This document shows positions 1-64,000 of a stretch of 64,000 nt of DNA, piece by piece; the stretch's first letter is position 1, and each line of letters starts with the position of its first letter. Under the pieces are notes generated by a model. The model was given only the letters and a program-made list of their open reading frames with translations. It was not told the origin of the DNA and did no database searches. Source of the DNA: Gemmatimonadota bacterium. Lineage in GTDB: Bacteria > Gemmatimonadota > Gemmatimonadetes > Gemmatimonadales > Gemmatimonadaceae. Made by a program: the position numbers and the translations under genes. The DNA is taken from the NCBI GenBank assembly GCA_014192065.1, contig BJHH01000001.1, forward strand, positions 496,001 to 560,000, read 5' to 3'.

Positions 1-391
1 CATTGAAGGTGTTCCACTCCCAGATCGCCTTGCCAGTCGACGGATCGATCGCGTAGGCGTAGCGGTGCGTGGTCGCGACCGTCAGCAGGCGGCCATTCAC
101 GTAGAGCGGCGTGGTCCGGTAATACTCGTCCTCGCCATCCTTCGCTGCGTCCCACTGCCAGGCGAGCTGGAGCGTACTGAAGTTGGCCGCGTTGATCTGG
201 TCAAGAGGAGAGTAGCGTGTGCTCCACGCATCGGCCCCCCAAAAGCGCCATTCACCGGGCTTGTTGCCGCGTACGAGCCCGCTGCCCTGGCGGGCACCGG
301 ACTGCGTCGTCACGAGCGCTGTCGCTACCATCGCGACGGCAGTCAGCGTCAGGAGAAAAACCGAGCGCTGGCGGGGAGAGCGTTGCGTCAT
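1..391 (-). CDS. PQQ-type quinoprotein dehydrogenase, N-terminal part
   Basis: The gene runs off the window start, so only about 130 N-terminal residues are visible. Translation from ATG at 391 gives a hydrophobic export signal (residues about 10-27). It is followed by a typical quinoprotein opening with GEWRFWGADAWSTRYSPLDQI, then LAWQW and a TTPLYVNGRL strand. This pattern marks the first blades of the eight-bladed PQQ-binding propeller of alcohol/glucose dehydrogenase-like enzymes. Such enzymes oxidise alcohols or sugars in the periplasm and pass electrons to cytochrome c. The ATG overlaps the stop of the upstream cytochrome c gene (ATGA), which supports translational coupling and an electron-transfer partnership. 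The substrate cannot be told from this fragment, and the catalytic residues lie outside the window. Confidence 0.85.
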   Translation of the reverse strand, partial: MTQRSPRQRSVFLLTLTAVAMVATALVTTQSGARQGSGLVRGNKPGEWRFWGADAWSTRYSPLDQINAANFSTLQLAWQWDAAKDGEDEYYRTTPLYVNGRLLTVATTHRYAYAIDPSTGKAIWEWNTFN

Positions 392-852
392 TTTCCTGGT
401 CCTTTCCTGGTGGTGTCCGGCGGTACGACGCGAATTGTCGCGAGTTTCACCGTATCGCTGGGAAGCAGGCGCTCTCCAGCGGGCATTGCATTCAACTGCA
501 GAATGTACGCCGTCACGTTGGCGTAGTCATCGTCACTGAGGCTGGCCGGGTTGTCCTGCGGCATGCTGCTGCGCAGGTAGGCGAAGAAATCGGCCACGGT
601 CTTGCCGACGAGCCCTGACCAAAATCTTTCGCCGGCCAGCTCGACCGGTTTGTGACACCCGACGCAACTGGCCATGTACGATTCGCGTCCCTTCGCGGCC
701 TGCTCAGCCGTGTAGACCTTCGCGAGCGTGGTCAGCGACTCTGCCGTGGCGGCCTCGGTGGTCTGCGCCGATGCGCGTGCCGGTGATCCGGCGCATGCGG
801 CGGCGGCGAGGACGATCGTCCAGGCGCCGTGCTTTGAAAGGAGGGAAGTCAT
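388..852 (-). CDS. Small exported c-type cytochrome
   Basis: A 154-residue protein with an N-terminal signal (hydrophobic stretch residues about 10-30, ending near ARASAQ) and one haem-binding motif CVGCH in the context YMASCVGCHKPVEL. The C-terminal part carries a likely axial Met in the AMPAG or SMPQDN region, as in class I cytochromes c. It should be a periplasmic electron carrier. Its stop overlaps the start of the PQQ quinoprotein by four bases, so it is the probable electron acceptor of that enzyme. The start at 852 was chosen because the signal peptide begins there; an in-frame extension upstream runs through the preceding gene. No Shine-Dalgarno sequence is seen; TACATT sits seven bases before the ATG, so a leaderless internal start is possible. 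Confidence 0.85.
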   Translation of the reverse strand: MTSLLSKHGAWTIVLAAAACAGSPARASAQTTEAATAESLTTLAKVYTAEQAAKGRESYMASCVGCHKPVELAGERFWSGLVGKTVADFFAYLRSSMPQDNPASLSDDDYANVTAYILQLNAMPAGERLLPSDTVKLATIRVVPPDTTRKGPGK

Positions 853-869
853 AGCACAAAATGTACGAA

Positions 870-2285
870 TCAGGGCGCTCCGGCGCTGCCAGGAGGACTC
901 CCCATTGGGGTTTCGGCAGGCTTCAATAGGCGGGCGACGAGTGGCCGGCCAGCCCAGAGGACGGCGGCGGCGACCAGGGCGAGTGTGGCGAAGCGGAGCA
1001 AGCCGGCGCCGGTCGCGGCGTTCAGTTCCAACACTGCAAAGTTGTACTCGCGCAGCGCCGCACCTCGGTCCAACATCCAATGCCAGGCCGTATGCGTCAC
1101 GAAGGCCGAGAGGATGATCGTGCCCATCCGTTCGGTTACCACCCTGGCGAAGAGCCAGTTGACCAACGGAACGCAGACCAGCAGGACGGCGATCTGGCCC
1201 AGTTCTACGCCGACGTTGAACGTGGCCAGCGACGTGGCGAGATGCCGGCCCGCGAACTGCAGCGACTCGCGGAGCGCGAACGAGAACCCGAATCCGTGGA
1301 TCAGCCCGAAGCCGAACGCGATCATCCACCGCCGTTCCAGTTTGGCGCCAACAATGTTCTCGATCGCTGTGTACACGATCGAGAGCGCGATCAGTACCTC
1401 GACGAGCGGTGGAAACCAGAGCGCCGTGGGCGCAAAGCCGAGTCCCGACGCGACCATGGTGATCGAATGGGCCACAGTGAACGCCGTGACGACCACCAGC
1501 AGGGGGCGCAGTCGGCGGAACGGAATCACGAGGCAGATGATGAAGAGCAGGTGGTCGATGCCGTCCAGGATGTGTCGGAATCCTTGCGAGATGAACTGAC
1601 GCGCGGCCTGAAAGACGTCGGGGTCGAGATGCACCAATCCCGGATCACCGAGGTAGGTGAAAGCGCGTTCGTCGCCGGTCGGCGGAATGAACCGCAACAC
1701 GGTGGTGGTGCGCACGCCGAGGCGGGCGAGCGCGGGGTCGATCGAGAAGCGCGCTGATGGCGACCTGATCGGATATTCGAGTATGAGGTCGACCATTGCC
1801 TGCTGCCAGGCGAGGTCGGTCGAAGCGGGAATCGGCGCGTCAGCGAAGTGCTGCATGGCTCCTTGATAAGAAGCGAACGACCGGTCGCTTGGCAGTGAAA
1901 CGCGCGCGCCCGTGATCGCCGGCGCGGCGAGTGGTGACCCGTCCTCGTACAGCCGGAGGTTGTCGGCCATCCAGATTTTCGTGCCGTCGTGGAGCAGGGA
2001 ATCGAGCTGCGTCAGCTCGAGGTAGCCCGGGCCGCGCAGCGGCCATTGGATGTCGCGCATCGCCTCGAGCGGTACCCGCGCCACGATGCGCAGTACCCGG
2101 CCATCGGGCTTCAGGAACGCGAGAATCGTGACGCTTTTTGGGATCTCGTGCGCCACGCCCGCCACCGGCGACGCCAACAGCAGCAGCAGCGCGCCGAAAA
2201 CGGTTAGCGCGACTGGACGCAGGCGCGTAACCAGCCGTAATATCAGGGGATTCAGTTGCCTTGTTGGCAGCAGAGCTTCTTGCAT
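870..2285 (-). CDS. HupE/UreJ-family membrane protein with exported N-terminal domain
   Basis: 471 residues. A signal or first membrane segment (residues about 25-45) is followed by an extracytoplasmic domain of about 180 residues. The C-terminal half has several membrane helices and begins with the family motif GFRHILDGIDHLLFI (residues 235-249). This motif is the hallmark of the HupE/UreJ_2 group, some members of which are nickel or metal permeases. Further conserved His-containing helices (FGLIHGFGF, THTAWHW) follow. It lies 17 bases upstream of the cytochrome c gene and is probably cotranscribed with it and the quinoprotein. Metal uptake or metalloprotein support is plausible, but the family is functionally mixed and no substrate can be assigned from sequence. 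Confidence 0.75.
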   Translation of the reverse strand: MQEALLPTRQLNPLILRLVTRLRPVALTVFGALLLLLASPVAGVAHEIPKSVTILAFLKPDGRVLRIVARVPLEAMRDIQWPLRGPGYLELTQLDSLLHDGTKIWMADNLRLYEDGSPLAAPAITGARVSLPSDRSFASYQGAMQHFADAPIPASTDLAWQQAMVDLILEYPIRSPSARFSIDPALARLGVRTTTVLRFIPPTGDERAFTYLGDPGLVHLDPDVFQAARQFISQGFRHILDGIDHLLFIICLVIPFRRLRPLLVVVTAFTVAHSITMVASGLGFAPTALWFPPLVEVLIALSIVYTAIENIVGAKLERRWMIAFGFGLIHGFGFSFALRESLQFAGRHLATSLATFNVGVELGQIAVLLVCVPLVNWLFARVVTERMGTIILSAFVTHTAWHWMLDRGAALREYNFAVLELNAATGAGLLRFATLALVAAAVLWAGRPLVARLLKPAETPMGSPPGSAGAP

Positions 2286-2384
2286 GGTCGCACGAACTTA
2301 CACTCCCACGCCCTCCTTCACCTAATGAAGGGGGCCCCGTAACCGATCGAGCACGTTCCTGCACGCCCCACCAGGAGACAGGGA

Positions 2385-3773
2385 ATGGAAGTGAGTGGAA
2401 AGACATTCTCACGCGCTGCAAAGCGCATTTGTGCGCTCTACGTCGCGGCCGCGCCCCTGGTGGCACAGTCCGGATCGAAGGCGCCAGCCGCAGCGAAGCC
2501 CGCTACAGCGGCGAAGCCCGCCGGTCCGCAGGCGCCAATCTTCACGGTCGACATGCTCTGGCCTAGGCCCCTGCCGGCACACAAGCTGCTTGGCTCAGTG
2601 GTCGGCGTCGCCGTCGACAAGGCCGACCACGTCTTCGTGGTGCACCGGAACGATTCGTTCACCGCGCGCACCGAGACCGGCGCCGATGCCACGCCGCCGA
2701 TCGCTGAGTGCTGCTTCAGCGAACTGCCAGTCGTGGAGTTCGACGCGAATGGCAATCGGGTGAAGTCGTGGGGTGGTCCGGGACCGGGATACGACTGGCC
2801 GCAGATTCCGAGCGGGATCGCCGTCGATCCCAAGGGCAACGTCTGGATCGCCGGTAGCGGTGGCCTCGACGGCCAGGTGCTCGTCTTCTCGCACGATGGC
2901 GCGTTCATTCGGCAGATCGGCAAAGTGGGTTCGACGCCGGCAGCGGCTCCGGCCGCTGCGCCCGACACGGCGTACCAGGGTGTGTCGCCCGGTGGTCGTG
3001 GCGCCGTGGGTGGCGCGCCAGCAGGCCGCGGAGCCGCCGGTGCTCCGGCCGCGCCTGCCGCTGGTCGCGGCGGTCGTGGTGGTCGCGGTGCCGCGCCGGT
3101 GCTTCCTCCCAATAGTACGAACACCGACCTGTTCGGCGGTGCCACGCGTATCGCGTTCGATGCCACGGGTTCGACGGCGTTCATTGCCGATGGGCTGCGC
3201 AACCGGCGTGTCGTGGCGGTCGATGCCGCGACCGGCGCGGTGAAGATGTTTTTCGGCGCGTACGGAAAGACGCCGAGTGACGCGCCGACTCCGGCGTACT
3301 CGCCGAGCGCCGCCGCCTCTCAGAGCTTCTCTGCGGTGACCTGCGCCGAAGTGTCGAAGGACAACCTCGTCTATGTGTGCGACCGCAACAACGACCGCAT
3401 TCAGGTCTTCAAGACCGATGGTTCGTTCGTGACCGAGGCCAAAGTCGCGCCGAACACGCTCGGTGAAGGCTCGGTGTGGGACATCGCCTTCTCGGCCGAT
3501 GCGGGCCAACGTTTCCTGTACGTGGCAGACGGTGCCAGCCAGCGTGTTCGCGTACTGGACCGCGCGACGCTCACCGAACTCACCGCGTTCGGTGAGGGCG
3601 GCCGCGTGCCCGGTATGTTCTACGCGGTGCACAGCATCGCCACCGATTCGAAGGGCAATGTGTATACGGGCGAGACCTACGAGGGCAAGCGGGTCCAGAA
3701 GTTCAACTTCAAGGGAGTGGGACCAGTGACCAAGGCCAATCAGGGTGTCCTCTGGCCGGTAGTGGCCAAGTGA
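2385..3773 (+). CDS. Secreted NHL-repeat beta-propeller protein (first of pair)
   Basis: 462 residues with an N-terminal export signal (about residues 10-28) after a clear Shine-Dalgarno sequence (AGGAGA, about 8 bases before the ATG). The body contains repeated NHL-type strands such as GVAVDKADHVFVVHRND, GIAVDPKGNVWIAG and SIATDSKGNVYTGE, expected to fold as a six-bladed propeller like peptidylglycine lyase-type NHL proteins. A low-complexity Gly/Ala/Arg-rich insert (about residues 185-240, with GRGAAGAP and GRGGRGGRG) interrupts one blade. Its stop overlaps the GTG start of a close paralogue, so the two are translated together. No catalytic function is assigned. The family often binds ligands or partners at the cell surface. 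Confidence 0.75.
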   Translation: MEVSGKTFSRAAKRICALYVAAAPLVAQSGSKAPAAAKPATAAKPAGPQAPIFTVDMLWPRPLPAHKLLGSVVGVAVDKADHVFVVHRNDSFTARTETGADATPPIAECCFSELPVVEFDANGNRVKSWGGPGPGYDWPQIPSGIAVDPKGNVWIAGSGGLDGQVLVFSHDGAFIRQIGKVGSTPAAAPAAAPDTAYQGVSPGGRGAVGGAPAGRGAAGAPAAPAAGRGGRGGRGAAPVLPPNSTNTDLFGGATRIAFDATGSTAFIADGLRNRRVVAVDAATGAVKMFFGAYGKTPSDAPTPAYSPSAAASQSFSAVTCAEVSKDNLVYVCDRNNDRIQVFKTDGSFVTEAKVAPNTLGEGSVWDIAFSADAGQRFLYVADGASQRVRVLDRATLTELTAFGEGGRVPGMFYAVHSIATDSKGNVYTGETYEGKRVQKFNFKGVGPVTKANQGVLWPVVAK

Positions 3774-4975
3774 TCGCCCGCAAGAACGTACTCATCGCGC
3801 TGGCCTTCACGGGCGGCATCACGGTCCTCGCCGCTGGCGAACGTGCGCTCGAAGCCACCGCGCGCGAAGAGATGGTGAGTGCGCCGCGGTTCGAAGTGGA
3901 TCCGGTCTGGCCCAAGCCGCTGCCGAACAAGTGGGTGATGGGTAACGTGATCGGTGTCGGTGTCGATGCACGCGACCATGTGTTCATCGTGCACCGCAAC
4001 GACACCTACGCCGCCACGGAGATCGGGGCGGCACAGAACCCACCGACGTCGGAATGCTGCGTTCCCGCGCCGCCGGTGATCGAGTTCGATCAGGCCGGCA
4101 ATGTGGTTGCTGCATGGGGTGGCCCGCCCGCCAACAAGGAATACGTCTGGCCGACGTCGAACCATGGCATCGGCGTGGATGACAAGGGCAACCTCTGGAT
4201 CGGCGGTAACGGCAACGGCAATCCGGCCATCGGCCAGGGACCGGACTCGCACATCCTGAACTTCACGCACGACGGCAAGTATCTGCGCACGATCGGCATC
4301 CCCGGTCAGCCGACGAATAGCACCACCAAGGATCACTTCGGTAAGGTCGCGAAGATCTCCTTCGATTTCAAAGCGCAGGAAGCCTACATCGCCGACGGGT
4401 ACGGCAACCATCGCGTGGCCGTGGTCGACATGGCATCCGGCGCGATGAAGCGGTACTGGGGTGGCTACGGCAACGTGCCGAGCGACTCGAACTTCGGCCC
4501 GTACAACCCTGATGTGCCGCTCATCAAGCAGTTCCGCACGCCGGTGCACTGCGCCGAGCCGTCGGACGACGGGCTCGTGTACGTGTGCGACCGTCCGAAC
4601 GACCGGATCCAGGTGTTCAGGAAGGATGGTTCGTTCGTAAAGGAGAAGCAGATTGCGCCACGTACGCTGGGCGACGGTTCCGTCTGGGACATCGCGTTCA
4701 GCAAGGATAAAGACCAGAAGTACATCTTCCTCGCCGATGGCAAGAACGAGCGCATCTATGTAATGGACCGCGCCTCACTTGAGATCCTCACGAGTTTCGG
4801 CGACGGCGGTCGCCAGCCGGGGATGTGGTTCGCGGTGCATTCGATCGCGACCGATTCCAAGGGCAACATCTACACCACCGAGACCTACGAAGGCAAGCGC
4901 GTACAGAAGTTCGCGTACAAGGGAATCGGGCAGGTGACGCGGGCGAATCAGGGCGTGCTGTGGCCGAAGAAATAG
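3770..4975 (+). CDS. Secreted NHL-repeat beta-propeller protein (second of pair)
   Basis: 401 residues, starting with GTG at 3770, which overlaps the stop of the upstream paralogue (GTGA). The N-terminus has a hydrophobic export segment (NVLIALAFTGGITVLAAG). The propeller strands closely match the first copy (DARDHVFIVHRND, GIGVDDKGNLWIGGNG, SIATDSKGNIYTTETYEGKRVQKF), but the Gly/Arg-rich insert is missing. The pair therefore arose by tandem duplication, followed by gain of the insert in one copy or loss in the other. The likely role is an extracytoplasmic binding or structural protein; no enzyme motif was recognised. A short AGGTG/CACCT inverted repeat lies just after the stop. Confidence 0.75.
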   Translation: MIARKNVLIALAFTGGITVLAAGERALEATAREEMVSAPRFEVDPVWPKPLPNKWVMGNVIGVGVDARDHVFIVHRNDTYAATEIGAAQNPPTSECCVPAPPVIEFDQAGNVVAAWGGPPANKEYVWPTSNHGIGVDDKGNLWIGGNGNGNPAIGQGPDSHILNFTHDGKYLRTIGIPGQPTNSTTKDHFGKVAKISFDFKAQEAYIADGYGNHRVAVVDMASGAMKRYWGGYGNVPSDSNFGPYNPDVPLIKQFRTPVHCAEPSDDGLVYVCDRPNDRIQVFRKDGSFVKEKQIAPRTLGDGSVWDIAFSKDKDQKYIFLADGKNERIYVMDRASLEILTSFGDGGRQPGMWFAVHSIATDSKGNIYTTETYEGKRVQKFAYKGIGQVTRANQGVLWPKK

Positions 4976-5054
4976 GTGACACCTGGCGGGTGTGAGACGT
5001 GGAGTTGGTTGCCCAGCTCGTGAACGAGTCGGTCAGCGCGCGGCGCAAGAAAGC

Positions 5055-5558
5055 GTGACGATTCGCGTCGTCGTCAACGACCGGATGCAGCGCGGCTACG
5101 CATACCTGCGCACGGAACCGGTTGGCCGGAACTTCGATCCTGAGTTCAAGCCACAGCTGACGCCGCGTGAAATGCTCGCGCTCGGCGTGTTCGGCGGCTG
5201 CTACATGACCGACTGCCGCAAAGAGTTCCCCGCGTCGTGGTTTGCGCGCGCGAAGCTCAGCCCCGGCGTGTACAACCCGAAGCTGAACTGCTTTGGAATC
5301 AACGCATCGCAGCCGCTCAAGGAATGGCGGCGCAAACGCTGGATCTGGCACGAGGATCCGCGCGGCTGGTTCCAGTGGTACTGCCGCTACTACATGGGCC
5401 GCCGTTGCTGGGACGACGAGCGGCAGATCAAGCGGTGGCGCGCCGTGTCTCGCCACATCGCGCAGCTATCCAAGAACTGCGTGCGCGGCGACCTCACCTG
5501 CCGGCCTCGTCAGCGACAGGCGATCCTGCACTGGGCGTACGACTCCCGGAAGATGTGA
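5055..5558 (+). CDS. Conserved hypothetical protein, aromatic- and basic-rich
   Basis: About 167 residues if started at GTG 5055 (VTIRVVVNDRM). An upstream GTG at 4992 would add 21 residues that look non-conserved and Arg-rich. The protein has unusual Trp/Tyr/Arg-rich segments (DPRGWFQWYCRYYMGRR, PRQRQAILHWAYDSRK) and no signal peptide, so it is probably cytosolic. I recall similar proteins of unknown function in diverse bacteria and some eukaryotes, but I cannot name a domain. It follows the NHL pair on the same strand. The density of basic and aromatic residues could suit nucleic-acid binding, but this is only a guess. Confidence 0.65.
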   Translation: MTIRVVVNDRMQRGYAYLRTEPVGRNFDPEFKPQLTPREMLALGVFGGCYMTDCRKEFPASWFARAKLSPGVYNPKLNCFGINASQPLKEWRRKRWIWHEDPRGWFQWYCRYYMGRRCWDDERQIKRWRAVSRHIAQLSKNCVRGDLTCRPRQRQAILHWAYDSRKM

Positions 5559-5624
5559 AGGCGTGTGGCTAGCCAGCGGAACTTCCAGGTCAGTCCCGGC
5601 CGACGAGGGACGCGCCCGTCTGGC

Positions 5625-7580
5625 CTACGCGAGCGTTCCAAGTTGGTCCAACAACGCGCCCGCCGACTGCATGCGCATCGACACATCTTTGGCAAGCAAC
5701 TGCATGACCAATGCCGAGACCTGGCGAGGGATGTCTGGACGCAACTCGTGGGGTGGTGTAATCGTAGCGCTCAGAATTTTTGAAATAAGAGCAATCGGCG
5801 ATTTCCCCTCGAACGGCGGTTGTCCAATGAGACATTCATAGAGCACAACCCCCGCCGAATACAGGTCACTGCGCGCATCAACGTTTTCGTCCAACAGCTG
5901 CTCGGGTGACATATAGGTTGGGGTACCCACCACCATACCGACCTGCGTCAGATTGTTGCTGGTGCGCTGGATGAGGCGCGCGACGCCAAAATCCATCACC
6001 TTGAGCGTGCCGGTTGCGTCGAGCAGCAAGTTCTGCGGTTTTATATCGCGATGAATAATACCTTCGTCGTGCGCACATTTTAGCGCCTCGGCGAGTTGCT
6101 TCGCGATCGCCAATGTTGCCGTCGCGCCTAACGTACCGCGGCGATCGATCACCGAGCGGAGTGTCGTGCCTTCCACGAACTCCATGGTGACGTAGTACAT
6201 GTCCTCTGTTTTCCCAAAGTCGTGCGTCCGCACGATATTGCGATGGGCAATCCGGCGCGCGAGCCGGATTTCATTCCGGAAACGCTCCATCGCTGTTTCG
6301 TCCGCCGTGAGATGCTCTGGCAATAGCGTTTTAATGGCCACGCGCTCGCCGAGTTCCGTGTCGAGCGCGAGATACACCACGCCCATGCCTCCACGCCCAA
6401 TGACACGCTCAATGGAAAAGCGGGAGGCAATGGTCGATCCCGGTTGCAGAAGCTCCGGCGAGGATTCGTCCGACGTGACTGGCTCGTCACTGACGCCGGC
6501 GATTTCTTCACGCAGCCTATCGATCTGTCCCCGCAGCCGCTCTTCGCGGTCGCGAATCCCCGCGACCATGCTATCGAACACGCGCGCGAGTGTCCCCAAT
6601 TCGTCGGTGCGGAGAGAGATCTCGGCGAGTGAACCGGCGCTGTAGCTCCCTTTTTCCACGTCAACGGCGGCCGCGACCACGCGAAGGACGTCGTGCATGA
6701 ATAACCGTTCACGGTCCCGCAACTCTCGCTTTTCAAGACACGCGCTGATGCGGGCTCTGAGGAGCACCGGGTCGAATGGCTTGGGCAGATAGTCTTCAGC
6801 GCCCCGTTCAATGCATTTGACGATCATCGCCAATTCGTCTAAGGCAGAAATCATGATCACGGGAATGTCGCGTGTCTGGTCCTTCGCCTTGAGCTGCTGC
6901 AGTGTCTCGTAGCCGTCCATGACGGGCATCATGACATCGAGCAATATCATGTCATAGCCGCCCTCCGAGGCCAGCGCGAGCGCCTGTGTGCCACTCTCCG
7001 CACACACCACCGTGTGGCCTTCACGTTGCAAGCGGCGCTGCAAGACACCGCGATTGTCTTCGATGTCGTCGACCACCAAGATCCGCGCCACACCGTGTGT
7101 GCGTGGGGAGGTCGGAATCTTATAGTCAGCGGTGAAGGCGGGCGTGGCGACTTCAAAGGTGCTCGTCGGCTCGGCGCGGCGTCGGTCAGTGGGAATCAGC
7201 CGTTCGGCCGCCTCGCGAATGCGACGCACATCGCCAATGTACTCCACGCTGTCGGCCGCCTTGCCATTCAGCAGCAGTGAGCCCATGGCAGCTAAGATTC
7301 GTGCTTGCGGATCCCGAATCGCCTCGTAGAGGCGGCGGACCGCTTCGGCGTTGAGTACCGTCACATCCGCGGGCAGGCCGGCGTCAATCAGCGACGTGAC
7401 ATTCCGCGATGCGTGGAGCGCATCGGTGCATGCTTGCTGGCGGTGCGCAAAATCAGGCTCCTGAGCATCCTCCAGCAGCATTTCACAGTAGCCGATAATC
7501 TGATTGACCGGGGTGCGAAGATCGTGCCGCAAACGCGCCACTTCGTTGATGGCCTGAAGCGAGACTCTGCTGTGCGTCAT
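5625..7580 (-). CDS. H-box / receiver / Ser-Thr protein kinase fusion
   Basis: 651 residues, cytosolic, with no membrane segment. Residues 10-65 form a HisKA-like helical hairpin with the H-box HDLRTP (His19), but no HATPase domain follows. Residues 165-285 are a response-regulator receiver with acidic pair Asp171/Asp172, phospho-acceptor Asp215 and Lys267. Residues 290-362 are helical, HAMP- or coiled-coil-like. Residues 388-651 are a Hanks-type kinase: Gly loop GRGGMG (395-400), Lys417, HRDIKPQN with Asp512, and DFG at 530-532, so it looks catalytically competent. It is the last gene of an operon with a response regulator (5-base gap), hybrid kinase and binding lipoprotein. It probably couples His-Asp phosphorelay to Ser/Thr phosphorylation; the targets are unknown. 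Confidence 0.88.
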   Translation of the reverse strand: MTHSRVSLQAINEVARLRHDLRTPVNQIIGYCEMLLEDAQEPDFAHRQQACTDALHASRNVTSLIDAGLPADVTVLNAEAVRRLYEAIRDPQARILAAMGSLLLNGKAADSVEYIGDVRRIREAAERLIPTDRRRAEPTSTFEVATPAFTADYKIPTSPRTHGVARILVVDDIEDNRGVLQRRLQREGHTVVCAESGTQALALASEGGYDMILLDVMMPVMDGYETLQQLKAKDQTRDIPVIMISALDELAMIVKCIERGAEDYLPKPFDPVLLRARISACLEKRELRDRERLFMHDVLRVVAAAVDVEKGSYSAGSLAEISLRTDELGTLARVFDSMVAGIRDREERLRGQIDRLREEIAGVSDEPVTSDESSPELLQPGSTIASRFSIERVIGRGGMGVVYLALDTELGERVAIKTLLPEHLTADETAMERFRNEIRLARRIAHRNIVRTHDFGKTEDMYYVTMEFVEGTTLRSVIDRRGTLGATATLAIAKQLAEALKCAHDEGIIHRDIKPQNLLLDATGTLKVMDFGVARLIQRTSNNLTQVGMVVGTPTYMSPEQLLDENVDARSDLYSAGVVLYECLIGQPPFEGKSPIALISKILSATITPPHELRPDIPRQVSALVMQLLAKDVSMRMQSAGALLDQLGTLA

Positions 7581-7585
7581 CCGCG

Positions 7586-7954
7586 CTACCGCGGACCAGT
7601 GAGCGCAGCAATTTTCCCGAGCAAGCTGTCAAGTTCGACCGGCTTCGTATCATAGTCATCGCAGCCTGCCTCGATCGCCTTCGCCCGATCGCCCGCCATT
7701 GCATGGGCGCTCAATCCGATGATGGGAATGTGTGCCGTTGCGGGATCGGCCTTCAGCTCGGCGGTCGCCTGCCACCCGTCTTTCCGCGGAAGGCTCATGT
7801 CCATGAGGATCAAATCAGGAAGCGAACTGTGCGCGATCTCCACGCCCTCGACTCCGTCCACGGCCACAGAGATTTCGAATCCGCGTTTCTGGAGCCGGCG
7901 ACTGAGCATGTCGCGGTTGAGTTCGTTGTCCTCGACCAGCAGGATGCGTGTCAT
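7586..7954 (-). CDS. Single-domain response regulator (CheY-like)
   Basis: 122 residues comprising only a receiver domain. It starts TRILLVEDNELNRD with acidic residues at 8-9. The phospho-acceptor is Asp52 in LILMDMSLP, the switch residue lies in IIGLSAH, and the conserved Lys is 104 in YDTKP. There is no output domain, so it should act as a phospho-shuttle or by protein contact. It sits between the hybrid kinase (3-base gap upstream) and the H-box/receiver/Ser-Thr-kinase gene (5-base gap downstream). It may therefore carry phosphate between those two proteins. Confidence 0.92.
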   Translation of the reverse strand: MTRILLVEDNELNRDMLSRRLQKRGFEISVAVDGVEGVEIAHSSLPDLILMDMSLPRKDGWQATAELKADPATAHIPIIGLSAHAMAGDRAKAIEAGCDDYDTKPVELDSLLGKIAALTGPR

Positions 7955-7957
7955 CTG

Positions 7958-10318
7958 TTAGACGATGTTATGTGGTGTGTGCGCCGTGTTAGCCCGCTCG
8001 AGTGCCTGCCAGACTTCTTTCACCACTTCGTTCGTGTGGCCACCCTTTTGCAGCACATTGTCGACGCTGCCGCGCAGACGCTGGCGGTCCTGATCCGTCA
8101 GGTCTTTTGCCGTGTGCACCACCACCGGAATGTCGCGTCCCGTTGAACGTTTGCGCAGTTGCTCAATAAACTCGAAGCCGTCCATCACAGGCATCATCAG
8201 GTCCAAGAGGACCAGGCTTGGCGGACTGCTCTCAATCGCCGCTAGCGCAACGCTTCCGTTCTCTGCCTCCGCAACGCTCCAGCCTTCCTTTTCGAACAGC
8301 CGGCGCATCAGCTTCCGCGCGTCGGCATCGTCTTCCACGATCAGCACATTCTTGAGCCCCGGCGTGGAGCGCACGCGGCGCACGACTTCGGACAGATGTT
8401 CGCGGTCGATGGGTTTGGTGATGTAGCCGGCCGCACCAAGCGACACACTCAAGTTTCGGTCGTCAATAATGGTGGCCACGACCACGGGGATCGCGGCGAG
8501 CACGGGATCTGCCTTCAGTTTCGAGAGCACCGCCCAGCCGTCCATTCCCGGCATCATGATGTCGAGCGTGATGACGTCAGGTGCGACTTCGGCGGCAATG
8601 CGCAAGCCCTCGGCTCCGTTCGCGGCGGTGACCACGCGATATCCGTCCTTGACGAGCATGCGGGTAATCACGTCGCGGGCCGATGGCTCATCGTCGATGA
8701 CGAGCACCGTGGCCGCGTTCGCATCGGACGAGCCGCTCACGACACCAGTACTGTTAGGCGCGTCGTTGGACGACAGCGGGGAATTGGGCAAACGAACGGT
8801 GAAGGTGGTCCCACGTCCGAGTTCACTTGCGACCGTCACGCTCCCGCCCATCAGTTCGGCAAGGTGTTTCGTGATTGCTAGGCCAAGGCCCGTACCACCG
8901 AACCGTTTTGTCGTGGATGACTCGGCCTGCATAAACGGCTGGAAGAGCCGCGAAAGCTGTTCGGGTGACATCCCGATACCGGTATCCCGTACCCGGAACA
9001 CAAAGACATCCTCACCATTAATCACGACTTCCCGATCCACCGACAAGGCCACGACACCTTCTTTGGTGAACTTACTGGCGTTTGAAAGAAGATTGAGCAG
9101 CATCTGTCGGACCTTCACCTGGTCCGCATGGATCACGCCCACGGTGGGCGGCACGTTCACGGTGAGGGAATTCGTGTTTTTATCCAAGAGCGGCTGTACG
9201 GTCTCGGCCACGTCTTGGATGAGATCAGTCACATTGAATGTTTCGAGAAACATTTCCATGCGGCCAGCTTCAATTTTGGTGAGGTCGAGAATGTCGTTGA
9301 TCAGGCCAAGTAAGTGCTTGCCGGAACTGCGGATCTTGTTGAGGTCCGGCAGATATTCGGAATGGCCGGAATCCTTCGCATCTTCACTCAGGATTTCGCT
9401 ATAGCCGATGATCGCATTGAGTGGCGTGCGGAGTTCATGGCTCATGTTCGCCAGGAACTCGCTCTTGGTTTGATTCGCGGCATCTGCCAGAATCTTGGCC
9501 TCTTCAAGTTCTGCCGTGCGCTGCTTCATCGCATCAAGCAGTGCGCTCAGGCGATGCCGCGTATTCGCAAAGGCCTGGGCCAGCACCTCGTATTCCGCCG
9601 CACCGCTGATTTCAGCGGTCAGGTTGCTGGGCCGCAAGTCGCCTTCGCCCAGCGCGACGAGATCACGAGTAAGCGCTGCGAGCGGTCGCGTCACCGCCTT
9701 GGCGGTGGTGACGCTGGAGAGGATGCCGACGGCGAGGGCGGCAATAATGACAAAGCCTAACATGCGCAGGTCGCCGGCGAGCTCGGCGGCAAGCAATGCC
9801 TCGCGGGTATCAAGCCGAATAGCGCCTTCTGCACGCAGCGCTTTCAGCGTGGCGTCCAAGTCGTCCAGCAACGCCGCATTCTTTGCCATCTCCGTGGCGG
9901 CAGCGTCCACTCGACCCAAGACCCGTTCCGCGTGCGCAACGGCCACGCCTATCTCGATGCGGCTTTGCACGAGTCCGAGTTCCTCCAGCCGCTGGCGCTC
10001 GACCGTTGAGAGTTGCGTCAGGCTTACCGCAATGCGACGCAGGCTGTCTGCCTGCTCTCCCAGCAGCCAGTATGTCGCTTCGTCGGTCGGGGTTCCGGTG
10101 GTGGCGTATGCAAACCCGGCAGCACTCTCGCGCAGCATATACAACGCCACTTGCTGGATGGCTTCCTGCTGGATGCGCAGCTCGATCACGAGGTCGCGGT
10201 TCTGTTTTCCGCGTTGCTGCATATTGGTGGCAGCAAAAAGTCCAGCCAGCAGCAGCAGCGCTAATGTCAGTCCAAAGCCAAGGCCCAGCCGGGCGCGAAT
10301 CGTGGAAAGGCGCATCAT
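7958..10318 (-). CDS. Hybrid sensor histidine kinase with two receiver domains
   Basis: 786 residues. Membrane helix 1 (about 11-31) and helix 2 (about 184-204) flank a helical periplasmic domain of CHASE3-like length. A HAMP linker (205-260) and coiled coil precede HisKA with His294 in NMSHELRTP. The HATPase has its N box near LLNLLSNASKFT, a DTGIGM loop (445-450) and FGGTGLGL (473-480). Two receivers follow: Asp586 with Lys635, and Asp706 with Lys758. All key residues are present, so it should autophosphorylate and relay. Its start overlaps the stop of the upstream binding-protein gene (ATGA); the second ATG at 10315 is an alternative start. The adjacent lipoprotein is the likely source of its input signal. 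Confidence 0.93.
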   Translation of the reverse strand: MMRLSTIRARLGLGFGLTLALLLLAGLFAATNMQQRGKQNRDLVIELRIQQEAIQQVALYMLRESAAGFAYATTGTPTDEATYWLLGEQADSLRRIAVSLTQLSTVERQRLEELGLVQSRIEIGVAVAHAERVLGRVDAAATEMAKNAALLDDLDATLKALRAEGAIRLDTREALLAAELAGDLRMLGFVIIAALAVGILSSVTTAKAVTRPLAALTRDLVALGEGDLRPSNLTAEISGAAEYEVLAQAFANTRHRLSALLDAMKQRTAELEEAKILADAANQTKSEFLANMSHELRTPLNAIIGYSEILSEDAKDSGHSEYLPDLNKIRSSGKHLLGLINDILDLTKIEAGRMEMFLETFNVTDLIQDVAETVQPLLDKNTNSLTVNVPPTVGVIHADQVKVRQMLLNLLSNASKFTKEGVVALSVDREVVINGEDVFVFRVRDTGIGMSPEQLSRLFQPFMQAESSTTKRFGGTGLGLAITKHLAELMGGSVTVASELGRGTTFTVRLPNSPLSSNDAPNSTGVVSGSSDANAATVLVIDDEPSARDVITRMLVKDGYRVVTAANGAEGLRIAAEVAPDVITLDIMMPGMDGWAVLSKLKADPVLAAIPVVVATIIDDRNLSVSLGAAGYITKPIDREHLSEVVRRVRSTPGLKNVLIVEDDADARKLMRRLFEKEGWSVAEAENGSVALAAIESSPPSLVLLDLMMPVMDGFEFIEQLRKRSTGRDIPVVVHTAKDLTDQDRQRLRGSVDNVLQKGGHTNEVVKEVWQALERANTAHTPHNIV

Positions 10319-11430
10319 TTGTCCACCCGCTTGATGAGCGCCGATTTTTGTACATCGTGCCGAGCATCGAAGGCTAGGGGACCACCAATGCCATCGTAGG
10401 CTGGAAGTTCCTTGCCCACGGACTCGATGTAATTGCGGATTTGTGTTCGATCAGGACCTACGGCTCTCACGGCGAGCCCAATAAGCATTGCCGCGTCAAA
10501 CGCCATCGCGGCCCTTTGATCGGGCTGCATCTTAAACGCGGCGACGTAGGCTTTGACGAACTCGTTCCCCAGCGGCGATGCGACTTCACGTGAGTTGAAG
10601 TACGAAACGTACCACGCCGATGGGAACTCTGCCGCATGCTCTTCCATGCCCGCCAGATCGTCGCCTCCGACAATGGGGATTGTTACACCAAGGGTTTTGA
10701 GGGCTCGCAACAGCTCAACCGCCCACGGTGCGTCTCCCGGGAATACGATGACGTCCGGATTCAGCTTTTTAAGGTACGCGGCATACACGGCGAAGGTGAG
10801 CGAGTCACGTACGCTGAAAGGAAGGGGAGTGCGCGAGACGATCGTTCCATTGCCGGCCTGGAACGCTTCAATGAAAACTTTCGCGAAATCGCGACCGTAC
10901 GAACTGCTCTTGTAGACAACGCTAGCGCGTTTCAGTCGGAGTGTGTCGAGAAGAAACCGAGCGACAGTCTTCGCATTTTGATTGTCGTTGGGGACGATAC
11001 GGAACAGCCAGTGATTGAGGCCAGACAAGCCAGGGCTCGTTGCTGTCGGCGAGATTGCTACGACGGCGTTGCGGCCAGCATGTTCTTGGTCGGAGTACAC
11101 GCCAGCCGCTGCGTATGCCTCACCGCTCGTGCGCGGACCGACCACGCCGATCACGTTCGGGTCATCACGCAAGTGATTCGCGACTGTAATGGGATCCTCA
11201 AGATCTGGCGGAGCCGTAATCACGCGAAAGGTTCTGCGCCCTCCCTGCTCGGCGTTCAAGAAGTTCACGGCGATCTGCGCACCGTACATCAGCGCGATAC
11301 CCGCGTTGCCTTCCTCGCGCGGATTGTAGGCCGCACCAATCCCGAGCTCTTTTGTCACGCCCTTACTGTTCGAGCAGCCGCCAGCGAATACCGTCAGTCC
11401 AAGAAATGCAATGAATACGTTTCTATGCAT
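10315..11430 (-). CDS. Periplasmic-binding lipoprotein, branched-chain amino acid receptor type
   Basis: 371 residues from ATG 11430. A short signal peptide ends in FAGGC (Cys16), a loose lipobox. The mature part matches type-1 periplasmic-binding folds (LivJ/Peripla_BP_6): AYNPREEGNAGIALMYGAQIAVNFLN, VIGVVGPRTSGEAYAAAGVY, ISPTATSPGLSG, and VVYKSSSYGRDFAKVFIEAF. No ABC permease or ATPase gene is nearby. It is instead translationally coupled to a hybrid histidine kinase, so a sensory role (ligand presentation to the kinase) is more likely than transport. Candidate ligands are amino acids, amides or small aromatic acids; none can be chosen from sequence. A longer in-frame start at 11541 would place residues before the signal peptide and was rejected. 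Confidence 0.85.
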   Translation of the reverse strand: MHRNVFIAFLGLTVFAGGCSNSKGVTKELGIGAAYNPREEGNAGIALMYGAQIAVNFLNAEQGGRRTFRVITAPPDLEDPITVANHLRDDPNVIGVVGPRTSGEAYAAAGVYSDQEHAGRNAVVAISPTATSPGLSGLNHWLFRIVPNDNQNAKTVARFLLDTLRLKRASVVYKSSSYGRDFAKVFIEAFQAGNGTIVSRTPLPFSVRDSLTFAVYAAYLKKLNPDVIVFPGDAPWAVELLRALKTLGVTIPIVGGDDLAGMEEHAAEFPSAWYVSYFNSREVASPLGNEFVKAYVAAFKMQPDQRAAMAFDAAMLIGLAVRAVGPDRTQIRNYIESVGKELPAYDGIGGPLAFDARHDVQKSALIKRVDK

Positions 11431-11656
11431 AGGTGTGTTCGAAGACCTTGTAGGGGGCGTTGTCGGACGCAGGTGGCCACGCGTCGCGTATTCTATAAAA
11501 GTGTGTGGCGAAGTTGGAAGATGGCAAGTGGAGAATGCCACACCACCAGTGCATCGCAGAAGGGACCGCGAGAGAGCGGGTCCGGCGGCAGGTATCGTAG
11601 AGGGTGAGGTAGCCGCCCGATGCCCCCCCCCCCCCCTGCGGCGATATCGGGCGCGC
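11431..11656. other. Intergenic region with a 14-base poly-C tract
   Basis: This gap of 226 bases separates DUF2177 from the binding-protein operon. It holds the expected promoter of that operon, but I cannot place it with confidence; an AT-rich TTCTATAAAA at about 11491 is the best candidate region. A homopolymer of 14 C lies at 11623-11636. The hairpin at the end of the DUF2177 gene overlaps the right edge. Confidence 0.6.
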
Positions 11657-11665
11657 TCAGCGCGC
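11651..11665 (-). terminator. GC-only hairpin containing the DUF2177 stop codon
   Basis: GCGCGC, a three-base loop TCA, then GCGCGC. On the minus strand the loop is the TGA stop of DUF2177. There is no T tract, so it could be a weak terminator or an mRNA 3'-end stabiliser. Confidence 0.4.
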
Positions 11666-12055
11666 GACGGCGTACCCCACCGAGGAGGCCACGGCGGTCA
11701 GCGCGATGCCCCACGCCAAGTCTACGAGTACGATGATCAGCGGAAAGTCGCGGATCAGCGCGAGGCTGGTCAGGTCGTAGGTGGCGTACGCCGCCAGCCC
11801 GAAGAACGCACCGAGCGCAAGTGCACGCCCAAACGAACGCCGCTCAGCGGCAGGCATGACGACGAACACGACCACCGCAGTCACGTACAGGACGTAGAAG
11901 AGCAGTGCCGGCACCCACTTCACATCGGGGCGGAGCAGGGTGCCCATATGCTTTGCGTAGAAACCCTTGGCCACCACACCGAGCCAGACGAGGTCGAGCG
12001 CGAACATCGTCGCACCCGTCGCGGCGAACGCCTTGAGGAAAGTGATCGTGTTCAT
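11657..12055 (-). CDS. DUF2177 membrane protein
   Basis: 132 residues with four predicted membrane helices. It begins NTITFLKAFAATGATMFALDLVWLGVV and includes ATYDLTSLALIRDFP, which together match DUF2177. The family often lies near photolyase, B12-type MerR or lipid genes, but its biochemistry is unknown. Its ATG overlaps the stop of the SRPBCC gene, making it the third gene of the leftward arm of the MerR-B12 divergon. Regulation by that MerR protein is inferred from this arrangement. Confidence 0.85.
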   Translation of the reverse strand: MNTITFLKAFAATGATMFALDLVWLGVVAKGFYAKHMGTLLRPDVKWVPALLFYVLYVTAVVVFVVMPAAERRSFGRALALGAFFGLAAYATYDLTSLALIRDFPLIIVLVDLAWGIALTAVASSVGYAVAR

Positions 12056-12528
12056 GCGGAACTCCTGGCGGAGCCGAACTGCTCCGCGATGATGGTGGTG
12101 CGATAGTCGAAGATCGCGCGCAGCTGGTGCCGCACGACGAGCCAGTGGATGAGCCTGCCGAGCGGTCCAAAGGGCAGCCGGTACTCCACGTCATCGGTCA
12201 TCTCGACGCCGCCGTCCACGGAGCGAAAGAGATGGCGATGGTACCAGCGCGAATACGGCCCGGTGATCTGCTCGTCGGCAAAGTGCGAGCCGTCGGCATG
12301 CTCGGCGTATTCGGTGATCCGCGATTCCCAGGCCATCGGAATTCCATGGAGGCTCAGCCGATATCGAATCCGGGTGCCCTCGCGAACCGTCTCGTCGCTG
12401 GTGGACGTGATGCGAAATCCTAGCCACGGCGGCGTGATCGTCTCGAGGTTGCGCGGGTTCCTGAAGAACGCGAACACCTCCGGCAGCGTGCCCGGCAGGA
12501 TGGTCGTGCGCGTGAGCCGGTGCGTCAT
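12052..12528 (-). CDS. SRPBCC (START-like) ligand-binding protein
   Basis: 158 residues from ATG 12528 ([13 protein letters not shown]). The sequence follows the polyketide-cyclase/START-like pattern: ILPGTLPEVFAFFRNPRNLETITPPWLGFRI at the N-terminus, then alternating strands and a C-terminal helix (IHWLVVRHQLRAIFDYR). Proteins of this fold enclose hydrophobic ligands such as lipids. It overlaps both neighbours by four bases (MerR upstream, DUF2177 downstream), so it is tightly co-translated. Residues before this ATG lie inside the MerR gene and were excluded. A lipid- or isoprenoid-related role fits the lipid genes in the opposite arm but is not shown. Confidence 0.85.
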   Translation of the reverse strand: MTHRLTRTTILPGTLPEVFAFFRNPRNLETITPPWLGFRITSTSDETVREGTRIRYRLSLHGIPMAWESRITEYAEHADGSHFADEQITGPYSRWYHRHLFRSVDGGVEMTDDVEYRLPFGPLGRLIHWLVVRHQLRAIFDYRTTIIAEQFGSARSSA

Positions 12529-13478
12529 GAGGCCTGCGCCGCGCGCGCGAGTACGCGACGCATGCCGGCGATGCTGTCGCACACGACGATGCCCGGCTGC
12601 TCCAGCGATTTCGTCATCTTGACCGCCAGTGCGCCCCCGGTGAGTACTGGGATCGTAGCCGGCATCGAGGCGCGCACTGCGTGCACTTCGCGAACCACCG
12701 CCGCCGGGTTAGAGCTATGCACGATGCTCAGCGCGACGGCGTCGGCGCGGCTCGTTGCCGCCCCCGCCACGATGTCGGCGGCGGGGACGTCCACGCCCAG
12801 ATAGATGATCGTCCACCCGTCCAGGGCGGCCGCGGTCGCGGCCAGGGCGGCACCGACGGCATGGCGCTCCCCCGCCGGTGTCGCGACGAGCAAGCGCCGT
12901 GCGGCGGGCGTTTCCGGCATCGAACGCAGGGCTTCGAAGATGATGGCCAGGACGGCCGCCGTCGCTAAATGCTCGTGGGCAATCGTCAGCTGCCCGGACC
13001 GCCACTCGTCGCCGATCCGATGCATGAGGGTCGGGACGATCTCCCGAAGAAATGCGGGAATGCCGAACAAAGCGATCGTGCGCCGCAGTTCGCGATCGAG
13101 GCTTGAGCCGTCCAGCGCACGGGTGTGCGCGAGTGCCGCTTCGACGAACTCAGTATGTACGGCTTCATCGGCGTGTGCCGGCGGGGCGGGGCGGTGTGCC
13201 TCATCAGCCGCGACGAGCAGCTCGAGTTCGGCGGTCGGGAGGCTTGCGACCGTCTTGATGCCGCGCCCATGCTTCGTGGCCGCCGCGAGGAGGAGAAAGC
13301 GATCGACCTGGGCGTCAGAATAGAGGCGCTGGCCACCCGGCGTGCGTTCCGGCTCGACCGCCGCGTAGCGCCGCTCCCACGCCCGAAGAACGTCACGCGA
13401 CAGTCCCGTACGCTCAGCGACCACCGCTATTGGGTGGCCGGGGCTTGCCTGGCGTGGTTTTTGTGGCTTGCTTAGCAT
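12525..13478 (-). CDS. MerR-family regulator with B12-binding domain (CarH/LitR-like)
   Basis: 317 residues. Residues 16-85 form a MerR winged helix ([24 protein letters not shown], then [13 protein letters not shown]). The middle helical domain has the signature W-x9-EH (Trp159, Glu169-His170) of CarH photoreceptors, where these residues contact adenosylcobalamin. The C-terminal Rossmann domain has E204-x-H206-x-x-G209, with His206 as the expected lower cobalt ligand. By analogy with CarH/LitR it should bind adenosylcobalamin, repress as an oligomer in the dark and release DNA after light breaks the Co-C bond. An extra TTG start at 13481 is possible. It heads the leftward arm and sits next to interleaved inverted repeats that probably are its operator. 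Confidence 0.9.
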
Positions 13479-13615
13479 CAACTAATAGTAGCAAACTGTC
13501 TAAGCTTTGTCAAGGTATAGACATAGACAAAGCCTTGACAATAGGCCGAAAATTGGTAAATATAAGGGTCCACAGTTCGACAGTTTCACGACACCCAACC
13601 CAAAGGTCACCCAAC
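13479..13615. promoter_or_regulatory. Divergent promoter/operator region of the MerR-B12 divergon
   Basis: Leftward promoter: TTGACA (13513-13508, minus strand), 17-base spacer, TACTAT (13490-13485), only 6 bases before the regulator's ATG. Rightward promoter: TTGACA (13535-13540) with AT-rich -10 candidates at 13557-13566. Two overlapping perfect inverted repeats cover both -35 boxes: GCTTTGTC (13504-13511)/GACAAAGC (13526-13533) and TTGTCAAGG (13507-13515)/CCTTGACAA (13533-13541). This is a plausible CarH-type operator that would repress both arms. Confidence 0.7.
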
Positions 13616-14134
13616 ATGTTCAGCTCGAAGATGGTTGTTCTTTCTCTCGCAGGCCTGATGCTCTCGGCGACGTCTGCCAGCGCACAGGCGGCCGATCACA
13701 GCGCGATGAAGATGGACAAGACGATCGTGGACGTGGCCGTCGAGAACGGCTCGTTCAAAACGCTGGTGACGGCGCTCAAGGCCGCCGACCTGGTCGGAGC
13801 GCTTTCCGGAAAGGGGCCGTTCACGGTGTTCGCCCCGACGGACGCGGCATTCGCGAAGCTCCCGGCCGGCACGATCGACGCGCTCCTCAAGGACCCGAAG
13901 AAGCTGGCCTCGATCCTCACGTACCACGTCGTGTCGGGCAAGGTGATGGCTGCCGATGTGATCAAGGGCAACGGCGCGAAGCCGGCAACGCTGAACGGCG
14001 CCGCGCTCGACATCACGGTGAAGGGTGGCAAGGTGTACGTGAATGGCGCGCAGGTCACGATGGCTGACGTCGTCGGCTCGAACGGCGTCATCCACGTGAT
14101 CGACGCAGTCGTCCTGCCGCCGGCCGCGAAGTAA
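13616..14134 (+). CDS. Secreted fasciclin (FAS1) domain protein
   Basis: 172 residues with a signal peptide (hydrophobic core about 6-18, cleavage near ATSASAQA). A single FAS1 domain (about 35-170) shows the H1 and H2 motifs [15 protein letters not shown] and [15 protein letters not shown] and ends [16 protein letters not shown]1 domains mediate adhesion or ligand binding at cell surfaces. It is the first gene of the rightward arm controlled from the MerR-B12 promoter region, and its stop overlaps the next start (TAATG). Placing a FAS1 protein at the head of a lipid-modification operon is odd. Secreted FAS1 proteins near photooxidative-stress regulators are seen elsewhere, so a stress role is a reasonable guess. 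Confidence 0.92.
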
Positions 14135-14721
14135 TGCTCATCGGTCTGCTGCTCGTGACGGCGCTCGCGAACGACGTACCCGCGGCTGCTCCGGCAGTTG
14201 CCTTTTTATCCGCTCCACGGGGGACGACCGGATCTGTGGGGGATTCCGTTCGCCAGTTTCCGCGTGTGGACGGCTCGAACCTCGAGGGGAAGCGTTTTGC
14301 GCTGCCCGGCGATTTCGAGGCGGAGTACAACGTTGTAGTCGTGGCGTTCCGTCGCGAGCAGCAGGCCGACGTCGACGCCTGGCTCCCCTTTCTGCGCGAG
14401 CAGAAACTGGCGGAGCGAGGCGTCCGGGTGTACGAACTGCCCACGCTCAACCGGTCGTATCGGATGATGCGGGGCTTCATTGATGGCGGCATGTCGCGTG
14501 GCATCCCGGAAAAGGCGACGCGTGAGGCGACCATTACGCTCTACATCGACAAGTCTCCATTCAAGAAGGCGCTGAAGATTGCATCCGAGGACCGCATCGT
14601 CGCGCTGATCGTGGCGCGTGACGGTCGCGTGCTCTGGCGTGAGGATGGTCGGTTCACGCCAGCCGCCGGCGCGGGGCTCGCGGCGGCGCTCGATTCACTC
14701 AAGGTCAGATCGGCGCCATGA
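14134..14721 (+). CDS. Exported thioredoxin-fold-like protein of unknown role
   Basis: 195 residues with a probable short signal peptide (LIGLLLVTALANDVPA). The remainder has the strand-helix order of thioredoxin-like folds: FALPGDFEAEYNVVVVAFRRE, a helix, VRVYELPTLNRSYRMMRGF, and late strands RIVALIVARDGRVLWREDGRF. No CxxC motif is present, so it is not a classical redox thioredoxin; it recalls ATP10-like or peroxiredoxin-like folds lacking redox cysteines. The start codon shares a base with the fasciclin stop, and its own stop overlaps the desaturase start. Its function within the lipid operon is unknown. Confidence 0.7.
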   Translation: MLIGLLLVTALANDVPAAAPAVAFLSAPRGTTGSVGDSVRQFPRVDGSNLEGKRFALPGDFEAEYNVVVVAFRREQQADVDAWLPFLREQKLAERGVRVYELPTLNRSYRMMRGFIDGGMSRGIPEKATREATITLYIDKSPFKKALKIASEDRIVALIVARDGRVLWREDGRFTPAAGAGLAAALDSLKVRSAP

Positions 14722-15704
14722 CCGGCGAACTGGGCGGCGTCTCAGGCCCGATTCGCCACGCCTTGGTGACCGTTCGGCAGTGGTTCGACTCGGACTATTT
14801 CCCCGAGGGCGCTCAGGCGGTGCGCGAGCGACCGGACCGGTTCGAGTTCCGGCGCTGCCTGCCGTTCCTGTTCATCCACCTGGGCTGCATCGGCCTGATC
14901 TGGGCCGGGTGGAGCTGGACCGCCGTCGCCGTGGCCGCTGCGCTCTACTGGGTGCGGATGTTCGCGATCACTGCGTTCTACCACCGCTACTTCTCGCACC
15001 GCACCTTCAGCACGTCGCGTTGGGGGCAGTTTGCGTTCGCGGCGTTGGGTAACACCGCCGTGCAGCGGGGTGCCCTTTGGTGGGCTGCCGTGCACCGCCA
15101 CCACCACAAGCACGCCGACACGGAACACGATGTGCATTCGCCGGGCATGAAGGGTTTCGCCTGGGCGCACATCGGATGGATGACGAGCAGCCGGAACTTT
15201 CCCACTAACTACGACGTGATCCGTGACCTCGCAAAGTTTCCGGAGCTGGTCTTCCTCAATCGCTTCGACCTCGTCGTGCCGGCACTCTATGCCGCGGCCC
15301 TCTACGGTGTCGGCGAACTCCTGCGCGTCGCCGCTCCCGGCCTGGACACTTCGGGTGCGCAACTGGTGGTCTGGGGCTTCTTCGTCAGCACCGTCGTGCT
15401 CCTCCACGGCACGCTCTTCATTAACTCGATGGCGCATGTCTTCGGCGGACGCCGGTTTCACACCCGTGACGACAGTCGCAACAACTTCCTGCTCGCCGTC
15501 ATCACCCTCGGCGAAGGCTGGCACAACAACCACCATCGGTTCATGGGCGCCGCTCGCCAGGGCTTCTATTGGTGGGAGTTCGATCCCACTTGGTATGCGC
15601 TCAAGGCGCTCTCCTGGACGGGGCTGATCTGGGACCTGAAGCCCGTGCCACAGAGTGTGTATGTGGACGCCGAATCGCAGCGTCGGCGCGCCCGCGCCGC
15701 CTGA
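14718..15704 (+). CDS. Membrane fatty-acid desaturase (acyl-lipid/acyl-CoA delta-9 type)
   Basis: 328 residues with the three histidine boxes of the membrane di-iron desaturases: HRYFSH (89-94), HRHHH (126-130) and HNNHH (269-273). Hydrophobic segments flank them (about 50-85 and 185-240). It should insert a cis double bond into acyl chains at the cytoplasmic membrane, using electrons from an unidentified donor. The unsaturated product is the natural substrate for the cyclopropane-synthase-like methyltransferase three genes downstream. The start overlaps the upstream stop (ATGA). Thirty bases separate it from the flavin oxidoreductase gene. Confidence 0.92.
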   Translation: MTGELGGVSGPIRHALVTVRQWFDSDYFPEGAQAVRERPDRFEFRRCLPFLFIHLGCIGLIWAGWSWTAVAVAAALYWVRMFAITAFYHRYFSHRTFSTSRWGQFAFAALGNTAVQRGALWWAAVHRHHHKHADTEHDVHSPGMKGFAWAHIGWMTSSRNFPTNYDVIRDLAKFPELVFLNRFDLVVPALYAAALYGVGELLRVAAPGLDTSGAQLVVWGFFVSTVVLLHGTLFINSMAHVFGGRRFHTRDDSRNNFLLAVITLGEGWHNNHHRFMGAARQGFYWWEFDPTWYALKALSWTGLIWDLKPVPQSVYVDAESQRRRARAA

Positions 15705-15734
15705 ACACAACGTGAACGCCGGGCAGGCCGTTTC

Positions 15735-17009
15735 ATGAAGTCGCTCGCGATCATCGGCACGGGCATTGCCGGCCTCGGCGCCGCCCACTTCCTGCACGAC
15801 CGGTTCGACCTCACGGTCTTCGAGCAGGGCGACTACGCCGGCGGGCACACGAACACGATCACGGTGGACGAGCAGGGACGACCGGTGCCGATCGACACGG
15901 GGTTCATGGTGTTTAACCATGTCACCTACCCAAATCTCACGCGGTTCTTCCGTGAACTGGACGTGGCGACGAAGCCCACCGAGATGTCGTTCAGCGTGCA
16001 GCACGCGCCGAGCGGGCTCGAGTACAACGGCAGCAGCCTGAGTCAGCTCTTCGGGCAGAGGCGCAACCTGCTGAGTCCGCGCCACTGGCGCATGCTGATG
16101 GCCATCAACCGGTTCAACGACGAGGCCGTGCCGGCGCTCGACGACCCGCGCTGGGCCGGCCATTCGCTCGGCGAGTATGTCGCCGAACGCGGCTACGGCG
16201 ACGACATGCTGCTTCGCTACCTCGTGCCGATGAGCGGCTCGGTCTGGAGCGCGACGCCCGATAGGATGCTCGATTTTCCGGCGATGACGGTGCTCCGCTT
16301 CTGGCACAACCACGGCTTCCTCGGTATGCGGACGCAGCATCCGTGGTGGACGGTGGTGAACGGTGCCCAGTCGTACGTCACGAAGATGACCGCGCCATTT
16401 CGGGATCGCATCGAGCTGCGCAACCGCGCGGTACGGGTGGAGCGGCGTGGCGCGCGGGTGCTCGTTACCACCCATCAGGGCGCAATTCGCGGATTCGACA
16501 AGGTGATTCTCGCCTGTCATGCCGACGAGGCGCTCGCGCTGCTCGCCGATCCGACCGACACCGAGCGACGGCTGCTGGCGCCGTTCAAGTATCAGCCCAA
16601 CACGGCGACGCTCCATACCGATCCGTCGTTCATGCCGCGCACGCGCCGCTGCTGGGCGAGCTGGAACTACCGGATCGACCAGTCGGCGGCCGGCAGCGAG
16701 AAGCCGACCATTCACTACTGGATGAACAGCCTGCAGGGCGTGTCTGAGCGCGAGCACTACTTCGTTTCGCTCAACTGCGATGATCGGATCGCTCCGGAGC
16801 GGGTGATCCGGCGGATCGAGTACGCGCATCCCCTGTTCGACCGTGCCGCCGTGGCCGCGCAGGCCGAACTGCCCGCGCTCAACGCCATCGGGCAGGACCA
16901 GACGACGTACTACGCCGGCGCCTGGTTCAAGTACGGATTCCACGAGGACGGATTCACGAGCGGGCTCGACTGCGCGCGCGCGGTCACCGGTGAGGCGATC
17001 TGGTCATGA
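15735..17009 (+). CDS. FAD-dependent amine-oxidase-like oxidoreductase
   Basis: 424 residues. A dinucleotide-binding motif GTGIAG (8-13) within LAIIGTGIAGLGAAHFL, an acidic residue at the end of strand 2 (VFEQ) and GGHTNTI mark an FAD-binding protein of the flavin-containing amine oxidase or desaturase group. Proteins of this type are regularly followed by DUF1365 and CFA-synthase genes, exactly as here. In alphaproteobacterial singlet-oxygen regulons a related flavin enzyme takes part in making modified (furan or cyclopropane) fatty acids. I therefore infer a role in fatty-acyl chain oxidation or desaturation rather than amine oxidation. Its stop overlaps the DUF1365 start. Confidence 0.85.
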   Translation: MKSLAIIGTGIAGLGAAHFLHDRFDLTVFEQGDYAGGHTNTITVDEQGRPVPIDTGFMVFNHVTYPNLTRFFRELDVATKPTEMSFSVQHAPSGLEYNGSSLSQLFGQRRNLLSPRHWRMLMAINRFNDEAVPALDDPRWAGHSLGEYVAERGYGDDMLLRYLVPMSGSVWSATPDRMLDFPAMTVLRFWHNHGFLGMRTQHPWWTVVNGAQSYVTKMTAPFRDRIELRNRAVRVERRGARVLVTTHQGAIRGFDKVILACHADEALALLADPTDTERRLLAPFKYQPNTATLHTDPSFMPRTRRCWASWNYRIDQSAAGSEKPTIHYWMNSLQGVSEREHYFVSLNCDDRIAPERVIRRIEYAHPLFDRAAVAAQAELPALNAIGQDQTTYYAGAWFKYGFHEDGFTSGLDCARAVTGEAIWS

Positions 17010-17809
17010 ACTCCGGCCTGTACGAATGCCGCGTGATGCATCACCGGCTGGCGCCGAAGGTGCACCACTTTCGCTACGGCATCTTCATGTTCGCGCTCGA
17101 CCTCGATGAAATCGACGTGGTTGCCGCGCGCATCCCGTTCTTCAGCCGGAACGCCGCAAACGCCTACGCCTTTCGCGACCGCGACCATCTCACGTTGCCG
17201 GGCCTCGAGTCCGCAGGCATCAAGGCGAACGTTGTGGCCTGGCTCGCGCAGCAGGGCGTCGCCTTCCCGGCGAACGGTCGGATCATGCTCGTGACGCTGC
17301 CGCGCGTGTTCGGCTACGTATTCAACCCGGTGTCGTTCTACTACTGCTTCGACGCGACGGGCGAACCGCTCTGCGCGATCGCCGAGGTGGGGAACACCTT
17401 CGGCGAGATGAAGCCGTACCTCATCAACGCACGCGCGCCGGATGGCGTCTTTCGCCGCCTGACGCCGAAGCAGTTCTACGTGTCGCCGTTCTTCGCGCTG
17501 AATCTCACGTTCGACTTCAGGCTGCGCGTTCCGGATGAACGGCTCGACATCCACATTGATGATCACGACGGCGACGAACGGGTACTGCTCACGTCGCTCA
17601 CCGGCCACCGCGCGCCGCTGACTGCCGCGCGCCTGGCCTGGTTCACTCTGAAGTACCCGATGGTCACGCTCAAGGTGATCAGCCTCATCCACGCGCACGC
17701 CGTGGCGCTCTGGTTCAAGCGTGTGCCGTGGCACCGCAAGTCAGACAACGTCGCCCATCAGCGCGGCGTCCTTAAACCCCACGCGTCGCTCGCAAGGAAA
17801 ACGTCATGA
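17006..17809 (+). CDS. DUF1365 family protein
   Basis: 267 residues opening NSGLYECRVMHHRLAPKVHHFRYGIFMFALDLDEI, the standard DUF1365 start. It also has GRIMLVTLPRVFGYVFNPVSFYYCFD and a hydrophobic segment near the C-terminus. The family has no proven chemistry. Its gene almost always lies between a flavin oxidoreductase and a CFA-synthase-like methyltransferase, as here. Four-base overlaps on both sides show tight coupling. A role in acyl-chain modification is inferred from context only. Confidence 0.92.
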   Translation: MNSGLYECRVMHHRLAPKVHHFRYGIFMFALDLDEIDVVAARIPFFSRNAANAYAFRDRDHLTLPGLESAGIKANVVAWLAQQGVAFPANGRIMLVTLPRVFGYVFNPVSFYYCFDATGEPLCAIAEVGNTFGEMKPYLINARAPDGVFRRLTPKQFYVSPFFALNLTFDFRLRVPDERLDIHIDDHDGDERVLLTSLTGHRAPLTAARLAWFTLKYPMVTLKVISLIHAHAVALWFKRVPWHRKSDNVAHQRGVLKPHASLARKTS

Positions 17810-19077
17810 CCGACAGCACCGCACGATCCGGGATCAACGCCCACACCGGCGGCGCGGCCCACGGCCTCTACGAGCGACTGGTGGTCGCCGCGCTCGGCGA
17901 GATGACGGCCGGGTGCCTGTACCTCGACCTGCCGAACGGCGAAAGGAAAATCATCGGCACCCCGGGCGCCGAGGTCAGCGCGCTGATCCGCGTCCGCGAC
18001 GCCGCGTTCTTTAGAAAGTGCGTTCTGTTCGGCGACGTCGGCTTCGGCGAGAGCTATGTTGACGGCGACTGGGACACGGACAGCATCGAACGCGTGATCG
18101 CGTGGGCCGTGCTGAATGTCGAGCACTCGCCGACGATGTCGGGGTCCAAGGCGAAGCACTTCGCTCTCAACCTGCTCAAATGGTACAACCGCGCTCTCCA
18201 CCGGCTGCGCCCGAACAGCCTGGAGACGAGCCGGCGCAACATCGCGGAGCACTATGACCTCGGCAACGACTTCTATCGTCTCTGGCTCGACAACACGATG
18301 ACCTACTCGAGCGCCTACTTCACCGAGCCGGGGCAGTCGCTCGAGTCGGCGCAGGTCGCCAAGTATGACGCGCTCTGCCGCAAGCTGCAGCTGCGGGCGG
18401 ACGATCAGGTACTGGAGATCGGTAGCGGATGGGGCGGCTTCGCGTCGCACGCGGTGCGCACCTACGGCTGCCGTGTCACCGCCGTCACGATCTCCGAGGC
18501 GCAGTTGGCGTACGCGCGCGAGCGGTTCGCGCGCGAAGGGATCGCCGACCGTGCCGAAGTCCGGCTGGCCGATTACCGCACGCTCACCGGCTTGTATGAC
18601 AAGATCGTGTCGATCGAGATGATGGAGGCGATCGGCGACCGGTACCTCGAAACCTACTTCGCCAAGATCCACGATCTACTCAAGCCCGGCGGCCTCGTGG
18701 CGGTGCAATACATCACGGTTCCCGACTCGCGCCACGCGGAGCTGAAGCGCGGTGTGGACTGGATCCAGAAGCACATCTTCCCCGGATCACTGCTCCTCAG
18801 CGTGGGGCGCGTGAACCAGGCCATCAATCGGACGGGCGACCTCTTCCTGCACGATCTCGAGGACCTTGGCGCCAGCTACGCGAGGACGCTGCACGCTTGG
18901 TGGGAGCGCTTCAATGGCCGCGTCGCCGACGTGCGCGCCCTCGGTTTTGATGCCAGATTCGTTCGCAAGTGGAACTACTACCTCCAGTACTGCGAAGCGG
19001 CGTTCGCCAGCCGGAACATCAGCGTCGTGCAGGCCGTGTACACGCGGCCGAACAACCGCGCGCTGCATCGTGCGTGA
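17806..19077 (+). CDS. Cyclopropane-fatty-acyl-phospholipid synthase-like methyltransferase
   Basis: 423 residues. The C-terminal two thirds carry the CFA-synthase signature: HYDLGNDFYRLWLDNTMTYSSAYF, SAM-binding IGSGWGG (205-211), VTAVTISEAQLAYARERF, SIEMMEAIG and VQYITVPDSR. The N-terminal 120 residues match the small lipid-binding domain of this family. It should transfer a methyl or methylene group from SAM to unsaturated acyl chains in membrane phospholipids. With a desaturase and flavin enzyme in the same operon, the product may be a cyclopropane, methyl-branched or furan fatty acid; sequence alone cannot decide. Its start overlaps DUF1365, and the next gene follows after 10 bases. Confidence 0.92.
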   Translation: MTDSTARSGINAHTGGAAHGLYERLVVAALGEMTAGCLYLDLPNGERKIIGTPGAEVSALIRVRDAAFFRKCVLFGDVGFGESYVDGDWDTDSIERVIAWAVLNVEHSPTMSGSKAKHFALNLLKWYNRALHRLRPNSLETSRRNIAEHYDLGNDFYRLWLDNTMTYSSAYFTEPGQSLESAQVAKYDALCRKLQLRADDQVLEIGSGWGGFASHAVRTYGCRVTAVTISEAQLAYARERFAREGIADRAEVRLADYRTLTGLYDKIVSIEMMEAIGDRYLETYFAKIHDLLKPGGLVAVQYITVPDSRHAELKRGVDWIQKHIFPGSLLLSVGRVNQAINRTGDLFLHDLEDLGASYARTLHAWWERFNGRVADVRALGFDARFVRKWNYYLQYCEAAFASRNISVVQAVYTRPNNRALHRA

Positions 19078-19087
19078 AGGAGCGGCG

Positions 19088-19603
19088 GTGAGCGTCCGCG
19101 ACCCGGACCAACCCGCCCGGCCGGCCGGTTCATTCTGGTCGCGGCGCGTCGTCGCCCCCATCGTGCGGCAACTCAAGCAGGGCGTCACGCCGGAGATGGT
19201 CGCGCTCACGGTCGCGCTCGGACTGGTCATCGGCGTCTTTCCGATCCTCGGTTCGACGACATTGCTTTGCGGGATCGCCGCTGCCGCGCTCGGGCTCAAC
19301 CAGCCGATCATTCAGCTCGTCAACTACTTCGCGTATCCGGCGCAGCTGCTCGCGCTCATCCCGTTCTACCGGGCGGGTGAATCGCTTTTCAACCGCCCAC
19401 ACCTGCCACTCTCGATGCCGATGCTCATCGAGCGGTTCCGGGCCGACGTGGGACAGTTCTTCTCCGACTTCGGGATGGTCGCCGTGCGGGGAATCGTGGT
19501 CTGGTGCCTGGTCGCGCCGTTCGTCGCAGCGGCCGTCTACTACCTGACGCGCTCGCCGCTGCGATTGCTCGCCAGCCGCGCGCGCGCGGGACGGACCGCA
19601 TGA
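19088..19603 (+). CDS. DUF2062 membrane protein
   Basis: 171 residues from GTG 19088, chosen because GAAGGAG ends five bases upstream; GTG 19070 would add six residues. The sequence LKQGVTPEMVALTVALGLVIGVFPILGSTTLL, followed by a second hydrophobic pair (NQPIIQLVNYFAYPAQLLALIPFYRAGESLF), is characteristic of DUF2062. The family consists of small inner-membrane proteins of unknown function, often near glycosyltransferase or lipid genes. It is part of the lipid operon, and its stop overlaps the DUF1295 start. A role in membrane lipid handling is an inference. Confidence 0.88.
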   Translation: MSVRDPDQPARPAGSFWSRRVVAPIVRQLKQGVTPEMVALTVALGLVIGVFPILGSTTLLCGIAAAALGLNQPIIQLVNYFAYPAQLLALIPFYRAGESLFNRPHLPLSMPMLIERFRADVGQFFSDFGMVAVRGIVVWCLVAPFVAAAVYYLTRSPLRLLASRARAGRTA

Positions 19604-20373
19604 CGACGCTGCTCGCCGCCGGGCTCGCCATCGCCGTCGCCTATTTCGCGATCGTCTGGGCAATTAGCGTGCGAATCCGGAACTACGGGCTGCTCGACGT
19701 CGCCTTCTCGTATGGCGTGGCGATCCTCGCCCCCATATACGCCTGGTTCGCGCCGGGCGACCCGGTCCGCAAATGGGCGATGACGGCGATCGGCTTGGCG
19801 TGGAGCCTGCGGCTCGGCACCTACATCCTCATCCGCGTGCTGCGGCACCATCCGGCCGAAGACGCGCGGTACCAGACGCTGCGCGCGCGCTGGCCCGGGC
19901 CGCTGCAGTTCCTGGGATTCTTCGAGCTTCAGGCCGTGCTGGTGGTGATCTTCTCGCTGCCATTCCTGCTCACGGCGTTCAATCCTGCGGCGGCGCTCGC
20001 TCCGATCGAACTCATCGGCATGGCAATCGCCTCAGTCGCAGTGCTTGGCGAGGCGATCGCCGACCTGCAAATGCAGGCCTTCAAGCGCCACCCGGCGAGC
20101 CGCGGCCGAGTCTGCGACGTTGGGTTGTGGCGATACTCCCGCCACCCGAACTACTTCTTCGAGTCCCTCGTCTGGGTGGGATTCTTCGTCGCCGCGCTGG
20201 GATCGCCGTGGGGCTGGATCACCGTCGCCTGCCCGGTGCTGATGCTCTACTTCCTCTTCAAGGTCACCGGGATTCCGCTCACCGAAGCATACGCCGTGAA
20301 GAGCAAGGGCGACGCGTACCGCGAGTATCAACGGACGACGAGCGCGTTCGTGCTCTGGTTCCGAAAGGCGTAG
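19600..20373 (+). CDS. DUF1295 membrane oxidoreductase-like protein
   Basis: 257 residues with about six membrane helices. The C-terminal block DVGLWRYSRHPNYFFESLVWVGFF with GIPLTEAYAVKSKGDAYREYQR is the DUF1295/steroid 5-alpha-reductase-like signature, related to isoprenylcysteine methyltransferases. It probably reduces or modifies a lipid using a nucleotide cofactor; the substrate is unknown. It is the last gene of the rightward lipid operon, coupled by ATGA to DUF2062. Its final codons (SAFVLWFRKA) lie in a 32-base sequence duplicated about 1.1 kb downstream. Confidence 0.88.
   Translation: MTTLLAAGLAIAVAYFAIVWAISVRIRNYGLLDVAFSYGVAILAPIYAWFAPGDPVRKWAMTAIGLAWSLRLGTYILIRVLRHHPAEDARYQTLRARWPGPLQFLGFFELQAVLVVIFSLPFLLTAFNPAAALAPIELIGMAIASVAVLGEAIADLQMQAFKRHPASRGRVCDVGLWRYSRHPNYFFESLVWVGFFVAALGSPWGWITVACPVLMLYFLFKVTGIPLTEAYAVKSKGDAYREYQRTTSAFVLWFRKA
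20340..20371. repeat. Direct repeat A, copy 1 (3' end of DUF1295)
   Basis: 32 bases matching 21424-21455 at 30 positions, the first 22 being identical. This copy encodes the C-terminus of DUF1295. Confidence 0.8.
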
Positions 20374-20396
20374 CCCGTCACTCGTCCGTTCCGGCC
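20374..20396. repeat. Direct repeat B, copy 1
   Basis: 23 bases matching 21568-21590 with one mismatch. This copy is non-coding and directly follows the DUF1295 stop; the other copy is inside the DUF5916 gene. Confidence 0.8.
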
Positions 20397-20449
20397 CAAG
20401 CAGTAACTCGCCGGTGAACGGGTGATGCGTGCGATGGTGCGCCGTGTCG

Positions 20450-21364
20450 CTAGCGAAACTTCCACGTGAGTCCGAGCCACGGTACGCCCGGCACGATGCC
20501 CTCCTCGCCGAGGATCGTCACGAATCCGACGTCCCACGCCGTCCGTTCGCCAACGGAGCGAATGCCGTAGGATACGAGTGGGCGATTCGTGTTGGGGAAG
20601 AGCCAGTTCTCGCTCACAAAGGACCATCCACGCGAGAGCCGCTTCGTGACGCCGAGCATCGCCATCGGTGAATCGGCCATCCGCCCGCCCGCGAAGCCAT
20701 AGCCGCCGCCCAACGTCAGGCTCGCGTCGGGGGTTCCCCAAGTGGCCACGCCGTACGCGATGCCGAACGTATTGTTGCTTGCATTGTCGAAGAACGGCGC
20801 GACGCCAATAAAAGCGCCTGCCGCGATGTTGAGCCGTTCCGATTGCTCGATCGCGTACTTCGGCGAGATGAAATAGATGTTGTTCTTGATAAAGTCGCCG
20901 GACGGGATCATCGTCATCGCGCCACCGAGCGTGAACCGGTCGGTAATCCCCACATGGGCGTCGCTGAGGAAGATCCAGTGGTTTGAGTAGTAACCCTCCC
21001 CTTTGGCGAGCGTACGGCCTGTGGGGGCGAAGAAGAGCCGGGTCGCATTGGGATCGTCGGCCCAGTAGCGGCCGTTGCGAATGGAGCTACTAGGGACGGT
21101 GCGCACCGAGGTGACATCGGCGCGGCGCAACGTGATCCGCCCTGACAGCGACTCGAACCGCGCCGAGTCGCCCCACGACTCGGTGATCCGCCCCACCAGC
21201 GTGGACCCATCGCGCAGTTGCACGATCTGGCGCGTGTTGGAATCGCCCGGAGGGGGGAGCGCCGTGCGGAGCGGATCTTGTGCAGACGTCGTGCAGGGTG
21301 CGAGGCACGCAGCCAGCGCAATCAGAGTGGACAGCGTCCGATGGGTGAATCGCGCGTGTGACAT
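20450..21364 (-). CDS. Secreted barrel-like protein of unknown function
   Basis: 304 residues with a signal peptide (LSTLIALAACLAPCTTSAQ). Residues about 45-95 resemble a small Sm-like or beta-sandwich segment (RQIVQLRDGSTLVGRITESWGDSARFESLSGRITL). The rest alternates short amphipathic strands (GEGYYSNHWIFLSDAHVGITDRFTLGGAMTM, NIAAGAFIGVAPFF, LTLGGGYGFAGGRM) and ends WLGLTWKFR. An aromatic-plus-basic end after amphipathic strands suggests an outer-membrane beta-barrel. No named family was recognised. The gene lies between two copies of short repeats that match the ends of its neighbours, suggesting it arrived by insertion or local duplication. Confidence 0.75.
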   Translation of the reverse strand: MSHARFTHRTLSTLIALAACLAPCTTSAQDPLRTALPPPGDSNTRQIVQLRDGSTLVGRITESWGDSARFESLSGRITLRRADVTSVRTVPSSSIRNGRYWADDPNATRLFFAPTGRTLAKGEGYYSNHWIFLSDAHVGITDRFTLGGAMTMIPSGDFIKNNIYFISPKYAIEQSERLNIAAGAFIGVAPFFDNASNNTFGIAYGVATWGTPDASLTLGGGYGFAGGRMADSPMAMLGVTKRLSRGWSFVSENWLFPNTNRPLVSYGIRSVGERTAWDVGFVTILGEEGIVPGVPWLGLTWKFR

Positions 21365-21423
21365 CCCGGCTCCCGTCTGATGTGAATGGTTCTGATAAGG
21401 TCGCGTAGATCGCGATGATCATT

Positions 21424-21455
21424 GAGCGCGTTCGTGCTCTGGTTCTGAAATGCGT
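21424..21455. repeat. Direct repeat A, copy 2
   Basis: A non-coding copy of the end of the DUF1295 gene, 30 of 32 bases identical to 20340-20371. Confidence 0.8.
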
Positions 21456-21465
21456 CGCTGGGAAC

Positions 21466-21480
21466 ACCGGACGCTCCGGT
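21466..21480 (-). terminator. Short hairpin downstream of the first DUF5916 gene
   Basis: ACCGGA, loop CGC, TCCGGT. It lies about 50 bases beyond the DUF5916 stop on the minus strand. It has no T tract, so the terminator call is weak. Confidence 0.3.
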
Positions 21481-21528
21481 CGTGCCGCGGCGCACTCTCG
21501 TGCCCAACTCCTGCGCCAAACGTCGGCG

Positions 21529-23964
21529 TTACTGGACTCGCAGCTGGTAGCTGACCTTCACGAACAACCCGTCACTCGTCCGCTCCGGCCGCTCGGCAAT
21601 GGAGAATGGGTCGGTCTGTTTGAGGCTCGCGCCGTAGCCGACGTAAATCACACGGCCGGGGCTCGGTAGGATTGCCAGTAGCCAGTCGGCGCGTACGCGG
21701 TTGGTTTCCGTGCGCTCGGAAAGGGTCCAAGTCCCGTTCGCGTTGCGGAGTACGATGCGTTGCTCGGTTGCCGGATCACGCAGCGCATCACGCAGGCGGT
21801 TCTCGTACTGGCCGACGAACCGGAAGAGAATGGCGCGCGTCAGCTGGTACTCGACGCGGATGCGCGGGATGTTCGTGATGGTCGTCGCGCGGCTGTCGCG
21901 CGCGCGCACGAACTCCTGGTGGAGCATCGTCGCGGTCATCCGAATCTGCGGCGTCGGTCGGAAGTCGAGGGTGGCGCTCACGTCGAGCCGCTGGGCCTGG
22001 GCGGCCTCGAGGTACTCGGCGTCGCTGCCGTACGTCGTGTGGATGTTCGCCGCCCATTTTTGGAACTGCGGCGTCTGGATCCGTGCCTGCCACTGCAGCG
22101 AGGTCACGCGGCCGCCGGGCGTGTATTTGACCGTGTCGCTGCGGAGGCCATTGGGCCGCAGGCGGTAATGGTTGAGGTAGGCGTCCGGGTCGAACTGGTC
22201 GGTCGTGAGCGCGGGCGTCACGCTCACGCTCCATCCGCCGCGCAGCGAAGCGGTCGTCGAGAGCGATATCCGTGCTTCTCGGGCCGAACTGCCATCGAAG
22301 AACCCGCCGTACGTCCAGAGGGACTGTCCGCTGAGGTACCACATCATCTGCTCGACCGCCGACCCGCTACCGCCGAACCAGCTGTACCGCTGGTTGAGGT
22401 TGGTCTCGACGATGTTGTTGCGGCTCACAAACCCAGCTTGCGATCCGAACTCTTCGGAGAGGGCGCGGATCGAGTTACGGAATCCATAGTTGCGTCCCGA
22501 CCGGTCGAAACTCGACTCCCAGAGGCGGCCGACCCGCGAACCGTTGCCAGAGTCGGTCACACTGCCCCCGTACTGGAACGCGGTGTTGTACACGCGGCCG
22601 AACACGAACCGCCCGTCCAGCGCGGCAACGCGATTCGTACGGCGACCTTCTTCGCGGTCGGTCAGTACGAACCCCAGTGTGGACTGTGAGCCGAGATCGC
22701 GCCGAATGCGCACGATGTTGAACAGCGGGTTGTCGGTTCCCGTGATGCTGTATTCTTTGCCGTCCATCGCCGACAGCACGGCGACGTCGGTGGATCCGAA
22801 CTTCCCGATCAGTTTTGCCGCCCCGACGGGACGCACGATGTTCCGCGTGTACACCAGCTGGCTCGGCGCGTCGAAATTCTCGCCGCCTTCGACGAAGAAC
22901 GGTCGCAATTCGGGGAAGAAGAGGGCGAACCGGACGTCGCCGGGCAGCTGTCCGGCATCGGCTTCGACCTGCGAGAAGTCGGGCCGCATCGTCCCGTTGA
23001 GCGTCACGTTGGGACGCAGGCCCCATCGTATATCCCCGCCGAACTGCTGTGTCGTGGTGTAGCGGTAATCCGTGGTGTTCGCGATCGTCGTTGGCGCGCC
23101 GCCGGTGAGCGAAGTGGCTACCGGGGTGACGTCGAGCACGAGTCCGCGATCGAGATCATGAAGGGCAGTGAGCCGGCCGGACTGCAGGAGCATCGACGAG
23201 TTGCCCTTCCGCATCGGCGCCCAAGTATCCTGAAAGTTGTTGCGTTGTGTCGTGCGCGCGAGGTTGATGCCCCAGGTGTCGACGCCAGGGTCGAACCGCA
23301 GTGCCTTGAACGGGATTCTGACCTCGACGGTGTACCCGTCGTCGGCCATCACGCCCCTTGACTCCCAGATCATGTCCTGGCTGAGGTCCGCGTTGTTGAG
23401 GCCCATCCGCGAAAATCCGCCGCCCCCGCCTCCGCCGCCCCCTCCGCCGCCCCCACCGCCGCCGCCCATCATCATCATCATTCGGCCGCCGCCGCCCTCG
23501 CTGCGCACGCCATCGCTCTGGATGCCGAGCGGGTTCACGGCAAAGACGAAGGCGCGGCGATTGTCGTTGAAGGTGTCGAGGATGATCTGTACGTGATCGT
23601 CATTCGTGATTTTGTCGCGGTCGGCAAGCGAGCCGCGTACGGTGCCGGGCGGTGCCCAGGCGCGAATGCCAAAGTAGATGGCGTCGCTGCCGTACCAGAC
23701 GAGCACGTTGGTGGAGTCCTGCGCCGGATGTCCGTCGAGGGGGTTGAACTGGGAGAAGCCGCGGAGCAGTGCGGCGCTCGCCCATTGGGGCTCGTCGAGC
23801 TTCCCGTCCACGACCGCTCGCCCTGCCAGCCGTGGTGTGGCGACGCGCGTCTCATTCGCGACGCCTGAATAGACGGCCTGCGCATCGACTCGCCCGCGCG
23901 GTGCATCCTGAGGCAGCAGCCCGGGCACATTGGCTTGGACCGCGAACAATAATGGAAGAAGCAT
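21529..23964 (-). CDS. DUF5916 outer-membrane protein with CBM9-like N-terminal domain (copy 1)
   Basis: 811 residues with an export signal (LLPLLFAVQANVPGL). The N-terminal region (about 45-220; VDGKLDEPQWASAALLRGFSQFNP, DAIYFGIRAW, IILDTFNDNRRAFVFAVNPLGIQSDG) is the carbohydrate-binding family 9-like domain. The remaining approximately 570 residues match DUF5916 (FFPELRPFFVEGGENFDAP) and are rich in amphipathic strands, as in an outer-membrane barrel. A run of five Met and seventeen Gly is encoded by triplet repeats at 23416-23481. Such proteins are common in Gemmatimonadota and Bacteroidota and often lie beside secreted peptidases and amidohydrolases; uptake or surface binding is suspected but unproven. 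Repeat B copy 2 lies inside its C-terminal codons. Confidence 0.88.
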   Translation of the reverse strand: MLLPLLFAVQANVPGLLPQDAPRGRVDAQAVYSGVANETRVATPRLAGRAVVDGKLDEPQWASAALLRGFSQFNPLDGHPAQDSTNVLVWYGSDAIYFGIRAWAPPGTVRGSLADRDKITNDDHVQIILDTFNDNRRAFVFAVNPLGIQSDGVRSEGGGGRMMMMMGGGGGGGGGGGGGGGGGFSRMGLNNADLSQDMIWESRGVMADDGYTVEVRIPFKALRFDPGVDTWGINLARTTQRNNFQDTWAPMRKGNSSMLLQSGRLTALHDLDRGLVLDVTPVATSLTGGAPTTIANTTDYRYTTTQQFGGDIRWGLRPNVTLNGTMRPDFSQVEADAGQLPGDVRFALFFPELRPFFVEGGENFDAPSQLVYTRNIVRPVGAAKLIGKFGSTDVAVLSAMDGKEYSITGTDNPLFNIVRIRRDLGSQSTLGFVLTDREEGRRTNRVAALDGRFVFGRVYNTAFQYGGSVTDSGNGSRVGRLWESSFDRSGRNYGFRNSIRALSEEFGSQAGFVSRNNIVETNLNQRYSWFGGSGSAVEQMMWYLSGQSLWTYGGFFDGSSAREARISLSTTASLRGGWSVSVTPALTTDQFDPDAYLNHYRLRPNGLRSDTVKYTPGGRVTSLQWQARIQTPQFQKWAANIHTTYGSDAEYLEAAQAQRLDVSATLDFRPTPQIRMTATMLHQEFVRARDSRATTITNIPRIRVEYQLTRAILFRFVGQYENRLRDALRDPATEQRIVLRNANGTWTLSERTETNRVRADWLLAILPSPGRVIYVGYGASLKQTDPFSIAERPERTSDGLFVKVSYQLRVQ
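21568..21590. repeat. Direct repeat B, copy 2 (inside DUF5916 gene)
   Basis: On the minus strand this copy encodes part of RPERTSDG near the C-terminus of the DUF5916 protein. It matches 20374-20396 at 22 of 23 bases. Confidence 0.8.
23416..23481 (-). repeat. Triplet microsatellite encoding Gly17 and Met5
   Basis: Seventeen consecutive Gly codons (23416-23466) adjoin five ATG codons (23467-23481, read on the minus strand). Changes in copy number would keep the frame, so it can vary protein length without disrupting the gene. Confidence 0.9.
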
Positions 23965-24097
23965 CGGTGTTGGTTGGAGTACGAACTCTCAAACTGCACC
24001 GTAAACATACGCGCCGGCCACCTCAGGGGTTGACGGCGGACCGCCGCACCGGCAACCTGAATATCGGCTGGATGAACTGGTCAATTCGGAGGCGTGT

Positions 24098-25261
24098 ATG
24101 TCACTCGATTCGCCCATTTCGCGTCGGCAGTTTGGACTGGTCGCCGCTGGCGCGGCGCTTGCCCCAACGCTGGCCCCAACGCTCGGCAACGGCGCGCAGC
24201 GCATCTCGGATGCGCCTGCCAGCATGCCGCTCGCCATCTGGCCAGGGTACGCCAGTGCGATGGTGCTCGACTTCCTCGCGAGCCCGGGGCCGTTCAACAC
24301 GCCGGTGAAGTTTGACCAGCTCTCGGTGGAGCACCTCCGGAACGCCGCGGCGTCGGGCATCACCGCAGTCAATCTGACGGTCGGCGGCGCTGATCCCGAC
24401 GCCGTATTCCGCGACATCGCCAAGTGGGAGCGCGACCTTCGGGCCCATCCTACTGTGCTGATGAGCGTGCGGAGTGTGGCGGACCTGCGTGCCACGAAGG
24501 CCGCGAAGAAGTTTGGACTCATCTACGGATTCCAGGACACGGTGTCGATCGGCGACGACCTGACGCGAGTCGCGCTCTATCATGCGTTCGGCGTGCGGAT
24601 CATCCAGCTCACGTACAACGTGCGGAATCGCGTGGGCGACGGATGCCTGCAGCCGGAGAACGGCGGGCTCACGGCGTTCGGGCGTGAGCTGGTCGCCGAG
24701 CTGAACGCGAAACGGATCATCGTCGACACCGGGCACACCGGCATCCGGAGCACCAACGACGCGATCGAGGCGTCCAAGGTGCCAATCGCGATCAGCCACT
24801 CCGCCTGTCGCGCCATCGCGGATCGTCCGCGCAGCAAGCCCGATTCCACCCTCAAGAAGCTGGCCGACAAGGGCGGAGTGGTCGGCATCTACCTGATGCC
24901 GTTCCTCACCATGGGGGCCGCGCCGACCAGCGACGACCTGATCCGGCACATCGAGCATGCCGTGACGGTGTGCGGCGAGGATCACGTCGGAATCGGCAGT
25001 GATCTTTCCACCACACCGCACATCGTGAACGGAGAGTACATGAAGGTCCATCGCGAGTTCGTCGCCGGCCGGCTGGCCAAGGGCATCGCAGCGCCCGGCG
25101 AAGACCCCGAGGTGCCGATGTTCGTGACCGACCTCAACTCGCCGCGGCGGATGGAACTCATCGCCGACAAGCTGCTCGCCCGGAAGCACTCGAGCGCGCG
25201 GGTCGAGAAGATCATCGGTGGGAACTTCCTGCGACTGTGCAGCGAGGTGTGGGGCGGGTAG
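24098..25261 (+). CDS. Tat-exported M19 (renal dipeptidase)-like protein, altered metal site
   Basis: 387 residues with a Tat signal (SRRQFGLVAAGAALAP, Arg9-Arg10) and a good GGAGG site 5 bases before the ATG. The fold matches membrane dipeptidases: VDTGHTG and ISHSACRA supply the second metal and substrate His/Arg residues, and DHVGIGSD the late Asp. The usual first metal motif HxD is replaced by LDFLAS, and the bridging Glu region reads YGFQDT with Gln. This variant subfamily is, to my recollection, widespread, so the protein is probably functional but may not be a classical two-zinc dipeptidase. It starts the exported-hydrolase island. It would act on dipeptides or related amides in the periplasm. 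Confidence 0.85.
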   Translation: MSLDSPISRRQFGLVAAGAALAPTLAPTLGNGAQRISDAPASMPLAIWPGYASAMVLDFLASPGPFNTPVKFDQLSVEHLRNAAASGITAVNLTVGGADPDAVFRDIAKWERDLRAHPTVLMSVRSVADLRATKAAKKFGLIYGFQDTVSIGDDLTRVALYHAFGVRIIQLTYNVRNRVGDGCLQPENGGLTAFGRELVAELNAKRIIVDTGHTGIRSTNDAIEASKVPIAISHSACRAIADRPRSKPDSTLKKLADKGGVVGIYLMPFLTMGAAPTSDDLIRHIEHAVTVCGEDHVGIGSDLSTTPHIVNGEYMKVHREFVAGRLAKGIAAPGEDPEVPMFVTDLNSPRRMELIADKLLARKHSSARVEKIIGGNFLRLCSEVWGG

Positions 25262-25415
25262 AGGCTACGGTTTGATCAGTCGATCGGCATCGAACAATTC
25301 CACGTCGTCCCTGTCATCGGCGGCGCCTGGCCTCCAACGCGCGGGGCTGTCGCTGCGTTGAGAGACGGACGTATTCTATAAAGAATCGTCTGCACCCCTC
25401 CCTGTGGAGCATTGC

Positions 25416-28115
25416 ATGTTCGCACGTCCAATCCGCGCTGCCGCGCGGTACGCTGTCCTCATCATTGGTATTGCCGCGGTTTCCACGCTCGCCGCGCAGA
25501 GCAGCAGTGCCGGCTGGAACCCGCAAGAAATCCTGAAGGCTGAAGGCTTCGTCAAGCCGCCGGCGGATGTCGAAAAGTTGATTGTCACGCCGCGCACCGA
25601 CATCTCGTTCACGTCGCCGAGCCCGGACCGCAGCTGGTTCCTGCGGGCGGCGGGCATGGACCGCGGCGACATCCTCGCCTACGGCAAGCCGCATATCTAC
25701 CTCGGTGGAGTGCAGGTGGACACGGCGGCCAACCGAGCGCGGTCGGTGACGACGAGCACGAAGTCGGCGCTGACACTGATCAATCCGCTGACCGGTGCAA
25801 CCAAACCGCTCGAGGTACCGAAGGGTGCCTCGGTGACCGGCCAGGCCTGGTCGCCGAACGGCACGCAGGTCGCCTACATCGCCAGTTTCGCTAACGCGTC
25901 GTACGCATATGTCGCGGACGTCGCGACAGGCAAGTCGGTACAGGTAAGCAAGTCGCCGCTCCTCGCGACACTCGTCACGAGCATCGAGTTTACTGCCGAC
26001 GGCAAGAGCCTGATCGTGGTGCTCGTCCCTGAAGGTCGCGGCGCCCCGCCGACCCACGGCACGGGCGGCATTGAGGACGGCCCGACCGTGCGCCTCACCA
26101 ACTCGCGCGCCGTTCCGCAGCCGGTGCACGCCAGCCTGCTGCTCGATCCGCACGAGAAGGCGCAGCTCAAGTACTACACCACGGGTCAGCTCGCCTTGCT
26201 CGACCTCAAGACCAAGCTCGTCAAGAAGATTGGTGAGCCGCGGATGATCCGTGCGGTGGATGCGTCGAGCGATGCAGCGTACTTCCGCGTGACGCAGATG
26301 ACGGAACCGTTCTCATACTTGGTGCCGGCGTCGAGCTTCGGTTCGGTGCAGGAACTCTGGAATGCAAACGGAACGGTCATCACGAAGCTCGCGACGACGG
26401 CGCTGCGTGAGAGCGCGGTGGATGACGGCGACGCGCCAGCCGGATTCGGCCGCGGCGGGGCGCAGCCTGCCACCGATACCAGCAAACGCAATATCAACTG
26501 GAACCCCGTTGGTCCGGGGCTCGTGTACGTGCAGTCGGTCTTTGCCGGCAACGGCAGTGGTGCGGCGGCGGCTCCCGCTGGTCGTGGTGGACGCGGTGGA
26601 GCGGGCGGCCGCGCGGGCGCTGCACCTGCGCGTGCACAGGCCACGAGCGTGCGGTATCTGAGCTGGCTTCCGCCCTTCGGCGCAGCCGACACGCAGGTCA
26701 TCTACGAAGGTGGCCCGGCGCTTGGGACAATTGCCTACAGCGCCGATGGCAAGACGATCTTCGTTGCCGATTCTGGCAGCGTGTTCGCGATTCGCACGGC
26801 TGAACCCACGAAGCGGTTCAACCTTGGACGCGGTGTGACGCTCGCGGCCGGCAGTGGTGGGGGCCGTGGCGGTGGTGGTAGCGGTGGTGGTGGCGGTGCG
26901 AGCGCAGGTGGTGCGGACACGTCGGTGGCTGGCGGTGCGCTGCAGACACGGCGCGGCGCCAACGGCCAGTCGTTCGTCGTTGTCGGTACCGACGGCAAGT
27001 CGGTCGCGCTCACCGGCACCCGTACACCGGGCGCCAACTGGAGCACGCAGGCGCCGCGCCCGTGGCTCGACAAGCTCGACTTCGAGAGCGGCCAGCGCAC
27101 GCGCGTCTTCGACAGCCCGGCTGATGGGTACGACGAGTTCGTCACGCCACTCAACGACAACTACTCGCAGTTCCTCTATACGCACGAGTCGCCGACCACG
27201 ATTCCCGACGTCTGGCTCAAGGATGTCACCGCGAACACGGCGAAGAAGATCACGGCGAACGTGGACGTCGGCCCTGAGCTCACCGGCGCCATCGTGAAAC
27301 GGTTCCAGGTGTCGCGGCCGCGCGACGGCAACAAGATGTGGGTCGACGTAACGCTGCCGAAGGACTGGCGCCCGGGTACCAGGCTCCCAGGCATCATCTG
27401 GTTCTACCCGCGCGAGTACACGACGCAGGCCGAGTACGAGCGATCACGCTTCACCGTGAACATCAACAGGTTTCCCGAGGTGCCGTCGGCACGCCCGGCG
27501 TCGTCCACGAAAATCTGGGTGTCGCAGGGCTATGCGCTCATCGAGCCGGACATCCCGATCTGGGGTGACTCGGGCCGGATGAATGACAACTACACCCGCG
27601 ACCTCCGGGAAAATCTTGACGCGGTGCTCGATGCCGTGGTCGAAGCGGGCTACGTGGACCGCGACCGTATGGGCATCGGTGGTCACAGCTACGGCGCGTT
27701 CGGTACGATGAACGCCATCTCGCTCGTGCCGTACTTCAAGGGTGCTATCGCCGGCGACGGCATGTACAACCGATCGCTCACGCCATTCGGATTTCAGGGC
27801 GAGCGCCGCAGCTTTTTCCAGGCGCAGGACACCTACCTCGACATGTCGCCCTTCTTCCGTGCCGACAAGATCGTCACGCCGATCCTGATGTACCACGCGT
27901 GGGAAGACCAGAATGCCGGTACGGCGCCGCTTTCCGCGACGCGAATGATGGCGGCGCTGCAGGGGCTCGGTAAGAACGCCGCCCTCTACATGTATCCGTA
28001 TGAAGACCACAGTGTGGCGACCTACGCCAGCGACCTTGACCTGTGGGCACGTTGGTTCGCCTGGTTCGACCTGCACGTGAAGAACGCACCCGCAACGAAG
28101 AAGCCGATTCCGTGA
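25416..28115 (+). CDS. Secreted S9-family prolyl-oligopeptidase-like serine peptidase
   Basis: 899 residues from ATG 25416, with GGAG six bases upstream and a signal peptide (RYAVLIIGIAAVSTLAAQ). The N-terminal approximately 600 residues form a propeller-like domain, interrupted by two low-complexity inserts (about 385-410 with GRGGRGGAGGRAG, and about 488-512, Gly-rich). The C-terminal alpha/beta-hydrolase domain has the triad Ser758 in GGHSYGAFG, Asp831 in HAWEDQNAG and His865 in YEDHSVAT. The LERARDPG-type context identifies an S9C/acylaminoacyl-peptidase-like enzyme. It should cleave short peptides outside the cytoplasm. An in-frame GTG at 25404 is possible but would place the start codon over the ribosome site. 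Confidence 0.92.
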   Translation: MFARPIRAAARYAVLIIGIAAVSTLAAQSSSAGWNPQEILKAEGFVKPPADVEKLIVTPRTDISFTSPSPDRSWFLRAAGMDRGDILAYGKPHIYLGGVQVDTAANRARSVTTSTKSALTLINPLTGATKPLEVPKGASVTGQAWSPNGTQVAYIASFANASYAYVADVATGKSVQVSKSPLLATLVTSIEFTADGKSLIVVLVPEGRGAPPTHGTGGIEDGPTVRLTNSRAVPQPVHASLLLDPHEKAQLKYYTTGQLALLDLKTKLVKKIGEPRMIRAVDASSDAAYFRVTQMTEPFSYLVPASSFGSVQELWNANGTVITKLATTALRESAVDDGDAPAGFGRGGAQPATDTSKRNINWNPVGPGLVYVQSVFAGNGSGAAAAPAGRGGRGGAGGRAGAAPARAQATSVRYLSWLPPFGAADTQVIYEGGPALGTIAYSADGKTIFVADSGSVFAIRTAEPTKRFNLGRGVTLAAGSGGGRGGGGSGGGGGASAGGADTSVAGGALQTRRGANGQSFVVVGTDGKSVALTGTRTPGANWSTQAPRPWLDKLDFESGQRTRVFDSPADGYDEFVTPLNDNYSQFLYTHESPTTIPDVWLKDVTANTAKKITANVDVGPELTGAIVKRFQVSRPRDGNKMWVDVTLPKDWRPGTRLPGIIWFYPREYTTQAEYERSRFTVNINRFPEVPSARPASSTKIWVSQGYALIEPDIPIWGDSGRMNDNYTRDLRENLDAVLDAVVEAGYVDRDRMGIGGHSYGAFGTMNAISLVPYFKGAIAGDGMYNRSLTPFGFQGERRSFFQAQDTYLDMSPFFRADKIVTPILMYHAWEDQNAGTAPLSATRMMAALQGLGKNAALYMYPYEDHSVATYASDLDLWARWFAWFDLHVKNAPATKKPIP

Positions 28116-28121
28116 CCGCCA

Positions 28122-28159
28122 CCGCGGAGATCCGCCGAGCACAGGGCGGAGATTCGCGG
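28122..28159. repeat. Imperfect inverted repeat between S9 peptidase and creatininase genes
   Basis: Arms 28122-28136 and 28145-28159 pair at 12 of 15 positions; GCGGAGAT also occurs as a direct repeat. It could form an attenuating hairpin in a shared transcript or be a small dispersed repeat. No T tract follows. Confidence 0.4.
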
Positions 28160-28204
28160 AGTCGACCACAGCCACTGCACTGAACCCCACAGGAGAATCT
28201 CACG

Positions 28205-29146
28205 ATGCGTTTTCGTTCACTCGCAGTAATCGTTCTCGTCGCGGCGACGGCCGTGGATATGACAGCGCAGGGCGGTGCTGGCGGCCGCGCAGGCGGTGAC
28301 AGTGCCGGTCGCGGTGGCCGTGGTCGCGGCGGCCCGCCGGTCCCAGCCACCGGCGAAGCCCTCGCGTCGACAAAGAACCTCGTCGAACTCGAGATGATGA
28401 CCTGGCCAGAGGTGAAGCGCGCCATTCAGGAACTCGGCAAGACTACCGCGATCATCTACAACGGCGGCACCGAACATCGCGGTCCACAGAACGTCAATGG
28501 CGGGCACACGCTGATGGCGCGCGAAATGGCCAAGGCCATTGCCGAGAAGCTCGGTAACGCCATTGTCGCGCCGATCCTGGCCTACTCGCCGAACAACGCG
28601 AGCGCAGAGCTTCCCGGCACGATCGGGCTTTCGACCGCCGTCTACAAGCAGATGAACACGGAGATCGCCGAACAGCTCATCAAGCACGGCTTCAAGAACG
28701 TCGCGATCATGGGAGATCATGGCGGCGGCCAGGCGCAGCTTGGTGAGGTGGCCAAGGAGCTTGACGCGAAGTACGGGCCGCAGGGCATTCACGTGTATTA
28801 CGTCAACGATGCCTACGCCACCGCGCAGGATGCGTTTGAGAAAGAACTGATCGCGAAAGGACTGCCCTGCAGCTCGCATGCTGGCATTTCGGACACCGCC
28901 GAGATGATGTACCTCGGGCTCGACAAGGGGTGGGTGCGCAAGGAACTGCTTGCGACCGCCCAAGGGAACTACGTCGCCTGCGAAGGCCAGCCACGCGACT
29001 CGGTGGCCGCGGCACGCCCGCGCGTGAACAATGGCATCAACGGCGATGCGCGAAAGGCCTCGATCGCCCTCGGCAAGCGCGCATTCGACATCAAAGTCGA
29101 ATTCGCGGTGAAGCAGATTCAGGGATTCCTCGCCGCGGCCAAGTAG
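28205..29146 (+). CDS. Exported creatininase-family amidohydrolase
   Basis: 313 residues after a strong AGGAG site. A signal peptide (SLAVIVLVAATAVDMTAQ) and a Gly/Arg-rich spacer (residues about 22-45, GRGGRGRGGPP) precede the catalytic domain. Metal-binding and catalytic motifs of the creatininase/creatinine amidohydrolase family are visible: YNGGTEHRGP, HTLMAREMA, ELPGTIGLS, MGDHGGGQ and HAGISDTAEMM. The family hydrolyses cyclic or linear amides with two divalent metals. Family members are usually cytosolic, so an exported version is noteworthy. It follows the S9 peptidase by 89 bases and probably shares its transcript. Confidence 0.88.
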   Translation: MRFRSLAVIVLVAATAVDMTAQGGAGGRAGGDSAGRGGRGRGGPPVPATGEALASTKNLVELEMMTWPEVKRAIQELGKTTAIIYNGGTEHRGPQNVNGGHTLMAREMAKAIAEKLGNAIVAPILAYSPNNASAELPGTIGLSTAVYKQMNTEIAEQLIKHGFKNVAIMGDHGGGQAQLGEVAKELDAKYGPQGIHVYYVNDAYATAQDAFEKELIAKGLPCSSHAGISDTAEMMYLGLDKGWVRKELLATAQGNYVACEGQPRDSVAAARPRVNNGINGDARKASIALGKRAFDIKVEFAVKQIQGFLAAAK

Positions 29147-29151
29147 GCCGC
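29135..29151 (+). terminator. Hairpin spanning the creatininase stop codon
   Basis: GCGGCC, loop AAGTA, GGCCGC. The TAG stop begins in the loop. There is no T tract; it may be a weak terminator or 3'-end stabiliser. Confidence 0.35.
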
Positions 29152-29171
29152 CGATTCATCGAGGCACTCCA

Positions 29172-30860
29172 GTGCGTCGGACGACCGGTGCCCACGCCGC
29201 GGTGAGGTTGCTGACCGTGTGCGTGGGCGCGTTTGTTAGTGGGGTCGTCGTCACGGCGACGGCGTGCACGCCCGCCAACGTGATCGGCGGGAGTGTGACG
29301 GGATCGACCCGTGTCTCTCCGGGGGGCCTACCGATCTTCCGCGACCCAGCGAGTATGCGCTCGCCGGAACAGCAGCCAGAGTCGGTGCAGCAGCCCGTGC
29401 AGAAGCCGGCCGAGGTGCCGCGCGCGCTGCGCGTGGTGAAGCAGGCGCCGGTCGAACAGACGCAGGAAGGCCCGCGTCCGCCGCTGGAAGCGCACGCGTC
29501 GTTCGACGGGCTCGGTATCGGTTTCACGGGTGCACCATCGCCGCAGCCGCTTCGCAATCCGTCCGACAACGCGCTAGCCGTGGGGCCGCATCACGTCTTC
29601 CAAATCGTGAACTCGCGGTACGCAGTGTTCAGCAAGAAGGGCGCACGTTACGACACGACGGGCAGCGTCCTGCTCGGCTCAGCGGCCACCAACACCATCT
29701 TCCAGGGACTCGGCGGACAGTGTGAGGCGCGCAATAACGGCGACGCCGTCGTGAAGTATGACCAACTCGCCGATCGATGGCTCGTGGTAATGCCAATCTT
29801 CCGGCGACCAGCCAACGACTCGACCGGTCCGTTCTCGATCTGCTATGCCGTGAGCGTCGGCCCGGACCCGCTCGGGCCGTACTACAAGTACGAGTTCTTG
29901 CGGCCGCTCTTTCCTGACTATCCCCGGCTCGCGGTCTGGCCGGACGGTTACTACGTCGGCACGAGTACCGGTGACGACGTCATCGAGAAGCACGCGTGCG
30001 TGGTGGACCGTGCACGAATGCTTCGGGGTCTCAGTGCCACTGAGCAGTGCGTCATCGTGAAGGACGTGAACTTCCTCAATCCCGCGGACCTCGACGGATG
30101 GGGACTGCCGCCTGCAGGCGCGCCGAATCTGATTTTCGCCACCGGTGGCACGCAGCTGAAGAAAATCTTCAACGACGACGGTATCTACTACTGGTCGTTT
30201 CACGTGGACTGGGACGATCCGTCGAAGACGAAACTGACGGGCCCGACGAAGATTGCGGTCGCCCCATATCACTACCTCTGCGACGGCCAGCTTACGAGCT
30301 GCGTCTCGCAGCCGGACACGACCCGCAGTCTCGACGCACAGGGCGACAAACTCATGAACCGCGTCGTCTACCGGCGCATGGGTAATGTCGAGTCGATCGT
30401 TGCGCTGCATTCGGTGAACTCATCACGCCAGCGCGGTGGCGTGCGCTGGTATGAGTTCCGCCTCGATCGGGCGCGCAAGCCGCAACTCTATCAGCAGGGC
30501 ACCTACGCGCCCGACGGGTTCTATCGGTGGATGGGCAGCATCGGCATCGATGCCGATGGCAACATTGCCATGGGCTACTCGTTTGGCGGCAATCCGAAAT
30601 ATCCTGGTCAGCGATTCGCCGCGCGGCTCGCGTCCGATCCGCCGGGCACGCTCGGCTATCGTGAATCGATACTTGCCGAAGGCGAGGCCACACAGCGCAA
30701 CACGCTGCGATGGGAGGACTACACCGCGCTCGCAATGGACCCGAGTGATGACTGCACCTTCTGGTACGTGGGCGATTACATCAAGAAGGGTGCCGCGAGT
30801 TACTCGACGCGTATCGGCGCCTTCCGGGTGCCGACCTGCGTGGGCAAAGGTCAGCGGTAG
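29172..30860 (+). CDS. Large secreted lipoprotein of unknown function
   Basis: 562 residues from GTG 29172, with GAGG about eight bases upstream. A signal peptide ends VTATAC (Cys32), suggesting a lipoprotein. A Pro/Gln-rich spacer (about 55-100) precedes a domain with beta-rich segments: NALAVGPHHVFQIVNSRYAVFSKKG, GDAVVKYDQLADRWLVVMP, RLAVWPDGYYVGTSTGDD, WMGSIGIDADGNIAMGYS and CTFWYVGDYIKK. These look like propeller blades, and similar sequences occur in large secreted bacterial proteins without assigned function. No catalytic motif was recognised. It lies between the creatininase and carbamoylase genes on the same strand. Confidence 0.75.
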   Translation: MRRTTGAHAAVRLLTVCVGAFVSGVVVTATACTPANVIGGSVTGSTRVSPGGLPIFRDPASMRSPEQQPESVQQPVQKPAEVPRALRVVKQAPVEQTQEGPRPPLEAHASFDGLGIGFTGAPSPQPLRNPSDNALAVGPHHVFQIVNSRYAVFSKKGARYDTTGSVLLGSAATNTIFQGLGGQCEARNNGDAVVKYDQLADRWLVVMPIFRRPANDSTGPFSICYAVSVGPDPLGPYYKYEFLRPLFPDYPRLAVWPDGYYVGTSTGDDVIEKHACVVDRARMLRGLSATEQCVIVKDVNFLNPADLDGWGLPPAGAPNLIFATGGTQLKKIFNDDGIYYWSFHVDWDDPSKTKLTGPTKIAVAPYHYLCDGQLTSCVSQPDTTRSLDAQGDKLMNRVVYRRMGNVESIVALHSVNSSRQRGGVRWYEFRLDRARKPQLYQQGTYAPDGFYRWMGSIGIDADGNIAMGYSFGGNPKYPGQRFAARLASDPPGTLGYRESILAEGEATQRNTLRWEDYTALAMDPSDDCTFWYVGDYIKKGAASYSTRIGAFRVPTCVGKGQR

Positions 30861-30911
30861 TCAGTCGCGCGAACCCATGCGCCGCGGCCCCCGAGAGACC
30901 ATCTTCCAATC

Positions 30912-32243
30912 ATGAAACGTCGAACTTTCGTCAGGTCGGCGACTCTCGCCGCCGGCGGGGCAGTCGTTGCCGGCACCGCCGGCGACTTGGTCGCTACCAC
31001 ACGCGCTCAGGCACAGACTGGACTCCGCATCAATGGTGCGCGCATCAACGCGCACCTCGCTGAACTATCGAAGTTTGGGCGGAACCCTCAGGGTGGCGTG
31101 TCGCGCGTGGCGTATTCCGACGCCGACCGGGACGGCCGCGCGTACCTCATGCAGCTGATGCGGGACGCGACGCTCGCGGTCTCCGTGGACACCGCTGGCA
31201 ATATCTGGGGCAAGCGTCCGGGATCGCAGGCTGGTCTCAAGCCGATCGTCTTCGGCTCGCACATCGATTCCGTGCCCGAAGGCGGGAACTACGACGGCGA
31301 CGTCGGCACACTCGGCGCGGTCGAAGTGGCGCAGACACTCATCGAACAGGGCGTCACAACGCGGCACCCACTCGACATCGTCTGCTGGCAGAACGAAGAA
31401 GGCGGTCTCTACGGAAGTCATGCGGCGACCGATGCCGTCACTGCACAGGAACTCGCCGGCGTGAGCGTGAGCGGCAAGACGATTCGCGATGGCATCCGGT
31501 TTCTCGGCGGCGATCCGACGCGTCTCGAGGAATCCCGACGCCGAACGGGTGACGTGACCTGCTACTTCGAACTCCATATTGAGCAGGGCGGTATTCTCGA
31601 CAAGGAGCATCTCGACATCGGGATCGTCGAGGGCATCGTCGCCATCACCCGATTTGACGTCACCGTTGCCGGATTGGCGAACCACGCCGGTACCACGGCA
31701 ATGGGTGACCGGCACGACGCGCTGTTGTCGGCGTCGCGGTTCGTGGAGGCGGTGAACCGGATTGCCACCGCAACACCAGGACGCCAGGTGGCGACCGTCG
31801 GCCGCATCCAAGCCTTCCCAGGCGCCGTGAACGTGATCCCGGGCCGCGTCGAATGCACGCTGGAAATGCGCGACCTCGATGCTGAGAAGATCAAACGGCT
31901 CGGCGCCGAGATCCGCGCGGAAGCCGAGCGGATCGGCAAGCAGAATGGCACGACGTTCACTTTCCAGGGTAGCTCGACCGACCACGTGGCTTCGCTGAGC
32001 GATCCGGCGATGCGGGCGCATGTCGCGGCCGCGTCGAAGGCGCTTGGATTGAGCACCAAGCTGATGCCGAGCGGGGCGGGACACGATGCGCAGAACATGG
32101 CGCGTATTGGCCCGATGGGCATGATCTTCATCCCGAGTGTCGGCGGCATCAGCCATTCGCCCAAGGAATTTTCCACGCCAAAGGACATTGAGAACGGCGT
32201 CAACGTGCTGTTGCATTCGGTGCTCGCCGCCGACCGCGCATAG
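30912..32243 (+). CDS. Tat-exported M20-family carbamoylase/allantoate amidohydrolase-like enzyme
   Basis: 443 residues with a Tat signal (KRRTFVRSATLAAGGAVVAG). The M20/AllC-type motifs are clear: GSHIDSVPEGGNYDG with metal ligands His117 and Asp119 region, WQNEEGGLYGSH, and a lid domain VDVTVAGLANHAGTTAMGDRHDAL. The C-terminal metal His is in PSVGGISHSP. This subgroup removes carbamoyl groups from N-carbamoyl amino acids or allantoate, releasing ammonia. The enzymes are normally cytosolic; export here fits a periplasmic amide-scavenging pathway. Its stop overlaps the ribosome site of the next gene, so the two are coupled. Confidence 0.88.
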   Translation: MKRRTFVRSATLAAGGAVVAGTAGDLVATTRAQAQTGLRINGARINAHLAELSKFGRNPQGGVSRVAYSDADRDGRAYLMQLMRDATLAVSVDTAGNIWGKRPGSQAGLKPIVFGSHIDSVPEGGNYDGDVGTLGAVEVAQTLIEQGVTTRHPLDIVCWQNEEGGLYGSHAATDAVTAQELAGVSVSGKTIRDGIRFLGGDPTRLEESRRRTGDVTCYFELHIEQGGILDKEHLDIGIVEGIVAITRFDVTVAGLANHAGTTAMGDRHDALLSASRFVEAVNRIATATPGRQVATVGRIQAFPGAVNVIPGRVECTLEMRDLDAEKIKRLGAEIRAEAERIGKQNGTTFTFQGSSTDHVASLSDPAMRAHVAAASKALGLSTKLMPSGAGHDAQNMARIGPMGMIFIPSVGGISHSPKEFSTPKDIENGVNVLLHSVLAADRA

Positions 32244-32251
32244 GAGGAGCG

Positions 32252-32836
32252 ATGATGACGGACACGACGCGATGTCTCACGAGCTGGACGAGGTTGGCCA
32301 TCGCGCTCATCGCCGTGGCCGGTGCAGGGTCTCCCGCGCAATCTCAGACCGACACAGCGCAGCGGCGCGACACCGCACAGAAACTGCCGACGACGACAAT
32401 CAGGGAGGCCACGGACAATCTTCCGGAACCATTCCTCAGGCGGAGTCGCATCAAGGGCGCCGGGCGGTTTCTGGTCGCCAAGGATATCGAACGGCTGAAC
32501 CCATCGCACACGCCGCAACTGCTCGCCCGGGTGAGCGGTGGCGACATTCGCGACATCGGCGGAGGCAACATCGCGATCGTCGGCAGCCGCGGCACGCGGC
32601 TGACCATGTCCGGCAGCGTGCCGAACCAGCTGTGCATCGTCGGCCTTGCGCTGAACGACATTCGCCTTCCCGATGGCTACGATCTCAAGGCGATCAAGCC
32701 CGAAGACATCGCCGGGCTCGAGTTTTACAACGGACCGTCGAGCATTCCGCCGGAACTTGGCGGCAACGTGCAGGGCGACGCGAATTGTGGGTTGTTCGTG
32801 ATCTGGCTCAAAGACTTCCGGCGTCGGCCCAAGTAG
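32252..32836 (+). CDS. Stand-alone TonB-receptor plug-like protein
   Basis: 194 residues after AGGAGGAG; ATG 32252 or 32255. A signal peptide (ALIAVAGAGSPAQSQ) is followed by a plug-domain pattern: RFLVAKDIERLNPSHTPQLLARVSGGDIRDIGGG, then a small-molecule or carbohydrate loop and IKPEDIAGLEFYNGPSSIPPELGG. No beta-barrel follows, so it cannot be a full TonB-dependent receptor. It may be an exported decoy or partner of a separate barrel, or a degraded receptor, although the reading frame is intact and well coupled to the carbamoylase. Two Cys residues could form a disulfide. Confidence 0.75.
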   Translation: MMTDTTRCLTSWTRLAIALIAVAGAGSPAQSQTDTAQRRDTAQKLPTTTIREATDNLPEPFLRRSRIKGAGRFLVAKDIERLNPSHTPQLLARVSGGDIRDIGGGNIAIVGSRGTRLTMSGSVPNQLCIVGLALNDIRLPDGYDLKAIKPEDIAGLEFYNGPSSIPPELGGNVQGDANCGLFVIWLKDFRRRPK

Positions 32837-32953
32837 CGCGAGCCGTAGGTGGTCCGCAGGGTTCGGCGCTGAGTTCAGCGTACAGCCTCGGCGGGACTTC
32901 ACGCCTCCATCGCCTGCGTTCGTTCCCATCTCACGTCTCACGGCACTCGTCCA

Positions 32954-34048
32954 ATGACCGATATCGTTCGCGCCGCCGTGATGACGGCACCCCACGCGCC
33001 TATCGAACTCCGCGAACTGCCCTGGCCAAAACTTGAGGCCGGCAGCGCGATGTTGCGCACGAAGTATTCCGAAGTGTGTGGCACCGACGTTCACCTGCAT
33101 CACGGACGGTTGCGTGGCGTGCCGTATCCGATCATTCCGGGCCACGTGTCGGTCGGTGAGATCGCGGCAATCCGCGGCGAACTGCGCGATGTGCATGGCA
33201 AGCCGTTCAAGGAAGGCGACCTGGTCACCTTTCTGGACGTGCACGAGACCTGCGGCACGTGCTACGAATGTCTGGTCACGAAACAGACGACGCGGTGCCC
33301 GAAGCGAAAGGTCTACGGCATCAGTTACGGTGTGGCGGACGGTCCCTTGGGGGGCTGGGCCGACCATATCTGGATGAAGCCTGGCGTGAAGCTGCTTCGC
33401 TTTCCTGCGGGAGTTGATCCGGCGCTCTTCATTGCCGGTGGTTGCGGCCTTGTGACCAGCATCCACGCTATCGAACGCGGCGAGGTGCGACTCGGTCAGT
33501 CAGTGGCCGTGCTCGGCGCCGGTCCGGTCGGGATCGCCGCCGCCGCGCTGGCGCGACTCTCCGGTGCGCATCCCGTTGTTGTGATCGGCGATCCGCCGAC
33601 GCGGCTCGACTTCGCACGCACCATGGGCGCGACGCACGGCATCGACCTCGCGGTGCCGCACGACGACCGTGTAGCGCAGGTGCGGGCGTTGACGAACGGG
33701 CGCGGCGTGGACGTCGTGATCGAGGCGGCGGGTGATCCACGTGCGCTCACGCAAGCGCTCGACCTCGTGCGTGACGGCGGGCGCGTGGTTATCGCGGGCC
33801 AGTACACCGACGGCGGCGATGTGCCCATCAATCCGCACGTTCAGGTGAATCGCAAACATGTGGAGATTCGCGGCTGCTGGGGCTGCGACTTCTCGCACTT
33901 CTATCGCGCCGTGGCCGTGCTCGCCGACCAAGGGAAGGCGCTGCCTTGGGCGGGTGCGGTGACGAGGCGGTACGGACTGGCCGAAGCAGGCGAAGCGCTG
34001 GCGGCGGTAGCGCGTCGGGACGTAATTAAGGCGGTCATCGAGCCGTAG
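32954..34048 (+). CDS. Zinc-dependent medium-chain alcohol dehydrogenase
   Basis: 364 residues. Catalytic-zinc ligands are visible as Cys42 in EVCGTDVHLHHG and His64/Glu69 in GHVSVGE. The structural zinc loop is ETCGTCYECLVTKQTTRC. The nucleotide-binding fold has VAVLGAGPVGIAAAALARLSGA, followed by GVDVVIEAAGDP. It should oxidise alcohols or polyols with NAD(P) in the cytoplasm. No signal peptide is present, unlike most neighbours, so it may process products of the exported enzymes after uptake. The substrate is unknown. The ribosome site is weak. Confidence 0.9.
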   Translation: MTDIVRAAVMTAPHAPIELRELPWPKLEAGSAMLRTKYSEVCGTDVHLHHGRLRGVPYPIIPGHVSVGEIAAIRGELRDVHGKPFKEGDLVTFLDVHETCGTCYECLVTKQTTRCPKRKVYGISYGVADGPLGGWADHIWMKPGVKLLRFPAGVDPALFIAGGCGLVTSIHAIERGEVRLGQSVAVLGAGPVGIAAAALARLSGAHPVVVIGDPPTRLDFARTMGATHGIDLAVPHDDRVAQVRALTNGRGVDVVIEAAGDPRALTQALDLVRDGGRVVIAGQYTDGGDVPINPHVQVNRKHVEIRGCWGCDFSHFYRAVAVLADQGKALPWAGAVTRRYGLAEAGEALAAVARRDVIKAVIEP

Positions 34049-34126
34049 TGCCCGATGCGTAACGCGCGACCTGATATCAACGAGAGTACGGTGACGCGAA
34101 GAACGGAGAACGCAACGGACACGACA

Positions 34127-35578
34127 ATGGATCAGGCCATCAGGCGCGTGCTCTGCGTTGCGACGGTGGTGGCCTGGGCCACTTCGGCCGACGCGCAAGC
34201 CATTCGTGGCACGGTGCTCCAGGCGGACAGCAGCTCACGGGCGCCAGGTGTGATCGTGGTCGCGAGCGATGAGCGTGGTCAGGTCGTGGCGCGGACGCTC
34301 TCGACCGACGTTGGTGACTTCGACCTACAGTTGCCGGGCGCAGGGAAATACACCGTGCGCCTCCTGCGCGTTGGGTTTCGCCCCACGGCAGTTCCCGTGT
34401 TTGAGGTGCCCGCTTCGGGAACGCAGGGGCTGCGCCTCGTGCTCGGTACCGAAACCGTCGTGCTCTCGGCTGTGACTGTCCGGACTGAGAACGTGTGCGG
34501 CAGCACCGAGGACACCGGTCGCGTCCTCGCGCAGATCTGGGAGGAGGCGCGAAAGGCGCTGACGGCGACGGAACTGAGCGCCGGTTCTCGCGTGCTCGAT
34601 GTCGAATGGCAGGCATTTCAGTTTCTGATGGATCGGGCGGGAAATCGGTCGCGCGACCAGTACGTGCTGCCCCATCGCGGCGCCACCGAACGGCCGTTCG
34701 TCAGCGTCAGCGCCGATTCGCTTCTGCGAGACGGCTATGTCGTGACGGATGGCAATGACCTGGTGTACCGTGCCCCCGACGCGGCCGCGCTCCTCTCCGA
34801 CGAGTTCGCGGCGACCCACTGTTTTCGGGTCGAACCACCTGCTGGCGGACGTTCCCAATGGGTTGGTGTGGCGTTCCGGCCTACGCCGGCGCGTGACCGC
34901 ATGCGAGAAATCATGGGAACGGTCTGGCTCGATCGCGCGACGGCCGAACTGCGCTTGCTCGAATTTGCCTACACCAACCTGCCGCCAGAAGCGGGTGACG
35001 CGGGCATTGGCGGCTATGTGGAGTATGTGCGGCTGGCGACTGGCCACTGGCTCGTGGCGCGCTGGGCGATCCGGACGCCGCACATGGTCGTGCGAACCGT
35101 CGGCGGTTCGGCCATCCCTGGCGGCGGCCGTGTGGATCGCGTCGCGCTCGCGGCGGTCGGCGTCACCGGAGGTGAGCTGCTGTCCGTGCGACGGGCGAGT
35201 GATTCGCTCTACCTAGCTGATGCATCACTCGTGGCTACCGAGGGTTCGGCGGTGGTGACACCAGCGCGGCCGTCGGCTTGCGGTGCGGCCTATCGTCCGG
35301 GCGCGACGGTGCGCGGCAAGGTCACGAACGCTTCCCTGCCAGCGGAAGGCGCGGTGGTGAGCGCGACATGGCGCGTTGTCGGTGCCTCGGCGGATGTCAC
35401 GCTCAGTACGGTGACCGACCGGCGCGGCGAATTCACGATCCCGTGTGTTGCCCGCGGTGTGCCGTTGACGATCGCGGCATCGCTCGGCGATTTGCGCGGC
35501 GCACCGTCAGCCGTGGGACCGATTTCCGGTGGCGCACTCGCCGTCGACATCCAGCTTGGACCGGTGCCTCCGCGTTGA
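34127..35578 (+). CDS. Secreted carboxypeptidase-regulatory-like domain protein
   Basis: 483 residues from ATG 34127, where a signal peptide begins (RRVLCVATVVAWATSADAQ); an upstream ATG at 34055 would bury it. Residues about 25-110 form a carboxypeptidase-regulatory-like (transthyretin-type) domain: IRGTVLQADSSSRAPGVIVVASDERGQVVARTLSTDVGDFDLQLPGAGKYTVRLLRVGF. A second similar domain lies at the C-terminus (about 405-480; VRGKVTNASLPAEGAVVSATWR). The middle has a beta-rich unassigned domain. Such proteins are common in the outer envelope of Gemmatimonadota and Bacteroidota and often accompany TonB systems. The molecular function is unknown. Confidence 0.8.
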   Translation: MDQAIRRVLCVATVVAWATSADAQAIRGTVLQADSSSRAPGVIVVASDERGQVVARTLSTDVGDFDLQLPGAGKYTVRLLRVGFRPTAVPVFEVPASGTQGLRLVLGTETVVLSAVTVRTENVCGSTEDTGRVLAQIWEEARKALTATELSAGSRVLDVEWQAFQFLMDRAGNRSRDQYVLPHRGATERPFVSVSADSLLRDGYVVTDGNDLVYRAPDAAALLSDEFAATHCFRVEPPAGGRSQWVGVAFRPTPARDRMREIMGTVWLDRATAELRLLEFAYTNLPPEAGDAGIGGYVEYVRLATGHWLVARWAIRTPHMVVRTVGGSAIPGGGRVDRVALAAVGVTGGELLSVRRASDSLYLADASLVATEGSAVVTPARPSACGAAYRPGATVRGKVTNASLPAEGAVVSATWRVVGASADVTLSTVTDRRGEFTIPCVARGVPLTIAASLGDLRGAPSAVGPISGGALAVDIQLGPVPPR

Positions 35579-35599
35579 CCATGACCTGGAGCACGTCCG

Positions 35600-37576
35600 C
35601 TACTTCGGTGCCCTGATCGAGACCTCGGCTACGGGATCTGCCCCTGCGTTCCCGAACACCGCCATCGACAGCAGCCCTGCGTGGTACGCCGCGAGTTCGG
35701 TGCCGACGAGGCGAAGCGTGCCGCTGGATGCGGTCATCTGTGGGCCAAGCATGCGGTTGATCACGCGCCGCTGAGCGACGCCTGAAGTGCTGACAGCCGC
35801 CTCATCCACGCGGCGCAGCACTACGGCCTGCACCACGGATTGTGTCGTCGCGCCCTGCGTTCCCGTCACGCGAACGGTGTAGCGCAGTTCGCTCGTGAGC
35901 GCATTGAACGTAAACTGGCTCGTCGCGCCGCCGGTCGCTGGCCCTGCGCGGACCATGAACGTCACCGGAGCAGGCGCTTTGCCGTTCACCAGCGGTGGAG
36001 TAGAGACGGGTGCGCGCCGTCGGCGTCCGTTCTGTTCATACGCAAAGGCGAACGACACGAGCCGCACATCGCTGAACGGGCGCCCCATCAGCTCGAGCGC
36101 AGTGGGAAGTCCATCCGACGTAAAACCGGCCGGCATCGAGATGGACGGAAGTCCCGATTGCGCTGATAACGCACAGTTCGACGCGGACTGCACCTGGCCC
36201 ACGAGTACCGGCCGCTGCCCGATCGAGGGGTAGGCGATCGCGTCGAGTTTGGCGCTGTCCATGAACGCGATCATCCGGGCACGCAGGTTGGCCTGCCGTG
36301 CGACCACGCGTTTGTGTCCTTCAGAGTCGCGCGACTGTACCGTGTCGGCCGACTTGTGTCGCGCTTCCAGCTGCTTGTCGAAGAGGCCCTTGGCGATGAT
36401 CTCGCTCAGCGACCTGACCGGTGCATCGTTCGTGCGCTTGAGATAGTCGATGAAGTCGAAGCGCATATCCATCGTGATCGCGCGCGTGTCGGCAATCAGG
36501 TCGTCGAAGTCGGTCATATTGACTTCGACGACTTCGGCGCCGAGCGCACGCATCGACTGCGCTGCGGCTCGTACGGTGTCGGCGATGTCGCCGTCGACGC
36601 CGCGAAAGTATGGCCGGAACAGCCCGATCCGTGCGCCGCGCAGCGCGCCCGTCCGCAGCGAGTCGCTGAACTTCGGAAGCGTCTTCCCCGACACCACCAG
36701 CGTTTGCGGATCATTTGGGTCCCCGCCGGCCGTCACGTCGAGCCCGATGGCCAGGTCGGTGACGGTGCGGGCGAGTGGGCCGGGTGTGTCCTGCGTGAAT
36801 GAGAGCGGCACGATGCCGTCGCGGCTGTAGAGACCCTGCGTCGGGCGCAGCCCGAACAGCGATGCAAATGCCGCGGGAATGCGAATGGAGCCGCAGGTGT
36901 CGGTGCCCCAGCCAATCGGCGCAAAACTCGCCGCCACCGCCGCACCGGTGCCGCCGCTTGAACCGCCGGGGCAGCGCGTGATGTCGTACGGGTTCAACGT
37001 CTGACCGCCAATCGAACTGATACTTGTGATGCCTGACGCCAACTCATGGAGATTGGTCTTGCCGAGGATGATCGCGCCGGCCGCTCGAAGCTTGGCCACC
37101 ACGAAGGCATCCGTCTTTGGCTGGTGCGATGCGAGGGCGAGCGACCCCGCCGTCGTGATCAGGTCCTTGGTGTCGTAGTTGTCCTTGAGCACGATCGGGA
37201 TGCCGTGCATCGGTCCGCGCACCGTCCCGGCCTTGCGCTCCGCGTCGAGTGCGGCGGCTTCGGCCCGTGCGCGTGGGTTCGTGCGCAGCATCGCGTTGAG
37301 CGATGGCCCCGCCTGATCGTACGCCGCGATCCGCGCGAGATACGAGTTCACGAGTTGCACGGAGGTCACCCGCCCGGCCGTCAGGGCCTGCTGCAGATCC
37401 GTGACCGATGCTTCGGTCACTTCGTACGGCCGAGGGACTGGCGCGGCCCGCTTAATGGTGCCCGTTGCTGTCTGTGGAGTCTGGGCCGTCCCGACCGTGG
37501 CGAAGCAGATGGAAAGCAGGGTGGCGGTCGCGAGCGCGCGACGGCAGAACTGAGGCACGGATGGCGTGTTCGTCAT
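35600..37576 (-). CDS. Secreted amidase (amidase-signature family)
   Basis: 658 residues from ATG 37576, with a signal peptide (RRALATATLLSICFATVGTAQ). The amidase signature is complete: Lys131 in IVLKDNYDTK, Ser206/207 in CPGGSSGGTG, and Ser230 in DTCGSIRIPAAF, giving the Ser-cisSer-Lys triad. Typical members are about 450-500 residues; the extra C-terminal approximately 130 residues are beta-rich (NGKAPAPVTFMVRAGPATGGATSQFTFN) and may be an Ig- or adhesion-like module. It hydrolyses amides to acids and ammonia, here outside the cytoplasm. It is divergent from the following D-aminoacylase-like gene, with 95 bases between the start codons. Confidence 0.92.
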   Translation of the reverse strand: MTNTPSVPQFCRRALATATLLSICFATVGTAQTPQTATGTIKRAAPVPRPYEVTEASVTDLQQALTAGRVTSVQLVNSYLARIAAYDQAGPSLNAMLRTNPRARAEAAALDAERKAGTVRGPMHGIPIVLKDNYDTKDLITTAGSLALASHQPKTDAFVVAKLRAAGAIILGKTNLHELASGITSISSIGGQTLNPYDITRCPGGSSGGTGAAVAASFAPIGWGTDTCGSIRIPAAFASLFGLRPTQGLYSRDGIVPLSFTQDTPGPLARTVTDLAIGLDVTAGGDPNDPQTLVVSGKTLPKFSDSLRTGALRGARIGLFRPYFRGVDGDIADTVRAAAQSMRALGAEVVEVNMTDFDDLIADTRAITMDMRFDFIDYLKRTNDAPVRSLSEIIAKGLFDKQLEARHKSADTVQSRDSEGHKRVVARQANLRARMIAFMDSAKLDAIAYPSIGQRPVLVGQVQSASNCALSAQSGLPSISMPAGFTSDGLPTALELMGRPFSDVRLVSFAFAYEQNGRRRRAPVSTPPLVNGKAPAPVTFMVRAGPATGGATSQFTFNALTSELRYTVRVTGTQGATTQSVVQAVVLRRVDEAAVSTSGVAQRRVINRMLGPQMTASSGTLRLVGTELAAYHAGLLSMAVFGNAGADPVAEVSIRAPK

Positions 37577-37671
37577 GGCGGGCAACATACGCGGCTCCGG
37601 CCTCCGCCGCACTGGATCCGCGGCGATCTGCGCTGTTGACGCGCCCCGTGGCACCGCCGCACGTTTCTTGA

Positions 37672-39357
37672 ATGCATCCACCCGTTCCTGACCGCCGGGC
37701 ATTTATCGCGGCGACCGCCGCGTCGTTCCTCGCCGCCGCCGGCGCGCGCGGCGCGGTCGCTTGGACCGCCGCCCCGTGGGTGATCACCTCGCGCCGCGCC
37801 TACGATCTCGTGATTCGCGGCGGTACGCTATTCGACGGGTTGGGCGGCGGCGGAACGGAACTCGATCTCGCGATCACCGGCGGACGTATCGCGGCGAGTG
37901 GTCGGCGTCTGGCAGACCGTGGCACCGAAGAGATCGACGCGCGCGGCCTTATTGTCGCACCGGGTTTCATCGACGTCCATTCGCACGGCGATGGCAACAT
38001 GGAGGAGGACCCACGGCAGGAGTCCGTCGTGCGTCAGGGCATCACGACGATCGTCGTAGGGCAAGACGGCAGTTCGCGCGGGCCGCGCGCGCGCGCGGCC
38101 GGTGGCGAACCAACTGACCCAAGGGCACAGTCGTTCAACGCGGCATTCGAGGCGATCGACCGTCTGCAGCCCAGTGTGAACGTGGCCTCAATGATCGGGC
38201 TCGGTAGTGTGCGTGCGGCGATCGTCGGCGAAGACGACCGCCCGGCCACCGCCGATGAACTGGCGCGCATGACCGCGATGGTCGAGGTGGCGCTCGCACA
38301 GGGTGCATGCGGCGCGTCGTCCGGGCTTGAGTACACGCCCGGCGCATTCGCACCGGTAGCGGAACTGATCGCGCTCTGTACACCGCTGTCGTCGCGCCGG
38401 CTGCCGTACGCCACGCACATGCGGAACGAAGACGACCAACTCCTCGAGTCCATCGACGAGTCCATCGCGGTGTCGCGCGGCGCCCGCTGTCCGCTACAGA
38501 TCGCGCACCTCAAGACGCAGGGTCCGCGGAACTGGAACAAGCTCGACGCCGTGTTTGCCAGAGTGGCCGCCGCTCGCGCCGAAGGACTCGACGTGGCCTT
38601 CGACCGCTATCCCTGGATCGCGTACCAGACAGGACTCAGCAACCTCTTTCCGGTCTGGAGCAAAGATGGTGGCACGCCGGCCTTCCTCGCGCGCCTGGTC
38701 GCGCCGGGCACCGCCGCCCGCATACGCACCGAAGCGATCGGGAAAGTGGATCTTATCGGTGGATGGGACAACGTGCTCGTCGCCAGTGCACGTGCGGCCG
38801 AGGACAAGCCGGCCGAGGGCAAGCGGCTTGGTGCGTATGCGAAATCGATCGGCAGCGATCCGTACGAACTGTCGGTGGCGATGCTGCGCCGCAACAACGG
38901 CTCCGTCGGCATGGTCGGCTTCGCCATGAGCGAGGAGAACCTCGACCGGATTCTCGCGCATCCTTACGGGATGGTCTGCAGCGACGGCGGCGCCTTCGCG
39001 ACTGACGGGCCCACTCGCCGCGGTAGCCCGCATCCGCGAGGTGCCGGTTCGTTCCCGCGGGTGATCGCCAAGTATGTGCGCGAGCGCAAGGCGCTCACGC
39101 TCGAGCAGGCGATCCACAAGATGACCGCGCTTCCGGCGTCGCGCGTTCGGCTTGCTGACCGTGGGATTCTGCGACCGGGGCTCGCCGCGGATGTTGTCGT
39201 CTTCGACGCCGACCGGATCGCCGATACGGCCACGTATGAGCAGCCGTTTGGATATCCGGTCGGTATCACTGCAGTGATCGTCAACGGACTCATCGCGGTG
39301 CGCGAAGGCCAGCGTGGCGCGCAGCGGGCAGGCAAGGCCCTGCGCCCTGCTCCTTAG
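37672..39357 (+). CDS. Exported D-aminoacylase-like amidohydrolase
   Basis: 561 residues with a Tat-like signal (DRRAFIAATAASFLAAAGARG). Amidohydrolase features: YDLVIRGGTLFDGLGGGGTELDLAITGG, metal-binding HxH in FIDVHSHGDGN, later GASSGLEYTPGAFAP, and QIAHLKTQGPRNWN. The C-terminus has HKMTALPASRVRLADRGILRPGLAADVVVFD. This order fits N-acyl-D-amino-acid deacylases, which release D-amino acids. Its start is 95 bases from the divergent amidase. No regulator gene is next to either. Confidence 0.88.
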   Translation: MHPPVPDRRAFIAATAASFLAAAGARGAVAWTAAPWVITSRRAYDLVIRGGTLFDGLGGGGTELDLAITGGRIAASGRRLADRGTEEIDARGLIVAPGFIDVHSHGDGNMEEDPRQESVVRQGITTIVVGQDGSSRGPRARAAGGEPTDPRAQSFNAAFEAIDRLQPSVNVASMIGLGSVRAAIVGEDDRPATADELARMTAMVEVALAQGACGASSGLEYTPGAFAPVAELIALCTPLSSRRLPYATHMRNEDDQLLESIDESIAVSRGARCPLQIAHLKTQGPRNWNKLDAVFARVAAARAEGLDVAFDRYPWIAYQTGLSNLFPVWSKDGGTPAFLARLVAPGTAARIRTEAIGKVDLIGGWDNVLVASARAAEDKPAEGKRLGAYAKSIGSDPYELSVAMLRRNNGSVGMVGFAMSEENLDRILAHPYGMVCSDGGAFATDGPTRRGSPHPRGAGSFPRVIAKYVRERKALTLEQAIHKMTALPASRVRLADRGILRPGLAADVVVFDADRIADTATYEQPFGYPVGITAVIVNGLIAVREGQRGAQRAGKALRPAP

Positions 39358-39400
39358 TCCGATACGCAGAAACCATTCCAAGGTCGAGGAGGTGAAGGCA

Positions 39401-40975
39401 ATGAATAGGCACCAGCTGCTCATCGTGATCACTCTCGCCTGTGCCGTCCCGGTCACGACACAGGCGCAGTCCGAACGCTGGTGGGGTGACATCAAGGCCC
39501 TCGCCGATGACTCGATGCGTGGGCGCAACACCGGCAGCGTCGAGCACAAGAAGGCGGCCGACTACATCGCCGCGTCGTTCAAGGCTTCCGGGCTGAAGCC
39601 GGCGGGTATCAACGGCTACATCCAGCCCGTGGCATTTGTCGTGCGCACGCTGGATGAATCGCGGTCGTCGCTCGCGCTTGTGCGCGCCGGCAAGGTGCAG
39701 CCGCTCACGCTCGGTGAGGATGCGACATTTACCACGCGTGCGCAGCTCGCGCCGAGCGTGGACGCCGCCATCGTATTTGCCGGCTACGGACTCGACCTGC
39801 CGCAATACGGACATGACGACCTGTCGACGCTCGATCTCCAGGGAAAGGTGGTGGCGTTCATCGCCGGCGCACCGAAGGGGATTCCGGGACCAGTGCTCTC
39901 CCACTCGCGCAATGCCGCCTGGAAGACCTTTCAGGCGCGGGGCGCGGTCGGCATGATCACTTTCTCATCGCCGGGCGCCGACAGCCTGTTCATCCGAACG
40001 GCGCGCAATCGCGGTGGCGCGCAGATGGCGCTTGCCGAATCTGCGCTCGATCCGCAGGGTGGCAACTCGCTGTCGGTGCAGGTGAACGGCGCGCGCGCGG
40101 ACGCGCTCCTCTTTGCGGGGGCGCCGGTGGGTTTCGCCGAGCTGTCCGCGCGGGCAAGCACCGGCCAGCCGCTGCCCACCTTTAACCTGCCGATACGCGT
40201 CAGGTCCACGGCGAAACTCACCGACACGCGCATCATCTCGCAGAATGTCGCAGGACTCCTGCCTGGCACAGACCCGGCGCTCAAGGACCAATACGTGGTG
40301 CTCACCGCGCACCTCGATCATGTCGGGGTGGGCCGCGCAGAAAATGGTGACAGCATCTACAACGGCGCGATGGACAATGCGTCGGGCACAGCATTGCTGA
40401 TGGACGTCGCCCGTCTTCTCCAGGCTGGCGGCGTGCGGCTCAAGCGGTCAGTGTTGTTCGTCGCCGTGACTGGCGAGGAGAAAGGGCTGCTTGGTTCGCG
40501 CTATTTCGCCGCCCACCCGACGGTGGCAGTGCGCGCCATCGTTGCCAACCTCAACACCGACATGTTCCTCCCGATTATTCCGTTCACCAAGCTGATGGTC
40601 AACGGCATAGAGGAATCCGACCTAGCCGACGACGTCCGACGCGCGGGCAAGGCGGTCGGTATCGAGGTGATCACCGATCCCGAGCCGGAGGAGAACCGGT
40701 TCGTGCGCAGCGACCAATACAGTTTCATCCTGCGCGGCATTCCCGCGATCTCGCTCAAGGTGGGTTTCGGCCGCGACACACCCGAACACAAAGCCGTGCT
40801 CGACTTCCGAACAAAACGCTATCATCACGCCAGCGACGACCTCTTGCAGTCAGTGAACATGGAGGCGGCAGCCGGATTCGAGCGCGCCTACCTTGCGTTG
40901 GTGCGCGAAGTCGCCAACCGGCCGACGCGGCCCGCCTACTTCACAGACTCCTATTTCAAGCGGTTTGAGCGCTAG
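39401..40975 (+). CDS. Secreted M28-family metallopeptidase
   Basis: 524 residues from ATG 39401, preceded by a near-ideal AGGAGGTGA. A signal peptide (LLIVITLACAVPVTTQAQ) and an inserted PA-like domain (about 105-260) precede the zinc-peptidase core. Two-zinc ligands are seen in HLDH (304-307), MDN (Asp325) and TGEEKG (Glu359/Glu360), with later Asp in NLNTDMF and His in KRYHHASDD. It should act as an aminopeptidase or related exopeptidase in the periplasm or outside the cell. It follows the D-aminoacylase by 43 bases on the same strand, and they may be cotranscribed. Confidence 0.92.
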   Translation: MNRHQLLIVITLACAVPVTTQAQSERWWGDIKALADDSMRGRNTGSVEHKKAADYIAASFKASGLKPAGINGYIQPVAFVVRTLDESRSSLALVRAGKVQPLTLGEDATFTTRAQLAPSVDAAIVFAGYGLDLPQYGHDDLSTLDLQGKVVAFIAGAPKGIPGPVLSHSRNAAWKTFQARGAVGMITFSSPGADSLFIRTARNRGGAQMALAESALDPQGGNSLSVQVNGARADALLFAGAPVGFAELSARASTGQPLPTFNLPIRVRSTAKLTDTRIISQNVAGLLPGTDPALKDQYVVLTAHLDHVGVGRAENGDSIYNGAMDNASGTALLMDVARLLQAGGVRLKRSVLFVAVTGEEKGLLGSRYFAAHPTVAVRAIVANLNTDMFLPIIPFTKLMVNGIEESDLADDVRRAGKAVGIEVITDPEPEENRFVRSDQYSFILRGIPAISLKVGFGRDTPEHKAVLDFRTKRYHHASDDLLQSVNMEAAAGFERAYLALVREVANRPTRPAYFTDSYFKRFER

Positions 40976-41019
40976 ACGATGCACCACCTTGAAGCCGGTA
41001 TCTCGCAACGGAGCATCCC

Positions 41020-42279
41020 ATGAACAAGCGTGAGTTCGTTCGTACGGTTAGCGGCGGCACCGCCGCGATGGTCTTCGGCCCGGATCTCAACGCGTTCTTC
41101 GCGCGCTACGCGCACGTTCCCGCGACCAAACTCGCCGAGGACGAGAAGTTCTGGGCGACGATCCGAAGCAAGTTCAAGCTGACGCCCGAGTACATCAACC
41201 TCGAAAACGGGTACTACTGCTTCCAGCCTGAGGAGGTACTGAACCAGTTCATCGGCCATGTGCGGTCGGTCAACCTCCAGGGCTCGCGCTACATGCGCAC
41301 GGTCCGTGTGGCCGACAAGCTGCGTGTCCGCACGAAGCTTGCCGCGTTGGCTGGCTGCTCACCGGACGAGTTGGTTGTCACGCGCAATACGACCGAATCG
41401 CTCGACACAGTGATCGCGGGCTTCGACTGGAAGCCGGGCGACGAAGCGGTCATGGCCAATCATGACTACGGCGCCATGATCGACATGTTCAAGCTGCAGG
41501 CGCGTCGGTACGGGATGGTCAACAGGTTCATCGACATTCCGACCGACCCGAAATCGGACGCCGAAGTGGTGCAGGTGTACGCCAACGCGCTGACGCCGAA
41601 GACGCGTCTCCTGCTGATGCCGCACATGGTGAACATCACCGGGCAGATCCTCCCCGTGCGCGCCGTGTGCGACATGGCCCACGCGCGTGGTGTCCAGGTG
41701 ATGGTCGACGGAGCGCACGCGTTTGCCCATATCGAGTACAAGCTCCCCGACCTCGGCTGCGACTACTACGGCACGTCGCTGCACAAATGGCTCTCGACGC
41801 CGCTCGGCGCGGGATTTCTTTTCGTGCGGAAAGACCGCATCGAAAGCCTCTGGCCCGTGTACGGCGACGAAGGCATCGCGGTCAACGACATCATGAAGCT
41901 GAACCACACCGGCACGCATCCCTGTCACACCGACCTCGGCATCGAGAACGCGATTGCGTTCCACGAGATGATGGGCAGTGCGCGCAAGGAAGCCCGGCTC
42001 CGGTTCGTCCAGCAGTACTGGACGAGCAAGGTGCGCGGCTACGGAAAAATCGTGCTCAATACGCCCACGGATCCCGCGCGGTCATGCGGCATCGCCAACG
42101 TGGGTGTGCAGGGGATGAAGCCAGCAGATCTCGCGAAGGTCCTGTTCGACACGCATAAGATCTTTACGGTCGCGATCGGGAATCCCGGCGCGCTCGGCGT
42201 GCGCGTGACGCCGCAGGTGTACACGTCGACGAAGGAGCTCGATGCGTTCGTGAAGGCGCTGAAGGAGATCGCGGCGTAG
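41020..42279 (+). CDS. Class V aminotransferase (isopenicillin-N-epimerase-like), probably exported
   Basis: 419 residues. The fold-type I PLP enzyme pattern is clear: LVVTRNTTESLDTVIAGF, MVDGAHAFAHIEYKLPDLGCDYYGTS, with the PLP-binding Lys256 in SLHKWLS, and RVTPQVYTSTKELDAFVKAL. It is closest in style to isopenicillin-N epimerase/cysteine-desulfurase-like proteins. The N-terminus NKREFVRTVSGGTAAMVFG looks like a Tat signal with KR in place of RR, so export of the folded PLP enzyme is possible but unproven. The reaction is unknown; epimerisation or deamination of amino acids would fit the surrounding amide hydrolases. Confidence 0.88.
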   Translation: MNKREFVRTVSGGTAAMVFGPDLNAFFARYAHVPATKLAEDEKFWATIRSKFKLTPEYINLENGYYCFQPEEVLNQFIGHVRSVNLQGSRYMRTVRVADKLRVRTKLAALAGCSPDELVVTRNTTESLDTVIAGFDWKPGDEAVMANHDYGAMIDMFKLQARRYGMVNRFIDIPTDPKSDAEVVQVYANALTPKTRLLLMPHMVNITGQILPVRAVCDMAHARGVQVMVDGAHAFAHIEYKLPDLGCDYYGTSLHKWLSTPLGAGFLFVRKDRIESLWPVYGDEGIAVNDIMKLNHTGTHPCHTDLGIENAIAFHEMMGSARKEARLRFVQQYWTSKVRGYGKIVLNTPTDPARSCGIANVGVQGMKPADLAKVLFDTHKIFTVAIGNPGALGVRVTPQVYTSTKELDAFVKALKEIAA

Positions 42280-42294
42280 GGGCGGGCGCCCCTA
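42277..42294. terminator. Bidirectional hairpin built from both convergent stop codons
   Basis: TAGGGGC, loop GGGC, GCCCCTA. The left arm begins with the aminotransferase TAG and the right arm ends with the TAG (CTA on the plus strand) of the convergent DUF5916 gene. It has no T tract on either side. Confidence 0.55.
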
Positions 42295-44607
42295 GTACCG
42301 GAGGAGCCGGTTGATCTTGATGACGAACGCGCGGTTCTTGAGCCCGCGCACCGTGGTGGCCGTGGCGTACCGGTCGTCCGTGGTGTCGCGCTCGTCCGTG
42401 TAGACCAGGAAGAGTTCGCTGCCCGGCGCGTACTCCCACCGAAAGCGCAGGTTCGTGCTGAAGGCGCGGTCGATGGAGCTGTACTGCAGCAGCGCGCTCG
42501 CGAACATCAGTGGCGAGAATCCATAGTCCACACGCGCGCGCGCAATCCGCGTGGTGAACGAGGCGCCCGGCCGGTCGATGCTGGTGATCGTGAACGTCGG
42601 TTCCACGGCGAGTCGCTGCAGGATCGCGATGCGGGAAGGAGAGAAGGCGTTGCCCGATCCCAGTGACAGGCTCCGAATCGTGCCGTCGTAATACCGTCCG
42701 CCCTGCAGCCTGATCGCTCCGGACGCGCGCCGCTGCGCGCCAAAGGTGTACGACACGGCGACGTCAGAAAAGCTGTACCCACCTGGCGCGATGGCCGTGG
42801 GTGATCCCGACGGCGTGAACGGCTGGCGAAGGAATTCGTAATCGTGGGTGAGGTCGACGTTCAACTGGTCGCTGCTGGCGAACTCGGCGCCGAATCGGCT
42901 CTCGAGTACACGCGCGTCGACTGAGCCAGCCCCGTTTGCTACGTACTCGCCGGAACCCGTCCACGTGAACTTCCGCACGTTCGGCATGTGGGCCGGACGT
43001 GGACTGAATCGCAGTTCCGCGTATGACCGGTTGAAGTCTGAGCGTCGCCGAAAACCGATTTGCGGATCGAAGTTCTTGCCTACCGACAAGAACTCGGCCT
43101 TTGCGCCGTATCGGTCTACACTGTAGTCCACGCGTCCCTGGTAACTCTGGTTGTCACCGCGCACGCCCGTGGTGCTTGTCTGTGCCCAGTAGGTGCCGAC
43201 AGTCAGTGCCTGCGATAGCAGGAACGCGCCATCGACGCCGTACGCGGAGTTCGATCCGATGCCAGCCGTCGCGACCGACCGGTTCGTGGCCATCATGCCG
43301 ATGGAACTGCGTTGCAGAACGTCGCGCTTGAGGCGTACGACGCTGAAGTTCGTGGCCTTCGTGGCCGACGTCGGATCGTTCGCGGTCTGGATGTTCATTA
43401 TGCCAATGGCCCACGGTCCGAGCTTACCGGTGAGCCGGCCGCCTTCGTTGATCGGGATGACGGCGCCGCTGTTGAGCCCGATGCGCCGCGAATAAAAGAG
43501 GCTGGGCGTGTCCGACCCGCCACCACCACCACCACCACCACCGAAGGCGCCGCTGCCACCGCGGCCGAAGTCAAAGATGCCGCGTCCCTCAAGGAAGAAG
43601 TCGCGCTTTTCCGGGAGGAAGAGGCTAAACCGTGTCAGGTTGACCTGCTGTTCATCGATCTCGACCTGGGCGAAGTCGGTGTTGAGGGTGAGGTCCGCCG
43701 TGAGGTTCGGCGTGACCGCGTACTTGATGTCGCCGCCGATCTCGTTGGTGAACGCGTCGTTCACCGGCGGCTTGCGCAGCTTGTCCGTCGTGCTGCGCGC
43801 GACCGCGTAGGGCTTGAGTTCGATATTCTTGCCCGCCGCGGGGAGGTCAAGGCCAACCAGCGTGCCGGCGGATGAGACGCGATTCAACGCCTGAGGGCCG
43901 GCCTGAATGCGCGGCACCGGCGTGAGGTAGTCCCATTCGTTTTTGTGCCGGATGGACCGGCGCATCTGAAGGCCCCAGACCTGATTCGGGCCGGCGATGT
44001 AGCGGAGCGACTTGAACGGGATGGCCATCTCGACCGTCCACCCGCCATCGAAGCGTCCGGTCTTCGAAGTCCACACCGGATTCCAGTCGGTGTTCGACCC
44101 GCCTTCGTCCACCACGGAATAGTCTGCGCGCGCGCCGAGCGGGTTCGTGTAGAAAGCAAATCCGCTGCGGCGATCGTAGAACGTGTCGAAGAGCACGCCA
44201 AAGTGCTCGTTGTTGCGGAGGCCGCCGGTGTCGCGACGCAATTCGTTGACGATCCACTGGTCCGGCGGTGCTTTGTCATGACAGCGACAGGTGACATAGA
44301 TGTTTTGTTCGTCGTACGTCACCCAGATGTCGCTGCGCTCGGTTGCGGGCTGCCCGAAGTCGGGCGCAACCTGAATCAGGCCGTCGAACGGCTTCTCGCG
44401 CGCGTACACCTCTTCGTCGAGCACACCGTCGAGCTTGAGCGGCGCCGTAAGCTTGATCGCACGGATCGTCGCTTGGCCGGTGGTGCTGCGACTGATGACG
44501 GCCGGCGCGATCGGCGCCGGCGGCCCGTCGAGGACGACCGGATTCTGCGCGCCACCGCTGGCGGACAGCGCCGTACAGAGTACGGCGACTGCGTATCGGG
44601 ACTTCAT
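42292..44607 (-). CDS. DUF5916 outer-membrane protein with CBM9-like N-terminal domain (copy 2)
   Basis: 771 residues from ATG 44607 with a signal peptide (YAVAVLCTALSASGGAQ). The N-terminal CBM9-like domain shows LDGVLDEEVYAREKPFDGLIQVAPDFG and GFAFYTNPLGARAD. The DUF5916 region shows FSLFLPEKRDFFLEGRGIFDFG, followed by a nine-Gly run. Strand-rich sequence ends FVIKINRLLRY; a terminal aromatic residue fits an outer-membrane barrel. It is a paralogue of the copy at 21.5-24 kb and likewise borders exported hydrolases. Surface binding or import is suspected but not shown. Confidence 0.88.
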   Translation of the reverse strand: MKSRYAVAVLCTALSASGGAQNPVVLDGPPAPIAPAVISRSTTGQATIRAIKLTAPLKLDGVLDEEVYAREKPFDGLIQVAPDFGQPATERSDIWVTYDEQNIYVTCRCHDKAPPDQWIVNELRRDTGGLRNNEHFGVLFDTFYDRRSGFAFYTNPLGARADYSVVDEGGSNTDWNPVWTSKTGRFDGGWTVEMAIPFKSLRYIAGPNQVWGLQMRRSIRHKNEWDYLTPVPRIQAGPQALNRVSSAGTLVGLDLPAAGKNIELKPYAVARSTTDKLRKPPVNDAFTNEIGGDIKYAVTPNLTADLTLNTDFAQVEIDEQQVNLTRFSLFLPEKRDFFLEGRGIFDFGRGGSGAFGGGGGGGGGSDTPSLFYSRRIGLNSGAVIPINEGGRLTGKLGPWAIGIMNIQTANDPTSATKATNFSVVRLKRDVLQRSSIGMMATNRSVATAGIGSNSAYGVDGAFLLSQALTVGTYWAQTSTTGVRGDNQSYQGRVDYSVDRYGAKAEFLSVGKNFDPQIGFRRRSDFNRSYAELRFSPRPAHMPNVRKFTWTGSGEYVANGAGSVDARVLESRFGAEFASSDQLNVDLTHDYEFLRQPFTPSGSPTAIAPGGYSFSDVAVSYTFGAQRRASGAIRLQGGRYYDGTIRSLSLGSGNAFSPSRIAILQRLAVEPTFTITSIDRPGASFTTRIARARVDYGFSPLMFASALLQYSSIDRAFSTNLRFRWEYAPGSELFLVYTDERDTTDDRYATATTVRGLKNRAFVIKINRLLRY

Positions 44608-44706
44608 TGACCACTGAGTGGCGTGCATTGTGCGGTGGCGGCTGGAGTGGGGGCGACGGAATATGCCATGCCGCGCAACCGAAATCAGCCGCTGGGGCGT
44701 CCCACC

Positions 44707-46140
44707 TTACTCCGTTCGACGCGGCGCCCGAATCGCGCGTCCAGTCCGTGCGGCGGTGAGCTTCCCGCCGTCCACCACCAGTTGGCCGCCAACGATCACG
44801 TACGGAACTCCCGCCGATGGAATCGTCGCGTCCTCATAGGTCGAGTGGTCGATCACCGTCGCGGGGTCGAAGAGGGTGAGGTCGGCGTCAGCACCGGCAC
44901 GCACACGCCCCTTCTGCGCCATCGCCGGAACACGCGCCTCGAGCCGCTGCGCGGGCATCAACGTCATCTTGCGGAGCGCGTCCATGAGCGGGAGCGCCTT
45001 CTCTTCGCGCACGTACTTGCCGAGCACCTTCGCGTAACTGCCGGACGTGCGCGGATGGCCACGTCCGTTCTCGATGTAGCCGTCGCTCGCGATCATGGTG
45101 AGCGGGCTCAGGATCGCCATCCGCGTCTGGTCTTCGCTGCGCCCGTGGATAATCACCGTTCCGCCCTTCGCGCGCGCCTCGCCAAACGTCTTCCGCGTGA
45201 GCCGCGCCCCCGTGGACACCAGTTGGTGCAACGGGAAACGCGCGTCGGGCCAGGTGCGCCAATCGTCGAACAGCGCCGATGTGATCTCCGTCATCCCGGC
45301 GCCATACGGGTACGCCTCGGTCGTCACGTCCCCCCCAGCGTCGCGCGCTGCCTTGATCTGCTCGAGAAACGCCGGCAGCAGCGTGTCGGCGCTTGAGTTG
45401 ATGTGCACGAAGTGCAGCGTCGCACCAGCGGCTTTTGCCGCCGCGATCGTCGAATCGAGCCCTGCGATGCCGCCGCGCATATGGATGTGCACGGACGCGC
45501 CGCCGGCCGCCGCCACTCGAAACATGCGTTCGATCTCGGCCATGTTCGCGCCCGGCGTGTACGCACTGCCGAACCCGACCGCCACGGCCCCCTCGGCGAG
45601 CCCGCGGCGAAGGATCGCTTCCATTTCGGCCTGCTGCGCGTTCATCGCGATGCCGCTCCCGCCCACACCGGCCGGGAGAAGACCGGTGCCCGGGTCGTGC
45701 AGCACCTGCATCCGTGCCTTGATGTGTCCTATGCTTGCGCCATAGTTGACGATCTGCCCCTTCTCGCGTTCGGCGTACCACTTGGCGATGTCGCCGGTAC
45801 CGACTTCGATCTCGAGCGCGGACGTCACGCCGTCACGCACCATCAGCCCGTACGACTCCTCGTTCTGCCCATGTTCGTGCAGGTCGATGAACCCCGGTGC
45901 AACAACCAGTCCCGCCGCGTCGACGACGCGCGTCCCCTTGAGCGTGCCCTCGGAGATCACCGCGATCTTCCCGCCAGTGATGCCAACGTGGCGCACGCCA
46001 TCGAGGCCGGACTCCGGGTCCATCACCCGGCCATTGGCGATGACCAGGTCATAGGTCGGGGAAGAGCAGGCGGCAGCAAGGACTACTGCGGCAATGATGG
46101 CCGATGGAGCGAGGCGGATGGGTGTGCGTGTGGGTGTCAT
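44707..46140 (-). CDS. Lipoprotein amidohydrolase, D-aminoacylase-like
   Basis: 477 residues with a signal peptide and lipobox LAAAC (Cys25). The amidohydrolase pattern is complete: YDLVIANGRVMDPESGLDGVRHVGITGGKIAVI, metal-binding HxH in FIDLHEHGQNEE, FVHINSS, TTEAYPYGAGMTEI, IASDGYIENGRGHPRTSGSY and LPLMDALRKMTLMPAQRLE. It most resembles N-acyl-D-amino-acid deacylases and dihydroorotase-like members. It is expected to be anchored to a membrane facing the periplasm. It is the second D-aminoacylase-like enzyme of the island, suggesting some emphasis on D-amino-acid derivatives; the substrate is unknown. Confidence 0.88.
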   Translation of the reverse strand: MTPTRTPIRLAPSAIIAAVVLAAACSSPTYDLVIANGRVMDPESGLDGVRHVGITGGKIAVISEGTLKGTRVVDAAGLVVAPGFIDLHEHGQNEESYGLMVRDGVTSALEIEVGTGDIAKWYAEREKGQIVNYGASIGHIKARMQVLHDPGTGLLPAGVGGSGIAMNAQQAEMEAILRRGLAEGAVAVGFGSAYTPGANMAEIERMFRVAAAGGASVHIHMRGGIAGLDSTIAAAKAAGATLHFVHINSSADTLLPAFLEQIKAARDAGGDVTTEAYPYGAGMTEITSALFDDWRTWPDARFPLHQLVSTGARLTRKTFGEARAKGGTVIIHGRSEDQTRMAILSPLTMIASDGYIENGRGHPRTSGSYAKVLGKYVREEKALPLMDALRKMTLMPAQRLEARVPAMAQKGRVRAGADADLTLFDPATVIDHSTYEDATIPSAGVPYVIVGGQLVVDGGKLTAARTGRAIRAPRRTE

Positions 46141-46228
46141 GGTGCTGGGAAACTCGGCGGTCTTGCCCCAGCGCGCAATCGGCGCGAAGCTAGTCGTTGG
46201 TCATTGCCCTCGATTTCGGAGCTACTCC

Positions 46229-47725
46229 ATGCCGATCTTCCATCGTTTCCGCTGCGGGTGCAGCGCGTCGCGCATTCGCGTCGTCATCCTCACCGCTGTC
46301 GTCGCAACCGCGTGGTCGGCTCTTGCCGCGCAAGCGCAGGCGCCCGCGCCCGCGACTACAACCGTCGCTGCCAACCCTGACGTCCTCGGCGCCGAGCGTC
46401 TCTTTTCGGCGTGGATGGAAGGGCAACTCGCCTATCGTGGCCTCCCCGGCGTTGTTGTCGGCGTGGTGAGCGACCAGCAACTCGTCTGGGCCAAGGGATT
46501 CGGTTTCGCCGACGTCAAGGCGAAGATCCCGATGTCGCCCGAAACGAAGTTCCGTATGGCATCACACAGCAAGCTCTTCACGGCAATCGCCATCATGCAG
46601 TTGCGCGAAGAGGGGAAGCTGCACCTCGATGATCCCGTCGAGAAATACCTCCCCTGGTTCAAGGCTGCGCCGGCGGGCGATGACGACGGGCAGATCACGA
46701 TCGAGCAACTGTTGTCCCACAGTTCGGGACTCCAGCGTGAAGCGGGTGACCACTGGGTGTCATTCGAGTTCCCGACGGAGGAGCAACTCAAGCGCCTCTA
46801 CGCCGACCGCAAGGCCGCGTTCGCGCCGTCGGTGCGCTGGAAGTACTCCAACCTCGCCTACTCCGTGGCCGGCATGGTGATCGAGCAGGTGAGCGGGCAG
46901 AAGTGGGCCGCCTACGTGGACCGCAACATCTTCCAGCCACTGGCGATGACGTCGTCAAGCGTGGACAAGAATGTGACTGGCCTCACCGTGCCCTATGGGC
47001 GGCGGATGCCCGACGGTACGCGCGAGACGCTGCCATTCGTGGACGCGCGCGGCATGGCGGCCGCCACCGGCGTCACGTCTACTCTGGCCGACATGGCCAG
47101 ATTTGTCTCCGCCAACTTCCGGCGCGGACCGCGTGGCGGCGCACAGGTGGTGAGCAGCGGATCGTGGCGTGAGATGCACCGCGTGCGATCGGTGGAGGAG
47201 AACTGGACCTCCGGCTCAGGCCTGGGCTACGACATCAGTCGGATCAACAATCGGACGTGGACGGGCCACGGCGGCGGTTATCCGGGGAACACGACGCAGA
47301 CGCTCATCCAGCTCGACGACAAGGTCGGCATCATCGTCCTGACGAACACCAACGATTCCAATCCCGGCGACATCGCGCGGCAGCTGATCGCGACGGTTGG
47401 CGTCGCGGTCGCGAAGGTGACGGCGCAGAAGCCGGCGGCGGTCGCGTGGGACGATTCGTGGGCACGGTTCGCGGGCCTTTATCGCGGACGCGGCGGCGAT
47501 TCACATGTCGTGCTGCTCAACCAGAAGCTCGTGATCATCACGCCCAACGGCACGAACGTGGACAATCCGGTCGAACTTGTTCCCCTTGGTGGCGGTCGGT
47601 TCCGCTTCAGCGCGTTGACTGGCGGTGGTTCGGTGGGCGAGGTCGTGCGATTCGTTGAGGAGTCCGGGCGCCCGATGCGGATGTACACGGGCGACGGCTG
47701 GATTGACCGGATCGCCACGCCTTAG
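46229..47725 (+). CDS. Secreted beta-lactamase-fold serine hydrolase
   Basis: 498 residues from ATG 46229, where a signal peptide begins (SRIRVVILTAVVATAWSALAAQAQA). Class C beta-lactamase/D-aminopeptidase motifs are present: Ser112-x-x-Lys115 in MASHSKLF, Tyr206-Ser-Asn208 in KYSNLAYS, and HGG (347-349) in WTGHGGGYPGN. The C-terminal approximately 110 residues form a beta-rich, lipocalin-like domain often attached to this family. It could be a D,D-peptidase, esterase or D-aminopeptidase; resistance to beta-lactams is not implied. It is followed after 10 bases by a DUF4440-like gene. Confidence 0.9.
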   Translation: MPIFHRFRCGCSASRIRVVILTAVVATAWSALAAQAQAPAPATTTVAANPDVLGAERLFSAWMEGQLAYRGLPGVVVGVVSDQQLVWAKGFGFADVKAKIPMSPETKFRMASHSKLFTAIAIMQLREEGKLHLDDPVEKYLPWFKAAPAGDDDGQITIEQLLSHSSGLQREAGDHWVSFEFPTEEQLKRLYADRKAAFAPSVRWKYSNLAYSVAGMVIEQVSGQKWAAYVDRNIFQPLAMTSSSVDKNVTGLTVPYGRRMPDGTRETLPFVDARGMAAATGVTSTLADMARFVSANFRRGPRGGAQVVSSGSWREMHRVRSVEENWTSGSGLGYDISRINNRTWTGHGGGYPGNTTQTLIQLDDKVGIIVLTNTNDSNPGDIARQLIATVGVAVAKVTAQKPAAVAWDDSWARFAGLYRGRGGDSHVVLLNQKLVIITPNGTNVDNPVELVPLGGGRFRFSALTGGGSVGEVVRFVEESGRPMRMYTGDGWIDRIATP

Positions 47726-47735
47726 CTTCAAGCCC

Positions 47736-48242
47736 ATGTCCATGCATCCGAAGCGCACATCAATCGTTGGGCTCGGGCTGACTGTAGCGTTCGCGGCCCT
47801 GGTTCCACACGCGCTCAGCGCGCAGTCCACCGATCCTCGCGCCGCGGTGATCGCCGTTGCCGACTCGGCGCTCGCCGCCATCACCCGAGGTGATGCGATC
47901 GCGCTCACCGACCTGATGGTACCGGAGGCCGTGATGTTCCCGACGTCCACCAAAGACGGCGTCAGCACTTACCGAGTGCGCACGCGCGAAGCGCAACGCA
48001 CCGCGTCGCTCAACGGCGTCGTCGAGCGCGGGTTCAAGCCAGTGGCGATGGTGAACGGCGCAGTGGGTATGGTCTGGATGCCATATGATCTCTACGTCAA
48101 TGGCGCCTGGTCACATTGCGGCGCGGACCTGTTCACGCTCGTCAAGGCCGAAGGCAAGTGGAAGATCGCGTCGCTGGCCTGGAGTGCTGAGCAAACGCCG
48201 GTCTGCGAGAAGCATCCGTCGGGACCACCACCAAAACCGTGA
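47736..48242 (+). CDS. Secreted SnoaL/DUF4440-like protein
   Basis: 168 residues (ATG 47736 or 47742) with a signal peptide (SIVGLGLTVAFAALVPHALSAQ). A single NTF2/SnoaL-like domain follows: AVIAVADSALAAITRGDAIALTDLMVPEAVMF, a central MVNGAVGMVWMPYDLYVNG and C-terminal FTLVKAEGKWKIASLAWS. Such domains bind small ligands or act as simple isomerases or hydrolases. It is next to a serine hydrolase and an amidohydrolase on the same strand, and its end nearly abuts the region of the next gene's ribosome site. The precise role is unknown. Confidence 0.85.
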   Translation: MSMHPKRTSIVGLGLTVAFAALVPHALSAQSTDPRAAVIAVADSALAAITRGDAIALTDLMVPEAVMFPTSTKDGVSTYRVRTREAQRTASLNGVVERGFKPVAMVNGAVGMVWMPYDLYVNGAWSHCGADLFTLVKAEGKWKIASLAWSAEQTPVCEKHPSGPPPKP

Positions 48243-48271
48243 CCGAAGTCGCCGCCACCAGGAGACGCACC

Positions 48272-50044
48272 ATGTCCAAGTACACCCGCAAGGACTTCCT
48301 TGGACTCGGCGCCCTCGTCGCCGGATCGCTTGGCGCGAAGAAGTTGTCTGCGCTCGAGGCGCCGATGGGCAGTGCGTCGTCGAACCCGGCACGCGGCGCG
48401 CCACTCCCTCCCATGCGCCAGCGCGGCGGCGGTGTCGTCGCCGACACGATCGTGGTCAACGCTCGCGTGCTCACGCAGAATCCGGCACAGCCGAGCGCCG
48501 AGGCCTTCGCGATCCGGGAAGGCCGGTTTCTTGCGTTCGGAACAAACGCCGACATCCGCAATCTTGCCAACGCGAGTACGAAGGTGATTGACGCAGCGCG
48601 GATGGCCGTGGTGCCAGGTTTTATCGACACACACAACCACGCGCGCGGGACCGTGCTCCTCTACGAGGTGCTCGTCGGCAATCCATTCGAAGTCGAGTTC
48701 GTCTCGATCCAGAGCATCATCGACAAACTCAAGGCCAAGGCGCGCACGCTACCGCCGGACAGCTGGGTCGAGGGCCAGTTCCACGACGATACGAAACTCA
48801 AAGACAAGCGCCCGCTGAACGTGAAGGACCTTGACCAGGTGTCCACCGAACACCCGGTTGTCGTGCGCCATCGCGGCGGTCACACCTCGTTCTACAACAG
48901 TAGGGCGCTGGCACTGGCGAACGTCACGAAAGACACGCCGAACCCACCGGGCGGCACATTTGACAGGGACGCCAACGGCGAACTCAACGGCCGGGTGACC
49001 GATCGCGCGACGGCCGTGTTCGGACGCGTGGGGCTTCGGCCGAGGCTGTCGCCGGCGGAACAAGAGAAACGTGAGCGTGACGGCATCGCCCACATCTCGA
49101 AGGAATTCGCGCGCTACGGCCTCACCAGTGTGCACCACGAGGGAGGCGACCTCGCCGCGATTCAGGACGTGCGGGCCCGCGGTGACCTCTTGCACCGCGT
49201 GAGCTACGAGGCGCAGGGCGGCATGGTCGACACCATGATCGCCAACGGCATCAAGACCGGCTTCGGCGACGAATGGATCAAGTTCGGCGCCACATCGGAG
49301 CATACCGTGGACGGCTCGTTCTCCGAACGCACGATGGCGTTGAGTACGCCCTACCCGGGGCAGAACGGCTACAAGGGGAATGTGACCGAGACGCAGGACG
49401 TGCTCGATGCGTGGGTGGAGAAGGTGCACCGCGCCGGGATTCAGCTCAACATCCACGCCAACGGCGACGTGGCTATCGACAGTTACCTCACCGCCGTCGA
49501 GCGGGCGCAGAAGGTCTATCCCGTCCCCAATGCGCGACCCAAGATCACCCACTGCACGCTCATCAACGACGACCTGATCCGTCGGATCAAGGCGCTCGAT
49601 GCGATCCCGTCGTGCTTCACGACGTACGCTTACTACAATACCGACAAGTTCCCGTTCTATGGCGAGGACCTGATGAAGCGGAGCATGGCGTTCCGCTCAA
49701 TGCTCGACGCCGGCATTCACGCCGCCGCGGGGTCGGACTTCAGCCCGGGGCCGTTCGCGCCGCTGATGGGCATCCAGGGCATGGTCACACGCAAAGGCTG
49801 GGACGGCACCACGTGGGGCCTCAACCAGCGCGTCAGCGTGGACGAAGCGATTCGGATCAACACCCTGAATGGCGCCTACGCGTCGTTCGAAGAGAAGATC
49901 AAGGGGTCGATCACCGCCGGGAAGCTCGCCGACTTCGTGATCCTCGAAAAAGATCCGCACGAGGTCGATCCAGACACGATCAAGGACATCAAGGTGGTGC
50001 GCACGGTAGCGGGCGGGCGGACGACGTATCCACGAGAGGGGTAG
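48272..50044 (+). CDS. Exported amidohydrolase (YtcJ-like, amidohydrolase_3)
   Basis: 590 residues from ATG 48272, seven bases after AGGAG; the GTG at 48239 is an upstream alternative overlapping the previous stop. The N-terminus TRKDFLGLGALVAGSLG is a Tat-like signal with RK. YtcJ-type features: DTIVVNARVLTQNPAQPSAEAFAIREGRF, HxH in FIDTHNHARG, and a long N-terminal beta domain. Later motifs are LNIHANGDVAIDSYL, ITHCTLI and AAGSDFSPGPFAPLMGIQGMV. It hydrolyses amide-like bonds using a metal centre; the substrate is unknown. It follows the SnoaL-like gene by about 30 bases. Confidence 0.9.
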   Translation: MSKYTRKDFLGLGALVAGSLGAKKLSALEAPMGSASSNPARGAPLPPMRQRGGGVVADTIVVNARVLTQNPAQPSAEAFAIREGRFLAFGTNADIRNLANASTKVIDAARMAVVPGFIDTHNHARGTVLLYEVLVGNPFEVEFVSIQSIIDKLKAKARTLPPDSWVEGQFHDDTKLKDKRPLNVKDLDQVSTEHPVVVRHRGGHTSFYNSRALALANVTKDTPNPPGGTFDRDANGELNGRVTDRATAVFGRVGLRPRLSPAEQEKRERDGIAHISKEFARYGLTSVHHEGGDLAAIQDVRARGDLLHRVSYEAQGGMVDTMIANGIKTGFGDEWIKFGATSEHTVDGSFSERTMALSTPYPGQNGYKGNVTETQDVLDAWVEKVHRAGIQLNIHANGDVAIDSYLTAVERAQKVYPVPNARPKITHCTLINDDLIRRIKALDAIPSCFTTYAYYNTDKFPFYGEDLMKRSMAFRSMLDAGIHAAAGSDFSPGPFAPLMGIQGMVTRKGWDGTTWGLNQRVSVDEAIRINTLNGAYASFEEKIKGSITAGKLADFVILEKDPHEVDPDTIKDIKVVRTVAGGRTTYPREG

Positions 50045-50114
50045 CCATGCGGTTCCCGCTCGCCAAGCTCGCCAAGCTCGCCCAACTCACCAAACGCATC
50101 ACCACGAGAAACAA

Positions 50115-51254
50115 ATGAAGAACCGGTTGTCGTGCACCCGTTCCGTCACTGTCATGCGCAGGTCGATCTGCTCGCTGTCGTCTTTGATGGCGTACGCTCT
50201 GTCTGCGTGGTCGGCGGCCAGCATCCTCCCACCGGTTGAGGCGCACGCGCAAAAAGTGCACCAGCTCCCGGCGAATCCATCCACGGTCGCGTACGGCTAC
50301 TACTGGTCGCTCGCCAAGCCGGTCCTGACCATCGCGAGCGGCGACATCGTCGAAATCGAGACGATGCTCACGAACACGCCGCAAGGCCTCGAGCGCATGG
50401 GGGTCAAGCCGGAGGACGTGCCACAGAATCTCCGCGATATCGTCGCGCAGGTGGCCGGCGATGCGCGCGGTCCCGGCGGCCACATCCTCACCGGTCCGAT
50501 CTACGTGACGGGTGCCGATTCGGGTGACGTGCTCGAAGTGAAGATGCTCTCGATCACGCTACCCATTGCCTACGGCTACAATGGCTGCAGTGGGTATATG
50601 CGCGAGTTCTGTCGCGCGCCGGGCGATTCCGCTGCGGGCCGCGGAGGCCGTGGGGGTGCTGCTGCTGGAGGCTCGCGCCTCATCATGATGGACCGTCAGA
50701 AGATGACCGCCGAAATAGCGCCCGGCATCACGGTGCCGCTGCGTCCGTTCTTCGGCAGCGTCGGCGTGGCACCGGCCGCAGCGCTCGGCCGTGTGAGCAG
50801 CACCCCGCCGCACCAGCACGCCGGCAACATGGACAACAAGGAGCTGGTCGTGGGCACGACGCTCTACGTGCCGGTCTGGACCAAGGGCGCGCTCCTCGAA
50901 CTCGGCGACGGTCATGCGGCGCAGGGCGATGGTGAAGTGGACCAGACCGCAATCGAGACCAATCTCAAGGGACGGATTCAGGTCACGGTGCGGAAGGATA
51001 TGAAACTCGACTGGCCGCGGATCGAGACCCCGACGCACTGGATCACGATGGGCGCCGACACGTCGCTCGTCGTGGCGACGAAGACCGCGATCAGCCAGAT
51101 GGTCAAGTTTCTGCAAGAAGCGAAGGGCATCACGCAGACCCAGGCCTATCAGGCAGCATCGATGGCGGCCGATCTGCGGATCACGCAGTTGGTGGACGGC
51201 AATGTCGGAGTGCACATGATGATCGCGAAGTCATATCTGACCAGGCCGAAGTAA
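50115..51254 (+). CDS. Secreted acetamidase/formamidase-family protein
   Basis: 379 residues with a signal peptide (SLSSLMAYALSAWSAASIL, ending near AHA). The start could alternatively be ATG 50154. Acetamidase/formamidase features: KPVLTIASGDIVEIETMLTNTP, GPGGHILTGPIYVTGADSGDVLEVKML, PPHQHAGNMDNKELVVGTTLYVPVWTKGALLELGDGHAAQGDGEV. A Gly/Arg-rich insert (about residues 173-190, GRGGRGG) interrupts the domain. The family releases ammonia from short amides. It lies 71 bases after the YtcJ-like gene and 64 bases before the next amidohydrolase. Confidence 0.9.
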   Translation: MKNRLSCTRSVTVMRRSICSLSSLMAYALSAWSAASILPPVEAHAQKVHQLPANPSTVAYGYYWSLAKPVLTIASGDIVEIETMLTNTPQGLERMGVKPEDVPQNLRDIVAQVAGDARGPGGHILTGPIYVTGADSGDVLEVKMLSITLPIAYGYNGCSGYMREFCRAPGDSAAGRGGRGGAAAGGSRLIMMDRQKMTAEIAPGITVPLRPFFGSVGVAPAAALGRVSSTPPHQHAGNMDNKELVVGTTLYVPVWTKGALLELGDGHAAQGDGEVDQTAIETNLKGRIQVTVRKDMKLDWPRIETPTHWITMGADTSLVVATKTAISQMVKFLQEAKGITQTQAYQAASMAADLRITQLVDGNVGVHMMIAKSYLTRPK

Positions 51255-51317
51255 CTGGCGAACAGCTCACGGGGCCCATTGGCGCGGTCGCGGCACCGCA
51301 CCGTATTTTCTCGTTCT

Positions 51318-52748
51318 ATGCGAACCCTTCTCGCGTGTGGCCTGCTTGCTGCCGCCACTGTTTCATCCGCGGCCGCCCAGCGGCCAACCCTCGGCAACGC
51401 CGTCCGTCCGTACATCGCCGTCGACGCGCCAGTGGTCGCGTTGACGCATGTCCGCGTGATCGACGGCACCGGTGCGGCAGCCCGCGCCGACCAGACCGTC
51501 ATCATCACCGATGGCAGGATCACGGCGGTTGGCGATGCGGCACGCACTCCGGTGCCCGCGGGCGCGCAGGTCATCGATGGCACTGGCAAGTCGGTGATTC
51601 CGGGCCTCGTGATGGTGCACGAGCACCTGTTCTACCCGACTGGTCCAGGCGTCTACGGCAACCTCGCCGAAAGTTTTTCGCGACTGTACCTCGCCGGTGG
51701 CGTGACGGCGATGCGCACCGGCGGGAACATGAACGGTTTTGGCGAGATCGCGCTCGCGCGCGCCATCGCCAAGGGCGAGAAACCCGGGCCCTGGGTCGAC
51801 GCCACGGCGCCGTACCTAGAAGGCCCAGGCCTCGCGCTCGGACAGGTCTATGCGCTCAAGGACGTCGCCGACGCCCGTCGGCACGTGAACTACTGGGCCG
51901 ATGCGGGCGCGACATCGTTCAAGGCGTACATGCACATCTCGCGCGACGAGCTGAAGGCTGCCGCAGAGGAGGTGCACAAACGAGGACTCAAGATTACGGG
52001 CCACCTCTGCTCCGTGACCTACCGTGAAGCGGCCGCGCTCGGCATCGACAACCTCGAGCACGGGTTTTTCGCGTCAACAGATTTCGTCAAGGACAAAAAG
52101 CCGAATGAATGCCCGGGACAGGGCGCCGGTCAGGCGACGATCGCCGCGCTCGATCCCGAGAGCGCCGAGTTCAAGTCGCTCGTGGCCGAACTGGTGAAGT
52201 ACAAGGTGGCGCTCACCTCGACGCTGACCGTGTTTGAGGCGGGGGCAGCCGGCGCCGCCGGCAGGCCGATGCCGCCGGGTACGGAAATGCTCGAGCCGGT
52301 GCTCAAGGAGCAGTATGAGCAGCGCTATGCCAGTGCCACGCGAAATCCGAACGCCGCTGGTGTGAAGCTGCTGCAGAACGCAATGAAGCTCGAACTGGCG
52401 TTCGTCCGTGGTGGCGGCACGCTGGTCGCCGGTACCGATCCCACGGGCGGCGGTGGGGTCATTCCCGGCTATGCGAACCAGCATCAGATTGAGCTGCTGG
52501 TCGAGGCGGGCTTCTCACCCGTCGAGGCCATCAAGATCGCCACGCTGAATGGTGCGACCTACCTGAACATGGCCGATCGCATGGGAACGGTCGCGGTGGG
52601 CAAGCAGGCCGACCTCGTGCTCATTGGCGGCGATCCGTCGACGCGTATCGGCGACATTCGAAAGGTCGAGCTCGTGTTCAAACAGGGCGTCGGATACGAC
52701 CCGGCGAAGCTGACCGCGTCGGTGAAGGGCAAGGTGGGGATTTTCTAA
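51318..52748 (+). CDS. Secreted amidohydrolase (imidazolonepropionase-like)
   Basis: 476 residues from ATG 51318, where a signal peptide begins (LLACGLLAAATVSSAAAQ). Motifs: VVALTHVRVIDGTGAAARADQTVIITDGRI, HEH in VMVHEHLFYPT, the Lys-containing SFKAYMH, KITGHLCS, and GTDPTGGGG with the late Asp. NGATYLNMADRMGTVAVGKQADLVLIGGDPS closes the composite beta domain. This fits the imidazolonepropionase/amidohydrolase_1 group. TATTTT lies eight bases before the ATG and no ribosome site is visible, so initiation may be near-leaderless. Confidence 0.9.
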   Translation: MRTLLACGLLAAATVSSAAAQRPTLGNAVRPYIAVDAPVVALTHVRVIDGTGAAARADQTVIITDGRITAVGDAARTPVPAGAQVIDGTGKSVIPGLVMVHEHLFYPTGPGVYGNLAESFSRLYLAGGVTAMRTGGNMNGFGEIALARAIAKGEKPGPWVDATAPYLEGPGLALGQVYALKDVADARRHVNYWADAGATSFKAYMHISRDELKAAAEEVHKRGLKITGHLCSVTYREAAALGIDNLEHGFFASTDFVKDKKPNECPGQGAGQATIAALDPESAEFKSLVAELVKYKVALTSTLTVFEAGAAGAAGRPMPPGTEMLEPVLKEQYEQRYASATRNPNAAGVKLLQNAMKLELAFVRGGGTLVAGTDPTGGGGVIPGYANQHQIELLVEAGFSPVEAIKIATLNGATYLNMADRMGTVAVGKQADLVLIGGDPSTRIGDIRKVELVFKQGVGYDPAKLTASVKGKVGIF

Positions 52749-52749
52749 A

Positions 52750-52944
52750 GTGGCACTCCGCGTCGGCTTCATCGGTTCCGGCTTCAACACCCGCTTCCAT
52801 ATTCAAGGCCGCGGGACACTGAAGGGGATCGCCTGCGAACAACCGTTGGCGCGGAACGTCGCGGAAGCAATCAAGATGCGCGACATGACCAAGAAGGTCG
52901 GCCAAGGGGACCTAGAAACCATGACTAGATTATCGATGTCCTGA
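52750..52944 (+). pseudogene. Remnant of a Gfo/Idh/MocA oxidoreductase
   Basis: A 64-codon frame starting GTG. Residues 1-19 (ALRVGFIGSGFNTRFHIQ) are the start of a Gfo/Idh/MocA nucleotide-binding domain. Residues about 21-43 (GTLKGIACEQPLARNVAEAIKM) come from the later catalytic-Lys region, which normally lies some 70 residues further on; even the usual Lys of the EKPLA motif is Gln here. The remaining approximately 300 residues are absent. This is best read as a gene with an internal deletion and loss of its C-terminus. It lies between an amidohydrolase and proline dehydrogenase. Confidence 0.75.
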
Positions 52945-52960
52945 ACTCGAGACTCACGGA

Positions 52961-53887
52961 ATGCCTTTCGGTCGTGGATTCTTCCTTGCGCTCGCCAAGA
53001 GCGACTTCCTGAACCATCGCGTCACCAAGTGGGGCTTCGTCCGGCGTGCGACGAAGCACTTTATGCCCGGCGAAGCGCCCGAAGATGCCATGGGCGCATC
53101 GGCGGCGCTTGCCAGCGGTGGGCGCGGGACGATTTTCACCAAGCTCGGTGAAGCGATCACCAATCGCGACGAAGCCACCGCGGTGCGCGATCACTATCTC
53201 TGGATGTTCGACCAGATCAAGGCAAAGGGTCTGCCCGGCCACGTGAGCGTGAAGCCGACTCAGCTGGCGCTCGACCTCGACCCCGTCATGTGCCAGGCGT
53301 ACACCGAGGAGCTTGCTGCCAAGGCGCAGGCCACGGGCAGCGCACTCTGGATCGACATGGAAGACTCGAACTATGTCGACCGCACGCTCGCACTTTATCG
53401 CCTGGTCAAGGCGATCTATCCCGATACGGGCATCGCCCTGCAGGCCTATCTCTTCCGTACGCCAAAGGACATCGCCGACCTGATGTCAGTGAGGCCCGTG
53501 ATTCGGCTCGTGAAGGGCGCGTACTCCGAGCCGGCGCACGTGGCCTTTCCCAGAAAAGCGGACACCGACCGCGCCTACTTCGAGTTGTCGGATACGATGT
53601 TGCAGGCCGCGGCGGCAGGAACCTGTCTTCCCATCTTCGGTACGCACGACGTCGCGCTGCTTGGGCGGATCGCCGCGCGCGCGAAAGCACTCGGCGTGAA
53701 GCCGGGACAGTTTGAGATCCACATGCTCTACGGCATCAAGGACCGCGACCAGCAACGGTTGCGTGCCGAGGGACATGTCATCAAGACGCTGATCTCGTAC
53801 GGCAGCTCGTGGTTCAAGTGGTATATGCGCCGCCTCGCCGAGCGCCCGGCGAATGTCGGCTTTGTGATTCGGTCGATGCTGGGGTAG
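52961..53887 (+). CDS. Proline dehydrogenase
   Basis: 308 residues, the usual length of a monofunctional PRODH. The FAD/TIM-barrel motifs are visible: GHVSVKPTQLALDLDP, ALWIDMEDSNYVDRTLALYR, GIALQAYLFRTPKD, VIRLVKGAYSEPA, FGTHD, and QFEIHMLYGI. It oxidises proline to pyrroline-5-carboxylate, passing electrons to the membrane. No P5C dehydrogenase is in view. Its place at the end of the exported peptidase island fits use of proline released from peptides. No signal peptide is present, as expected. Confidence 0.92.
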   Translation: MPFGRGFFLALAKSDFLNHRVTKWGFVRRATKHFMPGEAPEDAMGASAALASGGRGTIFTKLGEAITNRDEATAVRDHYLWMFDQIKAKGLPGHVSVKPTQLALDLDPVMCQAYTEELAAKAQATGSALWIDMEDSNYVDRTLALYRLVKAIYPDTGIALQAYLFRTPKDIADLMSVRPVIRLVKGAYSEPAHVAFPRKADTDRAYFELSDTMLQAAAAGTCLPIFGTHDVALLGRIAARAKALGVKPGQFEIHMLYGIKDRDQQRLRAEGHVIKTLISYGSSWFKWYMRRLAERPANVGFVIRSMLG

Positions 53888-53892
53888 ACCCC
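53881..53892. terminator. Short hairpin centred on the proline dehydrogenase stop
   Basis: GGGGT, loop AG, ACCCC. The TAG stop is at its centre. The convergent cutC gene ends 20 bases further on. Without a T tract it is only a weak terminator candidate. Confidence 0.35.
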
Positions 53893-53911
53893 TAGAGTCT
53901 GGCGGCAGGCG

Positions 53912-54565
53912 CTACGGGCGGAGCGCGGACGCCATCCCCTCGACCGACCGTCCGTGCACAGCCGACACGCCGGTCGTGTGCACGAGTGATGCCACCGTCG
54001 CCGCCGTGATGCTGCCGGCGGCGATCACGCGAATGCGCCGTTCCGCGCGCTCCACCAGGTACCGGATCCGCTCGGCGCCTTCGGCTGCGGTCTTCGCGCC
54101 GCCGCTCGTCAGGACGCCATTCACCTGCAAGGAGACGAGCAGCTCCAGCGCTTCGTCCTGGTCGCGCACGGAGTCGAATGCGCGGTGAAATACCACGCGC
54201 AACGGCGTCGCCAGATGGATCAGCTCGGCCATCTGTTCAATGTCCACGTCGCCATCGGGCGTGAGTGCGCCGAACGCGAAGCCGTCGACGCCGAGTTCTT
54301 TCGCGACCACGATGTCTTTTTTCATGATCTCGAGTTCGTCGGCGTCATAGACGAAGTTCCCGGTCCGCGGCCGAATCAGCACATTGACGGAGACGAGGAC
54401 CTTTTCCGTCACGCGCGCAATGAGTCCCGCGCTCGGCGTCGTGCCGCCGTCGTGCAGCGGACCGCACAATTCAATGCGTTGGACCGAAGCAGCCTGCGCC
54501 CGCATCGCGCCGTCGAACGAATCGACCGCGGCCTCAATTAGCACGGTCGGCGACGGCGTGTTCAT
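53912..54565 (-). CDS. cutC: CutC-family protein
   Basis: 217 residues from ATG 54565; an upstream frame extension is non-conserved. The CutC TIM-barrel pattern is clear: IEAAVDSFDGAMRAQAASVQRIELCG, GGTTPSAGLI, VNVLIRPRTGNFVYDADELEIMKKDI, GFAFGALTPDGDVD, VVFHRAFDSVRD and VLTSGGAKTAAEGAERI. CutC was first linked to copper tolerance, but its biochemical role is still debated. It is convergent with proline dehydrogenase and has no copper genes beside it. Confidence 0.95.
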   Translation of the reverse strand: MNTPSPTVLIEAAVDSFDGAMRAQAASVQRIELCGPLHDGGTTPSAGLIARVTEKVLVSVNVLIRPRTGNFVYDADELEIMKKDIVVAKELGVDGFAFGALTPDGDVDIEQMAELIHLATPLRVVFHRAFDSVRDQDEALELLVSLQVNGVLTSGGAKTAAEGAERIRYLVERAERRIRVIAAGSITAATVASLVHTTGVSAVHGRSVEGMASALRP

Positions 54566-54769
54566 GGAATCGCGTCGCTCGCGCGGAGGCATGCCGTCTT
54601 GGGCCGGCGTAGATCAGCCACATCGGTGTGCGCGCCAGGCGGCGAGCGTCGCGACGGTGTGACCGCAAGCAACGGCGTGCGGGTCTTGGGCATCCGATCT
54701 CCTGGGGGTGCAGGGAAGCCCTAGCAAGATGTGAGTTGCGCCAGAAACGCGAAAGACGGATCGTTCGGC

Positions 54770-55138
54770 ATGGGCGAACCCTATTTCACGCGCGGCATCC
54801 CGATGCTTCCGGTGGCGAACCTCCGCCGAGCCATCGACTTCTATGTAGATACCCTCGGCTTCCGGCTTGGTTTTAACGCCGGCACATTTGGTGGCGTCCG
54901 CCGGGATGCGATAGAAATTCACTTTTCGCTGGCCGACGAGGCCTCGCCCGGCGAGCGCACCGGATGCCGGATCGAGGTCACCGAGATCCACGGTCTCTAC
55001 CGCGCGTTTCGCGACGCAGGCGCGATCGATCCGGCGGGTGACATCGGGCCAAAGCCGTGGGGAACCACGGAGTTCACCGTGCGGGATCCAGACGGCAACG
55101 CGCTCACCTTCGTTGAGGTGTTTGGGCTCGGATCCTGA
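54770..55138 (+). CDS. VOC-fold (glyoxalase/bleomycin-resistance-like) protein
   Basis: 122 residues from ATG 54770. One VOC unit is seen: IPMLPVANLRRAIDFYVDTLGFRLGFN at the N-terminus and PWGTTEFTVRDPDGNALTFVEVFG at the C-terminus, with a metal-ligand-like Glu. Family members include glyoxalases, dioxygenases and antibiotic-binding proteins; none can be chosen here. About 200 bases upstream, back to the cutC start, are gene-free and hold the promoters of both genes. katG follows 72 bases downstream. Confidence 0.85.
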   Translation: MGEPYFTRGIPMLPVANLRRAIDFYVDTLGFRLGFNAGTFGGVRRDAIEIHFSLADEASPGERTGCRIEVTEIHGLYRAFRDAGAIDPAGDIGPKPWGTTEFTVRDPDGNALTFVEVFGLGS

Positions 55139-57421
<2,283 letters not shown>

Positions 57422-57447
57422 TGCCGGTCGTGGTGTTGCCGTCGATT

Positions 57448-57473
57448 GCCGGGCCGCCCATGGCGGACCCGGC
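57448..57473. terminator. Bidirectional hairpin between katG and acr3
   Basis: Arms 57448-57458 (GCCGGGCCGCC) and 57462-57473 (GGCGGACCCGGC) pair with a single bulge around a CAT loop. It lies in the 54-base gap between the convergent stops. The stem is strong but there is no clear T tract. Confidence 0.6.
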
Positions 57474-57475
57474 GA

Positions 57476-58564
57476 TCACCGGCTGGCGGCTTCCGGCCTG
57501 AAACCGAAGTATCGGCGTCCGGCCCAGAGCGACAGGTAGACCAGGCCGATCAGCGCCGGTACTTCGATGAGCGGGCCGACGACTCCGGCCAGCGCTTCGC
57601 CGGAGCCGATCCCGAACGTCGCGATGGCGACGGCGATGGCGAGTTCGAAATTGTTGCCGGCAGCGGTGAACGACAACGACGCCGTCTCCTGGTATCCGAA
57701 GCCCAGCGCCTTCGATACGGCGAACGCCAGCCCGAACATCACGACGAAGTACACCAGGAGCGGTGCGGCGATACGCAGGACGTCGAGCGGTAGCTCGATG
57801 ATCCGCCCTCCCTGCATCGCGAACATCAGCACGATCGTGTACAGCAGTCCGATCAGCGCGGTCGGGCCGAACTTTGGCATGAACACACCGGTGTACCACG
57901 CTTCGCCGCGGCGCGCGACGAGCGTTCGGCGCGTGATGTAGCCTGCGAGCAGCGGCACGCCGAGGAAGATCAGGACACTCCTGGCAATGGTCCACATCGA
58001 GATGTCCACCACGGTCGAGGCGCCGCCAAACCAGTTCGGGATGACGGTCAGGTAGAGCCATCCGAGCACGCTGTACATCAGAATCTGGAACAGCGAGTTG
58101 AGCGCGACGAGCACGGCAGCGAGTTCGTTTGAGCCGCCGGCGAGTGAGTTCCAGATTAGGACCATGGCGATGCATCGCGCGAGCCCGATCAGGATCAGTC
58201 CGTTCCGGTACGCCGGCAGGTCGGGCAGGAACAGCCAGGCGAGGGCGAACATCACGATCGGTCCGAGAACCCAATTGAAGAACAGTGATGTCCCCAGCAG
58301 CCGGCGATTGGCGATGTGGCCGCCGATACTCTCGTAGCGGACCTTGGCGAGGACAGGGTACATCATCCAGAGCAGTCCGATGCCGATGGGAACGGAGATG
58401 CCCGCCACCTGTACGCGGTCGAGCAGCGCGCCGAGTCCAGGAAAAAGTCTTCCAAGCACCACACCCACCGCCATCGCGCCAAAAATCCAGAGCGGCAGGA
58501 ACCGGTCAAGCATCGACAGCTGGCCGACCATCGGTGATGGGGCTGATTCAGCAGTGCGTGTCAT
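57476..58564 (-). CDS. acr3: Acr3-type arsenite efflux permease
   Basis: 362 residues with about ten membrane helices. Acr3 hallmarks: the conserved Cys131 in LIGLARCIAMVLIWN, the FFNWVLGPIVMFALAW segment, and the helix-break motifs AAGNNFELAIAVAIA and GPLIEVPALIGLVYL with functional Glu residues. It exports arsenite with proton exchange. No arsR, arsC or arsM gene lies beside it, so its regulation is not evident here. It is convergent with katG across a hairpin. Confidence 0.95.
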   Translation of the reverse strand: MTRTAESAPSPMVGQLSMLDRFLPLWIFGAMAVGVVLGRLFPGLGALLDRVQVAGISVPIGIGLLWMMYPVLAKVRYESIGGHIANRRLLGTSLFFNWVLGPIVMFALAWLFLPDLPAYRNGLILIGLARCIAMVLIWNSLAGGSNELAAVLVALNSLFQILMYSVLGWLYLTVIPNWFGGASTVVDISMWTIARSVLIFLGVPLLAGYITRRTLVARRGEAWYTGVFMPKFGPTALIGLLYTIVLMFAMQGGRIIELPLDVLRIAAPLLVYFVVMFGLAFAVSKALGFGYQETASLSFTAAGNNFELAIAVAIATFGIGSGEALAGVVGPLIEVPALIGLVYLSLWAGRRYFGFRPEAASR

Positions 58565-58669
58565 CAGGTCGGTCGGATGGAATGGCGCCGCGCGAGTTCA
58601 CCAACAGATGTCGAGCTGTGGCGCACCCTTAAGTCTATCGCAGGGTTCTGCGGCTTGGCGGCCATCTGG

Positions 58670-61288
58670 TTAGTGCGCCTTGCGGGGCTTCGCCCGACGC
58701 GTCGCTTCGGCCTCGAGCGGATTCTCCGGCCACGGATGGCGTGGATATCGGCCGCGCATCTCCTTGCGGACCTCGGCGTACGAGCCGCGCCAGAATCCGG
58801 CGAGGTCGCGCGTCACCTGCAGTGGTCGATGGGCGGGCGAGAGGAGGTGCAGTGTGAGGGGCACGCGCCCGCCGCCGACACTCGGAGTCGTCGCCGTACC
58901 GAACAGTTCCTGCATTCGCACCGAGAGCGCCGGCGCCGCCGGGTCCGCGTAGTCCACCGGGAGGCGCGAACCAGTCGCGACGGTCAGGTGGGTGGGCGCG
59001 AGCGTGTCGAACGATCCGCGGGTGCGGTGCGGAACCAGAGTAAGCAGCGCGCGGCCCAAATCGGCGCGCGCGATGTCGCCCCAACGTTGCACCCCATCGA
59101 GTGCCGGAGCGAACCAGGCGTCGAGGTCGCGCAGGAGCGCGTCATCGGAGACATCGGGCCACGCGGAGTCGAGGCGGTGCAGGAACGCGAGCCGTTCGCG
59201 CGTCTGCTTCGCCTCGTCGTGCCAGGGGAGCGAGGCGATACCGTCGCGGCGCACGCGGCCGATGATGGCTTCGCCGATGAGCGCTGCGTCACGCACGCGG
59301 GTCACGCGTTCGTCCAGTACGAGCGCGCCCAGCATACGCCGTGTGGTCTGTTGCATCACCCCGGTGGCGTCGTCGAGCAGGACCTCGCGCGTCTCAGTGA
59401 TCTGCGTGCCGAAGAGCGAATCGAGCAGAGCGGGATCGAGCGCGGCGGCGAGATAGACGCGCGCATCGTCGCTCGCGCCATCCGTCGCGGCAATCGCGAG
59501 CGCCCGTTGGCGGGTGAGCGACGAACCAGCTGCGATGCGTGCGCCGCGGCCGTTACGCATGCGAAAGCCGCCGTGCGCACCGGTGCCGGCCGAAGCGCCG
59601 CCGCGCGCGAGCGCGACGCGATCGGGGTAGGCCAGCGCGAGCAGTTCGCCACACCACGATGGATCGTTCGCGGACCTGTCGGCCGGGCCACCCGGCGTCT
59701 CATGTCCGGTCGGCTCACCTCCGGTCGCACCGCGGACCTGTGCAACAGGCGCGCGCCGCGCGCCAGCACCGTCTGGTCTGCGCACGCGTTCGGCGATCCG
59801 GCGCGCCTCTTCGCGCACGCGCATCATGCGGCCACGGTCCACCAGCGGGCCATGCGCGTCGCCGTCCCCTCGAAGTGCAGCGATTCGGAGCGCGAGATCT
59901 GGATCCGGATCCTGATCGCCGCGAACGAACAGGTCGCGCTCACTGAGTAGCGCGGCGATTTCGCACGCGAGCCGTGTGCGGCCGGACTCTTGTCCGCGCA
60001 GTACCAAATGGGCGAGCCGCGGGTGAAGCCCGAGCATGGCCATGCGCTGGCCATGCGCGGTTGGGCGGCCGCGGTCGTCCAGTGCTTCGAGTTCGGCGAG
60101 GAGCGTGTGGGCTTGGGAGAGCGCGGAGGTTGGCGGCGCATCGAGCCAGGCGAGCGTTGCCGCGTCGTCCACGCCGGCCAACGCGAGATCCATCGCCAGC
60201 GGTGCCAGGTCGGCACTCAGAATCTCGGGTGTGCGCCGCACCAGCAATGCCGCGTGATCGCCTTCGCTCCAGAGCCGATAGCACACACCGGGGGCCATGC
60301 GGCCCGCGCGGCCGCGTCGTTGCTCTGCCGCGTCCTGTGTCACACGAATGGTCTCGAGGTGCGTCATCCCGGAACGGGGGTCGAACCTCGGCACCCGCGC
60401 GATGCCGGAATCCACCACGGCGGTCACCCCTTCGATCGTGAGACTCGTTTCGGCGATTGACGTCGCCAGGACGATTTTGCGCCGACCGGGCGGCGACGGC
60501 GCGATCGCCTCGTCCTGCTCCTCCGCCGGCATCGTGCCGTGCAGGGCAAAGACACGCGGGCCGTCAGGTCCAACCAGATCGCGCACGCGATCCGCCATTC
60601 GGCGGATTTCGCTTGCGCCGGGGAGGAATACGAGCACGTCGCCCGAGGTGTCGGCGAGCGCCCGCTGTACAGCCATCGGGACGGCGTCGATCGCGCGCGT
60701 GCCCGTGCGTGGCGCCATCCAGTGCGTGTCTACCGGAAAGGCCCGCCCGTGTGCCGTCACCACGGGCGCGCCGCCCAGAAGCGCCGCCACGCGGTCGCCG
60801 TCGAGCGTGGCCGACATCACGACGATGCGCAAATCGGGTCGCAGTAGTTCCGCGGTCCGAAGCGTGAGCGCGAGTCCGGTGTCTGCGACCACGCTACGCT
60901 CGTGGAACTCATCAAAAATCACGCAGCACACACCCTCGAGCGCCGGGTCGCTCGCGAGCATTCGCGTCAGCACGCCTTCGGTCACGACTTCGATGCGGGT
61001 CGCCGGTCCGCTCGCTGTTTCGCCTCGCACGCGGAAGCCGACGAGTCCGCCCACTTGGCCGCCGCTCAGTACGGCCATGCGTCGCGCGGCGGCGCGTGCA
61101 GCCAACCGCCGTGGCTCTAGCATCACAATTCGCTGTCGGGCGGCCCAGCGTTCCTTGAGCAGCGCGAGCGGTACCGTTGTCGTCTTGCCCGCGCCTGGCG
61201 GAGCCTGCAACACCACGCGGCCGCGCGAATTCAGCGCCTCGCGGAGCGCAGGCAGGGCCTCATCGATTGGCAGTGGGTGCCGCAGCAT
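58670..61288 (-). CDS. hrpB: ATP-dependent helicase HrpB
   Basis: 872 residues. DEAH-box features: Walker A PPGAGKTT (31-38), the DEFH box (126-129) in CVIFDEFHERS, VMSAT, LVFLPGASEIRRM-like motif IV, and TSIAETSLTIEGVTAVVDSGIAR with QRRGRAGR. The HrpB-specific C-terminal domain ends with TGSRLPVDYADPAAPALSVRMQELFG and FWRGSYAEVRKEMRGRYPRHPWPENP. It is a presumed RNA or nucleic-acid helicase whose cellular role is poorly known. AGGA precedes the ATG. About 147 bases separate it from the divergent Tat-protein gene. Confidence 0.95.
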   Translation of the reverse strand: MLRHPLPIDEALPALREALNSRGRVVLQAPPGAGKTTTVPLALLKERWAARQRIVMLEPRRLAARAAARRMAVLSGGQVGGLVGFRVRGETASGPATRIEVVTEGVLTRMLASDPALEGVCCVIFDEFHERSVVADTGLALTLRTAELLRPDLRIVVMSATLDGDRVAALLGGAPVVTAHGRAFPVDTHWMAPRTGTRAIDAVPMAVQRALADTSGDVLVFLPGASEIRRMADRVRDLVGPDGPRVFALHGTMPAEEQDEAIAPSPPGRRKIVLATSIAETSLTIEGVTAVVDSGIARVPRFDPRSGMTHLETIRVTQDAAEQRRGRAGRMAPGVCYRLWSEGDHAALLVRRTPEILSADLAPLAMDLALAGVDDAATLAWLDAPPTSALSQAHTLLAELEALDDRGRPTAHGQRMAMLGLHPRLAHLVLRGQESGRTRLACEIAALLSERDLFVRGDQDPDPDLALRIAALRGDGDAHGPLVDRGRMMRVREEARRIAERVRRPDGAGARRAPVAQVRGATGGEPTGHETPGGPADRSANDPSWCGELLALAYPDRVALARGGASAGTGAHGGFRMRNGRGARIAAGSSLTRQRALAIAATDGASDDARVYLAAALDPALLDSLFGTQITETREVLLDDATGVMQQTTRRMLGALVLDERVTRVRDAALIGEAIIGRVRRDGIASLPWHDEAKQTRERLAFLHRLDSAWPDVSDDALLRDLDAWFAPALDGVQRWGDIARADLGRALLTLVPHRTRGSFDTLAPTHLTVATGSRLPVDYADPAAPALSVRMQELFGTATTPSVGGGRVPLTLHLLSPAHRPLQVTRDLAGFWRGSYAEVRKEMRGRYPRHPWPENPLEAEATRRAKPRKAH

Positions 61289-61435
61289 TCCTGAAACCTA
61301 TCGGTCGGGGCGATTGTCCTCGCGCTGGCACTCTGGCGCCATCCGGCTCAGCTGGAGTGATCCGCCGCGCCCACGTTGGCGGAGTCGGTCGTCGCGCGGT
61401 ATCATTTCCTGCCGTATCCCTACGGAGAACCACTC

Positions 61436-62125
61436 GTGTCAGACACCCCGTTTGCGCCTTCCCCCCGTCGTCGATTCCTTGCCGCGCTTGCCGGCGGCAC
61501 CGCCGCAGTCGCCGCCACCGGACTCGGCGCAGGCGCACTGCTCGCGCAGGGCGGTGGACTGCCCGCGTATCCGCCGCCGCAAGGCGGATGGGATGTCGCG
61601 TGGGCTGACCGAATTCAGAAGGCGAAGCACAAGGTCGTGTTCGACTGCGCCCAAGTGGCCAATGGGCTCGCGCTGACGAATGCCGCGGTCTATATGGCGG
61701 GATGGAAGGACGTGTACAACACGATGGATGCCGATCTTGGCGTCGTCGTCGTGATTCGTCACGAAGCGATCCAGATGGTGCTCGACGACTCGATCTGGAA
61801 CCGCTGGAAGGTGGGCGAACAGTTGAACGTGCAGGACGCGGGCCAGCCGGCCATGCGGAATACGTTTGCTGGACGTCCGTCGGCGGAAGGCCGTGCTGGC
61901 GATGGGATGGTTGGCCTGATCGAGCGTGGCGCTGTGGTGCTCTGCTGCAATCTTGCGTTGATGCGTTCGGCCGGTCAGTTCGCCAGGGCGATGTCCGTTC
62001 CCGTAGACGAGGCCCGCAAACTCTTCATCGATTCACTCGTGCCAGGCGTGGTTCGCCAGACCAATGGCATCTTCGCCGTCACGCGCGCGCAGGAAGCAGG
62101 CGCGGTGCAGGTGAAGTCCACCTGA
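61436..62125 (+). CDS. Tat-exported DsrE-like protein of unknown function
   Basis: 229 residues from GTG 61436, with GGAG about nine bases upstream. The Tat signal is PSPRRRFLAALAGGTAAVAATG. The mature domain has a DsrE-like alternating pattern: HKVVFDCAQVANGLALTNAAVYMAGW, DLGVVVVIRHEAIQMVLDDSIW, and GAVVLCCNLALMRSAGQFARAM. Its two Cys (CC) sit where DsrE-fold proteins often place sulfur-carrying residues. The predicted role in sulfur handling is only suggestive. It is not clearly an operon partner of the following methyltransferase, which starts 19 bases later. Confidence 0.8.
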   Translation: MSDTPFAPSPRRRFLAALAGGTAAVAATGLGAGALLAQGGGLPAYPPPQGGWDVAWADRIQKAKHKVVFDCAQVANGLALTNAAVYMAGWKDVYNTMDADLGVVVVIRHEAIQMVLDDSIWNRWKVGEQLNVQDAGQPAMRNTFAGRPSAEGRAGDGMVGLIERGAVVLCCNLALMRSAGQFARAMSVPVDEARKLFIDSLVPGVVRQTNGIFAVTRAQEAGAVQVKST

Positions 62126-62144
62126 CCAGACGGTAGCCGACGCA

Positions 62145-62774
62145 ATGAAGGGACGGCGGAAGAAGGGGTCGGGCGCCATCGCGAAATCATACGACCGGGC
62201 GTACTTCGACCGGTGGTATCGCGATCCGCGCAAGCGTGTGGCCACGCCGGCGGATGTGGCGCGCAAAGCTCGCCTCGTCGTGGGCATCGCCGAAGCGCTG
62301 CTCCAACGGCCGGTGCGCTCGGCGCTCGATATCGGCTGCGGCGAAGGTGCGTGGCGCCCAGCGCTTCGTGCGCTGCGTCCGGGGCTGCGCTACGTCGGCA
62401 TGGATTCGAGCGCGTACGTTGTGTCGCGATTCGGAAAGACGCGGGGCATTGGCTACGGCACCTTCGGCACGCTTGCGACCGCTGAACTCGACGGTCCCTT
62501 CGACATCATCGTCTGCTGCGACGTCCTGCAGTACGTCGGCCAGCCGGAGCTTTCGCGCGGTCTCGAGGCCGTCTCGGGGCTGCTCGACGGCGTGGCATAT
62601 CTCGAGGCCTACACGACCGCAGACGAAGTGGTTGGCGACGGCCACGGCTGGTTTCATCGCGCACCGGCTTTGTATCGACGCGCGTTCAATCGCGCGGGGT
62701 TGACCGCGGTCGGGATGCACTGCTGGGTCGGGCCGAGCCTCCGTGATGCGACGGCCGCACTGGAGCGGGCCTAA
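62145..62774 (+). CDS. Class I SAM-dependent methyltransferase
   Basis: 209 residues. The SAM-binding motif LDIGCGEGAW (61-70), acidic strand-2 end (YVGMDSS) and motif IV-like FDIIVCCDVLQYVG identify a Rossmann methyltransferase. The Lys/Arg-rich N-terminus (KGRRKKGSGAIAK) is unusual and could bind nucleic acid. The substrate is unknown. It is upstream of an ArsR-methyltransferase fusion and ahcY, whose product removes the S-adenosylhomocysteine that this enzyme makes. Confidence 0.88.
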   Translation: MKGRRKKGSGAIAKSYDRAYFDRWYRDPRKRVATPADVARKARLVVGIAEALLQRPVRSALDIGCGEGAWRPALRALRPGLRYVGMDSSAYVVSRFGKTRGIGYGTFGTLATAELDGPFDIIVCCDVLQYVGQPELSRGLEAVSGLLDGVAYLEAYTTADEVVGDGHGWFHRAPALYRRAFNRAGLTAVGMHCWVGPSLRDATAALERA

Positions 62775-62880
62775 CGCGGGGTGGTGGTCGGTCGTAGTAC
62801 GCGGCTTCCGAACCGTGCGTGACCGGTCCGTTGTCGCTCGAGGCGGGGCGCACCGGCTCGGTGCTCAACTGCTTCTGGCC

Positions 62881-62905
62881 GCTTGACTGGAGGCCGCAGT
62901 CAAGC
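62881..62905. promoter_or_regulatory. Perfect 9-base inverted repeat with TTGACT
   Basis: GCTTGACTG and CAGTCAAGC flank a 7-base spacer. The arm includes TTGACT, which resembles a -35 box. It directly precedes the operator at 62910 and could be a terminator of the upstream gene or a second regulator site. Confidence 0.5.
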
Positions 62906-62909
62906 AACC

Positions 62910-62933
62910 TTTCATCCGGATATACGGATGAAA
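62910..62933. promoter_or_regulatory. Probable ArsR-type operator overlapping the regulator's start codon
   Basis: Perfect 9-base arms TTTCATCCG and CGGATGAAA around GATATA. The second arm contains the ATG of the ArsR-methyltransferase gene. Its symmetry, size and position fit autoregulation by the encoded winged-helix protein. Confidence 0.65.
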
Positions 62934-63863
62934 CGCTCACCCCTGTTCGGCCGGCTGGCCGCCCTCTCGGACCCCGTCCGTGCCCGACTCATCGCCGCGC
63001 TTGAGCGGCATGAACTCACGGTGGGCGAGTTGCATCGCGCGCTGCAGTTGCCGCAGTCCACCGTGAGCCGCCATCTCCGCGCACTCGCCGAAGCCGGATG
63101 GGTCGCGAGGCGCGAAGAGGGGACGAGCAACCTCTACCGTTTCACGGCCTCCGAAACGGATGCCTCAGCGCGCAAGCTCTGGCTCGCCGTGCGCGAAGAA
63201 TTGCACGGTCTTGCCGCGGTCCAGCGCGACGCCGAGCGTGTGCGTGGCGTGCTCGCGGGCCGCCACACAACGTCGCAAAAATTCTTTGCGTCAAGTGCAG
63301 GACAGTGGGATCGCCTGCGCGTCGAACTCTTCGGCGATCGTGCCGAGCTCTTTACGCTACTGGGCCTGGTCGATCCGTCCTGGACCATCGCCGACCTCGG
63401 CTGCGGCACCGGCCAGCTTTCCGAAGCGCTTGCACCGTTTGCCAAGCGCGTGATCGCCATCGACGAATCGGCGGCCATGCTGCGCGCGGCGAAGGCCAGA
63501 CTCTCCTCGTATGGACAGGTGGAGTTTCGTCAGGGCACGCTCGAAGCGCTTCCGCTGGAGTCGGGTGAAGTGCATGCGGCGGTGCTCTCGCTGGTGCTGC
63601 AATACATCGCCGAGCCCGTCAAACTGTTCGCTGCCGTGCGCCGCGCGCTTGCGCCGGGTGGCCGCCTGCTCGTGTTCGACATGTTGCCTCACGAACGCGC
63701 CGACCTGCGCGATCGGATGGGGCACGTCTGGCAAGGGTTCAGCGAGACGCAACTGCGTGCATGGAGCACCGAAGCCGGCTTCGCATCGTGCCGCGTCGCG
63801 GCGATCCCGCCGCAGTCGTCGGCCAAGGGCCCGGGCCTTTTCGTGGTGTCGCTGTCTGCGTAG
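62928..63863 (+). CDS. ArsR-family regulator fused to a SAM-methyltransferase domain (SahR-like)
   Basis: 311 residues from ATG 62928; an upstream in-frame start at 62883 would translate through the operator. Residues 1-90 are an ArsR winged helix (LSDPVRARLIAALERHELTVGELHRAL, recognition helix LPQSTVSRHLRALAEAGWV). Residues about 115-305 are a methyltransferase fold with ADLGCGTGQLSEAL (155-168) and VLSLVLQYIAEP. Fusions of this type, next to ahcY and methionine-cycle genes, are thought to sense S-adenosylhomocysteine (the SahR group). The ahcY start lies 67 bases downstream. I infer autorepression relieved by SAH, or activation by it; the direction is not shown by sequence. Confidence 0.9.
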   Translation: MKRSPLFGRLAALSDPVRARLIAALERHELTVGELHRALQLPQSTVSRHLRALAEAGWVARREEGTSNLYRFTASETDASARKLWLAVREELHGLAAVQRDAERVRGVLAGRHTTSQKFFASSAGQWDRLRVELFGDRAELFTLLGLVDPSWTIADLGCGTGQLSEALAPFAKRVIAIDESAAMLRAAKARLSSYGQVEFRQGTLEALPLESGEVHAAVLSLVLQYIAEPVKLFAAVRRALAPGGRLLVFDMLPHERADLRDRMGHVWQGFSETQLRAWSTEAGFASCRVAAIPPQSSAKGPGLFVVSLSA

Positions 63864-63930
63864 CTGGTCAATCAACAAGGTCGCGATTTCGTAGTTGTTG
63901 TTTCCCTCTCCCGTCCACCCGTCTACCTCA

Positions 63931-64000
63931 ATGACTGCCACGATGTCGCTCGCTCCATCCTCCGCGGCGAAGGCTGCGAACCGGACTCCGTACAAGGTCT
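63931..64000 (+). CDS. ahcY: Adenosylhomocysteinase, N-terminal fragment
   Basis: Only 23 codons lie in the window. They read TATMSLAPSSAAKAANRTPYKV after Met; the YKV ending matches the start of the conserved AhcY block (usually followed by ADISLA and GRKEI). The gene directly follows the ArsR-methyltransferase regulator, a recurrent arrangement for ahcY. The enzyme splits S-adenosylhomocysteine to homocysteine and adenosine. No ribosome site is seen, so translation may rely on coupling or a leaderless start. The short read limits certainty. Confidence 0.6.
   Translation, partial: MTATMSLAPSSAAKAANRTPYKV

Follow-up and report, generated by a model that had tools for sequence, protein, structure and literature searches.

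The 137-bp intergenic region between a MerR-type regulator gene and a divergent fasciclin gene (13479–13615 of the window, the 64,000-nucleotide stretch of Gemmatimonadota DNA to which all coordinates refer) contains what is probably a CarH-type operator, at which an AdoCbl-dependent photoreceptor repressor would silence both arms in the dark. Four TnnACA half-sites form two tandem pairs, one on each strand and head to head, with spacings of 11, 16, and 11 bp; the inner half-sites start 16 bp apart and the dyad lies at 13518.5. On the minus strand, TTGACA (13508–13513) coincides with the regulator −35 box and TAGACA (13497–13502) lies 11 bp downstream of it. On the plus strand, TTGACA (13535–13540) coincides with the fasciclin −35 box and TAGACA (13524–13529) lies 11 bp upstream. 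All four are kept in relatives. Both pairs show the arrangement by which a CarH operator is recognized, two or more half-sites at 11-bp spacing over a promoter element; three or more tandem repeats on one strand do not occur at this site, which has only two per strand.

The sequence-only reading had described two overlapping perfect inverted repeats at this site, and both are exact: GCTTTGTC/GACAAAGC at 13504–13511/13526–13533 (8-base arms) and TTGTCAAGG/CCTTGACAA at 13507–13515/13533–13541 (9-base arms). The TTGACA boxes it placed in both directions are also there (minus, 13513–13508; plus, 13535–13540). When the intergenic region was dinucleotide-shuffled 2000 times and scored for perfect repeats with arms of at least 8 bases and a loop no longer than 20, one such repeat arose in 2.5% of shuffles and two in 0/2000. 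A single inverted repeat alone would mean little because such repeats are common across the window, where 51 were counted by the same measure versus 33–38 in shuffles. Both inverted repeats decompose into 11-bp direct repeats of TnnACA half-sites, which the earlier reading had missed; its two palindromes are a by-product of half-sites that face one another. The half-site scan used on the relatives below, when run as a positive control on the Thermus thermophilus carH promoter, returned its three tandem repeats.

To follow the site among relatives, regulator homologues were drawn from 61 genomes within the window's own genus, family, and order, together with 80 named records, giving 92 non-redundant upstream regions, 51 of them from Gemmatimonadota. 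The opposed-pair template was found with at most 1 mismatch in 16 at any gap in 31 of the 51 Gemmatimonadota upstreams, as compared to 1 of 5100 shuffled loci, and with a gap of 15 or 16 bp in 26 of the 51, as compared to none of the shuffles. About half of the Gemmatimonadota upstreams thus lack the 15/16-bp layout at this threshold, which counts against the operator reading. The 16 template bases are conserved in the 26 relatives by the very selection of that set; non-template bases are conserved as well, with G at position 29 in 26/26, T at position 28 in 25/26, and C and A at positions 3 and 4 in 24/26 each, while positions flanking the site carry ~0.1 bit. These counts ignore kinship, and the argument from conservation rests on the flanks and spacers that are not conserved. 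The exact arms of each inverted repeat are intact in only 3/26 relatives, and the idea that these repeats are the functional unit was dropped. The expectation that the repeats recur beside orthologous regulators is therefore borne out for the half-site layout and not for the palindromes. What the sequences conserve is the 11-bp TnnACA direct repeat, which occurs twice on each strand in a head-to-head layout.

A fifth half-site, TCGACA (13577–13582, plus strand), lies at +42 from the start of the fasciclin −35 box and had also escaped the sequence-only reading; an accessory TnnACA at +42 or +43 is present in 17/26 relatives. Some relatives have a second exact 11-bp pair near fasciclin. In the window the corresponding candidates, TCCACA at 13569 and TCGACA at 13577, are 8 bp apart, and only the +42 half-site fits.

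These data also bear on the alternative that there is no operator here and that two back-to-back promoters sharing TTGACA boxes make chance palindromes. The 9-base palindrome does consist mostly of the two opposed −35 boxes. In each pair, however, the other half-site is no promoter element and is nonetheless conserved, and the 11-bp and 15/16-bp spacings are fixed. We regard this explanation as extremely improbable.

Outside Gemmatimonadota, none of the relatives examined has the 15/16-bp opposed pairs at up to one mismatch; most have one pair or tandem triples of half-sites. In Acidobacteria, Verrucomicrobia-type, and Deltaproteobacteria-labelled records (L060, L120, L122, and L096; one of them with the Deltaproteobacteria label), a divergent MerR-B12/fasciclin pair is accompanied by differently arranged half-sites. 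Methylococcales loci (e.g., L072, L074, L098, and L104) encode CarH-like regulators with a single tandem half-site pair, located near the regulator promoter and on the other strand from the regulator gene.

The geometry of the two promoters was compared across the 26 relatives by fixing the −35 boxes and averaging the −10 score over the relatives at each spacer length. The mean score peaks at 17 bp both for the regulator (−0.08) and for the opposing arm (0.70), with every other spacer at −2.49 or below. In the window, the regulator −10 box TACTAT (13485–13490, minus strand) lies 17 bp from its −35 box, a geometry shared by relatives. The fasciclin −10 is uncertain (candidates within 13558–13566, plus strand): AAATAT (13558–13563) has the 17-bp spacer preferred in relatives and is a weak match, a point against the operator reading, and TATAAG (13561–13566) has a spacer of 20 bp. 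Since the regulator start codon is only 6 nt past its −10 (window 13476–13490; usually 5–8 nt, and 2–10 nt in most relatives), the regulator mRNA is probably leaderless, and the close spacing is conserved.

Normal 17-bp spacers fit a repressor. In the classical MerR mode, a dimer on a palindrome would instead activate by untwisting an over-long spacer, and the dyad symmetry about 13518.5 is in line with such a dimer, as is the observation that TATAAG with its 20-bp spacer outscores the 17-bp −10 in this genome alone. However, both promoters prefer 17-bp spacers across the 26 relatives, the palindrome arms are not conserved, and the dyad falls between the two −35 boxes rather than between a −35 and a −10, so that the palindrome inside a 19–20-bp spacer expected of a classical MerR activator was not found. 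Activation of this kind is very unlikely here.

By its sequence motifs, the regulator (12525–13478, minus strand, ATG at 13478) carries the signatures of AdoCbl-dependent CarH photoreceptors. Its Pfam domains are MerR_1, B12-binding_2, and B12-binding, the combination of MerR winged helix and B12-binding domain expected of CarH, and its best PDB matches are T. thermophilus CarH structures 3whp and 5c8d (E about 1e-26). The motifs Wx9EH and ExHx2G-x41-SxV/T-x22-27-GG are said to define CarH homologues (PMC8156234); the first is present as W159 and E169-H170, and the second as E204, H206, G209, S251, V253, and G281-G282 (ExHx2G-x41-SxV-x27-GG). The GxxW, EH, GxxH, and GxxxP motifs (PMC11796333) are likewise all present. 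The NCBIfam CarH equivalog is the best family match at 127.9 bits, below its cut-off of 400, which counts against the CarH reading, and we therefore call the regulator CarH-type rather than a strict equivalog of the modelled CarH. A PduO-type adenosyltransferase, which forms AdoCbl, is encoded in the genome.

The regulator has Arg where T. thermophilus CarH has its light-state ligand, His132. This substitution counts against the main reading and lends some support to a variant in which the regulator represses at this site but answers to a partner photoreceptor (cf. PmlR2/LOV) or to B12 status rather than to light itself. There is precedent in class II LitR, which represses ufaM-type genes via an inverted TGTACA-N12-TGTACA and responds through a LOV protein (PMC9758184). 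On the other hand, the regulator has all the motifs for direct AdoCbl light sensing, and no LOV gene is seen beside it at this locus. CtMerR, which also has Arg at the His132 position, is light-responsive, its B12 domain still passing from tetramer to monomer on illumination (PMC11796333). We consider a partner photoreceptor or a B12-status trigger unlikely.

The fasciclin-domain protein (13616–14134, plus strand; PF02469, E 2e-39) is the first gene of the divergent arm. Many Gemmatimonadota relatives, along with some from Acidobacteria and Verrucomicrobia, likewise have fasciclin divergent from the regulator. A 195-aa protein (14134–14721, plus strand) begins at the fasciclin stop codon, adjoins fasciclin in close relatives, and has no Pfam or NCBIfam match. 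It is followed on the same strand by a fatty-acid desaturase (14718–15704; PF00487, with an NCBIfam DesA-family match under its cut-off), a UfaD-like FAD oxidoreductase (15735–17009; Pfam Amino_oxidase, role by analogy with PMC7380195), a UfaO-like protein (17006–17809; PF07103, E 3e-77), and a UfaM/Cfa-like fatty-acid methyltransferase (17806–19077; Pfam CMAS, E 5e-84). UfaO contains DUF1365 (PMC7380195), as does its counterpart here; UfaD and UfaM were assigned from domain content and the order of the genes. In three further loci (L065, L071, and L092), the regulator is next to desaturase/UfaD genes. By analogy, the divergent arm, a putative operon, would comprise membrane-protection genes: fasciclin and a UfaD-UfaO-UfaM-like furan-fatty-acid set, with relatives among the photo-oxidative-stress genes of Rhodobacter. 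Downstream of the regulator, on the minus strand, are an SRPBCC-family protein (12052–12582, start within 12546–12582; PF03364), kept in relatives, and a DUF2177 membrane protein (11657–12055; PF09945), kept in close relatives.

A genome scan with the four-site template gave no other match below 3 mismatches, so regulation looks local. One match with 3 mismatches was found (C2:230058), and exact triple tandems of half-sites are absent genome-wide. A wider regulon was considered and set aside: a carotenoid-type synthase is encoded elsewhere in the genome, and it is not near any matched site.

In the mechanism we propose for the CarH-type operator, an AdoCbl-bound oligomer would in the dark hold the two head-to-head pairs of 11-bp half-sites, and the fifth half-site near the fasciclin start would help to hold it. 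Each −35 box doubles as a half-site, so the bound oligomer would deny RNA polymerase access to both promoters, with autorepression and silencing of the fasciclin/furan-fatty-acid genes as the outcome. On illumination, cleavage of the cobalt-carbon bond would make the oligomer fall apart and free both arms. The earlier suggestion of a light- or B12-responsive operator is partly supported, with a CarH signature in the regulator, a site conserved beside orthologues, and both −35 boxes covered, but the inverted repeats on which it was built are not what relatives conserve.

On its tandem operator, T. thermophilus CarH leaves one of its four DNA-binding domains unused. A conserved operator of opposed pairs suggests a different, possibly symmetric, seating of the CarH family on DNA. 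It also suggests a naturally occurring light switch that is compact and acts in two directions. We tentatively suggest, as a nearly balanced possibility, that head-to-head half-site pairs let a single oligomer bind through all four of its DNA-binding domains and close both divergent promoters together, that this arrangement is widespread in Gemmatimonadota, and that it puts fasciclin and furan-fatty-acid synthesis under a B12 photoreceptor. The prediction is that a B12 light sensor would govern in Gemmatimonadota the fasciclin and furan fatty acids that a singlet-oxygen sigma factor governs in Rhodobacter. In the open literature searched, which included few subscription papers, CarH operators are described as tandem repeats and no head-to-head layout was found; CarH is nowhere mentioned together with fasciclin, and no report of CarH regulation in Gemmatimonadota was found. 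The novelty of the head-to-head layout is accordingly provisional.

Known CarH operators consist of 11-bp direct repeats, nnnnTnnACAn, overlapping −35 or −10, and the CarA site of Myxococcus xanthus was likewise taken for palindromes at first and has since been read as direct repeats (PMC9304148). The T. thermophilus operator, in the carH/phytoene synthase divergon of plasmid pTT27, resembles the present site in its 11-bp TnnACA repeats, one of which is a TTGACA −35 box, in the placement of the regulator in a divergon, and in a start codon few bases past the −10. Its half-sites occupy all three positions (−35, 11 bp upstream, and 11 bp downstream) as three tandem repeats on one strand next to carotenoid genes, whereas here two opposed pairs stand head to head beside fasciclin/furan-fatty-acid genes. 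Myxococcal CarH/CarA operators (Cystobacter and M. xanthus) share TnnACA repeats overlapping −35 but have four to five of them in tandem at a single promoter of carotenoid genes. Class II LitR (Pseudomonas PplR1/PmlR2) is also a MerR-B12-like repressor whose inverted TGTACA motif lies over −35 and whose light-inducible targets include ufaM (PMC9758184); it differs in having single inverted half-sites, 18 bp start-to-start, and a light signal that arrives via a LOV partner. In Rhodobacter sphaeroides, photo-oxidative stress brings a rise in fasciclin RSP1409, RSP1090/1091, and CfaS (PMC7074977); RSP1090/1091 are UfaO/UfaD, and CfaS/UfaM is likewise responsive to this stress (PMC7380195). The singlet-oxygen regulon of RpoE-ChrR has fasciclin, UfaO/UfaD, and CfaS/UfaM genes in common with the divergent arm, but it is controlled by a sigma/anti-sigma pair, whereas a CarH-type repressor adjoins the genes here.
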